This document shows, in pieces, positions 1 to 37,152 of a stretch of DNA of 37,152 nt. This stretch comes from a virus. Location: the IMG/VR virus record IMGVR_UViG_3300042515_001017, positions 1-37,152 of that record; one strand, 5' to 3'. Position numbers and translations under genes: made by a program. Below the pieces are notes generated by a model. It was not told the origin of the DNA. It worked only from the letters and a program-made list of their open reading frames with translations, and did no database searches. Positions within the stretch are counted from its first letter, which is position 1. Each line of letters starts with the position of its first letter.

Positions 1-127
1 CCTTTGGCGTTCTCTCTGCTGCATTTGGTTGGTTCTTCCGTGTGGTTTGGGAAGCTCAGCAAGAGCTACAGCGCGACCTTAGAGATTTAGAAAAAGGTTT
101 GCCTCATGCCTATGTTCTAAAGCCAGA
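1..127. repeat. Terminal direct repeat, left copy (circular-contig overlap)
   Basis: These 127 bases are identical to the last 127 bases of the window (37026-37152). The repeat lies inside an open reading frame that runs uninterrupted across the join, so it is the overlap of a circular assembly rather than a duplicated genetic element. The length of 127 equals a common maximum assembly k-mer, which supports an assembly origin. It does not show whether the virion DNA is circularly permuted or has cohesive ends. Confidence 0.95.
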
Positions 128-206
128 CTATGAAAAAGACATCGGCGACATAAAAAGTATGCTTGGTAAGATCTTTGACAAGCTAGATCACAAGCAGGAC
201 AAGTGA
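1..206 (+). CDS. Membrane-anchored coiled-coil lysis-module protein (C-terminal part; begins at 36998)
   Basis: The gene starts at ATG 36998, inside the end of the glycosyltransferase gene, crosses the circular join and stops at TGA 204-206, giving 77 residues. Residues about 8-25 form one hydrophobic segment (NIAFGVLSAAFGWFF), followed by a charged, helical, probably coiled-coil tail rich in E, K, D and L. One N-terminal membrane segment plus a coiled coil resembles small accessory proteins beside holins (XhlA-like), but there is no diagnostic motif. The next gene starts in a TGATG overlap, so the two are probably translationally coupled. Lysis role is inferred from position; a spanin-like role is an alternative. 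Confidence 0.75.
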   Translation, partial: FGVLSAAFGWFFRVVWEAQQELQRDLRDLEKGLPHAYVLKPDYEKDIGDIKSMLGKIFDKLDHKQDK

Positions 207-616
207 TGGATGATAAAGCTCATGAGATTGCGCTTCTAAAAGCTCAGGCAAGAATTAAACTTGAAGAGCTAAAGGCGCAGGACTCTGCTAAAGAGGTTGC
301 TGGCAAAGCGATTGGCGAAGATGGGCTTTTATATATTTTCTTGATTGTTCTTGTAGGTGTCGGAGCATCAGTCTTTTTAGAAGGCGAAAAAATTGCTGCT
401 GTTATGGGTCTTCTTGGCGCTTCACTTACTGCACTTATTCAAATGCTGAATGGGATAGCAGGCACTGCCGCAAAGCAGGAAAAGCCTGAGTTTGAAGTTA
501 TCAAAGACCTTATCCATCGTTTAGACAAATTAGACCGTGTTGAGCCTATGCAAGTAGACGTTCAGGGTTCCAAAGTGACGGTTAAAAAAGGCTCGGATCA
601 AATCACAACATCATGA
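206..616 (+). CDS. Putative holin-like membrane protein
   Basis: 136 residues. The first 35 are charged and helical (Lys/Glu/Ala rich), followed by hydrophobic segments around residues 41-59 and 63-88, then a soluble tail of about 45 residues with a helix and a short beta-like end. ATG 206 overlaps the previous stop in TGATG; a GTG three bases upstream is a less likely start. The gene lies between two other membrane proteins and directly upstream of a 3-TM holin-like gene and the endolysin, so membrane lesion formation or its control is the natural guess. It could also be an antiholin. No family was recognised with certainty. Confidence 0.7.
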   Translation: MDDKAHEIALLKAQARIKLEELKAQDSAKEVAGKAIGEDGLLYIFLIVLVGVGASVFLEGEKIAAVMGLLGASLTALIQMLNGIAGTAAKQEKPEFEVIKDLIHRLDKLDRVEPMQVDVQGSKVTVKKGSDQITTS

Positions 617-1095
617 TGACCCTCCTTTCTTCTTTGCTTTCGTTCCTTGCTGGCGGTGTCCCGCGTTTGCTTGATATTTGGCAGGACTCCAAGGACAAGG
701 CTCACGAACTCCAGCTTGCACAGCTCCAGATGCAGCGTGAGCTAGAGATGGCAAAAGAGGGCTTTGCGGCTCAGCAAAGGGTTGAGGAGATCCGCACAGA
801 GCAAGTCCAGATACAAGCTCAAGCCGAGGAAATGAAAGCGCTCTATGCCCACGATATAGCCCTTGGTGAGGGTGTTTCGCAGTGGGTTAAGAACCTTCGC
901 GCTCTTGTTAGACCAGTGATTACTTATGGCATGTTTGCGCTACTGGTCTTTGTAGATGTTGCAGGTTTTTGGTACGCGTGGACAATGAACGTACCGTTTG
1001 ATCAAATGCTCAATCAGCTCTGGGATGATGAGACGCAGCAGATCTGGGCTGCAATCATTGCATTCCACTTTGGGAGCCGCGCATTTGCAAAGTAG
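613..1095 (+). CDS. Holin, GTA-type 3TM family (putative)
   Basis: 160 residues. A short amphipathic N-terminus (LLSSLLSFLAGGVPRLL) leads into a long charged helix rich in Q, E and K (about residues 25-85). Two C-terminal hydrophobic segments follow: the first near residues 99-123 (VITYGMFALLVFVDVAGFWY), the second near 143-158. This order matches the 'holin of 3TMs, for gene-transfer release' family (PF11351), which permeabilises the inner membrane so endolysin can reach murein. The start ATG overlaps the preceding stop (ATGA), and the end overlaps the probable TTG start of the endolysin, so all three are likely translated as a coupled unit. Confidence 0.78.
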   Translation: MMTLLSSLLSFLAGGVPRLLDIWQDSKDKAHELQLAQLQMQRELEMAKEGFAAQQRVEEIRTEQVQIQAQAEEMKALYAHDIALGEGVSQWVKNLRALVRPVITYGMFALLVFVDVAGFWYAWTMNVPFDQMLNQLWDDETQQIWAAIIAFHFGSRAFAK

Positions 1096-1558
1096 TACCC
1101 TCAGTATGCTCAAGCATCACGAGGGCGTAAGGCTTAGACCCTACCGATGCCCTGCAAGACTTTGGACGATAGGCGTAGGGCATGTTATCGACCCATCACA
1201 CATAAGGGTGAAGTTTGAAGAGAGACTCTCTTTACCGATCCCGAGCGGATGGGATCGTACGCTCACGATGGCAGAAGTCGATGAGATTCTTTACAAGGAT
1301 CTGCTGGCGTTTGAGGCTGGCGTACGCAGATTATGTTCTACTGGTCTTACTCCTAATCGCGCTGATGCACTCACCAGCTTTGGGTTTAATGTTGGATTAG
1401 GAAACTTACAGCGCTCGACTATCAGGATGCGACACAATCGAGGCGATTACGAGGGCGCGGCCGAAGCTTTTATGATGTGGACGAAAGCCGCAGGTAAAGA
1501 AATGCCTGGGTTAGTGAAAAGAAGGCGCGACGAGGCTAGACTTTATGCAAGCGGATGA
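1085..1558 (+). CDS. Endolysin, GH24 lysozyme (muramidase)
   Basis: 157 residues from TTG 1085. The protein carries the phage lysozyme active-site layout E-8aa-C-5aa-T: Glu13 in KHHEG, Cys22 where T4 lysozyme has Asp20, then Thr28 in WTIGVGH. The C-terminus has the usual R-R-R-E-A-R-L-Y ending. It should cleave the MurNAc-GlcNAc bond of murein. I chose TTG 1085 over ATG 1106 because GGGAG lies eight bases upstream and the resulting N-terminus (about 12 residues before the catalytic Glu) has the family length; ATG 1106 lacks a ribosome site and leaves only five residues before Glu. There is no N-terminal signal or SAR segment, so export depends on the holin. The 3' end overlaps the convergent minus-strand gene by 23 bases. 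Confidence 0.9.
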   Translation: MQSSTLSMLKHHEGVRLRPYRCPARLWTIGVGHVIDPSHIRVKFEERLSLPIPSGWDRTLTMAEVDEILYKDLLAFEAGVRRLCSTGLTPNRADALTSFGFNVGLGNLQRSTIRMRHNRGDYEGAAEAFMMWTKAAGKEMPGLVKRRRDEARLYASG

Positions 1559-1911
1559 GAGCGTTTTTAACCATGTCTCCAACGCTCTCACCGTGATGTT
1601 TTGCGATCTGCTCGATTAGCGGTAGCCGCCGAGTCTTAGGCTTCGATAAAAGCCAGTGAGCCCAATCCTCGATGACCAGCGGCATAACTTTTTCATAAGC
1701 TGCCGAAATTTCCTGTCGATCACTGCTCTTGACTTCCTTGATGATCGAAAGCCAGTTCTCCGAGGCTCCAGGCTCGAAATGCTTTATGTTTTTCGATGGT
1801 GTCCTCGCACTCTGTTGAGGGCGGCTTCCAGCCGTACTGTCGCCAGATTTCCTCGACGGGTTTGAATGTGCGCGGGGTTCTTTGCTCGGCAATTAACTCT
1901 CTCCAACTCAT
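1536..1911 (-). CDS. Conserved phage protein, apparently split by a frameshift
   Basis: Two overlapping minus-strand frames look like halves of one protein. The start half (ATG 1911, ATGA-coupled to the exonuclease gene) reads MSWRELIAEQRTPRTF and stays protein-like to TECEDTIEK. The end half is in another frame and is protein-like from KHFEPGASENWL to the stop at 1536. The change falls at a run of five A (plus-strand T run 1789-1793). Removing one A joins the frames as DTIENIKHFEPGAS and yields about 124 residues. A sequencing or assembly indel, a real mutation or recoding could explain it. Function unknown; last gene of the recombination operon. Confidence 0.6.
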
Positions 1912-2498
1912 CCTAATTTCCTTTGCATTGTGTCAACTTCCTGTAAAAAAGTCATTACGTCTTTTTCTAGATCTTCAATGTCTTTGCGCTCTGGTTGAAA
2001 CCGCACAATAAACAACTGAAGATGCTCGGGCAACCGTGGATCAAACGATACAAAATCAACCCACTCTCTACCGGTACAGGCAAGCTGAGCAAGCATCTGG
2101 TGTTTGTGCTCGGAAGGTGGTTCGCCCTTCATCATCCAGCCTAAATGCGTGGAGGTTTTCGGACATTTGATTTCGAGTAAACCATCCGTCCAGACCAGAC
2201 CATCAGGCGACGCTGCAAACGACTTAATCGTCGGATGATTGACAATAGCAACCTGCTCGACCCAGATGCCCGTTTTAATCTCGTATGCGGCTCTTGCAAG
2301 CGGTTCATTTGCAGTTCCCCATTCCATATAAGCATTTGTATAAGACTCGATTGGTGAGCCTGTAAGGCGCTCTGTAATGATGTCGGCTATGTAGTCGGCT
2401 CGCGCAGCCGTACCTTTCTTTGCTCTAGCGGCGGAGACACGGGAAGCTGTCACCTTCCCGAGCCGAGCAAGTTTCCATTCCTCGGTTCCCTGCTCCAT
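1908..2498 (-). CDS. YqaJ-type viral recombinase / lambda-exonuclease-like nuclease
   Basis: 196 residues. The protein begins with the family's QGTEEWKLARLGKVTAS motif (substrate DNA binding), then GTANEPLARAAYE with acidic Glu65, then the PD-(D/E)XK core SPDG...LLEIKCP (Asp99, Glu109, Lys111). This is the YqaJ / alkaline-exonuclease group (PF09588), which resects double-stranded ends 5' to 3' to load an annealing protein. Its start overlaps the SSB stop (TGATG), and the ERF annealing protein is encoded upstream in the same operon, so the genome has a full two-component annealing recombination system plus SSB. All expected catalytic residues are present. Confidence 0.93.
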   Translation of the reverse strand: MEQGTEEWKLARLGKVTASRVSAARAKKGTAARADYIADIITERLTGSPIESYTNAYMEWGTANEPLARAAYEIKTGIWVEQVAIVNHPTIKSFAASPDGLVWTDGLLEIKCPKTSTHLGWMMKGEPPSEHKHQMLAQLACTGREWVDFVSFDPRLPEHLQLFIVRFQPERKDIEDLEKDVMTFLQEVDTMQRKLG

Positions 2499-2869
2499 CA
2501 GAACGGTACCTCTTCATCGTTATCTATTTCTGCTTTAGGTCTGCCGCTTAACATCTGCATTTGATCAGCAACGATCTCGGTGGTGTACTTATCGTTACCG
2601 TTTTTGTCTGTCCACTTTCGTGTTTCGATACGACCTTCGACGTAAACCTGGGAGCCCTTCTTAACGTACTTATCGACAATCTCGCCTAGCTTTCCCCAGA
2701 AAACAATGCGATGCCATTCTGTTTTTTCCTGGCGGCTACCGTCTTGCTGCTTCCAGGAATGTTTGGTTGCTAGCGTCAAGGTACAAACAGCAACCCCCGC
2801 ATCCGTGTATTTGATCTCTGGATCTTTTCCTGCGTTACCAATGATGATCGCTTTATTCACTGAACCCAT
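2498..2869 (-). CDS. ssb: Single-stranded DNA-binding protein
   Basis: 123 residues with an OB-fold of the bacterial SSB family: VNKAIIIGNAGKDPEI at the start, then TEWHRIVFWGKLGEIVDKYVKKGSQVYVEGR, then a short linker and the acidic tip DNDEEVPF that recruits partner enzymes. The protein coats single strands made during replication and resection. AGAGG lies just upstream of ATG 2869. It is shorter than host SSBs (about 170-180) because the linker is reduced, as is usual in phages. It sits between the YbcO-like nuclease and the exonuclease genes with overlapping ends. Confidence 0.95.
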   Translation of the reverse strand: MGSVNKAIIIGNAGKDPEIKYTDAGVAVCTLTLATKHSWKQQDGSRQEKTEWHRIVFWGKLGEIVDKYVKKGSQVYVEGRIETRKWTDKNGNDKYTTEIVADQMQMLSGRPKAEIDNDEEVPF

Positions 2870-3144
2870 AACTTGCCTCTTTCAAATAAAAAACCGATTG
2901 TTTTGCGGTGGGCTTCTTCCCACATCGCTTCTTTTTCCTGCTTATTCATACGGTGCCCTTGGTCTATAGCCATGTGACACCGATAACACAAGGCGGCTAT
3001 CCTGTAGTCATGAGCCTTTATCCCTTTACCTTTCCCGTCGCGTAACTGGTTGCTGTGCGCGGCAACCACGGTGCCATCCTCCGCTCCGCACAACACGCAC
3101 TCAAACTCACGAACGGTTTCCAATAGTTTCTGGTTTCTAAACAA
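2857..3144 (-). CDS. YbcO-like (DUF1364) putative nuclease
   Basis: 95 residues. The signature is Cys16-x2-Cys19, then GTVVAAHSNQLRDGKGKG with His30, then ALCYRCHMAIDQG with Cys53, Cys56, His57 and Asp61. This matches the DUF1364 / YbcO family (PF07102) of small zinc-binding HNH-like nucleases found beside ninB or rus genes in lambdoid phages, where they are thought to process recombination intermediates. The start is a TTG at 3144 with GGAG seven bases upstream, overlapping the end of the previous gene; no in-frame ATG precedes the first Cys. Its 3' end overlaps the SSB start. Confidence 0.85.
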   Translation of the reverse strand: MFRNQKLLETVREFECVLCGAEDGTVVAAHSNQLRDGKGKGIKAHDYRIAALCYRCHMAIDQGHRMNKQEKEAMWEEAHRKTIGFLFERGKLWVQ

Positions 3145-3451
3145 GTTTCATCTCCGCTCTGTTAGATGCTTCCTGAGACCTCCAGACCTCGATGTGAGCC
3201 TGGGCTGAGATCATCTTCCATCTTAGAGCTTCTTCTTGCTCTACGGCTTTTTTAAGCTCTTTTAGAAGCTCTTGGTAATCCTCATGCGCGTAAGCATCAC
3301 GCTCTTGAGCTGCGACCGAACCTTCCATGTCTTGCATCAACAGAGCCTTTTTTACCTTGCGGAATTCTTCAAGATAAACCCGCTCTGCCTTTGCTTTTGC
3401 AATCAGCTCGGAATGTTTATAAATGAACTCAACTGCTTTATTCGGAGTCAT
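3137..3451 (-). CDS. Hypothetical coiled-coil phage protein
   Basis: 104 residues, almost entirely predicted helix and highly charged (repeated E/K/A/L, for example RVYLEEFRKVKKALL and ELLKELKKAVEQEEAL). It contains a conserved-looking pair W-R-S-Q-E-A-S-N-R-A-E at the C-terminus. No catalytic motif, zinc ligands or membrane segment are visible. It overlaps both neighbours inside the recombination operon, between the ERF and YbcO-like genes, so it may be an accessory DNA-metabolism protein. That is positional inference only. Confidence 0.8.
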   Translation of the reverse strand: MTPNKAVEFIYKHSELIAKAKAERVYLEEFRKVKKALLMQDMEGSVAAQERDAYAHEDYQELLKELKKAVEQEEALRWKMISAQAHIEVWRSQEASNRAEMKLV

Positions 3452-3665
3452 ATTTGTTTTTTCTTTTTAGCATTTCTTCAGCTACCAAATAAGCTTTTTT
3501 TGCTGCATCCGAATAAATTACATCTGTGTCATCATCATCACAAAAACCACCTCCGTTGTACAAATCAACGGAATTTTTGTACGTTGCTATAAGCGCTTGA
3601 CCAGCAAAGTAATCGCGTAAAGTGATGCCGCTTGGCAACGTCAAGCCTTTTGTGTTTTTTTTCAT
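3438..3665 (-). CDS. Hypothetical small phage protein
   Basis: 75 residues. The N-terminal half reads LPSGITLRDYFAGQALIA, a phrase that recurs in small phage proteins of unknown role. The middle is acidic (CDDDDTD), and the C-terminus is helical and basic (AAKKAYLVAEEMLKRKNK). The start ATG overlaps the ERF stop (ATGA), so expression is coupled to the annealing protein. No function can be given. Confidence 0.78.
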   Translation of the reverse strand: MKKNTKGLTLPSGITLRDYFAGQALIATYKNSVDLYNGGGFCDDDDTDVIYSDAAKKAYLVAEEMLKRKNKYDSE

Positions 3666-4264
3666 TGTCCTATTCCTAATGCTGTTTTACGTTGATCTTT
3701 AACCTTGATGATCTGTTTCTGAAGGTTAGGATAATCCTTGTATTCGTTGTAATACTTCTCATACACATCTTTTAAGGTCTCTTTGCTAGCTGCCGCGATT
3801 AGCATTAGTTTTTCTGTGAACTCTGGAGTTTCTGCTTTGACTTCATGTGTGGTTGCGTCGGCATCGTTATCGCCTTCAGTTGGTATGCAGAACGCTTGGA
3901 AAGCTGCGTACTTGTAAGCTGCCGACATAGCTTTGTTAGTAGCCTTATCGCCAGAGTCCATAGCTTCACCAAACGTCTTAACCGTGTGCTTGGTTCCGTC
4001 ATGCGAAGAGACAAAATCAAACTCAGCCTCAACCACAACATAAAACAGCGAAGATCCGCTTTTGCCCATGCGCTCAGACACTTCCCGGCGCATAACCCGA
4101 GGCAAAATTACAAGACCGTGTTTGCTGATGATCGGAGCTAGTGCGTTGTAAACATCATCAATGCCACGAAAGTTGTAAGACTGCTGATCATTCTTGCGGT
4201 CTTTAGAGATTCCATGCTGGCAAAGATCGGCCGATACTTTTGCGATTAAGTTGTAGACGTTCAT
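3662..4264 (-). CDS. erf: ERF-family single-strand annealing protein
   Basis: 200 residues from ATG 4264, which has a GAGGT ribosome site four to five bases upstream. The frame is open further upstream to 4390, but those codons overlap a better small ORF and lack ERF similarity. The N-terminal two thirds match the ERF family (PF04404): NFRGIDDVYNALAPIISKHGLVILP, then FGEAMDSGDKATNKAMSAAYKYAAFQAFCIPTEGDNDAD. ERF proteins form rings that anneal complementary single strands after exonuclease resection. The C-terminus is a variable helical extension. With the YqaJ-type nuclease and SSB downstream this makes a complete recombination cassette. Confidence 0.92.
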   Translation of the reverse strand: MNVYNLIAKVSADLCQHGISKDRKNDQQSYNFRGIDDVYNALAPIISKHGLVILPRVMRREVSERMGKSGSSLFYVVVEAEFDFVSSHDGTKHTVKTFGEAMDSGDKATNKAMSAAYKYAAFQAFCIPTEGDNDADATTHEVKAETPEFTEKLMLIAAASKETLKDVYEKYYNEYKDYPNLQKQIIKVKDQRKTALGIGQ

Positions 4265-4266
4265 TT

Positions 4267-4344
4267 TTACCTCACGAACAGAAACATCAGGAGACCGTAA
4301 AACATCCCTAACGCTACGAAAGCCATCCATTCTATTTTCCTCAT
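4267..4344 (-). CDS. Candidate 25-residue single-span membrane peptide
   Basis: ATG 4344 is preceded by AGGA at a seven-base spacing. The 25-codon frame starts MRKIEW and continues as one hydrophobic stretch (MAFVALGMFYGLLMFLFVR), stopping two bases before the ERF start codon, so its last codons form the ERF ribosome site. A positive N-terminus followed by about 18 hydrophobic residues fits a small inner-membrane peptide. Tight packing between the upstream gene and ERF, plus its own ribosome site, argue that it is translated. Alternatively it may only be a leader that tunes ERF translation. The longer ERF frame overlaps it in a different reading frame. Confidence 0.5.
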   Translation of the reverse strand: MRKIEWMAFVALGMFYGLLMFLFVR

Positions 4345-4351
4345 GATTATT

Positions 4352-4379
4352 TCCTGTAAGGGGGCCAAAGCCCCGGTGA
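4352..4379. other. Short GC hairpin between minus-strand genes
   Basis: GGGGC-CAAA-GCCCC forms a five-base-pair stem with a four-base loop just after the stop of the first minus-strand gene. On the minus strand it is followed by CTTACAGGAAATAATC rather than a T-run, so it is not a classical terminator. It may be a partial attenuator or mRNA-stability hairpin ahead of the small membrane peptide and ERF genes. Confidence 0.4.
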
Positions 4380-4655
4380 TTAAATTTCAATCCAAGCTAG
4401 TGTGCTTTTTGCTTTTTCTATTGCTTCATTCCAGTTGGCTACCCAAGTAAAAGAAAAAGTATCAATGTCCTTGGCTTTAGGCTGTCCTGCATACCCTCTC
4501 GCAAAACAAAACGAATTTTTATCCCTAGTGATTTTCATCCAGTTGCTCTGGCTGCGAACATATCTGACGTTGCGCTGAAGTTTGCACTTTGTAATAACCA
4601 TTGCATCCATTGCCACTTGGCGACGTACTTCAAGTTCTTCGTGTGCTGTTGTCAT
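4380..4655 (-). CDS. Hypothetical protein, first gene of recombination operon
   Basis: 91 residues. The N-terminal 25 are helical, then a mixed segment (RYVRSQSNWMKITRDKNSFCFARGYAG) and a C-terminal part (FSFTWVANWNEAIEKAKSTLAWIEI) suggest a small alpha/beta fold. I do not recognise the family. As the first gene after the divergent intergenic region it would be transcribed immediately after infection. GGAGAAACAC just upstream of ATG 4655 is the ribosome site. Confidence 0.75.
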   Translation of the reverse strand: MTTAHEELEVRRQVAMDAMVITKCKLQRNVRYVRSQSNWMKITRDKNSFCFARGYAGQPKAKDIDTFSFTWVANWNEAIEKAKSTLAWIEI

Positions 4656-4745
4656 GTGTTTCTCCGTTATTTATTGCGTGAAAGTGATGTTATACATGTC
4701 CCTAAATAAGTCATTAGCCAGCAGACAAAAGGCAGAGACAAGCAG
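4656..4745. promoter_or_regulatory. Divergent early intergenic region (probable back-to-back promoters)
   Basis: Ninety bases separate the divergent starts at 4655 (minus) and 4746 (plus), the only head-to-head junction between the two large early gene blocks, so both promoters must lie here or inside the flanking genes. On the minus strand TGTATAAC resembles an extended -10 element but I find no good -35 at 16-18 bases. On the plus strand TTATAC is a weak -10 candidate. Because neither match is convincing, a phage-specific or activator-dependent promoter is possible. Confidence 0.4.
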
Positions 4746-5060
4746 ATGAGCGGTAAATCACCGACGCAACGGTCACTGGAAAAGCTACGGTCTGAAGGCT
4801 ATCTTTGCCAGATTGTTGAGCGCTGGAACCCTCACGCCAGGATCAGGCAAGATCTATTTGGCATAGGCGACATACTGGCGATCAGGGAAGGTGAGACGCT
4901 CTTAGTACAGACCACAAGCCGAGGTAATGTTGCTGCAAGGGTGACAAAGATCCAAGAGTCAGAGCATCTGTCTGCGATCTTGGCCGCAGGGTGGAAGATC
5001 ACCGTTCACGGATGGGGAAAGCTAAAAGCAGGATGGACTTGCAAGATTGTGGATTTCTGA
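4746..5060 (+). CDS. Putative PD-(D/E)XK-fold nuclease-like protein (degenerate core)
   Basis: 104 residues. After a helical N-terminus (SLEKLRSEGYLCQIVERWN), the segment RQDLFGIGDILAIREGETLLVQTTSRGNVAARVTKI has the spacing of a PD-(D/E)XK core: Asp in GIGD, then a hydrophobic strand ending V-Q-T-T where active enzymes have E-x-K, then a conserved N-x-A-x-R helix. A 'DLFG..D..A......L.VQ.TS..N.AAR..KI' family is widespread in phages and uncharacterised. The Gln/Thr replacement means that cutting activity cannot be assumed; DNA binding alone is possible. It is the first gene of the plus-strand early operon. Confidence 0.7.
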   Translation: MSGKSPTQRSLEKLRSEGYLCQIVERWNPHARIRQDLFGIGDILAIREGETLLVQTTSRGNVAARVTKIQESEHLSAILAAGWKITVHGWGKLKAGWTCKIVDF

Positions 5061-5080
5061 ATACGATTGTTGAGTAGTAC

Positions 5081-5165
5081 GCAAAGGCTAGGGTAGCTCC
5101 CGAAAAGCGGTCTCATCACCCGCCTGCCCTTTGCACCATCAGTGATGACAACCTTTGATGAGAGG
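5081..5165 (+). promoter_or_regulatory. Structured leader upstream of HNH gene
   Basis: GCAAAGG (5081-5087) pairs with CCTTTGC (5128-5134), and inside it GGGT (5091-5094) pairs with ACCC (5118-5121). TCTCATCA (5111-5118) is perfectly complementary to TGATGAGA (5156-5163), which covers most of the GAGAGG ribosome site of the following HNH gene. CATCAGTGATG at 5137-5147 is an 11-base palindrome. Two partly exclusive folds, one hiding the ribosome site, suggest translational control. I recognise no known riboswitch or ribozyme core. Confidence 0.45.
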
Positions 5166-5170
5166 TGATT

Positions 5171-5611
5171 ATGGCGAAGTCTTATCGCAGCCAATATCTC
5201 GATCCGAGATGGCAAAAAAAACGTCTTGAAGTTTTCCAGGCTAATGATTTTTTATGCAGCGTCTGTAAGAGCGGTGAGAAAACATTGCACGTTCATCACA
5301 AGCAATACATATCTAACCGCGATGTATGGGATTACGAAAATGAGCAGCTAGCTTGCCTGTGCGAGACCTGCCATAAAGTTTTCCACGACAGCAGTGACTT
5401 ATTAAACGAAATTATCTCAAGGCTTCCTGACGAGCCAGCATTTAGAAATGAAACGGCTTTTTTGATTGCTGGCTTCCAGGCCGTAAGCGTTTGTTTACCC
5501 GAAGACAATCCAAACGCAAAACTTGTATACGAGCTAGGTAAAAGCGCAAGACAATTCTTTTATGCGGCTTGGAATTTTTATCTGAATAAAGAAGAAGGGA
5601 AAGCTAAATGA
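5171..5611 (+). CDS. HNH endonuclease
   Basis: 146 residues from ATG 5171 (GAGAGG five bases upstream; a GTG at 5165 is in frame but lies in that site). The HNH core lies at the N-terminus: Cys29-x2-Cys32, LHVHHKQY with His42-His43, a central D-x-W-D-Y-E-N segment, then CLCETCHKVFH with Cys64, Cys67 and His68. It would nick or cut double-stranded DNA with a metal ion, the four cysteines binding structural zinc. The C-terminal 70 residues are helical and unassigned. It has no intron-like flanks and overlaps the replication gene by ATGA. Homing or replication-linked cutting are both possible. Confidence 0.9.
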   Translation: MAKSYRSQYLDPRWQKKRLEVFQANDFLCSVCKSGEKTLHVHHKQYISNRDVWDYENEQLACLCETCHKVFHDSSDLLNEIISRLPDEPAFRNETAFLIAGFQAVSVCLPEDNPNAKLVYELGKSARQFFYAAWNFYLNKEEGKAK

Positions 5612-6381
5612 AAAGGCCTTCCTTTCAGTTTTATCCGGCAGATTGGCTAAGAGATACAGGCCTTAGATCTTGTTCTACCGGAGCCCGAGGGCTTTGGATT
5701 GACATGATTTGCTTCATGCACGAAGGTAAACCTTATGGTCACCTTAAGGTTGGCGATAAGGTTATCCTTCCCGATAACCTTGCCCGTATGGTTGGTGAGA
5801 CCATTGAGGTTGTTAACGCTTGGCTTAACGAATTAAAGGTTGCTGGCGTTTATGACGTTGCCGAAGATGGTTCTATATGCTCACGGCGCATGATTCGTGA
5901 TGAAAATCTTAGAGAAATCAGGGCTTTAGGCGGAAAGAAGGGTGGTAATCCAGCTCTTGTTTCTAAGGGCAAGGTTAACCTTGAGGATAACCATGAGGTT
6001 ATAAAAGAGGTTAAACAAAAACCAACCCCTTCATCTTCTTCTTCATCTTCATCTTCTAATAAGATTAAAAACATTATTGTCGAGAAGCCAGAAGGTGTTT
6101 CCGATGTTCTCTGGAGGTCTTACAAAGAGCTGCGAAAACAGAAAAGGGCTCCGCTTACAACCGCAGCATTTGAAGGCTTAAAAAGAGAGGCTAAGTCGGC
6201 CGGCATGACTATTGCTGAGGTCTTTCAGATTTCATGCGAAAGGGGATGGGCCGGATTTAAGGCTGAGTGGATAACTGACGACATAAGAAAAGACAATCAC
6301 TACAAGAATGCTATTGATGTCATCTTTGGCAATAAGCGAGAGATCGACATTACACCCCACCAAGATCTGCTGGAGGGCTAA
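5608..6381 (+). CDS. Putative replication initiator / DUF1376-like protein
   Basis: 257 residues. The N-terminus KRPSFQFYPADWLRDTGLRSCS then GARGLWIDMICFMHEG is typical of DUF1376-like, DnaD/lambda-O-like phage replication proteins: a winged-helix DNA-binding domain over about residues 1-110. A basic linker GGKKGGNP leads to a run of nine serines (about 143-151, from a TCT/TCA microsatellite at 6030-6058). The C-terminal domain carries ERGWAGFKAEWI, the usual end motif of these proteins. The following gene resembles a helicase loader, so the pair would act like lambda O and P. ATG overlaps the HNH stop. Confidence 0.78.
   Translation: MKRPSFQFYPADWLRDTGLRSCSTGARGLWIDMICFMHEGKPYGHLKVGDKVILPDNLARMVGETIEVVNAWLNELKVAGVYDVAEDGSICSRRMIRDENLREIRALGGKKGGNPALVSKGKVNLEDNHEVIKEVKQKPTPSSSSSSSSSNKIKNIIVEKPEGVSDVLWRSYKELRKQKRAPLTTAAFEGLKREAKSAGMTIAEVFQISCERGWAGFKAEWITDDIRKDNHYKNAIDVIFGNKREIDITPHQDLLEG
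6030..6058 (+). repeat. TCT/TCA trinucleotide microsatellite coding for poly-serine
   Basis: A run of TCT, TCA and TTC phases encodes nine consecutive serines in the linker of the replication protein. Slippage here would change linker length by whole codons without breaking the frame. Confidence 0.85.
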
Positions 6382-6695
6382 TGGACATTCAAGTGATTGA
6401 GATCATCTTTAAGAAGATGGCGCTTACCTATGGCAAGGCTTTCGTAGATCAGTACAGAGACGTTCAGATCCAAGAAGTCATGCAAAACTGGGCTAAAGAA
6501 TTGTCTGGTTTTAGACCACATGAGATTGCTTACGGTCTTGAATGCCTGCCGGATAGGCCGCCGAACGTCATACAGTTTCGCGCCGTTTGTCGGATGGCAC
6601 CGCCGCCTATCGTGAAAATGCTTGCCGCTCCGATTGATAAAGAGCGAGGATTGCAAGAGATCAGCAAACTTAAATCACTGATGAGGCGAGCATGA
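6381..6695 (+). CDS. Putative helicase loader (lambda P-like)
   Basis: 104 residues. The sequence EIIFKKMALTYGKAFVDQYRDVQIQEVMQNWAKELSGF followed by EIAYGLECLPDRPPNVIQFRAVCR has the helix pattern and the 'RPPN..QFR..CR' phrase of lambda P-type helicase loaders (PF06992 group) and related phage proteins. Such proteins bind the host DnaB helicase and deliver it to the initiator. It is shorter than lambda P (233 residues), so it may keep only the helicase-binding half. Position directly after the initiator supports the role. The start ATG shares one base with the previous TAA. Confidence 0.65.
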   Translation: MDIQVIEIIFKKMALTYGKAFVDQYRDVQIQEVMQNWAKELSGFRPHEIAYGLECLPDRPPNVIQFRAVCRMAPPPIVKMLAAPIDKERGLQEISKLKSLMRRA

Positions 6696-6835
6696 AAGAC
6701 GAGAAAGTAGACCAAACCATCAAGAAAGCGGTTAAGGCTGGCAAATGGCCGTTTCCTGCGTTTGTAGGTAACAAATGGGTTAAGCCTAAAAAGATTAAGC
6801 CTGAGCCTATTCCTTTTGAACCAGCTCCGTTTTGA
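6692..6835 (+). CDS. Small basic protein with PFEPAPF tail
   Basis: 47 residues. ATG 6692 overlaps the previous stop (ATGA), and the stop TGA lies in the ribosome site (GAGGTAACT) of the MazG gene, so it fills the gap exactly. It is rich in Lys and Pro: KKAVKAGKWPFPAFVGNKWVKPKK, ending PFEPAPF. No family recognised. A basic body with a short hydrophobic/acidic tail could be a protein-binding adaptor, but this is a guess. Confidence 0.6.
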   Translation: MKDEKVDQTIKKAVKAGKWPFPAFVGNKWVKPKKIKPEPIPFEPAPF

Positions 6836-6842
6836 GGTAACT

Positions 6843-7187
6843 ATGAAAGAACATCACGAATTAGTAAGTCAGTTAGCAAAGCCAGGGCAAGAAATCATAG
6901 ACGAGCTAACACCTATGCAGGCTTACGCATTACACATGGCGATAGGCGTATCTGGTGAGGCTGGCGAGCTTTTAGACACGATCAAGAAGTTTGCGATCTA
7001 CCAGAAACCGTTGGACTTCACGAACCTCGTAGAAGAGCTAGGCGACATTGAGTTTTATCTACAAGGGATTCGGCAAGCATTCTGCATAGACCGCGAAGAC
7101 GTTCTGCAAGCGAACATAGAGAAACTCAGAAAGCGTTACGGCCAGACGTACACAAATGCAGCGGCAATTGCGAGGGCTGACAAATGA
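6843..7187 (+). CDS. MazG-like nucleotide pyrophosphohydrolase
   Basis: 114 residues from ATG 6843 with GAGG six bases upstream. The all-alpha NTP-PPase motifs are intact: GEAGELLD (Glu39, Glu42) and EELGDIEFY (Glu65, Asp68), which bind the magnesium ions. It would hydrolyse nucleoside triphosphates to monophosphates plus pyrophosphate. In phages this is linked to pool sanitation, dUTP or ppGpp lowering; the substrate cannot be read from the sequence. It lies in the early operon after replication genes, with ATGA overlap to the next gene. Confidence 0.9.
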   Translation: MKEHHELVSQLAKPGQEIIDELTPMQAYALHMAIGVSGEAGELLDTIKKFAIYQKPLDFTNLVEELGDIEFYLQGIRQAFCIDREDVLQANIEKLRKRYGQTYTNAAAIARADK

Positions 7188-7453
7188 AAAGCCGAGGTGA
7201 AATCGTAAGAGAGCTGGTCAAAGACCCGTCACTCAGGGTTACAGATATTGCAAAGCAGACTGGTTACAACAAGGGTCACGTCTCAAGATTACGCAAGCAA
7301 GCAACTAAGAAAGAATGGATTTCACTGACGGATCAGGAGATTGAAGATCTAAGTTATCTGTCCCAGAAAATCGACGAAAGTAATGCACCCTGGTTTGACC
7401 GCTGTGGTTTTGCCCGAATCATTGAAGCCAAGCTAAAGGAAAAAAACGCATGA
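7184..7453 (+). CDS. Helix-turn-helix protein
   Basis: 89 residues. Residues about 3-38 form a helix-turn-helix: REIVRELVKDPSLRVTDIAKQTGYNKGHVSRLRKQA, where TDIAKQTGYNKGHVSRLR is the turn plus recognition helix. The C-terminal half is acidic helix ending in EAKLKEKN. Probably a DNA-binding regulator or replication accessory; first of four small HTH or winged-helix proteins in this stretch. ATGA overlaps on both sides. Confidence 0.78.
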   Translation: MKSRGEIVRELVKDPSLRVTDIAKQTGYNKGHVSRLRKQATKKEWISLTDQEIEDLSYLSQKIDESNAPWFDRCGFARIIEAKLKEKNA

Positions 7454-7770
7454 ACCAGCAAGAAGTGTTAATGCTTGCAAAGACAATGGGTGTGATGATC
7501 TCTGGTCGGCCTGAGTTTGAGCAATCGGTTGCGAGGTTTGGCAAGCGAATCATCAAGCGCTTTAGACCGCTAACTAAAACCCAGAATATTTACTTGGACG
7601 CGCTGGCCGAGCCTAAGTCACTGCAAAACTTAGCCGATCAATTTGGCTGCACACCACAGAACGCGCTCAAGATGATTAGGGCATTAGAAGCCCGCAAGCT
7701 GATCTCGAAAGAGAAACTATTCAAGCAGCACGTTGGAGCATGGTCTTACTACTACCAAAGAAAATCATGA
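7450..7770 (+). CDS. Winged-helix DNA-binding protein (MarR-like helix pattern)
   Basis: 106 residues. The helix-turn-helix is in SLQNLADQFGCTPQNALKMIRALEARKLISKEK, followed by a wing-like strand pair ending YYYQRKS. The N-terminal half is helical and basic (RFGKRIIKRFRPL). The layout is that of a small winged-helix protein; target unknown. It starts in an ATGA overlap with the previous HTH gene and ends in one with the next. Confidence 0.75.
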   Translation: MNQQEVLMLAKTMGVMISGRPEFEQSVARFGKRIIKRFRPLTKTQNIYLDALAEPKSLQNLADQFGCTPQNALKMIRALEARKLISKEKLFKQHVGAWSYYYQRKS

Positions 7771-8123
7771 GCGGCGATCACAACATGAGTGATTCCATCA
7801 AATGGAAATCAACGATGACCGATGGTCAGTCAAAGGTTCTTGCTTACCTGAAGAAACGTAAGACACCGGCGACTCTGAAACAGGTTCAGTTGCAGGTGAA
7901 AACGGACAAAAGATCTTGCGACAGAAATCTTAGGAACTTGACCAGAAAAGGCTACCTAAAAACAAAGGTAATCGTAAATGTGTTAGGGAAAGAACGTGTT
8001 TACGAGTTTGTAACCGACAAGGTTGAAGAAAAACCCGTGGTCAAAGAAAAGCCCAAGTTTCACAAAAGCAGAGTCACCGTAGAAGCAAAGTTTTATAACA
8101 ACCCGTTTAACATAGGACAATGA
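7767..8123 (+). CDS. Winged-helix DNA-binding protein
   Basis: 118 residues from ATG 7767 (ATGA overlap); ATG 7785 is an alternative start losing six residues. SKVLAYLKKRKTPATLKQVQLQVKTDKRSCDRNLRNLTRKGYLKTKVI is a classic winged-helix segment (helix, turn, recognition helix, wing). The tail is basic and proline/lysine-rich. It probably binds DNA as a regulator. It follows a related winged-helix gene, though similarity between them is limited to the fold. Confidence 0.75.
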   Translation: MSGDHNMSDSIKWKSTMTDGQSKVLAYLKKRKTPATLKQVQLQVKTDKRSCDRNLRNLTRKGYLKTKVIVNVLGKERVYEFVTDKVEEKPVVKEKPKFHKSRVTVEAKFYNNPFNIGQ

Positions 8124-8124
8124 C

Positions 8125-8316
8125 ATGAAAATAGAAGCAAAAATGCAGGATCACGACTGGGTAAACGTCTACTACGCGCATGACATCATGATCGTGCCGC
8201 ACTACAACAAGAAAAAAACGTTCGTTCTTCCTGGCGGTCGTGAGATAAAAGAACAGACGCTTATCGACAAGGGTTACAAACAAGCGACTTCTTATTTGTG
8301 GCCGAGGCCGGCGTGA
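8125..8316 (+). CDS. Hypothetical small protein
   Basis: 63 residues, alternating strand-like segments (DWVNVYYAHDIMIVPHYN, KTFVLPGGREI) and a short helix, ending TSYLWPRPA. No known motif. It starts one base after the previous stop and its own stop overlaps the GTG start of the next gene. Confidence 0.65.
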   Translation: MKIEAKMQDHDWVNVYYAHDIMIVPHYNKKKTFVLPGGREIKEQTLIDKGYKQATSYLWPRPA

Positions 8317-8522
8317 AAACTTACATAGCTGGCGAATCCAATTGGCGAACGCCGGACGATGAAATACCGCCGCGCGGAGTAAAGATGCTTTTGCTTAACG
8401 CTGGTGGTGTTTGCGTGATCGGAACGTGGACTGACTGGGCTGTGGCATGGGCTCCGCTGCCCAAAGTTCCTGAGCACATAAAAACGATTCTTATGTCAAA
8501 GCATTTGAAAGGAATGCCATGA
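8313..8522 (+). CDS. DUF551-like small protein
   Basis: 69 residues from GTG 8313, which overlaps the previous stop (GTGA) and has GAGG five bases upstream; an in-frame GTG at 8298 lacks a clear site. The pattern W-R-x-P-x-D-x-x-P-P-x-G, then LLLNAGGVCVIGTW, then AWAPLPKVPE matches the DUF551 layout (PF04448), a small beta domain common in phage early regions. Biochemical role unknown. Confidence 0.65.
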   Translation: MKTYIAGESNWRTPDDEIPPRGVKMLLLNAGGVCVIGTWTDWAVAWAPLPKVPEHIKTILMSKHLKGMP

Positions 8523-8740
8523 TTTCAGAGATAAAACGAGACGAGATAATTAGGATGGCAAAGATTGCCAAACTACCAACCTATTTCAAGACAGGTGAGC
8601 CAGTAAATCTAAAAGAGCTGGAGGATTTCGCTGAGCTTGTAAGGTTCAACGTAGGAGAAGCGAGGCTCAATCACTGTATTGAGCTTTTAGAGAAACGTGG
8701 TCACAAAGATGCAGCAGACTTACTAAGGGGCGAGGGATGA
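8519..8740 (+). CDS. Hypothetical helical protein
   Basis: 73 residues, helical and charged: EIKRDEIIRMAKIAKL, ELEDFAELVRFNVGEARLNHCIELLEKRG, AADLLRGEG. No catalytic motif. It overlaps both neighbours (ATGA at 8519, and 8737-8740), so it is coupled within the operon. Confidence 0.68.
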   Translation: MISEIKRDEIIRMAKIAKLPTYFKTGEPVNLKELEDFAELVRFNVGEARLNHCIELLEKRGHKDAADLLRGEG

Positions 8741-9084
8741 TTCCATTTACTTTTCCAACGGCAAGACGCACAGACCCGCTGACCTCACACATGGCGGCAA
8801 TCGACGCAAGGTTTAAGGCTAGCAACCACAGGCGCACTGCCTTGCTTGCCCTACTTGAACACGGCAACCTAACCGACTACGAACTGGCAGATAAAACCGG
8901 CTTGCAGCAAAACAGCATCGGAAAGCGCAGGAAAGACTGTCAGGATGCAGGACTGGTGACGCACTACCGAGACGATGATGGTAATAAGGTAAAGCGACCA
9001 GCACCGTCTGGAAGCAAGGCTTATGTGTGGATGCTGACCGACCGTGGCGAAGAGTTAGCAAAACAAATCAAGAGGGAATTATGA
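8737..9084 (+). CDS. Winged-helix DNA-binding protein
   Basis: 115 residues. The N-terminal phrase PTARRTDPLTSHMAA is shared by many phage helix-turn-helix proteins. The domain follows: LLALLEHGNLTDYELADKTGLQQNSIGKRRKDCQDAGLVTHYR, where TDYELADKTGLQQNSIGKRR is the helix-turn-helix, then a wing and a C-terminal helix. Probable transcription or replication regulator. ATGA overlaps on both sides. Confidence 0.78.
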   Translation: MIPFTFPTARRTDPLTSHMAAIDARFKASNHRRTALLALLEHGNLTDYELADKTGLQQNSIGKRRKDCQDAGLVTHYRDDDGNKVKRPAPSGSKAYVWMLTDRGEELAKQIKREL

Positions 9085-9257
9085 AAGAGCAAGCAAGGCA
9101 AGCATTCCTAAACTCGCTGACAGAAAACCTCAGTGACTTCGACAAACTTATGATTCAGATCGACGAGATATGCGATATGGCCGAGGATCTGTCGCTGAGA
9201 GCGAAACAGTTAGCCGACGAAGCAGAAGAACAGCTTAGGAGGTTGAGAGGTGAGTGA
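9081..9257 (+). CDS. Small coiled-coil protein
   Basis: 58 residues from ATG 9081 (GAGGG four bases upstream, overlapping the previous stop). It is one continuous predicted helix with heptad-like spacing: DFDKLMIQIDEICDMAEDLSLRAKQLADEAEEQLRRL. Acidic first half, mixed second half. Likely an oligomerising accessory protein. The AGGAGG near its end is the ribosome site of the following gene. Confidence 0.68.
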   Translation: MKEQARQAFLNSLTENLSDFDKLMIQIDEICDMAEDLSLRAKQLADEAEEQLRRLRGE

Positions 9258-9441
9258 GTGGGACTCTGTGAAAGGCATCGTGGAGCCCTGGAGAAGGCTT
9301 ACAGTCGAAGAAATGAAGGCTGTCGGTAGAAATCTACTTACCAAGCAAAACGAGGCTGAGATGCTGATCTACGCGACCCGAATTGAGGCGTACATCATGG
9401 CATTGAATTCGTCAAGAAGTGGGAGTAAACTCAAAAAGTGA
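9250..9441 (+). CDS. Hypothetical protein, end of first early transcription unit
   Basis: 63 residues from GTG 9250, chosen because AGGAGG lies at 9237-9242, seven bases upstream, and the frame overlaps the previous gene by eight bases. WRRLTVEEMKAVGRNLLTKQNEAEMLIYATRIEAYIM is helical; the tail is basic. It ends 15 bases before an intrinsic terminator. No family recognised. Confidence 0.65.
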   Translation: MSEWDSVKGIVEPWRRLTVEEMKAVGRNLLTKQNEAEMLIYATRIEAYIMALNSSRSGSKLKK

Positions 9442-9456
9442 CTCCTTCCCCTGGTT

Positions 9457-9480
9457 GCCCTCCCCGCGAGGGCTTTTTTT
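9457..9480 (+). terminator. Rho-independent terminator
   Basis: Perfect six-base-pair stem GCCCTC (9457-9462) / GAGGGC (9468-9473) with a CCCGC loop and seven T immediately after. It closes the plus-strand early operon and partly separates it from the three genes that follow. Confidence 0.88.
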
Positions 9481-9489
9481 GGAGCGCTT

Positions 9490-9879
9490 ATGTCAATAAG
9501 GCTTAAATTTAAAGAAGAGCCGGTAACCACTGGCGCTTTCATCATGTGCCTGCTGCATGGAGTCACAAACGCGCACATTCTCCACTTGCAAAGCCAAAGC
9601 TACGCTCAGCACAAAGCCCTGGGCTCTTTTTACGAGGATCTTGGCGACTTGGTGGATTCTGTGGTTGAGCAATGGCAAGGGCTAAACGGGAAGCTGATTA
9701 GCTACCCTGTCGAGTACAGACCACCACAACAAACGCCAAAGGCTGAGTTGGAGTACATGCTTGGCTACGTCAAAGACTACCGAGCAGTCATGGGCTCAGA
9801 CTCGGCCATACAAAACAGCATTGACGAGATTGAAGCGCTGATGCAATCAACACTATACAAACTCACATTCCTAAAATGA
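9490..9879 (+). CDS. Dps/ferritin-like helical protein (DUF5856-like)
   Basis: 129 residues. The stretch HILHLQSQSYAQHKALGSFYEDLGDLVDSVVEQWQG has the spacing of Dps and ferritin-like helix bundles (His, then H-K-A-L-x-x-F-Y, then L-V-D-x-x-x-E). The same phrase marks the DUF5856 proteins of some T4-like cyanophages. Whether metal is bound or oxidised cannot be decided: the full ferroxidase set is not evident. A membrane role is unlikely. It is the first gene after the terminator, with GGAGCGCTT upstream of ATG 9490. Confidence 0.7.
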   Translation: MSIRLKFKEEPVTTGAFIMCLLHGVTNAHILHLQSQSYAQHKALGSFYEDLGDLVDSVVEQWQGLNGKLISYPVEYRPPQQTPKAELEYMLGYVKDYRAVMGSDSAIQNSIDEIEALMQSTLYKLTFLK

Positions 9880-10112
9880 GAATTGAAAAGGCTTTGGAAC
9901 ATCTAGCCAACGAGAAAGACTTCATCTTCCAAGCAATACACAATCAAGATGATGTGCCTTACTCGCTTTACTGTCTTTTCAACGCACTCATGGAGCGTGA
10001 AGAACTGGAGTCAATCACAAGGCATATGACTCGCAAAGAATCGAATCTATTCCTAGACCTCGCCACATACTCATGCCAAGAACGCCCAAGCAGACAACCT
10101 GCCGGGAGTTAG
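9876..10112 (+). CDS. Hypothetical protein
   Basis: 78 residues, helical with a central Tyr/Cys-rich part (YSLYCLFNALMEREELESITRHM) and a polar C-terminus. ATGA overlaps the previous stop, and its last 40 bases overlap the HNH gene in another frame, so the end is less conserved-looking (ERPSRQPAGS). Function unknown. Confidence 0.65.
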   Translation: MRIEKALEHLANEKDFIFQAIHNQDDVPYSLYCLFNALMEREELESITRHMTRKESNLFLDLATYSCQERPSRQPAGS

Positions 10113-10456
10113 GTTGCTCCAACCCCAAGGTCAACAACTCTACATTTTGCGGCATCCACGGAGGTGCCCTATCTGAAGATCGCAAGTCATTTAACAGGCT
10201 TTACAACAGCAAGCAATGGAAGCAATTCAGACAGATCCAACTGTCTAAGCATCCGATCTGCGCTCGCTGCCAAAACCTGGGGAAAATAGCGCCGGCTCAC
10301 CACGTTGACCACATCTTCCCGCATAAGATGGACAGGGAAAAGTGGATGGGCAACCGATTCCAATCTTTGTGCCACGATTGCCACTCAATCAAAACAAACC
10401 TAGAAAAGAAGGGCGAAATCCACGATTATGTGGAGCAAAAGGTTTACACGGAGTAA
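10073..10456 (+). CDS. HNH endonuclease, packaging-type candidate
   Basis: 127 residues. An N-terminal zinc-like cluster (Cys10, Cys15, Cys26, His29) precedes the HNH core: Cys63-x2-Cys66, HHVDHIFP (His76, His77, Asp79, His80), Asn94, then LCHDCHSIKT (Cys100, Cys103, His104). Many HK97-like cos phages carry such an HNH gene just before terS, where it assists terminase cutting (HK97 gp74). Here 2.8 kb of accessory DNA separates it from terS, so that partnership is an inference. It overlaps the previous gene by 40 bases. Confidence 0.88.
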   Translation: MPRTPKQTTCRELGCSNPKVNNSTFCGIHGGALSEDRKSFNRLYNSKQWKQFRQIQLSKHPICARCQNLGKIAPAHHVDHIFPHKMDREKWMGNRFQSLCHDCHSIKTNLEKKGEIHDYVEQKVYTE

Positions 10457-10564
10457 AAAAATATTTTTTCCCGGCCAAAAAAATTTCCGGGCCTGACTTT
10501 CCGCCGGCCGGCCGGAAAAAGTTTGGAACATTTCCCAGAATTTTTTTTCAAAATTTTTTTTTAA
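10457..10564. other. Non-coding block of CCGG palindromes and A/T runs
   Basis: CCCGG (10470-10474) pairs with CCGGG (10487-10491) across an A7T3 loop. At 10498-10518 TTTCCG...CGGAAA encloses CGGCCG to form a near-perfect GC-rich palindrome. GGAAA (10514-10518) can also pair with TTTCC (10530-10534), followed shortly by T8 (10541-10548) and a second T run (10554-10562). This can stop plus-strand transcription from the HNH gene, but stem-to-T spacing is poor for a classical terminator. No convincing gene is present. Confidence 0.5.
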
Positions 10565-10586
10565 GCAGCTGGGATCAGAACTGAAA

Positions 10587-10760
10587 CCGACGAACGGTCG
10601 ATTTTGGGGGATGGGACTGACCAGCGGCAAATTCTGGCCGACGAACGGTCGATCGGCACAGGATCGCGGCACGAACGGCAAAAGGGCATGATAAGCGCAC
10701 CCGAGCGGCCGGTAAACCCGGATCGGCGGACCGAAAGGCGGATTTTGGGCGATGAACGGC
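10587..10760 (+). repeat. Phased repeat array A (seven GAACGG-type units)
   Basis: Degenerate units with consensus CGAACGG(T/C) have their four-base core (ACGG, GCGG or AAGG) at 10594, 10624, 10645, 10675, 10705, 10735 and 10756. Spacings are 30, 21, 30, 30, 30 and 21. Units 1 and 3 share CCGACGAACGGTCGAT exactly. Several are followed by ATTTTGG or ATTCTGG. Thirty and 21 bases are about three and two helical turns, placing all sites on one face of the DNA. Both are also multiples of three, and one plus frame reads as repeated D-E-R peptides without an ATG start. Confidence 0.72.
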
Positions 10761-10772
10761 ATTTTGGCGCGA

Positions 10773-10943
10773 CTATTCCAAAGTCGGCGGCTGACTGCTA
10801 AGGGCATAAGCCAAAGCCCCGGATTCAGTATTGAAAAGCGCCACCACAGGCAGCGGCTCGCCGTCGATGATCCACTGCGCCACCCATTGACCGCGAGCGT
10901 TAACGTATAAGCGCACTGCGCCACAATCCCTTTTGATCAGCAT
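10773..10943 (-). CDS. Small hypothetical protein of the accessory island
   Basis: 56 residues from ATG 10943 (AGGGG five bases upstream; the frame is open further but without a good site). The sequence looks like a small beta domain: CGAVRLYVNARGQWVAQWIIDGEPLPVVALFNTESGALAYALS. The V-N-A-R-G-Q-W-V-A-Q-W-I pattern suggests a genuine product. It lies downstream of the minus-strand terminator and of the GTAACC palindromes, so it probably has its own regulated promoter. No family recognised. Confidence 0.55.
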   Translation of the reverse strand: MLIKRDCGAVRLYVNARGQWVAQWIIDGEPLPVVALFNTESGALAYALSSQPPTLE

Positions 10944-11020
10944 AAAAACCCCTATAAAAGCCCGAAGGCATGACCGGCCAATGCGGCCACGAAAATGCTC
11001 AGGCAATCCCTAAGCGCTTT

Positions 11021-11071
11021 CGTAGGCGCAGGCAAGCGCAACCCAGCGCAAGCAAGCGCAGGGCAAGCGCA
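11021..11071. repeat. Five phased 10-bp repeats ending in GCGCA
   Basis: GCGCA recurs at 11026, 11036, 11046, 11056 and 11067. The best units are GGCAAGCGCA and AGCAAGCGCA. A spacing of ten bases puts each on the same DNA face, as for cooperative protein binding or an intrinsic bend. They lie immediately beside the GTAACC palindromes and upstream of the minus-strand gene at 10773-10943. Confidence 0.7.
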
Positions 11072-11072
11072 A

Positions 11073-11106
11073 GTAACCGGTAACCCTGGGTTACACCATG
11101 GGTTAC
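11073..11106. promoter_or_regulatory. Cluster of GTAACC/GGTTAC half-sites (operator-like)
   Basis: Half-sites GTAACC occur at 11073 and 11080, and GGTTAC at 11089 and 11101. The inner pair forms the perfect 15-base palindrome GTAACCCTGGGTTAC (11080-11094). Four half-sites in 34 bases in the upstream region of a minus-strand gene look like a dimeric repressor operator. No cognate regulator can be assigned. Confidence 0.6.
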
Positions 11107-11112
11107 AGGCAC

Positions 11113-11134
11113 AAAAAAAGCCCCGAAGGGCTTT
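11113..11134 (-). terminator. Rho-independent terminator for the minus-strand island operon
   Basis: Read on the minus strand: AAAGCCC, a TTCG tetraloop, GGGCTTT, then a T-rich run (plus-strand A7 at 11113-11119). The seven-pair stem with a stable UUCG-type loop is a strong intrinsic terminator. It ends transcription of the genes at 12894-11225. Confidence 0.85.
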
Positions 11135-11224
11135 CGCTAAAGCTTAATTTTCATAGCAAAACCTCATAGACTAAAAAAAATGGCGCAGGCAAGCGCCACA
11201 CCAAAAACAAAAGCCACAAGCCAA

Positions 11225-11950
11225 TCAAGCCACATGATTAGCAGACTTTCCGTGTGCGACAATCGCGATTGATACGCTTTCGGGCTTTAGTGCGCCGTCA
11301 CATGCGCCACAATCAACGCACTGGCGACGATTGCCGCCTTCAGGGCTTGCAGGACATGCGATCTCATGTTTAAGCGCTGGCGCTTGCATGACTGGGATAA
11401 CCCGAAATGTGCGCCAGCCCATACTCCGGGCTAAATCGCGATCTATAGCACTATCAGCGCTTGCCATGCACAATTCCCTATGCGCTTGCGCCCAAGCTTG
11501 CTTCCATTGGTGACTGTAACCGGTCCAACCCTTGGCAAAGGGCAGTATCGCTAACCATGCTTCGATATCGATCATTGCCGGATCGCCATAAGCGCCAAGT
11601 CGGACCATGCGATCGCGCAAAAGCCCAGCGCCTAAGCTTGGGTTATTCGAATAATCAGGGTACGAGCCACGCGTGAAAGCTTTATAAACTGCGCTAACCG
11701 ATTTTGAGACATCAACGTAACATGTGCGCTTGCGCGTTGCATCGCCGCGGTGCACACAATCCCCACAAATTGATACATCATCGGCGCTTTTAATTGCATC
11801 CATTGGATGCACATCGGCGCGCAATATATAGGTTTGGACCATGTCACCGGTTTTGATGTTTTTGCTTTTGAGTACCGCGATCCCGACAATTGGTGCGCCG
11901 TCTACTGGTGAAAAGCCACGATAAAAAATAAACCCTCTAGGTTTTGTCAT
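11225..11950 (-). CDS. Cysteine-cluster phage/plasmid protein (gp88-like C-terminus)
   Basis: 241 residues. GGAG lies six bases before ATG 11950. Visible blocks are KTGDMVQTYILRADVHPMDAI, a cluster CGDCVHRGD with Cys62, Cys65 and Cys77, then GAYGDPAMIDIEAW and GWTGYSHQWKQAW, then RSMGWRTFRV. The end is EIACPASPEGG with Cys199, Cys211, Cys214 and Cys217, closing with IAIVAHG. The 'CPA...CxxCxxC...IxxxAHG' ending recalls mycobacteriophage gp88-like proteins (PF17338). Six or more cysteines in clusters suggest zinc or an iron-sulfur centre. The family is unassigned biochemically. It is the largest gene of the island. Confidence 0.78.
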   Translation of the reverse strand: MTKPRGFIFYRGFSPVDGAPIVGIAVLKSKNIKTGDMVQTYILRADVHPMDAIKSADDVSICGDCVHRGDATRKRTCYVDVSKSVSAVYKAFTRGSYPDYSNNPSLGAGLLRDRMVRLGAYGDPAMIDIEAWLAILPFAKGWTGYSHQWKQAWAQAHRELCMASADSAIDRDLARSMGWRTFRVIPVMQAPALKHEIACPASPEGGNRRQCVDCGACDGALKPESVSIAIVAHGKSANHVA

Positions 11951-12021
11951 TTGAATCTCCGTTATTTACTAACCGATGCGGATCGCATCTCTGAGCCCAA
12001 ACAATGGGCTCGAAGATAAGA

Positions 12022-12321
12022 TCAATACCGAGCCCCATATGCTTGCGGATCGCTATCCAAAGCGCGATTCAAAATTTGATTTTTTACGATGGTATTGCGC
12101 TTATTGTTAAAAATAATCGCCCAACGCTCTCCAAAAAGCTCAATTTCAGTTTCCAATAAGATTCGATCCCACAAATGGCGATTGATGCCTATTACATCAT
12201 GCGATCCCCAGACGCAATCGGTGCATTGGCGCAAGCGCTGATATTGGTAACGTGAAAGCGCGCAGTCTTCATGGACAATTAAGCGCACGGATTTTTTTGG
12301 TCCGGTTACGGTGATAATCAT
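12022..12321 (-). CDS. Island paralogue 2 (hypothetical, Cys/His-bearing)
   Basis: 99 residues. It aligns with the next upstream gene: ITVTG, then ALSRYQYQRLRQCTDCVWGSHDVIGINRHLWDRIL against SLSAGQYKRLKRHLCGIEECQC...HDVSGIDHKRWGEIL. Shared features are the L-S-x-x-Q-Y-x-R-L-x helix, cysteines, the H-D-V-x-G-I turn and a Trp. The pair therefore arose by tandem duplication. No function is known; the shared Cys/His residues could bind zinc. Its start shares a base with the stop of the paralogue. Confidence 0.72.
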   Translation of the reverse strand: MIITVTGPKKSVRLIVHEDCALSRYQYQRLRQCTDCVWGSHDVIGINRHLWDRILLETEIELFGERWAIIFNNKRNTIVKNQILNRALDSDPQAYGARY

Positions 12322-12614
12322 TACAGTTTCCCCACATTGGCAAGCGCCTCAGCGCGATAAAAAGATTTATGGGCCATTGCCATACTGTTAAAAAGTATCT
12401 CTCCCCAGCGCTTATGATCAATGCCCGAAACATCATGCTTGAGGGTTTCGCACTGGCACTCTTCAATGCCGCATAAATGCCTTTTTAGGCGCTTGTATTG
12501 CCCAGCGCTTAAGCTTTCATCGCCGCCTTTGATACGCAAGCGCAGCGGCCCAACGTTATGAAAGCCACCCGAAACTGTAACCAGTGCATCTAACTGATAT
12601 TCGATTATTGCCAT
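12321..12614 (-). CDS. Island paralogue 1 (hypothetical, Cys/His-bearing)
   Basis: 97 residues. A beta-rich N-terminus (QLDALVTVSGGFHNVGPLRLRIKGG) precedes the helix SLSAGQYKRLKRHLCGIEECQC and the HDVSGIDHKRWGEILFNSM motif shared with its downstream neighbour. The leader GAGGGGAATCACATGGCAAT closely copies the one before the gene at 12894, so regulatory DNA was duplicated too. Function unknown. Confidence 0.72.
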   Translation of the reverse strand: MAIIEYQLDALVTVSGGFHNVGPLRLRIKGGDESLSAGQYKRLKRHLCGIEECQCETLKHDVSGIDHKRWGEILFNSMAMAHKSFYRAEALANVGKL

Positions 12615-12624
12615 GTGATTCCCC

Positions 12625-12894
12625 TCACTTGATATTTGGATAAACCGAAAAAACGTAGCCGAGGTTATCTAAGGTATTGCCACATACCCATAGTTGCTTG
12701 TCATGCAACTCTGGAGCGTATTTGACCAGCAAAGCTTTAGCGGCTAGTGCGTGGCGCGTCTCAGAATCAGCGCCATATTCAAAGCCCACGCTTGCGGTCC
12801 ATTTGGTGTTTTTATCAATAGTGCATGTTGCTTTGATACGAGCACCACGGGTATTGGTGGGCCCGACATATTTGGTGTGGATCGCTATTGCCAT
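12625..12894 (-). CDS. Hypothetical conserved island protein (IHTKYVGPTNTRGARIKA family)
   Basis: 89 residues. The N-terminus IAIHTKYVGPTNTRGARIKA is a phrase I associate with small proteins of phages and plasmids. It is followed by strand-like parts (KWTASVGFEYGAD), a helix (ALAAKALLVKYAPEL) and GNTLDNLGYVFSVYP. Probably a compact alpha/beta domain; no catalytic residues obvious. AGGGGAATCA precedes ATG 12894. First gene of the minus-strand island operon. Confidence 0.75.
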   Translation of the reverse strand: MAIAIHTKYVGPTNTRGARIKATCTIDKNTKWTASVGFEYGADSETRHALAAKALLVKYAPELHDKQLWVCGNTLDNLGYVFSVYPNIK

Positions 12895-12964
12895 TTGATT
12901 CCCCTATAAAAAAACTAGTCGATTGATTACAACGCGCCAATCCTAATCACAAAACCGACCCACC

Positions 12965-12988
12965 AAGCGCCACATCGGCGCTTTTTTT
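12965..12988 (+). terminator. Rho-independent terminator insulating the late operon
   Basis: AAGCGCC (12965-12971), loop ACATC, GGCGCTT (12977-12983), with T7 at 12982-12988. The seven-pair stem plus U-run is a strong terminator on the plus strand. It would stop early transcription that passes through the island antisense to its genes before it reaches terS. Confidence 0.85.
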
Positions 12989-12996
12989 ATGCCTGC

Positions 12997-13198
12997 CCGA
13001 TAACCGGTCGATTTCAGGCCCATAAACGGTCATGCGCTGCCGCTCGAGCCCATCCAAAGCCCACCAAAAGCGCTTTGGCGAGCGTAAACCCTTGATTTCA
13101 AACGACAAACCCCGATTTTCGTTATAACCTGCGACAGACGGTCGATTTCAGGGGTTAAAAGGGATCGACGGTCGATTACGGCCGACAGACGGCGAAAA
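12997..13198 (+). repeat. Phased repeat array B (same unit as array A)
   Basis: Units with the (A/C)CGGTCGATT core occur at 13004, 13026, 13138, 13168 and 13189, with a degenerate copy near 13103. The last three are spaced 30 and 21 bases, exactly as in array A on the other side of the island; the first two are 22 apart. The best copies are CGACAGACGGTCGATTTCAG and GATCGACGGTCGATTACGG; the latter contains the palindrome ATCGACGGTCGAT. All are in the same orientation as array A. Confidence 0.7.
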
Positions 13199-13240
13199 TG
13201 ACTTAAAAATTATAGCGGATAGGGAAGGGCAAGCGCGCGC

Positions 13241-13269
13241 TCGACTTTCTGCGGTCTAGCTTTTATAGG
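13241..13269 (+). promoter_or_regulatory. Candidate sigma70-like late promoter
   Basis: TCGACT (13241-13246), a 17-base spacer and TATAGG (13264-13269). Each hexamer matches four of six consensus positions. Expected transcription start is near 13276, about 38 bases before terS. It is the only clear promoter candidate ahead of the long late operon. Confidence 0.45.
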
Positions 13270-13284
13270 GGGGCTAAGACAAAA

Positions 13285-13299
13285 TAGGGAATTTCCCTA
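13285..13299. promoter_or_regulatory. 15-base palindrome TAGGGAATTTCCCTA
   Basis: A perfect inverted repeat TAGGGAA-T-TTCCCTA lies about 10-24 bases after the predicted late transcription start and directly before the AAGGAG ribosome site of terS. Position suits a repressor operator or an mRNA hairpin; a terminase recognition element is also possible. Confidence 0.5.
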
Positions 13300-13313
13300 C
13301 GCAAGGAGCTGTC

Positions 13314-13784
13314 ATGACTGCGCGAATTCCGGTTGAAGTCCATGCAATTCACGGAACGAGAGGAACGAAGATGGGCAAAAAGCTGCCTGAGCAACTCAAG
13401 CAAAGAATTCCTTTTGCTGAGTGGGCGGAAAATCCTGCGGCGTTTAATGCGTCAAAGTTTGTGCAGGAAACGGCTGATTATTTGTACGAGGTTTATGGGA
13501 TTGGAAGCGCCCAGGATCGGCATACACTCTTAATGCTGGCGGATCAGCTCCAGATTTATGTGAATGCTAGACAGGGAATGCTGACCGAGGACTTAGTGAT
13601 TTACACGAACAATGGCAAGACGGCTGCGCCTAACCCGCATATTGCAATTGCCAATGCCGCGGTCATTCATGCGATTAAGCTGATGAATGAGTTAGGATTA
13701 ACACCTAAGTCTAGGTTGGCATCCAACAAGACCGAAAACAAAAAGATAAACGACTTTTTAAGCGGACCTAAATTCGGTACATGA
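13314..13784 (+). CDS. terS: Terminase small subunit, P27-like
   Basis: 156 residues. The protein resembles P27-family small terminases (PF05119): an N-terminal basic part, a helical core DYLYEVYGIGSAQDRHTLLMLADQLQIYVNARQGM, and the conserved G-K-T-A-A-P-N-P-H-I-A-I-A-N-A-A-V-I-H-A-I-K-L stretch, then ELGLTPKSR. It binds the packaging site and regulates the large subunit. AAGGAG lies six bases upstream of ATG 13314. The stop overlaps the terL start (ATGA). Confidence 0.88.
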   Translation: MTARIPVEVHAIHGTRGTKMGKKLPEQLKQRIPFAEWAENPAAFNASKFVQETADYLYEVYGIGSAQDRHTLLMLADQLQIYVNARQGMLTEDLVIYTNNGKTAAPNPHIAIANAAVIHAIKLMNELGLTPKSRLASNKTENKKINDFLSGPKFGT

Positions 13785-15439
13785 AATTAGACGATGGCAT
13801 TCAATACGCGGTCAAAGTATGCAAGGGTGAGATAGACGCATGTAGAAACGTCCGTCTCGCCTGCCAGCGGTTTTTAAACCACCTGGAAAACAAAGAATGG
13901 GAGTGGGTTTTTGACCCTGGGCCCGTCAAGCACTTCTTAGAGTTCACATCGCTTTGTCGGCATGTGAAAGGTCAGTGGGCAAATAAACCAGTTAGTCTGG
14001 AGCCATTCCAGATTCTTATTATTTGCGCGTTGTATGGATTCAGGTTAAAGCGTGACCGATCTAAGCGCATGGTGCAGGATGTCATTGTCTACATCCCTCG
14101 TAAGGCCGGGAAGTCAACGCTTACCGCTCTGATTGCTCTTTACGAGCTTGCTTTTGGTGAAGCAGGCGCTGAGGTTTACACGGTAGCAACTAACAGAGAC
14201 CAAGCGTCAATCGTTTTCACTACCGCCAAGGGTTTTGTCGAAACGCTGCCCCGAGAAGTCTCGACAATGTTTGTCCCTGGGAAATTCACGATAGTGAAGA
14301 ACGGCGACAGCCAGTCTATGTTCAAAGCTCTCAGCAGGGACACTAAGCGTACGGGTGACGGGCTCAACCCGTCTTGCGCGATTATTGACGAGGCTTCGCA
14401 GATCGTAGACAGGAATACGATTGAGGTCTTGCATTCCGGTATGGTCGCACGACAGAACCCACTTAGGTTATATATAACCACAGCAAGTTTTACCCGCGAT
14501 ACCAAATTCTTTGAAGACCTACAGGTTATGGAGCGCATTCTTAACCAGGATGTTCCTGATAACCCAAGATGGTTTGGCCTGCTTTATTCTTTGGATGCAG
14601 GCGATGATTGGCGGGACCCTGCGGTCTGGCACAAAGCCAATCCCATGCACAACATCTCGGTTTCGCACGATGCGATTGCCGCTCGATGCGAAGAAGCCAA
14701 GATCAAACCGGCAGCGCTCAACGAGTTTCTCTGCAAGACACTGAATGTCTATGTATCTGCCGAAACCGCCTGGGTAGACAGGTCTCACTGGGATGCGTCT
14801 GTAGGCTTAACTGATCGACAGCCAGAAGCTGTTTTTATCGGTTTTGACTTGGCAGCGACCCGAGATCTTAATGCGGTCTGTACGCTAAAACGATTTGGCG
14901 AAGATGATTACGAGGCTGAGTGGAAGTTTTTCCTGCCTGAAGACGGGTTTGATCTTCTGCCAACTCATTACCAAGATATTTTTCGTCAGGCTATAAACTC
15001 TGGTCTCTTGCACATCACGGAAGGAAATGTTATGGACGACCGTGAGATTTCCGAGTATATTATTGGGCAAGGCCAGAAATACGACGTACGCGAAGTCGGC
15101 TATGACGCGTACAACGCTGCTGCCCTGGTGGCGCGACTATACGAAGCAGGAATGCCAGTCAAGAAAGTTGGGCAAGGGATGGCGGTGTTAAGTAACCCAT
15201 CCAAGCATGTAGAAAAGCTCATTCTTGGACGCAAAATTAAACACGATGGCAACCAGTTTTTAGGCCACCAATTGGGAAACTGCGAAGTGTTCACAGATGT
15301 GCAAGGCAACATCAAGGTAAAAAAGGCTGGCGTGGACAAACACGCCAAGGTCGATGGAATTATTGCCTTGATTATTGCGATGCACTGCTCACTTGATAAC
15401 CCTGCCCCTAACGAATCGTACGGATTCAGGGTGTTTTGA
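13781..15439 (+). CDS. terL: Terminase large subunit, HK97-like
   Basis: 552 residues. The ATPase domain has Walker A IPRKAGKST (about residues 105-113) and Walker B AIIDEAS (about 200-206), followed by the coupling motif region ITTAS. The nuclease domain has the metal-binding acidic residues in GFDLAATRD (about 353), GYDAYN (about 440) and KVDGIIALI (about 523). This is the Terminase_1 family (PF03354), whose members usually cut at cos and leave 3' overhangs. It drives DNA packaging from the portal. All expected motifs are present. Confidence 0.96.
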   Translation: MKLDDGIQYAVKVCKGEIDACRNVRLACQRFLNHLENKEWEWVFDPGPVKHFLEFTSLCRHVKGQWANKPVSLEPFQILIICALYGFRLKRDRSKRMVQDVIVYIPRKAGKSTLTALIALYELAFGEAGAEVYTVATNRDQASIVFTTAKGFVETLPREVSTMFVPGKFTIVKNGDSQSMFKALSRDTKRTGDGLNPSCAIIDEASQIVDRNTIEVLHSGMVARQNPLRLYITTASFTRDTKFFEDLQVMERILNQDVPDNPRWFGLLYSLDAGDDWRDPAVWHKANPMHNISVSHDAIAARCEEAKIKPAALNEFLCKTLNVYVSAETAWVDRSHWDASVGLTDRQPEAVFIGFDLAATRDLNAVCTLKRFGEDDYEAEWKFFLPEDGFDLLPTHYQDIFRQAINSGLLHITEGNVMDDREISEYIIGQGQKYDVREVGYDAYNAAALVARLYEAGMPVKKVGQGMAVLSNPSKHVEKLILGRKIKHDGNQFLGHQLGNCEVFTDVQGNIKVKKAGVDKHAKVDGIIALIIAMHCSLDNPAPNESYGFRVF

Positions 15440-15447
15440 GGATAAAA

Positions 15448-16845
15448 ATGGGCATATTCGACAGATTCCGCAAGAAACCAACCCAAAATGAGTCGAATTC
15501 GTTGTTCGGCAACACTGTTTTGGGTAATAACGTCATGCTCCGTGGCAAGGGGCAGGGCTACGGATCTAACCAACTTCTTTATGTAACGACCTCTGCTGTC
15601 AACGAAGCTGGACGTTCGCTTGACATTACAACGCTTGCCAGAAACTCGACGGTCATGGCTTGCGTCGGAACCAAGGCTAGAGCGCTTGCACAACTGCCGG
15701 TAAAGATCATGTCTAGGCAGGCTGATGGTACTTTAGTCGATACACAGACGGAACCTGGGGTTCCCGAGCGTGAAAAGAACCGCGCCAAGTCGATTCTTAA
15801 CTTGCTTGCTCAGCCTAATAACTTCCAAAGTCAATATGAGTTTTGGTACCAATTCACGATGTGGCATGAGCTGGCAGGTGAGACTTTCGTATTACTCTGG
15901 AGAAAAAACGAAGCCGATCCTCAGCAGGTTCCACTTGAAGTCTACGTTCTTGACTCGACGCTGATCGTTCCGCGCATTTCTGAGACGAGATACCCGTTTT
16001 ACACGCTTACAAGCTCAAGTTACGGGTTTAACAAAGACGAGCCGCTGCAATATTTCCAGGTTATGCACGTTAAGAGCGAGCCCTGGCAGGGTTCTTCGTC
16101 TTTCAACCGCTTGCAGGCTGTCGAGCTGATTTCGCTTGATCAAGACATAGATTTATACAGCAATTTTATTATGTTGAATGGAGCTAAGCCTTCTGGCTTG
16201 TTCCGTACCGAGCAGGTCATACCCGATTCCAAGTTCAAAGAGATTGCGGCTAGGCTAAAAGAGGCATGGACGAACATGCTTAATAGCCAGCCCTCAGACT
16301 TGAGTAAGCCTGGGCAGTCGATGCTATTAGACCAAGGTATGATGTACGAAAGTATTAAGCCCTTGACCTTGCAAGACGTAGACGCACGAGAGCTTAAGAA
16401 GCAGACGATGGCGCGGATTGCTGGCTTGTTTGGTGTTCCTCCGGCGATGATCGGCGTGGGTGAGTCTAAGTACAACAACACGCAGACCATGCTCGACGAG
16501 TTTTATAAATCGACGATGATGCCGTTCATCACAAACATCGAGCAGAAACTAAAGACGAGCCTTCTTGGTGGTTATCCAAATCTGTATGTGCAGTTTCAGA
16601 CGCAGGATTTCCTTAAGGGCGCACCACTGGATCAGATGAACTATGTTGTGGCCGGAGTCAAGAATGGCATTCTCACGCCCAACGAAGCTCGGGACTATCT
16701 TGGGCTTGATAGCGTGGACGACGGTGATTCTCTGCTTGCTGCCGGTGGCGTTGATAAGTCTATTCCCGGCTCTTCGCCGCAGGATACTGGCGGTGGCGGA
16801 AATCTTAAGGTCGTAGGTAAGACCGGACGAGCTGGTAATGCTTAA
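15448..16845 (+). CDS. Portal protein, HK97 family
   Basis: 465 residues from ATG 15448, preceded by GAGGA seven bases upstream; an in-frame TTG at 15436 overlaps terL and is less likely. It matches HK97 portals (PF04860): the N-terminal NSTVMACVGTKARALAQLPVKIM, the central wing HELAGETFVLLWR, a stem/clip segment, then IAGLFGVPPAMIGVGESKYNNTQTM and the C-terminal NYVVAGVKNGILTPNEARDYLGL. Twelve copies form the vertex channel for DNA and bind terminase and connector. The C-terminus is Gly-rich. Confidence 0.95.
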   Translation: MGIFDRFRKKPTQNESNSLFGNTVLGNNVMLRGKGQGYGSNQLLYVTTSAVNEAGRSLDITTLARNSTVMACVGTKARALAQLPVKIMSRQADGTLVDTQTEPGVPEREKNRAKSILNLLAQPNNFQSQYEFWYQFTMWHELAGETFVLLWRKNEADPQQVPLEVYVLDSTLIVPRISETRYPFYTLTSSSYGFNKDEPLQYFQVMHVKSEPWQGSSSFNRLQAVELISLDQDIDLYSNFIMLNGAKPSGLFRTEQVIPDSKFKEIAARLKEAWTNMLNSQPSDLSKPGQSMLLDQGMMYESIKPLTLQDVDARELKKQTMARIAGLFGVPPAMIGVGESKYNNTQTMLDEFYKSTMMPFITNIEQKLKTSLLGGYPNLYVQFQTQDFLKGAPLDQMNYVVAGVKNGILTPNEARDYLGLDSVDDGDSLLAAGGVDKSIPGSSPQDTGGGGNLKVVGKTGRAGNA

Positions 16846-16945
16846 GGATGTTTTAAAGCGGTTAAAGGAACAGGCTGACAAGAGAAAGCCGAAGCCTAAA
16901 CCCGAAGATGGGAAAATGAAGGAAAAGGAACCGATACATGGCTAA
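16838..16945 (+). CDS. Candidate small basic protein between portal and protease
   Basis: 35 residues from ATG 16838, overlapping the portal end by eight bases and the protease start by eight bases. Composition is extreme: MLKDVLKRLKEQADKRKPKP then KPEDGKMKEKEP, with Lys about one third. It fills a 92-base gap that otherwise has no gene. A ribosome site is weak (coupled reinitiation is possible). It may be a small head accessory or simply the protease leader. Confidence 0.42.
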   Translation: MLKDVLKRLKEQADKRKPKPKPEDGKMKEKEPIHG

Positions 16946-17702
16946 GCACATTCAATTCTTCACCGAGGCAAAGGTTGAGCTTGGCCGAATGGCTGATGAG
17001 GCAACCGGAGAACCTACCGGCGAGATCGAGGCAACCCTGACAACCTGGGGCGCAAGAGAGGGCGTGGACGGGCGCAGATTCTTTTACACGCCAGCAGCTT
17101 TTGAGATGTGGCACGAAGGCTGGATGGAAGCCGGCAGGCCGCTTCCGATGTACTTCCAGCACAGCTCAGACATGATGCCCGTGGGCGAGTGGTCAAAATT
17201 CGACATCACCGACGAAGGCATGACCGGAACTGGGAAACTGTTCCTAAATACCACCGCAGGATCGGATCTGTACACGATTATGAAAGAATCGCCGCGCATG
17301 GTCGGTGGTGTTTCTGTTGGCGCTTATGCTGATGAATACCAGATGGTCGATGAAAACGGCGAGCCAACAGATGATCCTGACAGCTTCTTTCAGATCATGA
17401 AGGGCGGATTGGCTGAGGTTTCGATTGTGATGAACCCTAACAATCCTAAAGCCGAAATCTCAAGACTTGAATATTGGATGGACAACAAGCCCAATCCAAG
17501 AGTAATCGAGAAGGCACTGCGTGATGCAGGGCTTTCAAGAAAGGATGCAACCGCTGCATCTGCTTTGCTGAAACAGATTATTGAACAGCGTGACGCTGAA
17601 TCTGCCAAGCAACCCGCCAATCCGAGTGAGTCGGACGCAGCGGTGAAACTGTTGGAGGCGCTCCAATACCGTGAGCTGCTGAAGGCAATCGCAACCCGAT
17701 AA
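16938..17702 (+). CDS. Prohead maturation protease, U35/HK97 family
   Basis: 254 residues. The catalytic triad pattern of HK97 gp4 (PF04586) is visible: His in MYFQHSSDMMPVGEW (about 74), Ser in VGGVSVGAYAD (about 125) and Glu in GGLAEVSIVMNPNNPKAEI (about 160). The C-terminal 80 residues are helical and may target the protease into the procapsid. It would cut the N-terminal region of the capsid protein and then itself. Located between portal and capsid, as usual. Confidence 0.94.
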   Translation: MAKHIQFFTEAKVELGRMADEATGEPTGEIEATLTTWGAREGVDGRRFFYTPAAFEMWHEGWMEAGRPLPMYFQHSSDMMPVGEWSKFDITDEGMTGTGKLFLNTTAGSDLYTIMKESPRMVGGVSVGAYADEYQMVDENGEPTDDPDSFFQIMKGGLAEVSIVMNPNNPKAEISRLEYWMDNKPNPRVIEKALRDAGLSRKDATAASALLKQIIEQRDAESAKQPANPSESDAAVKLLEALQYRELLKAIATR

Positions 17703-17712
17703 AGGAACTATC

Positions 17713-19062
17713 ATGCTTGAAAAAGTCATTGAAAAACTGGATGCAATCGAAGCATCTAACGCTGCAAAACTCGCTGAGACCGCCGAGGCCGTAAAGACTC
17801 AGGTCGAAGAGGCCGTTCAGGCAGTTAAAGCAGAAACCGAGCAGAAACTTGCCGCTCTTGAGGCAAAGATTGCCGCTCCTTCGATTATTCGCCCAATCCA
17901 CAAGACTGTTCGTGGTGAAGCAAACCGCCGCTTCCGTGATGTGCTTAAAGAGTACATGAAGGGTGGCAATCAGGTTGAGCGCGAAGTAAAGATCTTTGAA
18001 TCGGTTGATCAGTTTGACGGGTACATTCGTGAAGCATCTGCGCTTACCGGTTCTGGTTACGACGTTGGTGGCCGTACCGCTTACGATCCCGTGTTTGCCG
18101 CTAAGCGTCTTGGCAATCCGATGATGGATCTTTCCCGTATCGTTGCAACTGACGGTTCAGCCTATCAGTTTCGCGTGAAGACCGGCAACGCTGGCGCTCA
18201 ATGGGGCTATACGGTGCAAAATAACGGCGCATCTACGACTGAAGCAACGTCGATTTGGCAGGTGATCCTCAAAGACTTGAACGCACAGTTCCCAATCCGT
18301 ACTGCTGCGCTCGACGATATTGACGGTCTTGAGCCTAACGTTGTTGACGACATGCTGATGGAATTCCAGCAGGCAATGGCAACCTCGATGATCCAGAACA
18401 ACGATCAGAGCGGAACCGGAACCTCGGTGTCGACGGGCGGTGCAGACGGTCTGCGCGGTTTGGATCAGTATGCGGGTGCGAATGCAACCTACACGGGCGG
18501 CACAGTTTCCACGGCTTCTTTCGGAACCTCGGGAACCGCAACGACCAACGGTCTGCATAACCTTGCAACGTATGACCAGTTGACCACCAACGCAAACACT
18601 GTCGGTGCAAATAACATCGTTTACAAAGACGTTGTTAACTTCATCTACAGCCTGCCACAGCAATATTGGACCCCGACCGCTCGCTTCATGATCAACCCAA
18701 TCTTGTTGCAGGGCATCCGTGGTTTGGTTGACGATCAGAAGCGTCCGATCTACATCGACGGTTTGGCTCGTGACGATGGCATCGTTGGCAAGTTGCTTGG
18801 CTTTGATGTGGTGGTCAATAAGTACGTTGACAATCCTTCGCAGCCCACGACCGGCGCGGCAGGTACAACGTCTTACTACCCAATGTACTTTGCTGACTTC
18901 CAGCAGTTCCACACCATCGTTATGCGTCTGAGCATGGTTCTGCGTCGCTACGACCAGACTTTGCCTGGAAGCATCACGTTCTACGGCGAGACCCGCGCAG
19001 CAACTTCTGTGCGCGATCCTAACGCTGGCGTACGTTATCGCTCGACCGGCACTGCGGCTTAA
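17713..19062 (+). CDS. Major capsid protein 1, HK97 fold with N-terminal delta-like domain
   Basis: 449 residues. Residues 1-70 are an Ala/Glu/Lys-rich coiled coil (KLDAIEASNAAKLAETAEAV), matching the scaffold-like delta domain removed by the prohead protease. The HK97-fold core starts near Glu107 in REASALTGSGYDVGG and includes RVKTGNAGAQWGYTV, PIRTAALDDIDGLEPNVVDD, NNDQSGTGTS and the final MVLRRYDQTLPGSITFYGETR. It is the main shell protein. Directly downstream lies a clear paralogue without the long N-terminal domain. Gly/Ser/Thr-rich insert near 235-265. Confidence 0.95.
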   Translation: MLEKVIEKLDAIEASNAAKLAETAEAVKTQVEEAVQAVKAETEQKLAALEAKIAAPSIIRPIHKTVRGEANRRFRDVLKEYMKGGNQVEREVKIFESVDQFDGYIREASALTGSGYDVGGRTAYDPVFAAKRLGNPMMDLSRIVATDGSAYQFRVKTGNAGAQWGYTVQNNGASTTEATSIWQVILKDLNAQFPIRTAALDDIDGLEPNVVDDMLMEFQQAMATSMIQNNDQSGTGTSVSTGGADGLRGLDQYAGANATYTGGTVSTASFGTSGTATTNGLHNLATYDQLTTNANTVGANNIVYKDVVNFIYSLPQQYWTPTARFMINPILLQGIRGLVDDQKRPIYIDGLARDDGIVGKLLGFDVVVNKYVDNPSQPTTGAAGTTSYYPMYFADFQQFHTIVMRLSMVLRRYDQTLPGSITFYGETRAATSVRDPNAGVRYRSTGTAA

Positions 19063-19067
19063 TTTAA

Positions 19068-19098
19068 GAGGGCGAAAGCCCTCTCCCTCTATGGAGAG
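19068..19098 (+). promoter_or_regulatory. Two intercistronic hairpins between capsid genes
   Basis: GAGGGC-GAAA-GCCCTC (19068-19083) is a perfect six-pair stem with a GNRA tetraloop. Immediately after, CTCTCC (19081-19086) can pair with GGAGAG (19093-19098), which is the ribosome site for the second capsid gene. There is no T-run, so this is not a terminator. It probably stabilises mRNA or lowers translation of the second capsid gene. Confidence 0.65.
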
Positions 19099-19101
19099 AC
19101 T

Positions 19102-20130
19102 ATGAAACAGGTGATTTTAGAAGGGCTTAAGCAGGCTCTCCACGAGGGCAAAGCCAAGGTGAACCTCGCTGAAGCCTCAGCCCTCACGGGCTCGGGCTCC
19201 GGCGTTGGTGGCCGGGTATTTAACGAAGATGTATTTGCAAGTCTGCGTTACTGGAACCCTTTCCGGGTTTACGCTAACCAGACCATGACCGCAGATTCGG
19301 ATATTCAGTTTGTTGTAAAAACTGGTAACGCGGCTAACGCTACAAACCCTTGGGGCTACACGGTAAACGCTAACAGCGGATCGCCCAACATTGCTACGAG
19401 CATTTGGCAGCTTCCGATGCGCGTAATTAGCGCTCAGATGCCTATCCGCGCAGCGGCGATGGATGACATTAACGGTCTGGATGCTGCTTTAGCTGAAGAT
19501 CTTGCGATGGAATTTAGCCAGATCGAAGCTGCGTCAATGGCGATCAATAATGATCAGGCAGGCTCGACCACCACAAGCACAGGTGCAACCAACGGTCTGC
19601 GCGGTCTTAAGATGTACGCAGGAACAGCGGGTTCAACGGCGGCTTATGGCAGCTCAGGAACCGCGATTACTAACGGCATCCATACGCTTAACACGGTTGG
19701 CTATACTCATGCCGGCGGCATCGAGTGGGAAAGCCTTGTGGATGTTGCTAACGCTCTTCCAGGGCAGTTTTGGAGAATGCCTGGGACTGCTTGGATGATG
19801 CACCCGACCGCATTACAGACTCTGCGTGAATACGCTCATGCCGGCAACTCTTACGCATTAGTTGAAACTGGCGAAAAAGACGAAGGCCCAGGCGTAAACA
19901 TCATGGGCTGGCCGGTTATTGTCAATCCCTACCTGGACGCTCCTGCTTCCGGCGCTTCTCCCATTTACCTAGCCAACTGGCCTCGGTTTATGTGGATCGT
20001 TGATTATTCGGAGATGACGCTGCAACGCATGGAACAGACGCAGCCTGGGACAATCACGATCTACGCTGAAAAGCGTTTGGTCTCGACTGTGCGTGATGTA
20101 ACCGCTGGCGTTCGTTTGATCGGAACCTAA
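19102..20130 (+). CDS. Second HK97-fold capsid protein (paralogue; possible vertex or minor capsid)
   Basis: 342 residues. It aligns along nearly its whole length with capsid protein 1: EASALTGSGSGVGGR, VVKTGNAANATNPWGYTV, ATSIWQL, PIRAAAMDDINGLDAALAEDL, NNDQAGSTT, NGLRGLKMYAG, and the end QTQPGTITIYAEKR...STVRDVTAGVR. About half the residues match by eye in the best block. Only 23 residues precede the conserved EASALTGSG, against 106 in protein 1, so the scaffold-like domain is missing. A pentamer-vertex role like T4 gp24, a minor shell protein or a decoy are options. GGAGAG precedes ATG 19102. Confidence 0.9.
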   Translation: MKQVILEGLKQALHEGKAKVNLAEASALTGSGSGVGGRVFNEDVFASLRYWNPFRVYANQTMTADSDIQFVVKTGNAANATNPWGYTVNANSGSPNIATSIWQLPMRVISAQMPIRAAAMDDINGLDAALAEDLAMEFSQIEAASMAINNDQAGSTTTSTGATNGLRGLKMYAGTAGSTAAYGSSGTAITNGIHTLNTVGYTHAGGIEWESLVDVANALPGQFWRMPGTAWMMHPTALQTLREYAHAGNSYALVETGEKDEGPGVNIMGWPVIVNPYLDAPASGASPIYLANWPRFMWIVDYSEMTLQRMEQTQPGTITIYAEKRLVSTVRDVTAGVRLIGT

Positions 20131-20131
20131 C

Positions 20132-20776
20132 ATGCCAAGTCAGCTACAGGGTAATTTCGGAGCGGGTTCGCGTAACCCGTTCAACTACCAAAAGGTAGTG
20201 CAATCAAACCGTGACATTGTTACGCAATGGCTCACGCTCGACGAAATCACCAACCAGCTCAATTTGTTTGCAGATGAGTCACAGGATACTTATCTGGAAT
20301 CGCTTGAGCTGGCCACGCGCATGGCAATTGAGGACTATTTGGGTGTGCCGATCTGTAACGTGACTTATGAAGTCGGTTACATGATCTCGGGCTTGATGGC
20401 AGCTCCGGTTTCACTAGACTTTCCAGAGGTGTCGCAAAACGGCGTAAGGATTAACACCGTTAAGTATTACAACGACCTTAACCCGCCCGTTCTCACGACC
20501 ATCTCAAGCTCAAACTATTACTACGATCCAACAGGAAACAAGTTGGTTTTGTTTGAGGTTCCCAACAACATCAACACTTACATGACTGCGCCGATGCTGT
20601 GCCAATACACCCTTCAGGGTAGCGTCATTGGTCAATATCCTGTGGTCAAGCAAGCCGGTCTTTTGCTTCTCACGCATTTCTACAATAACCGGTCCGCCAT
20701 CGCTGAGATCCAGCACAAACAACTTCCGTGGGCAATTGACCAGTTGTTGAGACCTTACAAGCCGCTGGTGATGTAA
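20132..20776 (+). CDS. Head-tail connector, HK97 gp6-like
   Basis: 214 residues. Residues about 35-80 (WLTLDEITNQLNLFADESQDTYLESLELATRMAIEDYLGVPIC) match the helical start of gp6-like adaptors (PF05135). A beta-rich middle and a C-terminal helix VKQAGLLLLTHFYNNRSAI follow; these are the usual core helices. The protein forms a ring under the portal. It is longer than HK97 gp6 (about 110) because of the inserted beta segment. It starts two bases after the capsid paralogue stop. Confidence 0.85.
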   Translation: MPSQLQGNFGAGSRNPFNYQKVVQSNRDIVTQWLTLDEITNQLNLFADESQDTYLESLELATRMAIEDYLGVPICNVTYEVGYMISGLMAAPVSLDFPEVSQNGVRINTVKYYNDLNPPVLTTISSSNYYYDPTGNKLVLFEVPNNINTYMTAPMLCQYTLQGSVIGQYPVVKQAGLLLLTHFYNNRSAIAEIQHKQLPWAIDQLLRPYKPLVM

Positions 20777-21117
20777 TGGTCTTACGCGTCGATCAAATCA
20801 CGATTAACAATCTGACGTTTGGAGTCACTAATCTTGGTGAACAAACAACGACAGAGACTGCGTGGTTTCAGACTCGCGCAAAAACAAAGTCTGTCCATAA
20901 CCGTATTAAGACTCTGGAGCGGTTCAGGCAATACGACAACATGATGGACTTTGTCGTCAATTACACGCCTAACATTCGCACAGTCTCGGACGCGCAAGAG
21001 GCTTACAGCATTACGTTTAGAGAAAAGTCTTGGAGAATTGCTGAGGTATACGAACACGACGACAGGCAGTGGGTAACGTTAACTTGCTATCGTAACGAAC
21101 CATCGGTGGCTGTGTAA
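20776..21117 (+). CDS. Head closure / head-tail joining protein
   Basis: 113 residues. The beta-barrel pattern TTTETAWFQTRAKTKSVHNRIKTLERFRQYDNMMDFVVNYTPNI...SITFREKSWRIAEVYEHDDRQWVTLTCYR fits the head-closure (SPP1 gp16 / HK97 gp7-like, PF05521) group, with the typical ending 'W.I..V.e.d.R.wv.ltc.r'. It would seal the connector and bind the tail. It shares one base with the previous stop codon. Confidence 0.8.
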   Translation: MVLRVDQITINNLTFGVTNLGEQTTTETAWFQTRAKTKSVHNRIKTLERFRQYDNMMDFVVNYTPNIRTVSDAQEAYSITFREKSWRIAEVYEHDDRQWVTLTCYRNEPSVAV

Positions 21118-21521
21118 TGGGTCAGAATTCAGCCGTCACCTACGCGCAAGCGATACAAGCGCAATTAAACACGGTTTGTACGCCAACCCCTGTTTATGCG
21201 GTCTTTAACCGCAACTTTGCTACTGAGCCGACGTTTGTTACTTGGCAACTTAGAGATGTACATCAGCCCGTTTATACAGGGCCTCAGTCTGTTAAGGGTA
21301 TAGATCGACCTGTCTTTCAAGCATCAGTCTTCGCACAGCAAATGGCTAATTGCTATGCAAAGGCTCAGCAGATCGTTGACGCATTACACGGCTATCAAGG
21401 AACTTTTGGCGGCTTGTTTTTTGTGGCAAAAGTTGATGTTGATTGGCTGTTTCATACATACGATAATGACAACAAGTTACATCAAATCGTTTTAGATTGC
21501 ACGTTAGACATTCCTTCGTGA
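21117..21521 (+). CDS. Tail terminator / DUF3168-like tail completion protein
   Basis: 134 residues. An N-terminal helix (YAQAIQAQLNTVCTPTPVYAVFN) leads into a beta sheet, with IDRPVFQASVFAQQMANCYAKAQQIVDALHGYQGTFGG as the characteristic strand and long helix of DUF3168-type tail completion proteins. The end is a strand (LHQIVLDCTLDI). It caps the tail tube at the head side. Start overlaps the previous stop by one base. Confidence 0.8.
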   Translation: MGQNSAVTYAQAIQAQLNTVCTPTPVYAVFNRNFATEPTFVTWQLRDVHQPVYTGPQSVKGIDRPVFQASVFAQQMANCYAKAQQIVDALHGYQGTFGGLFFVAKVDVDWLFHTYDNDNKLHQIVLDCTLDIPS

Positions 21522-21529
21522 GGTGAAAA

Positions 21530-22024
21530 ATGGCTCTTCCTAATAAAGTTTTACCCGGCTTTTCAGCCTCTCTGTATTGCCAGCCGGGGGCGAATCCTAC
21601 TCCTTTAACCACTGCAAACCTTAGCGTTTACGCTTCTGTTTCGGCTATTGCGGTTTCTGCTCAGCTTGTACCGGTTGAAGCGATTCCTGCTTTTGGTCAG
21701 GACGATGCGGTTGCTAACTTTGCTGTCGCTGGTTCGCGTCAGTCTGACAAGATCCCGGTTCAGTCTGCACCAACTTCGATGACTGTTGTGGCAGCATGGA
21801 ATCCGGCAGACACAAACCTTCTTTTGCTCCGCGCAGATGCTTACAACGGTACGATTGACCGTACGTTTGTAATCTCAGCGACAGACGGCACAAACATCGT
21901 TAACTATGCCTTCAATGGCCGTGTTAGTCAGTGGACGATTGATCCAGCCCCTGGCGCAGAAGCTCAGGTTACTTTTACGATTCATCCGCGAGGCAATCAA
22001 TATGGCTGGTCAAACAACACTTGA
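21530..22024 (+). CDS. Major tail (tube) protein
   Basis: 164 residues, almost entirely beta: QLVPVEAIPAFGQDDAVANFAVAGSRQSDKIPVQS, TMTVVAAWNPAD, DGTNIVNYAFNGRVSQWTIDPAPGAEAQVTFTIHP. This is the phage tail-tube fold layout, ending with the strand typical of tube proteins. GAGGTG lies upstream of ATG 21530. Its position between the terminator and chaperone genes supports the call. Confidence 0.85.
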   Translation: MALPNKVLPGFSASLYCQPGANPTPLTTANLSVYASVSAIAVSAQLVPVEAIPAFGQDDAVANFAVAGSRQSDKIPVQSAPTSMTVVAAWNPADTNLLLLRADAYNGTIDRTFVISATDGTNIVNYAFNGRVSQWTIDPAPGAEAQVTFTIHPRGNQYGWSNNT

Positions 22025-22190
22025 TGAATTAGTGGCGCTGATGGCGGAATTCAGGGGCGACCTTCATGCAATGGCAAAAGGGCATCCCTTTACCTTACAA
22101 GAGGTGGATGCCGCCTTACAGGAGGCCAGCCCCGGCGGTGCCGAAGCAGTCTGTCTTTCTGTGCTGAGGGCTCATGCAAAGAGCGAGTGA
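22002..22190 (+). CDS. Small hypothetical tail-region protein
   Basis: 62 residues from ATG 22002, with GAGG eight bases upstream and a 23-base overlap with the tube gene. Helical: TLDELVALMAEFRGDLHAMAKG, then FTLQEVDAALQEASPGGAEAVCLSVLRAHAKS. The longer open frame further upstream is a shadow of the tube gene. Function unknown; it may assist tail assembly. Confidence 0.62.
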   Translation: MAGQTTLDELVALMAEFRGDLHAMAKGHPFTLQEVDAALQEASPGGAEAVCLSVLRAHAKSE

Positions 22191-22395
22191 TGATTTATTG
22201 AGTTACCTCATTGCTCAAGCCCAAACCGGAGCTAAGAACTGGTTTGGGTATCCTCAACAGCGTTTGATTAACATCAATCTCTGTCACAAGATAGCAGAGG
22301 CTCATGCGCCCGACATGACTCCGGAAGAGGTTGTGAATTACGTCATCAAGCTCAACGATCTTATTTACAAGCGGATTGTTACCAATGGAGTTTGA
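22174..22395 (+). CDS. Hypothetical tail-region protein
   Basis: 73 residues, helical: DDLLSYLIAQAQTGAKNWFGYPQQRLININLCHKIAEAHAPDMTPEEVVNYVIKLNDLIYKRIV. It overlaps genes on both sides in different frames. Order (tube gene, two small genes, gp10-like gene, chaperone) is unusual. No family recognised. Confidence 0.62.
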   Translation: MQRASDDLLSYLIAQAQTGAKNWFGYPQQRLININLCHKIAEAHAPDMTPEEVVNYVIKLNDLIYKRIVTNGV

Positions 22396-22852
22396 GGTAA
22401 AAGGGCTAAAGGAGCTGGAGAAAACGCTTCTGGACATGCAGCAAGAATTTGGCTCTACTGCGGCCAAAAGATCCTTGGTGCCCGCTCTTAGGAAAGCTGT
22501 TGTTCCCGCAAAAGACTACATTAAATCAATTGCGCCTGTAGATACTGGCCGCATGAGGACGACGGTTCGTGCTGGTGCTAAAGTTGCATCCGGCAAAGAT
22601 AAGAAGAGAAAGTATCTAAACCAAAATACACTTGCTTTTGGTTATGTCGATGTTGGCGTTAAGTATTACGACGAGAAAGGTGAATATCGACCGGCCACAG
22701 AGGCTCGTGAATTTGGCACAGCAGATCAAGCGGCCACACCTTTTATACGGCGCGGTTTTCAAACTGCTATACCAAACATGTTAGAAATACTAAGACAAGA
22801 TCTAGGCACTCATTTAAACAATTGGGCGGCAAAACAAAGGGCGAAAAGATGA
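22385..22852 (+). CDS. HK97 gp10-like head-tail / minor tail protein
   Basis: 155 residues from ATG 22385 (TTG 22376 in frame is an alternative). EFEVKGLKELEKTLLDMQQEF, then ALRKAVVPAKDYIKSIAPVDTGRMRTTV is the hallmark of HK97-gp10 family proteins (PF04883), with 'aP.DTG.lr' as key phrase. The C-terminus has the 'ATPFIRRGF' pattern. The family acts at the head-tail junction. It usually lies before the tail terminator; here it follows the tube gene, a shift in gene order. Confidence 0.85.
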   Translation: MEFEVKGLKELEKTLLDMQQEFGSTAAKRSLVPALRKAVVPAKDYIKSIAPVDTGRMRTTVRAGAKVASGKDKKRKYLNQNTLAFGYVDVGVKYYDEKGEYRPATEAREFGTADQAATPFIRRGFQTAIPNMLEILRQDLGTHLNNWAAKQRAKR

Positions 22853-23310
22853 AACTACACGAACGTCTGGGCGGTTTCCAGAGAAAAAAATACAAAACAA
22901 TCCAGTTTAACGGCCACGATTTGGAAGTCTATGTTCCTACTCGCAACGAGATGCAGGAACTTATGGCAAAGATGCGTAAGCCTTCGGATGAAGTTGTTGA
23001 GGCCGAGTATCAAGCGCTTTTGCAGTCACTGTGGGAATTCGCGACTCCTAACGATGACGGCATTAAAGTCACTGACGACGATGTCATAGTTCAGGGGTCG
23101 AGCATGAAAACCACCGCTCGATACAAAGCCATACAAAAGATGCGCGAGATTGCAATGATTTCGCTTGTCGGGTTTAAGGAGGGCGAAGATTTATTTGCCC
23201 TGTCTTATGACGATATTTCTGAAACGCTGTCTGAAGTTGACATCAAGCATCTTGTAGAGCTTGTGCAAAAGACAGTTGATCCCTCTTACGAAGAAACGAA
23301 AAAAAACTAA
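22849..23310 (+). CDS. Tail assembly chaperone, short form (G-like)
   Basis: 153 residues from ATG 22849 (ATGA overlap). It begins KLHERLGGFQRKKYKTIQFNGHDLEVYVPTRNEMQELM and ends VELVQKTVDPSYEETKKN at a TAA immediately after a slippery run. Size, position before the tape measure gene and the recoding site identify it as the lambda G counterpart, which together with a frameshifted long form coats the tape measure during tail assembly. Sequence similarity to lambda G itself is not evident. Confidence 0.85.
   Translation: MKLHERLGGFQRKKYKTIQFNGHDLEVYVPTRNEMQELMAKMRKPSDEVVEAEYQALLQSLWEFATPNDDGIKVTDDDVIVQGSSMKTTARYKAIQKMREIAMISLVGFKEGEDLFALSYDDISETLSEVDIKHLVELVQKTVDPSYEETKKN
23301..23307 (+). other. 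Programmed -1 ribosomal frameshift site A-AAA-AAC
   Basis: The heptamer A AAA AAC sits in the correct phase (xxA AAA AAC TAA), with the zero-frame stop directly after it. Slipping back one base continues in CTA ACT GGG and stays open for 122 further codons up to 23675. GCTGC...GCAGC downstream (about 23338-23362) may give weak stimulatory pairing. Confidence 0.92.
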
Positions 23311-23675
23311 CTGGGTCGCTATATCTTCAGATTAGAGCTGCTGCGATATTTAACGGGCAGCGGCCAGAAGTCTTTGATAATCTTGATGTAGCGACCGTAA
23401 GAGCGTTAGAATTGATGTGGCGCGACGGCGTAATTGGTGGCAGGCAAAACCTGATGCTAATGTCGCACATGATGGCGATTGTCTGGAATATCGGGTCTTC
23501 TTTCTCTCGCAATCCGCAGTCTAAGAAGCCTCAAGAGTTTTTCCCGCATTTGGAGGAATATTTCATACCTCCAAGCAACATGACAAGACAAGAGCGCGAT
23601 TTTCTAGCATTCACTTCGCTACCAGGATTTCGCAAAGAGTTTCTTGACATCTTAGGGGGAAACAATGGCAGGTAA
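23307..23675 (+). CDS. Tail assembly chaperone, frameshift extension (T-like)
   Basis: Read only by -1 frameshifting at 23301-23307; the fused GT-like product would have about 275 residues. The extension continues LTGSLYLQIRAAAIFNGQRP and VATVRALELMWRDGVIGGRQ, then a hydrophobic stretch MLMSHMMAIVWNIGSSF and a C-terminal helix. No in-frame start with a ribosome site occurs before 23412 (TTG), so independent translation is unlikely. Its end overlaps the tape measure start by 11 bases, as in other siphoviruses. Confidence 0.88.
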   Translation, partial: LTGSLYLQIRAAAIFNGQRPEVFDNLDVATVRALELMWRDGVIGGRQNLMLMSHMMAIVWNIGSSFSRNPQSKKPQEFFPHLEEYFIPPSNMTRQERDFLAFTSLPGFRKEFLDILGGNNGR

Positions 23676-25572
23676 GATGATCGCCGGTTTACAAGTCGGC
23701 CTGGGCCTTGATAGCGCAGAGTTTAAAAAAGGCGCTGACGAAGCCAAGAAGAAAGCTCAAGAGCTAGGCCAAACGCTTGAATCTACCGGCCAGCAAACAA
23801 GGTCTTATTCGTCCGCATTGAACGATGCGGCTAATGCGAAAAAGAACTTCCAATATAACCTCAGAAATATTGGTTATCAGGTCCAAGACTTTTCTGTACA
23901 GGTTGCTTCCGGAACGTCGGCAGCGCAAGCCTTTACTCAGCAGCTTCCGCAGCTTTTAAGTGGCTTTGGCACATTAGGTGTAGTTCTCGGAAGCCTTGCG
24001 GCTGTTGGCATTCCGTTAATTACTGTTGCATTCTCAAGCCTGACAAAAGATGTAAAGACTCTTGAGGACGCGACAAAAGACGCATCAAGTGCGGCTGCTC
24101 AATTCGTGGCCGCAAACAATAAAGCTGCGTTATCGCTAAAAGATATTGGCGAAAGTTATTACAGCGACGCTGCGCCAGCTTTAAAGGCTTTGTATCAACA
24201 GCTTTACGACATATCAAAGCTAAAGCTCACTAACGAAATCAAAGAGTTCACTAAGGCGCTGACAAATGAATACGCGCCTATATGGAAGTTAGCGCTCCCC
24301 GAAATTTTCAAGCCTTTTATGGATTCTCCTATAGAGAAGCTATCTAAGGATCTTGGCGTTTCTCAGCAAGAAGCCAAAAAGCTATTTGAAGAGTTAAGAG
24401 CGTTTGACCAAGGTAAGCGCACGTTTGAAGAGCTGCGGGACTTTGTTTTAAGCCTTGCGCTCAACACAAAAGAAGCGACCAAAGAAGGTGCCAAGTTTAG
24501 AGAGCAGCTTCTGCAAACATTTACAACAATACAACAAGCTTTAGCTGAAAAAAGCGAAACCCAGAAAAAAGAAGAAAGCGAGGCCGAGAAGAACGCCAAG
24601 CGCCAAGCCGAAAGAACCAAGGCTTATATAGATGGGCTGGACGCTCAGATTCGCAAGCTACGCGAAGGCGAAGATGCCGCATTACGATTTGAGGCCGCTA
24701 AATATGGTTCAGAAGCCCTGCAAAAAGCCAATGAATTAATTGCTGCAAAACACGCCAAGGAAATAGAAAAGCCTGAGTTTTTAACAGCCATTTTTGGCAC
24801 AGACGAATCTAGAAAAGACTTTTTGGCCCAAGTGCAGGCTGATATTAAACAGGCCGCTAAAGATCTTGACTACGGCGCGTTATTCCCTAATGCACAGCCA
24901 TTTGACAAGCCAAAACCTATCGGAAAAGAGCAATCTTATGATGAGATGCTTGCGCTTGCTAGGCGCGAGATTGAGGCATCGCTGACACCGCTAGAAATAC
25001 TTGGTGAAAAGTTACAGCGAGTCGATCAGTTGCTATCAGAGGGTTTTATCACTGAAGAGCAATACTTCAAGATTGTCAACAAATACTTTGCAGACATGAA
25101 GGGTCAGATTGATCCAATGAAGGAATTGTTGGAAGACCTTCGTGACGGGTTTAAGAGTCTTGGCGCTGAAATTGTTGATGCGTTTATGCGCGGTAAGTCA
25201 GCCGCCGAAGCTTTCAAAAACTTGGCTAAAAGTTTGTTCCAACGACTTGCTACAAAATCTCTTAATCGTTTCATTGATTCTTTTCTTCCTTCTGGCTCAT
25301 CTTTTACGGACCTGTTTAAAGCCAGCGGTGGACCGGTTAATAGCAATCAACCTTACATTGTTGGCGAAAAGGGCCCTGAGCTATTTGTACCGAAATCAAG
25401 CGGGACGATTGTCCCTAACAACGCGCTAGCGGCCACGGGAGGTAGCGTTGTTTATAACATTCAGGCGATTGACGTTAAATCGTTTGAAGAGCGAATCATG
25501 GGCAGCAATCGAGCGGTTTGGGCTGCAAACGCCTACGCTCAGAAATCACTCTCACCGAGAGGTCGAGCATGA
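23665..25572 (+). CDS. Tail tape measure protein
   Basis: 635 residues. The N-terminus IAGLQVGLGLDSAEFKKGADEAKKKAQELG is the usual tape measure start, followed by coiled coil, a hydrophobic segment near residues 92-125 (LPQLLSGFGTLGVVLGSLAAVGIPLITVAF), long charged helices (to about 480), and the C-terminal RDGFKSLGAEIVDAFMRGKSAAEAFKNLAKS with FKASGGPVNSNQPYIVGEKGPELFVP. At about 1.5 angstrom per residue it predicts a tail near 95 nm. It sets tail length and may help DNA entry. No lysozyme or peptidase domain seen. Confidence 0.95.
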   Translation: MAGKMIAGLQVGLGLDSAEFKKGADEAKKKAQELGQTLESTGQQTRSYSSALNDAANAKKNFQYNLRNIGYQVQDFSVQVASGTSAAQAFTQQLPQLLSGFGTLGVVLGSLAAVGIPLITVAFSSLTKDVKTLEDATKDASSAAAQFVAANNKAALSLKDIGESYYSDAAPALKALYQQLYDISKLKLTNEIKEFTKALTNEYAPIWKLALPEIFKPFMDSPIEKLSKDLGVSQQEAKKLFEELRAFDQGKRTFEELRDFVLSLALNTKEATKEGAKFREQLLQTFTTIQQALAEKSETQKKEESEAEKNAKRQAERTKAYIDGLDAQIRKLREGEDAALRFEAAKYGSEALQKANELIAAKHAKEIEKPEFLTAIFGTDESRKDFLAQVQADIKQAAKDLDYGALFPNAQPFDKPKPIGKEQSYDEMLALARREIEASLTPLEILGEKLQRVDQLLSEGFITEEQYFKIVNKYFADMKGQIDPMKELLEDLRDGFKSLGAEIVDAFMRGKSAAEAFKNLAKSLFQRLATKSLNRFIDSFLPSGSSFTDLFKASGGPVNSNQPYIVGEKGPELFVPKSSGTIVPNNALAATGGSVVYNIQAIDVKSFEERIMGSNRAVWAANAYAQKSLSPRGRA

Positions 25573-26216
25573 GCTTTCAAACAATCTTAGACATTTCTCA
25601 GTCTATTACGGTCAATAACCGCAGGATGGTAGGCCAGCAATATTCTCGGTCAGGGCAGGTCAGAACGGCGCAGTATGTAACCGCTGTGCCTTGGGTATTT
25701 ACAGTCAAGCCTCACTCGTTCTTGTACTACCCGCAAGTGCGCGATGTCATCCAGACCATTGATAACCTAGACAGGCAGACTGCGGCAACTATTACGTTTA
25801 GCTCGACAACCCTTTCATGGTTTACAAGCTATCAAGGTGAGCTTACTAGCGGTCAGGCGGCTGCGTTAACGCTTGCCAGTGTGCCTGCTGCTAACGCCAC
25901 AACAATTTCGGTGGGAAATTTACCCGCTGTTGCAAGCTCGGTCATCGTGTTCAAAGCAGGTGATTTCATTCAGCTTGGAAGCTACCCTTACAAGGTAACC
26001 GCTCAGGTTCTTAGGGGCTCGGGATCGACTGTTAGCGTGACCTTGCACAGGCCGGTCATAGGAACGCCATCAACCGGAACTCTGACGGCTGTAGGGTCTG
26101 CCTGCACGTTTTCTGTAGTTGCTGAGGTTTGTCCCACTTATACGTTAAACCCCATGACTAACGGCGCATTTGTCGACTGGGATTCTGACTTTGTCTTTAG
26201 GGAGAATGTGCAATGA
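25569..26216 (+). CDS. Distal tail-like protein (DUF2460-type position)
   Basis: 215 residues from ATG 25569 (ATGA overlap with the tape measure gene). Beta-rich: TVNNRRMVGQQYSRSGQVRTAQYVTAVPWVFTVKPHSF, a middle domain with Ala/Val/Thr-rich strands, and the end NPMTNGAFVDWDSDFVFRENVQ typical of distal tail proteins. It would form the ring at the tail tip below the tube. Position corresponds to the first tail-tip gene of gene-transfer-agent-like systems. Confidence 0.78.
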   Translation: MSFQTILDISQSITVNNRRMVGQQYSRSGQVRTAQYVTAVPWVFTVKPHSFLYYPQVRDVIQTIDNLDRQTAATITFSSTTLSWFTSYQGELTSGQAAALTLASVPAANATTISVGNLPAVASSVIVFKAGDFIQLGSYPYKVTAQVLRGSGSTVSVTLHRPVIGTPSTGTLTAVGSACTFSVVAEVCPTYTLNPMTNGAFVDWDSDFVFRENVQ

Positions 26217-26881
26217 GTACCCCTATGACCGCGCTAAATAGCGCAAGCATTACCCACGGCGAATTTGTAAAACTAGTAACGGCTTCTGCGACCTATACGT
26301 TCTGTAATGCGGCTGCTGCAATTACGGTAGGCGGTAATACATTCTCGGGCCTCGGGAGCCTTCTTTCTGTTGGTGCGGTAAACCGAGAAATTAAGGCTAC
26401 GTCAGTTGATATGGTTATCGGGCTGATAGGCATAGATCCGACTAACGTTAACTTGGTGCTTGGCGCTGACATCAAAGGCTCGACGCTTGAGGTATGGCGT
26501 GGATTCTTTGACTCTAACTATCAAATCATTACAAGCCCGTCCACGCAGTTCTTTAAACGCTACCAAGGTATCGTTTCTAACATCAGCTTGACTGAAGATT
26601 GGAACGAAAACATCAGAAGCAGAACCGTAACAGCTTCCATCTCTTGCACATCATTTAGAGCGATTTTGGAGAACAAGATTAACGGCATTAGAACGAATGT
26701 AAATAGCTGGCTGCAACAATATCCGTCTGATGCAAGTATGAATCGCGTGGCGGCGATTTCAGGGCAGTATTTTGACTTTGGCGCTAGACCTCAAACCGGT
26801 TCCCAGGCTTCTCCTGGTTCCGATGTGTCAGTTGGTGTTGAACCAGACGAGCAACGTTTTTTGGATCAAATTGGACGATGA
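26213..26881 (+). CDS. Tail-tip protein, DUF2163-like
   Basis: 222 residues. MTALNSASITHGEFVKLVTASATYTFCNAAAAITVGGNTFSGLGSLLSVGAVNREIKATSVDMVIGLIGID, then LEVWRGFFDSNYQI and SRTVTASISCTSFRAILENKINGIRTNVNSW, match the pattern of DUF2163 tail-hub proteins (barrel strands, then 'R.NP..W' -like motif). It should bind the distal tail ring and the central fibre. ATGA overlap upstream, shared bases with the next gene. Confidence 0.8.
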   Translation: MSTPMTALNSASITHGEFVKLVTASATYTFCNAAAAITVGGNTFSGLGSLLSVGAVNREIKATSVDMVIGLIGIDPTNVNLVLGADIKGSTLEVWRGFFDSNYQIITSPSTQFFKRYQGIVSNISLTEDWNENIRSRTVTASISCTSFRAILENKINGIRTNVNSWLQQYPSDASMNRVAAISGQYFDFGARPQTGSQASPGSDVSVGVEPDEQRFLDQIGR

Positions 26882-27315
26882 GATACGCGACAAAATACGA
26901 CATGCCTCACCTAATTGACATGATGAAAGCGTACGCAGAAGAAGCAGGAATAAAAGCTCTTAAGCACAATCAAAACGAAGGCCATGTTCGTTCTTTGTTT
27001 TATGAGATGCTAAAAGGGCGCGGCTTTATTTTGGTGGACGATCAGCTACGAGGTTTTTTGGCGGCTTATGTCACTTGTAACTTTTGGAACAGCGCTGTCA
27101 AAGAATTACACGAAGTGGCGTGGTGGGTCATGCCGGAGTATCGAGACACATCTATTGGCGGCAGGCTTTGGCTACGGTTCAATAAATTAGCTCAGGACAT
27201 GCTTGACCAAAAGAGAGTTCAGATTGTCTGCACGAGTCTTATGCCGAGTTCACCAGAGATTGACTACACACGATATAAATTTGCGCCACTGCAAGCGACC
27301 TTCTTTCGAGAGTAG
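26878..27315 (+). CDS. GNAT-family N-acetyltransferase
   Basis: 145 residues. The start RYATKYDMPHLIDMMKAYAEEAG and the block LHEVAWWVMPEYRDTSIGGRLWLRFNKLA are GNAT features: motif A with R-x-x-S-I-G-G at about residues 88-94 binds the pyrophosphate of acetyl-CoA, and the following helix is typical. The substrate is unknown. It sits where many related tails encode an NlpC/P60 peptidase, and it overlaps the DUF2163-like gene, so it may modify a tail protein or host target. A virion-bound enzyme cannot be excluded. Confidence 0.82.
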   Translation: MRYATKYDMPHLIDMMKAYAEEAGIKALKHNQNEGHVRSLFYEMLKGRGFILVDDQLRGFLAAYVTCNFWNSAVKELHEVAWWVMPEYRDTSIGGRLWLRFNKLAQDMLDQKRVQIVCTSLMPSSPEIDYTRYKFAPLQATFFRE

Positions 27316-27318
27316 ATC

Positions 27319-30300
27319 ATGCCAGCATCCATCATCTTAGCCGCCGTTGGTGTTCAATTAACTGGCATCGCATTAGCGGCTGCGACATTTGCAATTAATT
27401 TTGCAGTGTCTTATGTAGTCACGAGGGCTTTTGGCAGCAAGCCTTCCCAGGCTCAGGACATGGGCGCTCGGCAGCAAATGCCGCCGGCCAGTAATAACTC
27501 AATTCCAGTTGTTTACGGTAGTGCATGGCTAGGCGGAACGTTTGTGGATGCTGTTCTCTCCACAGATCAAAAGACGATGTATTACGTTATCGCTATTTCG
27601 TCCATCTCATCTGACGCGTCTGCTACGTTTACCTACGATAGATCTAAGTTTTACTCTGGCGACCGTTTGGTCACTTTTGACAGTACAGATCAGACAAAAG
27701 TCATTTCATTGACAGATGGCGATGGAAACGTAGACACCAAAATCAGCGGCAATCTTTATATCAGTCTATACACCTCGACTCAAGCTGGTGTTATTACGGC
27801 TGTAAACGGTACGGCCCCTCATGTATTTATGGGCGGCGCAGATATTCCTGCTGCCTTACGTTGGCCTTCATCTGGTAGGCAGATGAATGGCTTGGCGTTT
27901 GCCATTGTTAAACTCAACTACAACGCGGACGCTGGCACGACTGGCCTTCAACCCATTACGTTTTATTGCACTCATCTTCCCAAAGGCGGATCTGTCTGCA
28001 AGCCGGGAGATGCTTGGTACGACTACATGACCGATGATCGTTATGGCGCAGGCATGACGGGTCTTGTGGATTCCGCAAGTGCTACAGCTCTTAATACTTA
28101 CTCCGATCAAACCATTACCTATACACCTTCTGGGGGCGGCTCAGCGACTCAAGCTCGATACCGAATTAACGGCGTTGTAGACACAGGTAAACCAGTGTTA
28201 GACAACGTCGAAAAGATGCTTGAGTGTTCAGACTCTTGGATGGCATACAACGCGGCTTCTGGGCTTTGGTCGATCATTATCAACAAAGCAGAAAGCTCAA
28301 CGTTCTCGTTCAATGACTCAAACCTTATCGGTGAGATCAGGGTCTCTGCAATCGACATCAACCAGCAGATCAATCAGATTCAGATTGAATTCCCGTCAAA
28401 AGACAATCGAGATCAGCCGGACATGGTTTATATGGAAACCCCGGCAGGTTTACGGTATCCCAACGAACCCGACAACAGACAAACGACAAGCCTAGAGTTT
28501 TGCAACAACTCTGTGCAGGCGCAGTATCTTGGAAATCGACGATTAGAGCAGGCAAGAGAAGATTTGATTGTCACGATCACATCTTCGTATCCAGGCATTC
28601 AGGTAGACGCTGGCGATGTTGTTGACATCACTAATGCTGATTACGGATGGACGAACAAACTCTTCCGTGTCATGAAGGTGTCGGAGGCGACTGTTGATGA
28701 CGGCAACCTTGGCGCGACATTAGAGCTTTCGGAATACAACGCCGATGTTTATAACGATGCAAGCATTACCGCGTTTGCTCCTGCGCCAAACTCCAGCCTT
28801 CCTTCTCCGACATTCTTTTCTGCGCTGAATGCTCCTGTCCTGGGAGATCTTGCACCTTCTGCTGCTCCGCCGACTTTCTCGGCTACCTGCACGATGCCCA
28901 CCACGGGACGGGTGACAACCGTTACGCTTTTCTATACATCCAGCGCAACGCCCTCGGCTACTGACTGGAAGGTGATCGGCACTCAGATTTTAAGTAACGG
29001 ATCTATTTTTGCTAATGGCTCGACGGTTAAGTTTGAGAATCTACAGATCGCTGGCGGCACTTGGTACTTTGCATTTTCGGTAGCGAATGAATCAGCAAAA
29101 AGCGTGTTGTCGGCTACAAGCTCTGCGTTCGTGTGGTCCCCCACCGGCATGGCCGGACCTACAGGGCCTAGCGGAGCCACCGGACCTGCGGGAGCCACGG
29201 GGCCACAAGGTGATACCGGACCTACGGGCAGCGCAGGGCCTACAGGCGGATCTGGATTGATTGGGATTGCTTTTATCAACGCTTATCTCGTTCAATCCCA
29301 GACAGCATCGACACCAACATTTACAACGCCGACATCTGGTTCTGCGGTTCCTGCCGGCTGGTCATCAACAGTTCCGGCGATCTCTATCGGTCAGGTGCTT
29401 TGGTATCTCCAGGGTCGATATAACGCCAACGGTGTTACGGTCGACGGAGTGCCGGCTAACTCGACGGCATGGACAGGGCCAATAGCCGCGTCGGTGTTCC
29501 AGAGTATTCTGTCCGATAACTATAACGGGCCTATTCCGCCAACATCATCTAGCTATGGGACAGCTGGCTGGTATCTCGATAAAACATCGGGCGGTCTTTA
29601 TGCGTCAGCAGCTTATCTGCGCGGAGAGATTGCTTCTGGCACTGGTGCAAATCGCATCACAATTAATGGGTCAAACAATCTTGAAGTCCAGGGGTACACC
29701 ACTTACGGCGGAGCGTTTCCCTGGTTTTCTCTTGGTGTTTCTGGATACGACAATCACATCTTTAAGATTGATGCGGTTAACTACCCTTACTCAGACTCTC
29801 CGGTTTATTTCAACGGTGGCGCTAGTGGTCAGTTTACGGCGCAGGTAATTAATGGTGCGGGATCTCCTCTTGTTAAAAGTCTTGGGGTTACAAGTTTTGC
29901 TGCTGAGGCTTTGGTTGTATCAAGAACCTCATCGCTGACCAGTGGTAATGCCTCAACCTTTGCAAACGCAAACGGCTACGCAATCAGGATTACCTCTGGC
30001 GGTATTGCGTCTAACACTTATTACTTTCCGAATACATCTGCCGGTTTTACGCAGATTCAAAACATCCCAAACAACACCACAACCTTTTTGAGGGGCGACG
30101 GTAGTTGGGCTGCTGGTGTAGCCGGACCTACGGGTCCACAGGGCATTCAGGGCCCGCAGGGGATACAAGGCGACCCTGGGCCGCAAGGAAATACCGGGCC
30201 TACAGGCCCTGCTTCTACTGTGCCGGGGCCTACGGGTCCGCAGGGAGTTACGGGGCCTACGGGAGCCGCTTCTACCGTTCCTGGACCTACAGGCCCGCAG

Positions 30301-30831
30301 GGAGCCACAGGCCCAACGGGTGCCACACCGTCGCTACCTGATCCGTGGACGAACGGAATTGCTCTTGCTTCTGGCAAGACTGCAAGCCTGCGCGGGACAA
30401 CGTTTGCAGATAACTCGTGGGTGTTTACAAATAACTCGGGAAGTTATGCCGCAGGTTCTAACCTTGTTCTTTATACGAGCGGCGCTTCACAGACCTGGAC
30501 GTTCAATTCAAACGGAAATGCCTACGCCGATGCTGGTTCATGGGTCAATTCTTCAGACAGAAACCTGAAGGAAAACATTCAGGACTACACAGGCGGCTTG
30601 CAAAAGGTTTTGCAGCTACAGGCTGTAAGATTCAACTACATTGGGCAAACCGATCCGCACTTGGGATTTATTGCTCAAGATGTGCAGTCAGTTATTCCTG
30701 AAGTCGTTTCCCAGATTGAAACCCCGAAAGGAACAAGACTTGGTTTAGCGATGCCCGAGATGATTGCGGTATTGACAAATGCAATCAAAGAGCTAGAGCA
30801 AAGGATTGCGGCTTTAGAACAAAAGCCTTAG
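27319..30831 (+). CDS. Central tail fibre / host-specificity protein with collagen-like segments and S74 chaperone
   Basis: 1170 residues. The N-terminus has a hydrophobic helix (about 5-35) as in J-like tail-hub proteins, then the hub domains up to about 480 ([50 protein letters not shown]), a fibronectin-like part, a short G-P-T-G collagen-like segment (about 609-646), a fibre region, a second collagen-like segment (about 936-1003) and a C-terminal intramolecular chaperone domain (from about 1080: [10 protein letters not shown]...[17 protein letters not shown]), the peptidase S74 signature that trimerises fibres and usually cuts itself off. Receptor binding is inferred. Confidence 0.93.
29145..29254 (+). 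repeat. Collagen-like G-P-T/A repeat in tail fibre (first)
   Basis: Twelve or so Gly-x-y triplets of the [12 protein letters not shown] type, expected to form a rigid triple helix within a fibre trimer. Confidence 0.85.
30123..30328 (+). repeat. Collagen-like repeat in tail fibre (second)
   Basis: Gly-x-y triplets ([19 protein letters not shown] and [16 protein letters not shown]) with three 'AST/ATP' interruptions, just before the globular tip and S74 domain. The same repeat style fills the protein at 31386-33068. Confidence 0.85.
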
Positions 30832-30906
30832 AATCTAGAAAAGACACGATAGCCGCCCGTTCTGCTGAGAGTGCTTAGCGAACGTTAGTTTACCGAGCGA
30901 GGGAAT

Positions 30907-31389
30907 ATGGCTATTTTCAACAAGAATACGCTGACACAAGTTAGCGGATTCGACAATCAGATCATTGCCGGTGAGCTGGTATACAACCAGAAAACTTACT
31001 GGAATCTGACACTCAACAATTCCGACGGTACGCCGCGCAATCTCACGGGCGCTACCATCACCAGCCAAATCATTCGTCGTCAGCTCTCAAATGTCCGTGA
31101 CTCGCGATATGGGCTCACGTTTGACATCGCTGACTACACGCCGCCTCCAACGCCTGTAAGCCTCACGATTACAAATCAGAATCTTGCTGGCGGATCGTTT
31201 ACTTTGGTGATTGACGAGTCTGCATGGTCAGTGCTTTCTACCGACGTTCAGCTAGACATCAACGCAGCTAACCCAGTTGGGTTTTCAGGAAACATCACGA
31301 TTGCCATCCCTGCAAGCGGATCAACGCCGGCACAAGACTTAATTGTGTTTTTATTGTTCCTCATCAGGTCTAACGGGGTGACAAATTGA
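30907..31389 (+). CDS. BppU-like structural protein (baseplate/fibre attachment)
   Basis: 160 residues. It is beta-rich: [47 protein letters not shown], then [29 protein letters not shown] and [19 protein letters not shown]. The 'G.P.nLtGatit.qirr' pattern resembles BppU-like N-domains that attach fibres. GAGGG precedes ATG 30907. A 75-base gap upstream shows no clear promoter or terminator. It is followed by a coupled TTG start. Confidence 0.7.
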
Positions 31390-33068
31390 GCGATATTGAT
31401 CTTGTAGTTGGTGGCGCAAGCCAGATCACGCTCGTTGTCGATCAGGGCGTTATCGGTCCGACGGGTCCTGCGGGTGCAGGCACAGACATCCCTGTATCAA
31501 ATGCAGGCACACAGATTACGTCTGGCCTTTCCTCGCTCAACATTACAGGACCTGGAGCTACAGCGACTGCGGTCGGTGGTGATGTTACGGTCACCATTAT
31601 TGGTGGCGGAGCTACGGGCCCTACAGGTCCGACTGGGAGCGCCGGTCCCACTGGGCCAACAGGGCAGCAAGGTCCGACCGGGGATGCTTCCACAATACCG
31701 GGACCAACAGGACCAACAGGTGCGGCTGGTTCTAGTGGGCCTACAGGACCTACAGGCGCAGCGTCTACTGTAGCCGGGCCAACTGGCCCGACCGGAGACG
31801 CGGGAGCTAGCGGACCCACTGGCCCGACTGGAGCGGCATCTACTGTTGCTGGACCTACGGGACCGACAGGAGCATCAGGATCTAGCGGTCCGACGGGACC
31901 TACCGGAGCGGATTCCACAGTCCCAGGGCCGACCGGCAGCTCAGGACCCACCGGAGCATCTGGTCCTACAGGGCCTACGGGTCCAGCGGGAACGGGCACT
32001 AATATTTCTGTAGCCGATGAAGGCGCAATCATTACGACCGGCGTTGTCAGCTTTGACTTTGTTGGTCTTGGTGTTGCTGCGACCGCCGTTGGTAACGCGG
32101 TCACGGTAAACATCCCTGGCGGAAGTTTTGGACCCACAGGACCTACGGGTGCGGCAGGGCCGACCGGACCTACCGGCGCTAATGGTTTAGACGGGCCTAC
32201 AGGCCCTACCGGAAGTGCAGGGGCGGCTGGACCTACAGGCCCCACGGGTGCTCAAGGTATAGCAGGGCCCACCGGCCCGACAGGTACCCAAGGGGATGTC
32301 GGTCCTACTGGCGCTCAAGGCGTAGCCGGACCAACTGGTCCCACGGGTGCAAACGGAGCTGATGGTCCTACCGGCCCGACTGGTGCTCAAGGAATCGCTG
32401 GGCCTACAGGTCCTACTGGGGCAAATGGTATAGACGGTCCTACCGGGCCAACCGGGGCCTCTGGTGCTGCTGGTCCTACTGGGCCGACTGGCGCCGAGGG
32501 GATTGCCGGACCTACAGGTCCCACTGGGTCGCAGGGTATTGCTGGCCCGACAGGGCCCACTGGAGCTAACGGCGCGGCAGGTCCGACTGGACCAACTGGG
32601 GCTTCTGGAACCGCTGGCCCTACGGGTCCCACGGGAGCTCAGGGAGATATTGGACCCACAGGATCTTCTGGACCTACCGGACCGACTGGGACTACGGGAA
32701 CAAGCGGTCCCACAGGACCTACGGGCAGTGCTTCAACAGTAGCTGGTCCAACTGGCCCAACAGGGCCGGCAGGAACTGGCACTAACATCTCGGTATCGGA
32801 TGAAGGGACGCTACTAACGTCTGGCGTTACTTCTTTCAACTTCGTAGGTTCTGGCGTTACCGCCACGGCTGCGACGAATGCGGTAACCGTGACAATTCCT
32901 GGCGGTGGTGCGGGGGCAGCTACGATTCTTGAGAGTTTAAGAACGATCTCAAGCAATTACACCATTACAGACGGATATAACGGTTTAAGTGTTGGGCCTG
33001 TAACTATAAACACGAGCGTTGGCGTTACGGTTGGAACCGGCGAACGCTGGGTTGTAATGAATTTCTAA
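31386..33068 (+). CDS. Collagen-like virion fibre with three copies of one globular module
   Basis: 560 residues from TTG 31386, overlapping the previous stop (TTGA) with GGGGTG upstream. Long G-P-T-G triplet blocks (residues about 76-200 and 248-461) alternate with three versions of a ~46-residue module: [19 protein letters not shown] (about 28-75), [19 protein letters not shown] (about 201-246) and [19 protein letters not shown] (about 461-508), each ending ...V-T-V-x-I-x-G-G. The C-terminus is a beta segment [20 protein letters not shown]. It likely forms a trimeric rod with three knots. Triplet number may vary by slippage. Confidence 0.88.
31611..31990 (+). repeat. Collagen-like tandem repeat block 1
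   Basis: Near-perfect GPTGPTG triplets with recurring [16 protein letters not shown]-like units; codons for Gly, Pro and Thr vary, so DNA identity between copies is lower than peptide identity. Confidence 0.9.
32128..32770 (+). repeat. Collagen-like tandem repeat block 2
   Basis: About 24 units of nine residues (GPTGPTGAx or [12 protein letters not shown]), longer than block 1. It separates globular modules 2 and 3. The antisense strand has a long open frame caused only by the repeats. Confidence 0.9.
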
Positions 33069-33078
33069 AGGAAGAATC

Positions 33079-33519
33079 ATGTCCTCATTTGTTGCTCAGG
33101 GTAACGCTAGTGGATCTGGCGCTCATACACTTCAGTCATCTGCGACCAATAGCTCCATTACGCAAACGCTGCCGACCGTTGCAAGCACGACGATTGGTTA
33201 TCTGAACACGCCGCTAGACGCAAAAACTGCCAATTACCCCATTGTTGATGGCGATCAAGGTAAGACGATCTTATTGTCATCCGGCTCTGGTGTGACGTTC
33301 ACGATCCCTGCCAATGCTTCCGTGGGTTTTGAAAACGGCACTGTGCTGACGTTCATCAACATGAGTTCCAGCAGCTTATCCATTGCGATCACATCCGACA
33401 CGATGTATCTCGCTGGCACTGGCTCAACAGGCACTCGTACGCTTGCCCAGTACGGTATCGCAACGGCCATTAAGATGACTTCAACGACTTGGTTGATCTC
33501 TGGTAACGGCTTGACCTAA
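33079..33519 (+). CDS. Hypothetical virion surface protein
   Basis: 146 residues, Ser/Thr-rich and beta: AKTANYPIVDGDQGKTILLSSGSGVTFTIPANASVGFENGTVLTFINMSSSSLSIAITSDTMYLAGTGSTGTRTLAQYGIATAIKMTSTTWLISGNGL. This 'tAnYpivdgDqGktilL...gvtftiPa' domain is common in phage fibre C-termini. It probably caps or decorates the fibre encoded before. AAAGGAAG lies upstream of ATG 33079. Confidence 0.75.
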   Translation: MSSFVAQGNASGSGAHTLQSSATNSSITQTLPTVASTTIGYLNTPLDAKTANYPIVDGDQGKTILLSSGSGVTFTIPANASVGFENGTVLTFINMSSSSLSIAITSDTMYLAGTGSTGTRTLAQYGIATAIKMTSTTWLISGNGLT

Positions 33520-33528
33520 GGGGTTGTT

Positions 33529-35649
33529 ATGACAGGCATACTTAACGCCCTTATTGCGGGTGTCTCTGGCGCAGTCAAAGACGCTTACTTCAACCTTGTG
33601 TCGTTACTCCTCCCAGGCAACGGCACTAACGGCGCTCAGAACAATACGTTCTTAGACTCTGGAACCGCTAACAGTGGTTCAGGATTCACCATCACCCGCA
33701 ACGGCAACACAACGCAGGGAACCTTTAGCCCGTTCTCACAGACGGGGTGGTCAAACCGCTTTGATGGATCAGCTAATTACCGATTGACCATACCGGATAG
33801 CACCGACCTTGATTTGACAGGTGATTTTTGCTTAGAGATGTGGGTGTACGTTACTGCAAATTCATCGTCAGGCCAGTTGGTCTGTATCGGAAATGAAAAC
33901 GCTGGTCAGAACGGCTTTATTTTTTACCTTCCGGGTGGAACTACAACTGTAAGTCTATATACAAACGGTGGTGCGCCTTTAACAACTTCGTCGGGCGCAA
34001 TAGCTCTTAATACATGGCATCACCTTGCTTTGGTAAGAAGCGGAGCCGGAGCTGGTAACACCGTCATCTACGTTGACGGGGTAAGTAAAGGAAGCGCACA
34101 GATCACAACGAGTTTTACGGGAATTGCCGCTAATGGTCTGTGTATCGGCCAGACATACAACGGGTCTTTCGTTGGTGTTTCAAATACATATATATCCAAC
34201 GTGCGTCTTGTAAAAGGCTCTCCTGTTTATACGGGCGCATTCACCCCACCAACATCACCACTTACTGCGATCACCAATACGGTTCTTTTAACGTGCCAAA
34301 GCAATCGTTTTGTTGATACGAATACGCAGACAACTGCTAAGACGATTACGGTAACAGGCTCACCCTCAGTCACCCCATTCTCCCCCTTCGCACCAACGTC
34401 CTCCTACAGTGCTGCCGCAGTGGGTGGTAGCGGGTATTTCGATGGGACGGGGGATTATTTGACGGTTCCTGCGTCAACGGCTTTTTCTTTCGGGACATCA
34501 TCATTTGCTATTGAAACATGGGTGTATTTAGATACGGTTAGCAATAATGGGTCTATTGCTTTGAATGGTAGTTATGGATTAGGTGCTAACTCAGATTGGA
34601 TTCTTAGGGTAGGTTCATCAGGATCGGCAACTGGCAAATGGGAATTTACTACGTTTTTTGGAGGAACAGCATACCAAGCTATTTCTAACTCCGCAGTTGT
34701 TGCTAAAACATGGACACATATCGCTGCTGTTAGAAACGGAAACACATTTACTTTATATATTGATGGTGTAGCGCAAACAACAACAGCAACCAATACAAAT
34801 AGCGTTGGTTTTTCTAATCAAACTACATTAATTGTAGGTGACAACACATCTGGCGTTTTACTAAAAGGATGGTTTTCTAATTTTAGGATTGTCAAGGGTA
34901 CTGCCGTATACACAGGCAATTTCACGCCTCCAACAGGTCAACTTGCTACGTCAGGTGCAGCATCAGCAGCGGCGTACCCAAGCACTACTAACGTAGATAC
35001 GAGCTTTGCATCCTCTGCTTGCTCCCTCCTCCTCAACTTCACCAACGCTGGCGTTGTCGATGCCACTGCCAAGAATGTGCTGGAGACTGTTGGGAATGCT
35101 CAGATCAGCACAACACAGAGCAAGTGGGGTGGTGGGAGTATTAGTTTTGATGGGACATCCAATACAGGGCTTAAGGCTCCGGCAGGGAATTTATTTACCT
35201 TTGGTAGCGGTGCATTCACTGTTGAGTTTTGGGTTAGGTTTAATAGTGTGGCCGCTGATCAAGCTGTGCTTAACGTAACAGGAACAACAAACGTCTTGAC
35301 CTTTTATGTACTTTCAACAGGATCGCTGAATTATTACCTGAGTTCAAATGGATCAACCTATGACATTGCGTCCGGTGTGTCGGTGGGAAGCATATCGACT
35401 GGTCAGTGGTACAGGGTTGCTTTAGTGCGAAGCGGGAATACGTTTACCCCTTACTTAAACACAACAGCAGGGACAACTTCAACGTCATCATCAGCACTAG
35501 CTACGCCAAGTTCTGGAACATTTTTACATTTAGGAATGTCAACCGCAGGTACATCTAACTTTAACGGTTATATAGATGATGTGCGTGTTACCAGAGGTGT
35601 TGCTAGAGATATGACCGTGCTTCCATCAGCACCCTTCCCAGTCCAGTGA
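33529..35649 (+). CDS. Triple LamG-like (concanavalin-fold) adhesin
   Basis: 706 residues with three jelly-roll domains at about 73-245, 300-465 and 530-700. Each has the pattern FDG...DYL.vP, then F..E.WV, then W.h.A.VR.GNTF..YiDG, then G...yi.nvRvvkG.avYTG (the third is slightly degenerate: VALVRSGNTFTPYLN). LamG-like folds bind sugars or other ligands, so this is a likely adhesin for host surface glycans. The second domain is encoded by more AT-rich DNA (about 34490-34900) than its flanks, suggesting exchange. N-terminus hydrophobic (ILNALIAGVSGAV) but not a signal peptide. Confidence 0.85.
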   Translation: MTGILNALIAGVSGAVKDAYFNLVSLLLPGNGTNGAQNNTFLDSGTANSGSGFTITRNGNTTQGTFSPFSQTGWSNRFDGSANYRLTIPDSTDLDLTGDFCLEMWVYVTANSSSGQLVCIGNENAGQNGFIFYLPGGTTTVSLYTNGGAPLTTSSGAIALNTWHHLALVRSGAGAGNTVIYVDGVSKGSAQITTSFTGIAANGLCIGQTYNGSFVGVSNTYISNVRLVKGSPVYTGAFTPPTSPLTAITNTVLLTCQSNRFVDTNTQTTAKTITVTGSPSVTPFSPFAPTSSYSAAAVGGSGYFDGTGDYLTVPASTAFSFGTSSFAIETWVYLDTVSNNGSIALNGSYGLGANSDWILRVGSSGSATGKWEFTTFFGGTAYQAISNSAVVAKTWTHIAAVRNGNTFTLYIDGVAQTTTATNTNSVGFSNQTTLIVGDNTSGVLLKGWFSNFRIVKGTAVYTGNFTPPTGQLATSGAASAAAYPSTTNVDTSFASSACSLLLNFTNAGVVDATAKNVLETVGNAQISTTQSKWGGGSISFDGTSNTGLKAPAGNLFTFGSGAFTVEFWVRFNSVAADQAVLNVTGTTNVLTFYVLSTGSLNYYLSSNGSTYDIASGVSVGSISTGQWYRVALVRSGNTFTPYLNTTAGTTSTSSSALATPSSGTFLHLGMSTAGTSNFNGYIDDVRVTRGVARDMTVLPSAPFPVQ

Positions 35650-35657
35650 GGTAAAAC

Positions 35658-35939
35658 ATGCTCTACAGTAAAAACGGAAGTATTCCCAAGCCTGAGACTG
35701 ACGGCACAGAGGGATGGGTACAAGTGCCTGATGCGCCGGACTGCCCTGAAGGTATGGAAGTTATCTGGTGGTCTCATGAATGGGTTGTACGGCCACCAAA
35801 GCCAGCAGACAGGGCAGGTTACCAGTGGAACTGGAACCACTCTGACAAGACATGGGTGGAAGGTAAGTATGCGACAAGCAGCGTGGATGAAGTGATTGAA
35901 ATCATTGCTGCTGACTCCATCGGTGCCGATTCTGTATAA
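35658..35939 (+). CDS. Hypothetical Trp-rich protein
   Basis: 93 residues, notably rich in Trp and Pro: GWVQVPDAPDCPEGMEVIWWSHEWVVRPPKPADRAGYQWNWNHSDKTWV, with an acidic helical end. GAGGTAAAAC precedes ATG 35658, eight bases after the LamG gene stop. Trp/Pro-rich small proteins in this position are often fibre-associated or fibre-chaperone-like; here it is unassigned. Confidence 0.7.
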   Translation: MLYSKNGSIPKPETDGTEGWVQVPDAPDCPEGMEVIWWSHEWVVRPPKPADRAGYQWNWNHSDKTWVEGKYATSSVDEVIEIIAADSIGADSV

Positions 35940-35952
35940 ACGGACATAAGAC

Positions 35953-37020
35953 ATGACACTAAAAATCTGCGTATATGCAATATCAAAAAACGAAGAGCAG
36001 TTTGTAAAAAGGTTCTGTGACTCAGCTAAAGACGCAGACCTGATCCTGATCGCTGACACAGGATCAACTGACAACACGGCCAGCCTAGCAAGAGAATGCG
36101 GGGCTACTGTCTACGATATATCTGTCAAGCCTTGGCGATTCGATATGGCGCGAGACACTGCGCTGTGCCTTATTCCTGGTGACTACGATGTCTGTGTGTC
36201 TCTAGACTTAGACGAGGTTCTTGAGCCAGGATGGCGCGAAGAAATTGAGCGCGTATGGCAACCTGACACGACTAGGCTCCGGTACAAATTCGACTGGGGC
36301 CAGAACATTCTGTTCTATTACGAGAAGATCCATCACCGAGTTGGTTACCACTGGCACCATCCGGTCCACGAATACCCAAGACCGGACCCGCGTACAACAG
36401 AGATTTACGCGCAAACCGACAAACTGTTAGTTTCCCATCACCCAGATCCGACTAAAAGCCGCGGTCAGTATTTAGATCTTCTTAGGATGGCGGTAAAAGA
36501 AGATCCGCGGTGCCCTCGAAACGCCTTTTACTTTGCTCGCGAGCTTACGTTCTATCACCTTTGGGATGAGGCTATAACCGCACTCAACACCTATCTTGAC
36601 ATGCCAGAGGCGACATGGCCGAATGAGCGGTGCTATGCCATGCGCTTACTAGGCAAGGCCTATGACCATAAACAGAACCCCTGGGAAGCTCTGAAGTGGT
36701 ACAGGATGGCGATAGCCGAGGCTCCTGGAACGCGTGAGCCGTGGGTAGACGCGGCGATGTCCTTTTACATGAAGTCTATGTGGAAAGAATGCTTCCACGC
36801 GGCTACAATGGCTCTAGAGATCAAAGATAAGCAACTGGTTTATACATGCGACCCTGAAGTCTGGGGTGCAAAACCGCATGATCTCGCAGCGGTAGCAGCT
36901 CATCATCTGGGCTTAAAAGACGAAGCGATAAGACACGGTGTGGCGGCGGTAGATCTATCGCCAGATGACGAACGACTCGCTAGGAACCTCAAATATTATG
37001 GACTCGCAAACTCCGCTTAA
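35953..37020 (+). CDS. Glycosyltransferase family 2 with TPR-like C-terminus
   Basis: 355 residues. The GT-A domain starts KICVYAISKNEEQFVKRF, has ADTGSTDNT (about 34-42, nucleotide-sugar site) and SLDLDEVL with the DxD metal site (Asp85, Asp87). From about 180 on, helical pairs with TPR-like spacing follow (AFYFARELTFYHLWDEAITALNTYL, YAMRLLGKAYDHKQNPWEALKWYRMAI, PHDLAAVAAHHLGLKDEAIRHGVAAV). It may glycosylate a fibre or capsid protein or a host target. Located between adhesins and lysis genes; its end overlaps the next gene. Confidence 0.9.
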   Translation: MTLKICVYAISKNEEQFVKRFCDSAKDADLILIADTGSTDNTASLARECGATVYDISVKPWRFDMARDTALCLIPGDYDVCVSLDLDEVLEPGWREEIERVWQPDTTRLRYKFDWGQNILFYYEKIHHRVGYHWHHPVHEYPRPDPRTTEIYAQTDKLLVSHHPDPTKSRGQYLDLLRMAVKEDPRCPRNAFYFARELTFYHLWDEAITALNTYLDMPEATWPNERCYAMRLLGKAYDHKQNPWEALKWYRMAIAEAPGTREPWVDAAMSFYMKSMWKECFHAATMALEIKDKQLVYTCDPEVWGAKPHDLAAVAAHHLGLKDEAIRHGVAAVDLSPDDERLARNLKYYGLANSA

Positions 37021-37152
37021 TATCGCCTTTGGCGTTCTCTCTGCTGCATTTGGTTGGTTCTTCCGTGTGGTTTGGGAAGCTCAGCAAGAGCTACAGCGCG
37101 ACCTTAGAGATTTAGAAAAAGGTTTGCCTCATGCCTATGTTCTAAAGCCAGA
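36998..37152 (+). CDS. Membrane-anchored coiled-coil lysis-module protein (N-terminal part; continues at 1-206)
   Basis: ATG 36998 lies within the last codons of the glycosyltransferase gene (23-base overlap). The frame MDSQTPLNIAFGVLSAAFGW passes through the terminal repeat and continues at the window start, ending at 206. This part carries the hydrophobic membrane segment and the first half of the coiled coil (EAQQELQRDLRDLEKGL). The continuous frame across the join shows that the genome is circular in the assembly. Confidence 0.75.
   Translation, partial: MDSQTPLNIAFGVLSAAFGWFFRVVWEAQQELQRDLRDLEKGLPHAYVLKP
37026..37152. repeat. Terminal direct repeat, right copy
   Basis: Identical to bases 1-127. 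See the left copy: it marks the circular join, not two biological copies. Confidence 0.95.

Follow-up and report, generated by a model that had tools for sequence, protein, structure and literature searches.

A cargo cassette at the cos end of a freshwater phage genome, flanked by clusters of putative operators of a host AlgR/LytTR-type regulator

In phage lambda, the packaging element cosB combines R sites with an IHF site, the repeats lying on both sides of the latter and close to cosN. The cos site of phage HK97 carries a 10-nt 3′ overhang (PMC9410871, PMC11331095); one of these two papers has 10 nt in the legend of a figure and 12 nt in its discussion. HK97 TerS binds 15–29 bp from the cut, on the terS side (PMC9410871, PMC11331095). 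Among bacterial regulators, AlgR has a consensus with a 9-bp core, CCGTTCGTC, and controls type IV pilus genes; its sites are reported to work also from afar and whichever way they point (PMC4064291). For other members of the LytTR family, the operators consist of 9-bp direct repeats separated by 12-bp gaps and located near the −35 element (PMC6193735).

Here, we describe a phage locus that can be set beside all of these systems. It is found in the 37,152-base virus record IMGVR_UViG_3300042515_001017, which was analysed as a whole and is hereafter called the window. The first and last 127 bases of the record are identical, meaning that it represents a genome of ~37 kb that is probably closed. 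The source is a freshwater phage with the gene set of an HK97-type tailed phage, i.e. genes for an Erf-like annealing protein, an SSB, an exonuclease, an O-like initiator, a weakly P-like protein, an HNH endonuclease, terS, terL and a portal protein. Its closest named relative found is the Methylophilaceae phage P19250A, whose TerL is 67% identical. Between the HNH gene and terS lies an island of minus-strand genes that is flanked by two repeat arrays, A and B (Table 1).

Table 1. Features of the HNH–terS region of the window, with strand and the match, conservation or reasoning behind each assignment
Feature	Position	Strand	Basis or remark
HNH endonuclease gene, last before the cassette	10073..10456	+	PHROG 144, E 6.8e-24; above the Pfam HNH cut-off
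A/T-rich conserved stretch (T-tracts, then AAGCAGCTGGG) between HNH gene and array A	10535..10575	+	kept across both clades of island phages
Array A, seven putative AlgR/LytTR-type units	10587..10765	+	L054-based matrix; shuffled controls; kept in relatives; published consensus
P6 gene, 56 aa, adjoins array A	10773..10943	-	
PHROG 2554 gene, 241 aa, cysteine-rich	11225..11950	-	E 2.1e-70
Island gene, 99 aa	12022..12321	-	no family match; relative in G001
Island gene, 97 aa	12321..12614	-	95% identical in G001
First island gene, 89 aa, PHROG 3199	12625..12894	-	E 5.7e-12
Terminator-like hairpin 5′ of array B	12965..12988	+	sequence kept in G001
Array B, six putative units	12997..13198	+	matrix and conservation in relatives
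Perfect IHF consensus within array B	13085..13097	-	kept in all array-B-bearing relatives
AATRACTTAAAAA box beside cosN, conserved	13198..13210	+	also in array-less relatives
Predicted cosN, 10-nt 3′ overhang CAAGCGCGCG	13230..13239	+	contig ends; HK97 precedent
A/T tract where HK97 has its TerS site (+15 to +29)	13254..13268	+	position by analogy
terS (Terminase_4)	13314..13784	+	

Judging from the ends of related contigs, 10457–13239 is the right end of the packaged genome, which terminates at an HK97-like cos. Four window-type contigs start at CTCGACTTTC (13240) and seven from close relatives at CCTAACTTTC, while right ends read ...CTCCTCAG in three contigs, ...GCAAGCG in three and ...GGGAAGGG in L038. 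The ten bases missing from these ends are CAAGCGCGGC in continuous relatives and CAAGCGCGCG in the window; this is the pattern expected from end repair of a 10-nt 3′ overhang and places the cut between array B and terS, directly 3′ of array B. As the right end of G001 overruns the cut by 14 bases, the assignment is strong rather than perfect. Many relatives have ~50 bp from the HNH gene to the cut, with the AATRACTTAAAAA box and no array. A further group of relatives (L061, L063–L065, L070, L076, L080, L081, L084, L087) carries a coding region of >1 kb between cos and terS and no island; by eye, this region reads as a ParB-like or methylase gene.

The arrays themselves are a real and conserved motif. 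Units of array A start at 10587, 10617, 10638, 10668, 10698, 10728 and 10749, giving exactly the steps of 30, 21, 30, 30, 30 and 21 bp that the first-pass annotation had read from the sequence. It had also assigned array B the same core, the same orientation and a 30/21 step, all of which we confirm: its units start at 12997, 13019, 13102 (degenerate), 13131, 13161 and 13182, with steps of 22, 83, 29, 30 and 21 bp, and all 13 units of the two arrays lie on the plus strand. Spacing is thus 21 or 22 bp at some steps and 29–30 bp at others, the 30-bp step prevailing in array A; identity shared between the two arrays is short. A 17-position scoring matrix made solely from the diverged relative L054 recovers nearly all units of both arrays; the array A unit at 10698 scores <3.5 bits with this independent matrix. 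Array A contains five matches >10 bits inside 200 bp, compared to a maximum of two in 200 dinucleotide shuffles of the whole window, and the rest of the genome has no cluster comparable to either array. The clustering likewise held against locally shuffled sequence, in which the observed unit counts were reached in 2 of 2000 shuffles for array A and in none of 2000 for array B. The IHF consensus that splits array B is one of two perfect matches in the whole window, where about one would be expected by chance.

Comparison of relatives with and without the island ties the arrays to it. Every relative copy of the island found between the HNH gene and terS (G001, G021, G022, L054, L057, L059) is flanked by arrays at nearly fixed positions and spacing, as had been predicted for relatives that keep the island, and G019 retains array A in a record that ends within the island. 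Array-less relatives have no island, and most relatives have cos and lack both. The exception is G007, in which a single three-unit array occurs without island or P6; this genome may have arisen by deletion or may represent an ancestral state. When the two clades of island phages are compared, agreement is higher in the 9-bp cores than in the spacers (66.7 versus 46.2% in array A; 75.9 versus 62.4% in array B). Elsewhere in the genome, genes of the tail region (22376–25572) are 94–99% identical to those of the array-bearing G001 and G019 and ~41–78% identical to those of array-less relatives, which probably reflects shared lineage with the former two.

Between its constant arrays, the island is a discrete cassette, in line with the first-pass description, and it is horizontally variable. 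Its content changes across relatives, drawing on PHROG 2554, PHROG 3199 and small proteins, and only P6 is constant: every two-array island phage has it, no array-less phage does, and no other gene shows this distribution. P6 has a predicted β-β-β-β-α fold, and a fold search returned weak matches only, to AP2 and integrase arm-binding domains. The same kind of search with a model of the PHROG 2554 protein gave no useful match. Homologues of the latter lie near the genome ends of Caulobacter phage S2B and Mycobacterium phage jiawei, suggesting a class of genome-end genes, and such genes would presumably enter the cell early. The 89-aa PHROG 3199 protein has an apparent homologue, recognised by eye, in the unrelated contig L255, where it sits behind a unit pair. 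In L058 and L059, the variable cassette includes a sliding-clamp-like protein (DNA_pol3_beta_2).

Some further sequence features of the island deserve mention. The sequence CTTTTATAGGGG is common to the regions upstream of P6 and of the first island gene and to the cosN–terS gap, and it could represent a promoter or ribosome-binding element; a count that tolerates two mismatches does not exceed chance. AAGCGC occurs 10.9 times per kb in 10457–13200 and 0.8 times per kb in the rest of the genome (~13-fold denser), a density that is also strong in G001 and G019 and weak in G021 and G022. AAGCTT, CGGCCG and ACCGGT are enriched in the island as well. Blastn of the 4-kb region against phages gave no match, the array A region returned only chance-level matches among phages and plasmids, and Rfam yielded no match near threshold.

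What, then, might bind the arrays? Read on the opposite strand, the unit core GACGAACGG gives the published AlgR consensus. Two units, those at 10587 and 10638 in array A, contain the exact 9-mer and the remainder match it at six to eight of nine positions, a correspondence that was noticed after the fact. None of the 13 units has a −10-like TANNNT at 28–52 bp, which argues against the arrays being simple promoter operators. No LytTR domain was found in any phage record tested, the window included, and the regulator would therefore be the host's. Combining the match to the AlgR consensus, the repeat layout, which is LytTR-like at some steps, and the lack of a phage-encoded LytTR protein, we take the units to be probable AlgR/LytTR-type sites for a host regulator.

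The unit is not confined to this lineage. A pattern scan of viral contigs revealed it three times at 21-bp steps in phages without a detectable window protein. Three-unit sets of this kind mark a second, unrelated phage group (L138, L144, L162, L218, L222, L229, L230, L237, L247), in which they adjoin a long perfect hairpin that lies upstream of a gene on the minus strand. The two-unit pattern matched more contigs, several of which show −35- and −10-like elements, resembling a sigma70 promoter, directly after the pair; the clearest cases are L254, L256, L258, L264, L266, L268 and L269. Across 46 non-redundant pairs, and measured from the start of the unit, TANNNT was about twice as frequent at 34–38 and 44–48 bp as at adjacent offsets, a modest trend in a set that includes chance pairs. 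L256 and L258 each carry several promoter-like sites with one or more unit pairs directly upstream of each.

In bacteria, a scan of the entire genome collection with the strict pair pattern gave only four matching stretches. A freshwater Legionellales MAG (L269, L270, L291–L302) contains 15 exact units, some of them inside duplicated stretches, versus one for the reversed control. Its single LytTR protein, which is AlgR-like, is encoded between an AlgZ-like kinase and hemC, i.e. in an algZ–algR–hemC order with names read from the sequences. Thiorhodospira sibirica, which has one LytTR protein, likewise AlgR-like, carries a unit pair in front of a pilin gene, and pilin genes are among the targets of AlgR. 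Tandem pairs were not generally enriched in class-wide scans, being rare in the class, and literature searches on phage decoys of host regulators and on the exact 10-mer yielded nothing informative. From the core sequence, the 21-bp spacing and the bacterial occurrences, we infer that the units are AlgR/LytTR-type sites.

We would put at roughly even odds the reading that the island is a genome-end cargo cassette at cos and that the clusters on either side of it are operators of a host AlgR/LytTR-type regulator. Once bound to the arrays, and aided by an IHF-induced bend in array B, this regulator would build a nucleoprotein complex on one side of the island or on both. Such a complex would set transcription of the minus-strand cargo by the signalling state of the host and might perhaps also act on the terS operon. 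Relative to the first island gene on the minus strand, array B lies ~100–300 bp upstream, and it sits just before cos and terS; we hypothesise that the role of the arrays is transcriptional. Points that count against this reading are the weakness of several units relative to the consensus, the dominance of 30-bp steps in array A, the rarity of tandem pairs, the missing −10-like element at the expected distance from all 13 units, the location of part of the Legionellales units in duplicated stretches and the post hoc nature of the motif match. The main functional rival to regulation is titration, whereby the arrays act as decoys that capture the host regulator as phage DNA multiplies and so shut down its regulon, e.g. 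pili or surface polymers. Decoys would account for 13 units per genome without a promoter at the usual distance and for the exact consensus 9-mers in array A, but many units are weak, and the fixed spacing, the IHF site and the constant place around one operon rather resemble a regulatory layout; we regard titration as improbable. A ligand encoded by the phage itself, such as P6 or one of the early winged-helix-like proteins, which would organise or insulate the cassette, would fit the distribution of P6 as well as its small β-sheet-plus-helix fold and the AP2/integrase arm-binding resemblance. Yet those fold matches are weak, G007 has units without P6, and the unit recurs in unrelated phages and in bacteria that lack any detectable window protein, all of which makes such a ligand quite improbable.

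Packaging, one of the roles raised in the first-pass annotation, could be invoked where array B adjoins cosN in a repeat–IHF–repeat arrangement reminiscent of lambda cosB: array B would then be a cosB- or cosQ-like element for terminase or the HNH protein, and array A a displaced copy. We consider this very unlikely, given that array-less relatives share the cos core together with similar TerS, TerL and HNH proteins (TerS of the array-less L008 is 88% identical to that of the studied phage), that HK97 TerS binds the opposite side of the cut and that the unit recurs near promoters in unrelated phages. Since most relatives have cos and a similar TerS and no arrays, the arrays seem dispensable for packaging. 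TerS was also rejected as the array ligand, there being no consistent TerS difference between array-bearing and array-less phages. Lowest in our estimation, at slim odds, stands the possibility that the arrays provide shared homology for exchange or deletion of the cassette, with G007 as a deletion product. The common orientation of arrays A and B, the varying gene content between them and the direct joining of array-like units to the cos side in the island-free G007 are what recombination would predict, but it leaves the conservation of cores over spacers and the recurrence of the unit close to promoters of unrelated phages in need of another reason, and the identity between A and B is short. 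An iteron origin was likewise discarded: the O-/P-like proteins are 100% identical in the array-less G035 and missing from the array-bearing G001, so that these genes swap independently of the arrays and an origin is unlikely; few repeats turned up near the O-like gene. As for the proposal that the repeats bind one protein, they do look like the sites of one DNA-binding protein; the suggested origin and centromere-like roles are not supported, the latter in view of the lack of a partition gene among the window genes scanned.

With regulation by a host AlgR/LytTR-type protein as the preferred reading, the arrays suggest that the phage ties its cassette genes to a host signalling protein. If true, this would be a rare example of an unexplained phage repeat whose regulator is identifiable by name from sequence data; it would render phage reading of host signalling directly testable and offer a way into the study of cargo cassettes at cos ends. 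The shared motif could also assist in assigning uncultured phages to hosts that carry AlgR. A broader picture is possible, if doubtful: unrelated aquatic phages may share the operator of a host two-component regulator, and one lineage may have placed enhancer-like paired clusters around its genome-end cargo, with expression that reads host surface or pilus signalling or with titration of the regulator.

How does the locus compare to the systems described at the outset? As in lambda cosB, repeats flank an IHF site near cosN. However, array B lies on the HNH side of cosN rather than on the terS side and is made of another repeat, and most relatives using this cos lack arrays. With the HK97 cos, the locus shares the 10-nt 3′ overhang and an HNH gene and terminase beside the cut, but in this lineage the HNH gene is separated from the cut by arrays and cargo (PMC9410871, PMC11331095). 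The AlgR operators of algD and algC in Pseudomonas aeruginosa have the same 9-bp core and several sites per regulated region (PMC4064291), whereas the phage-borne units are 13 in number, form two clusters whose steps measure 21 and 30 bp, have no promoter at the usual distance and would respond to a regulator that the phage does not encode. Finally, although the arrays are longer than known LytTR operators, mix their spacings and orient the core differently relative to the promoter, at their 21-bp steps they share with these operators the direct repeats with 12-bp gaps, and in unrelated phages the same unit is found near −35 elements (PMC6193735).
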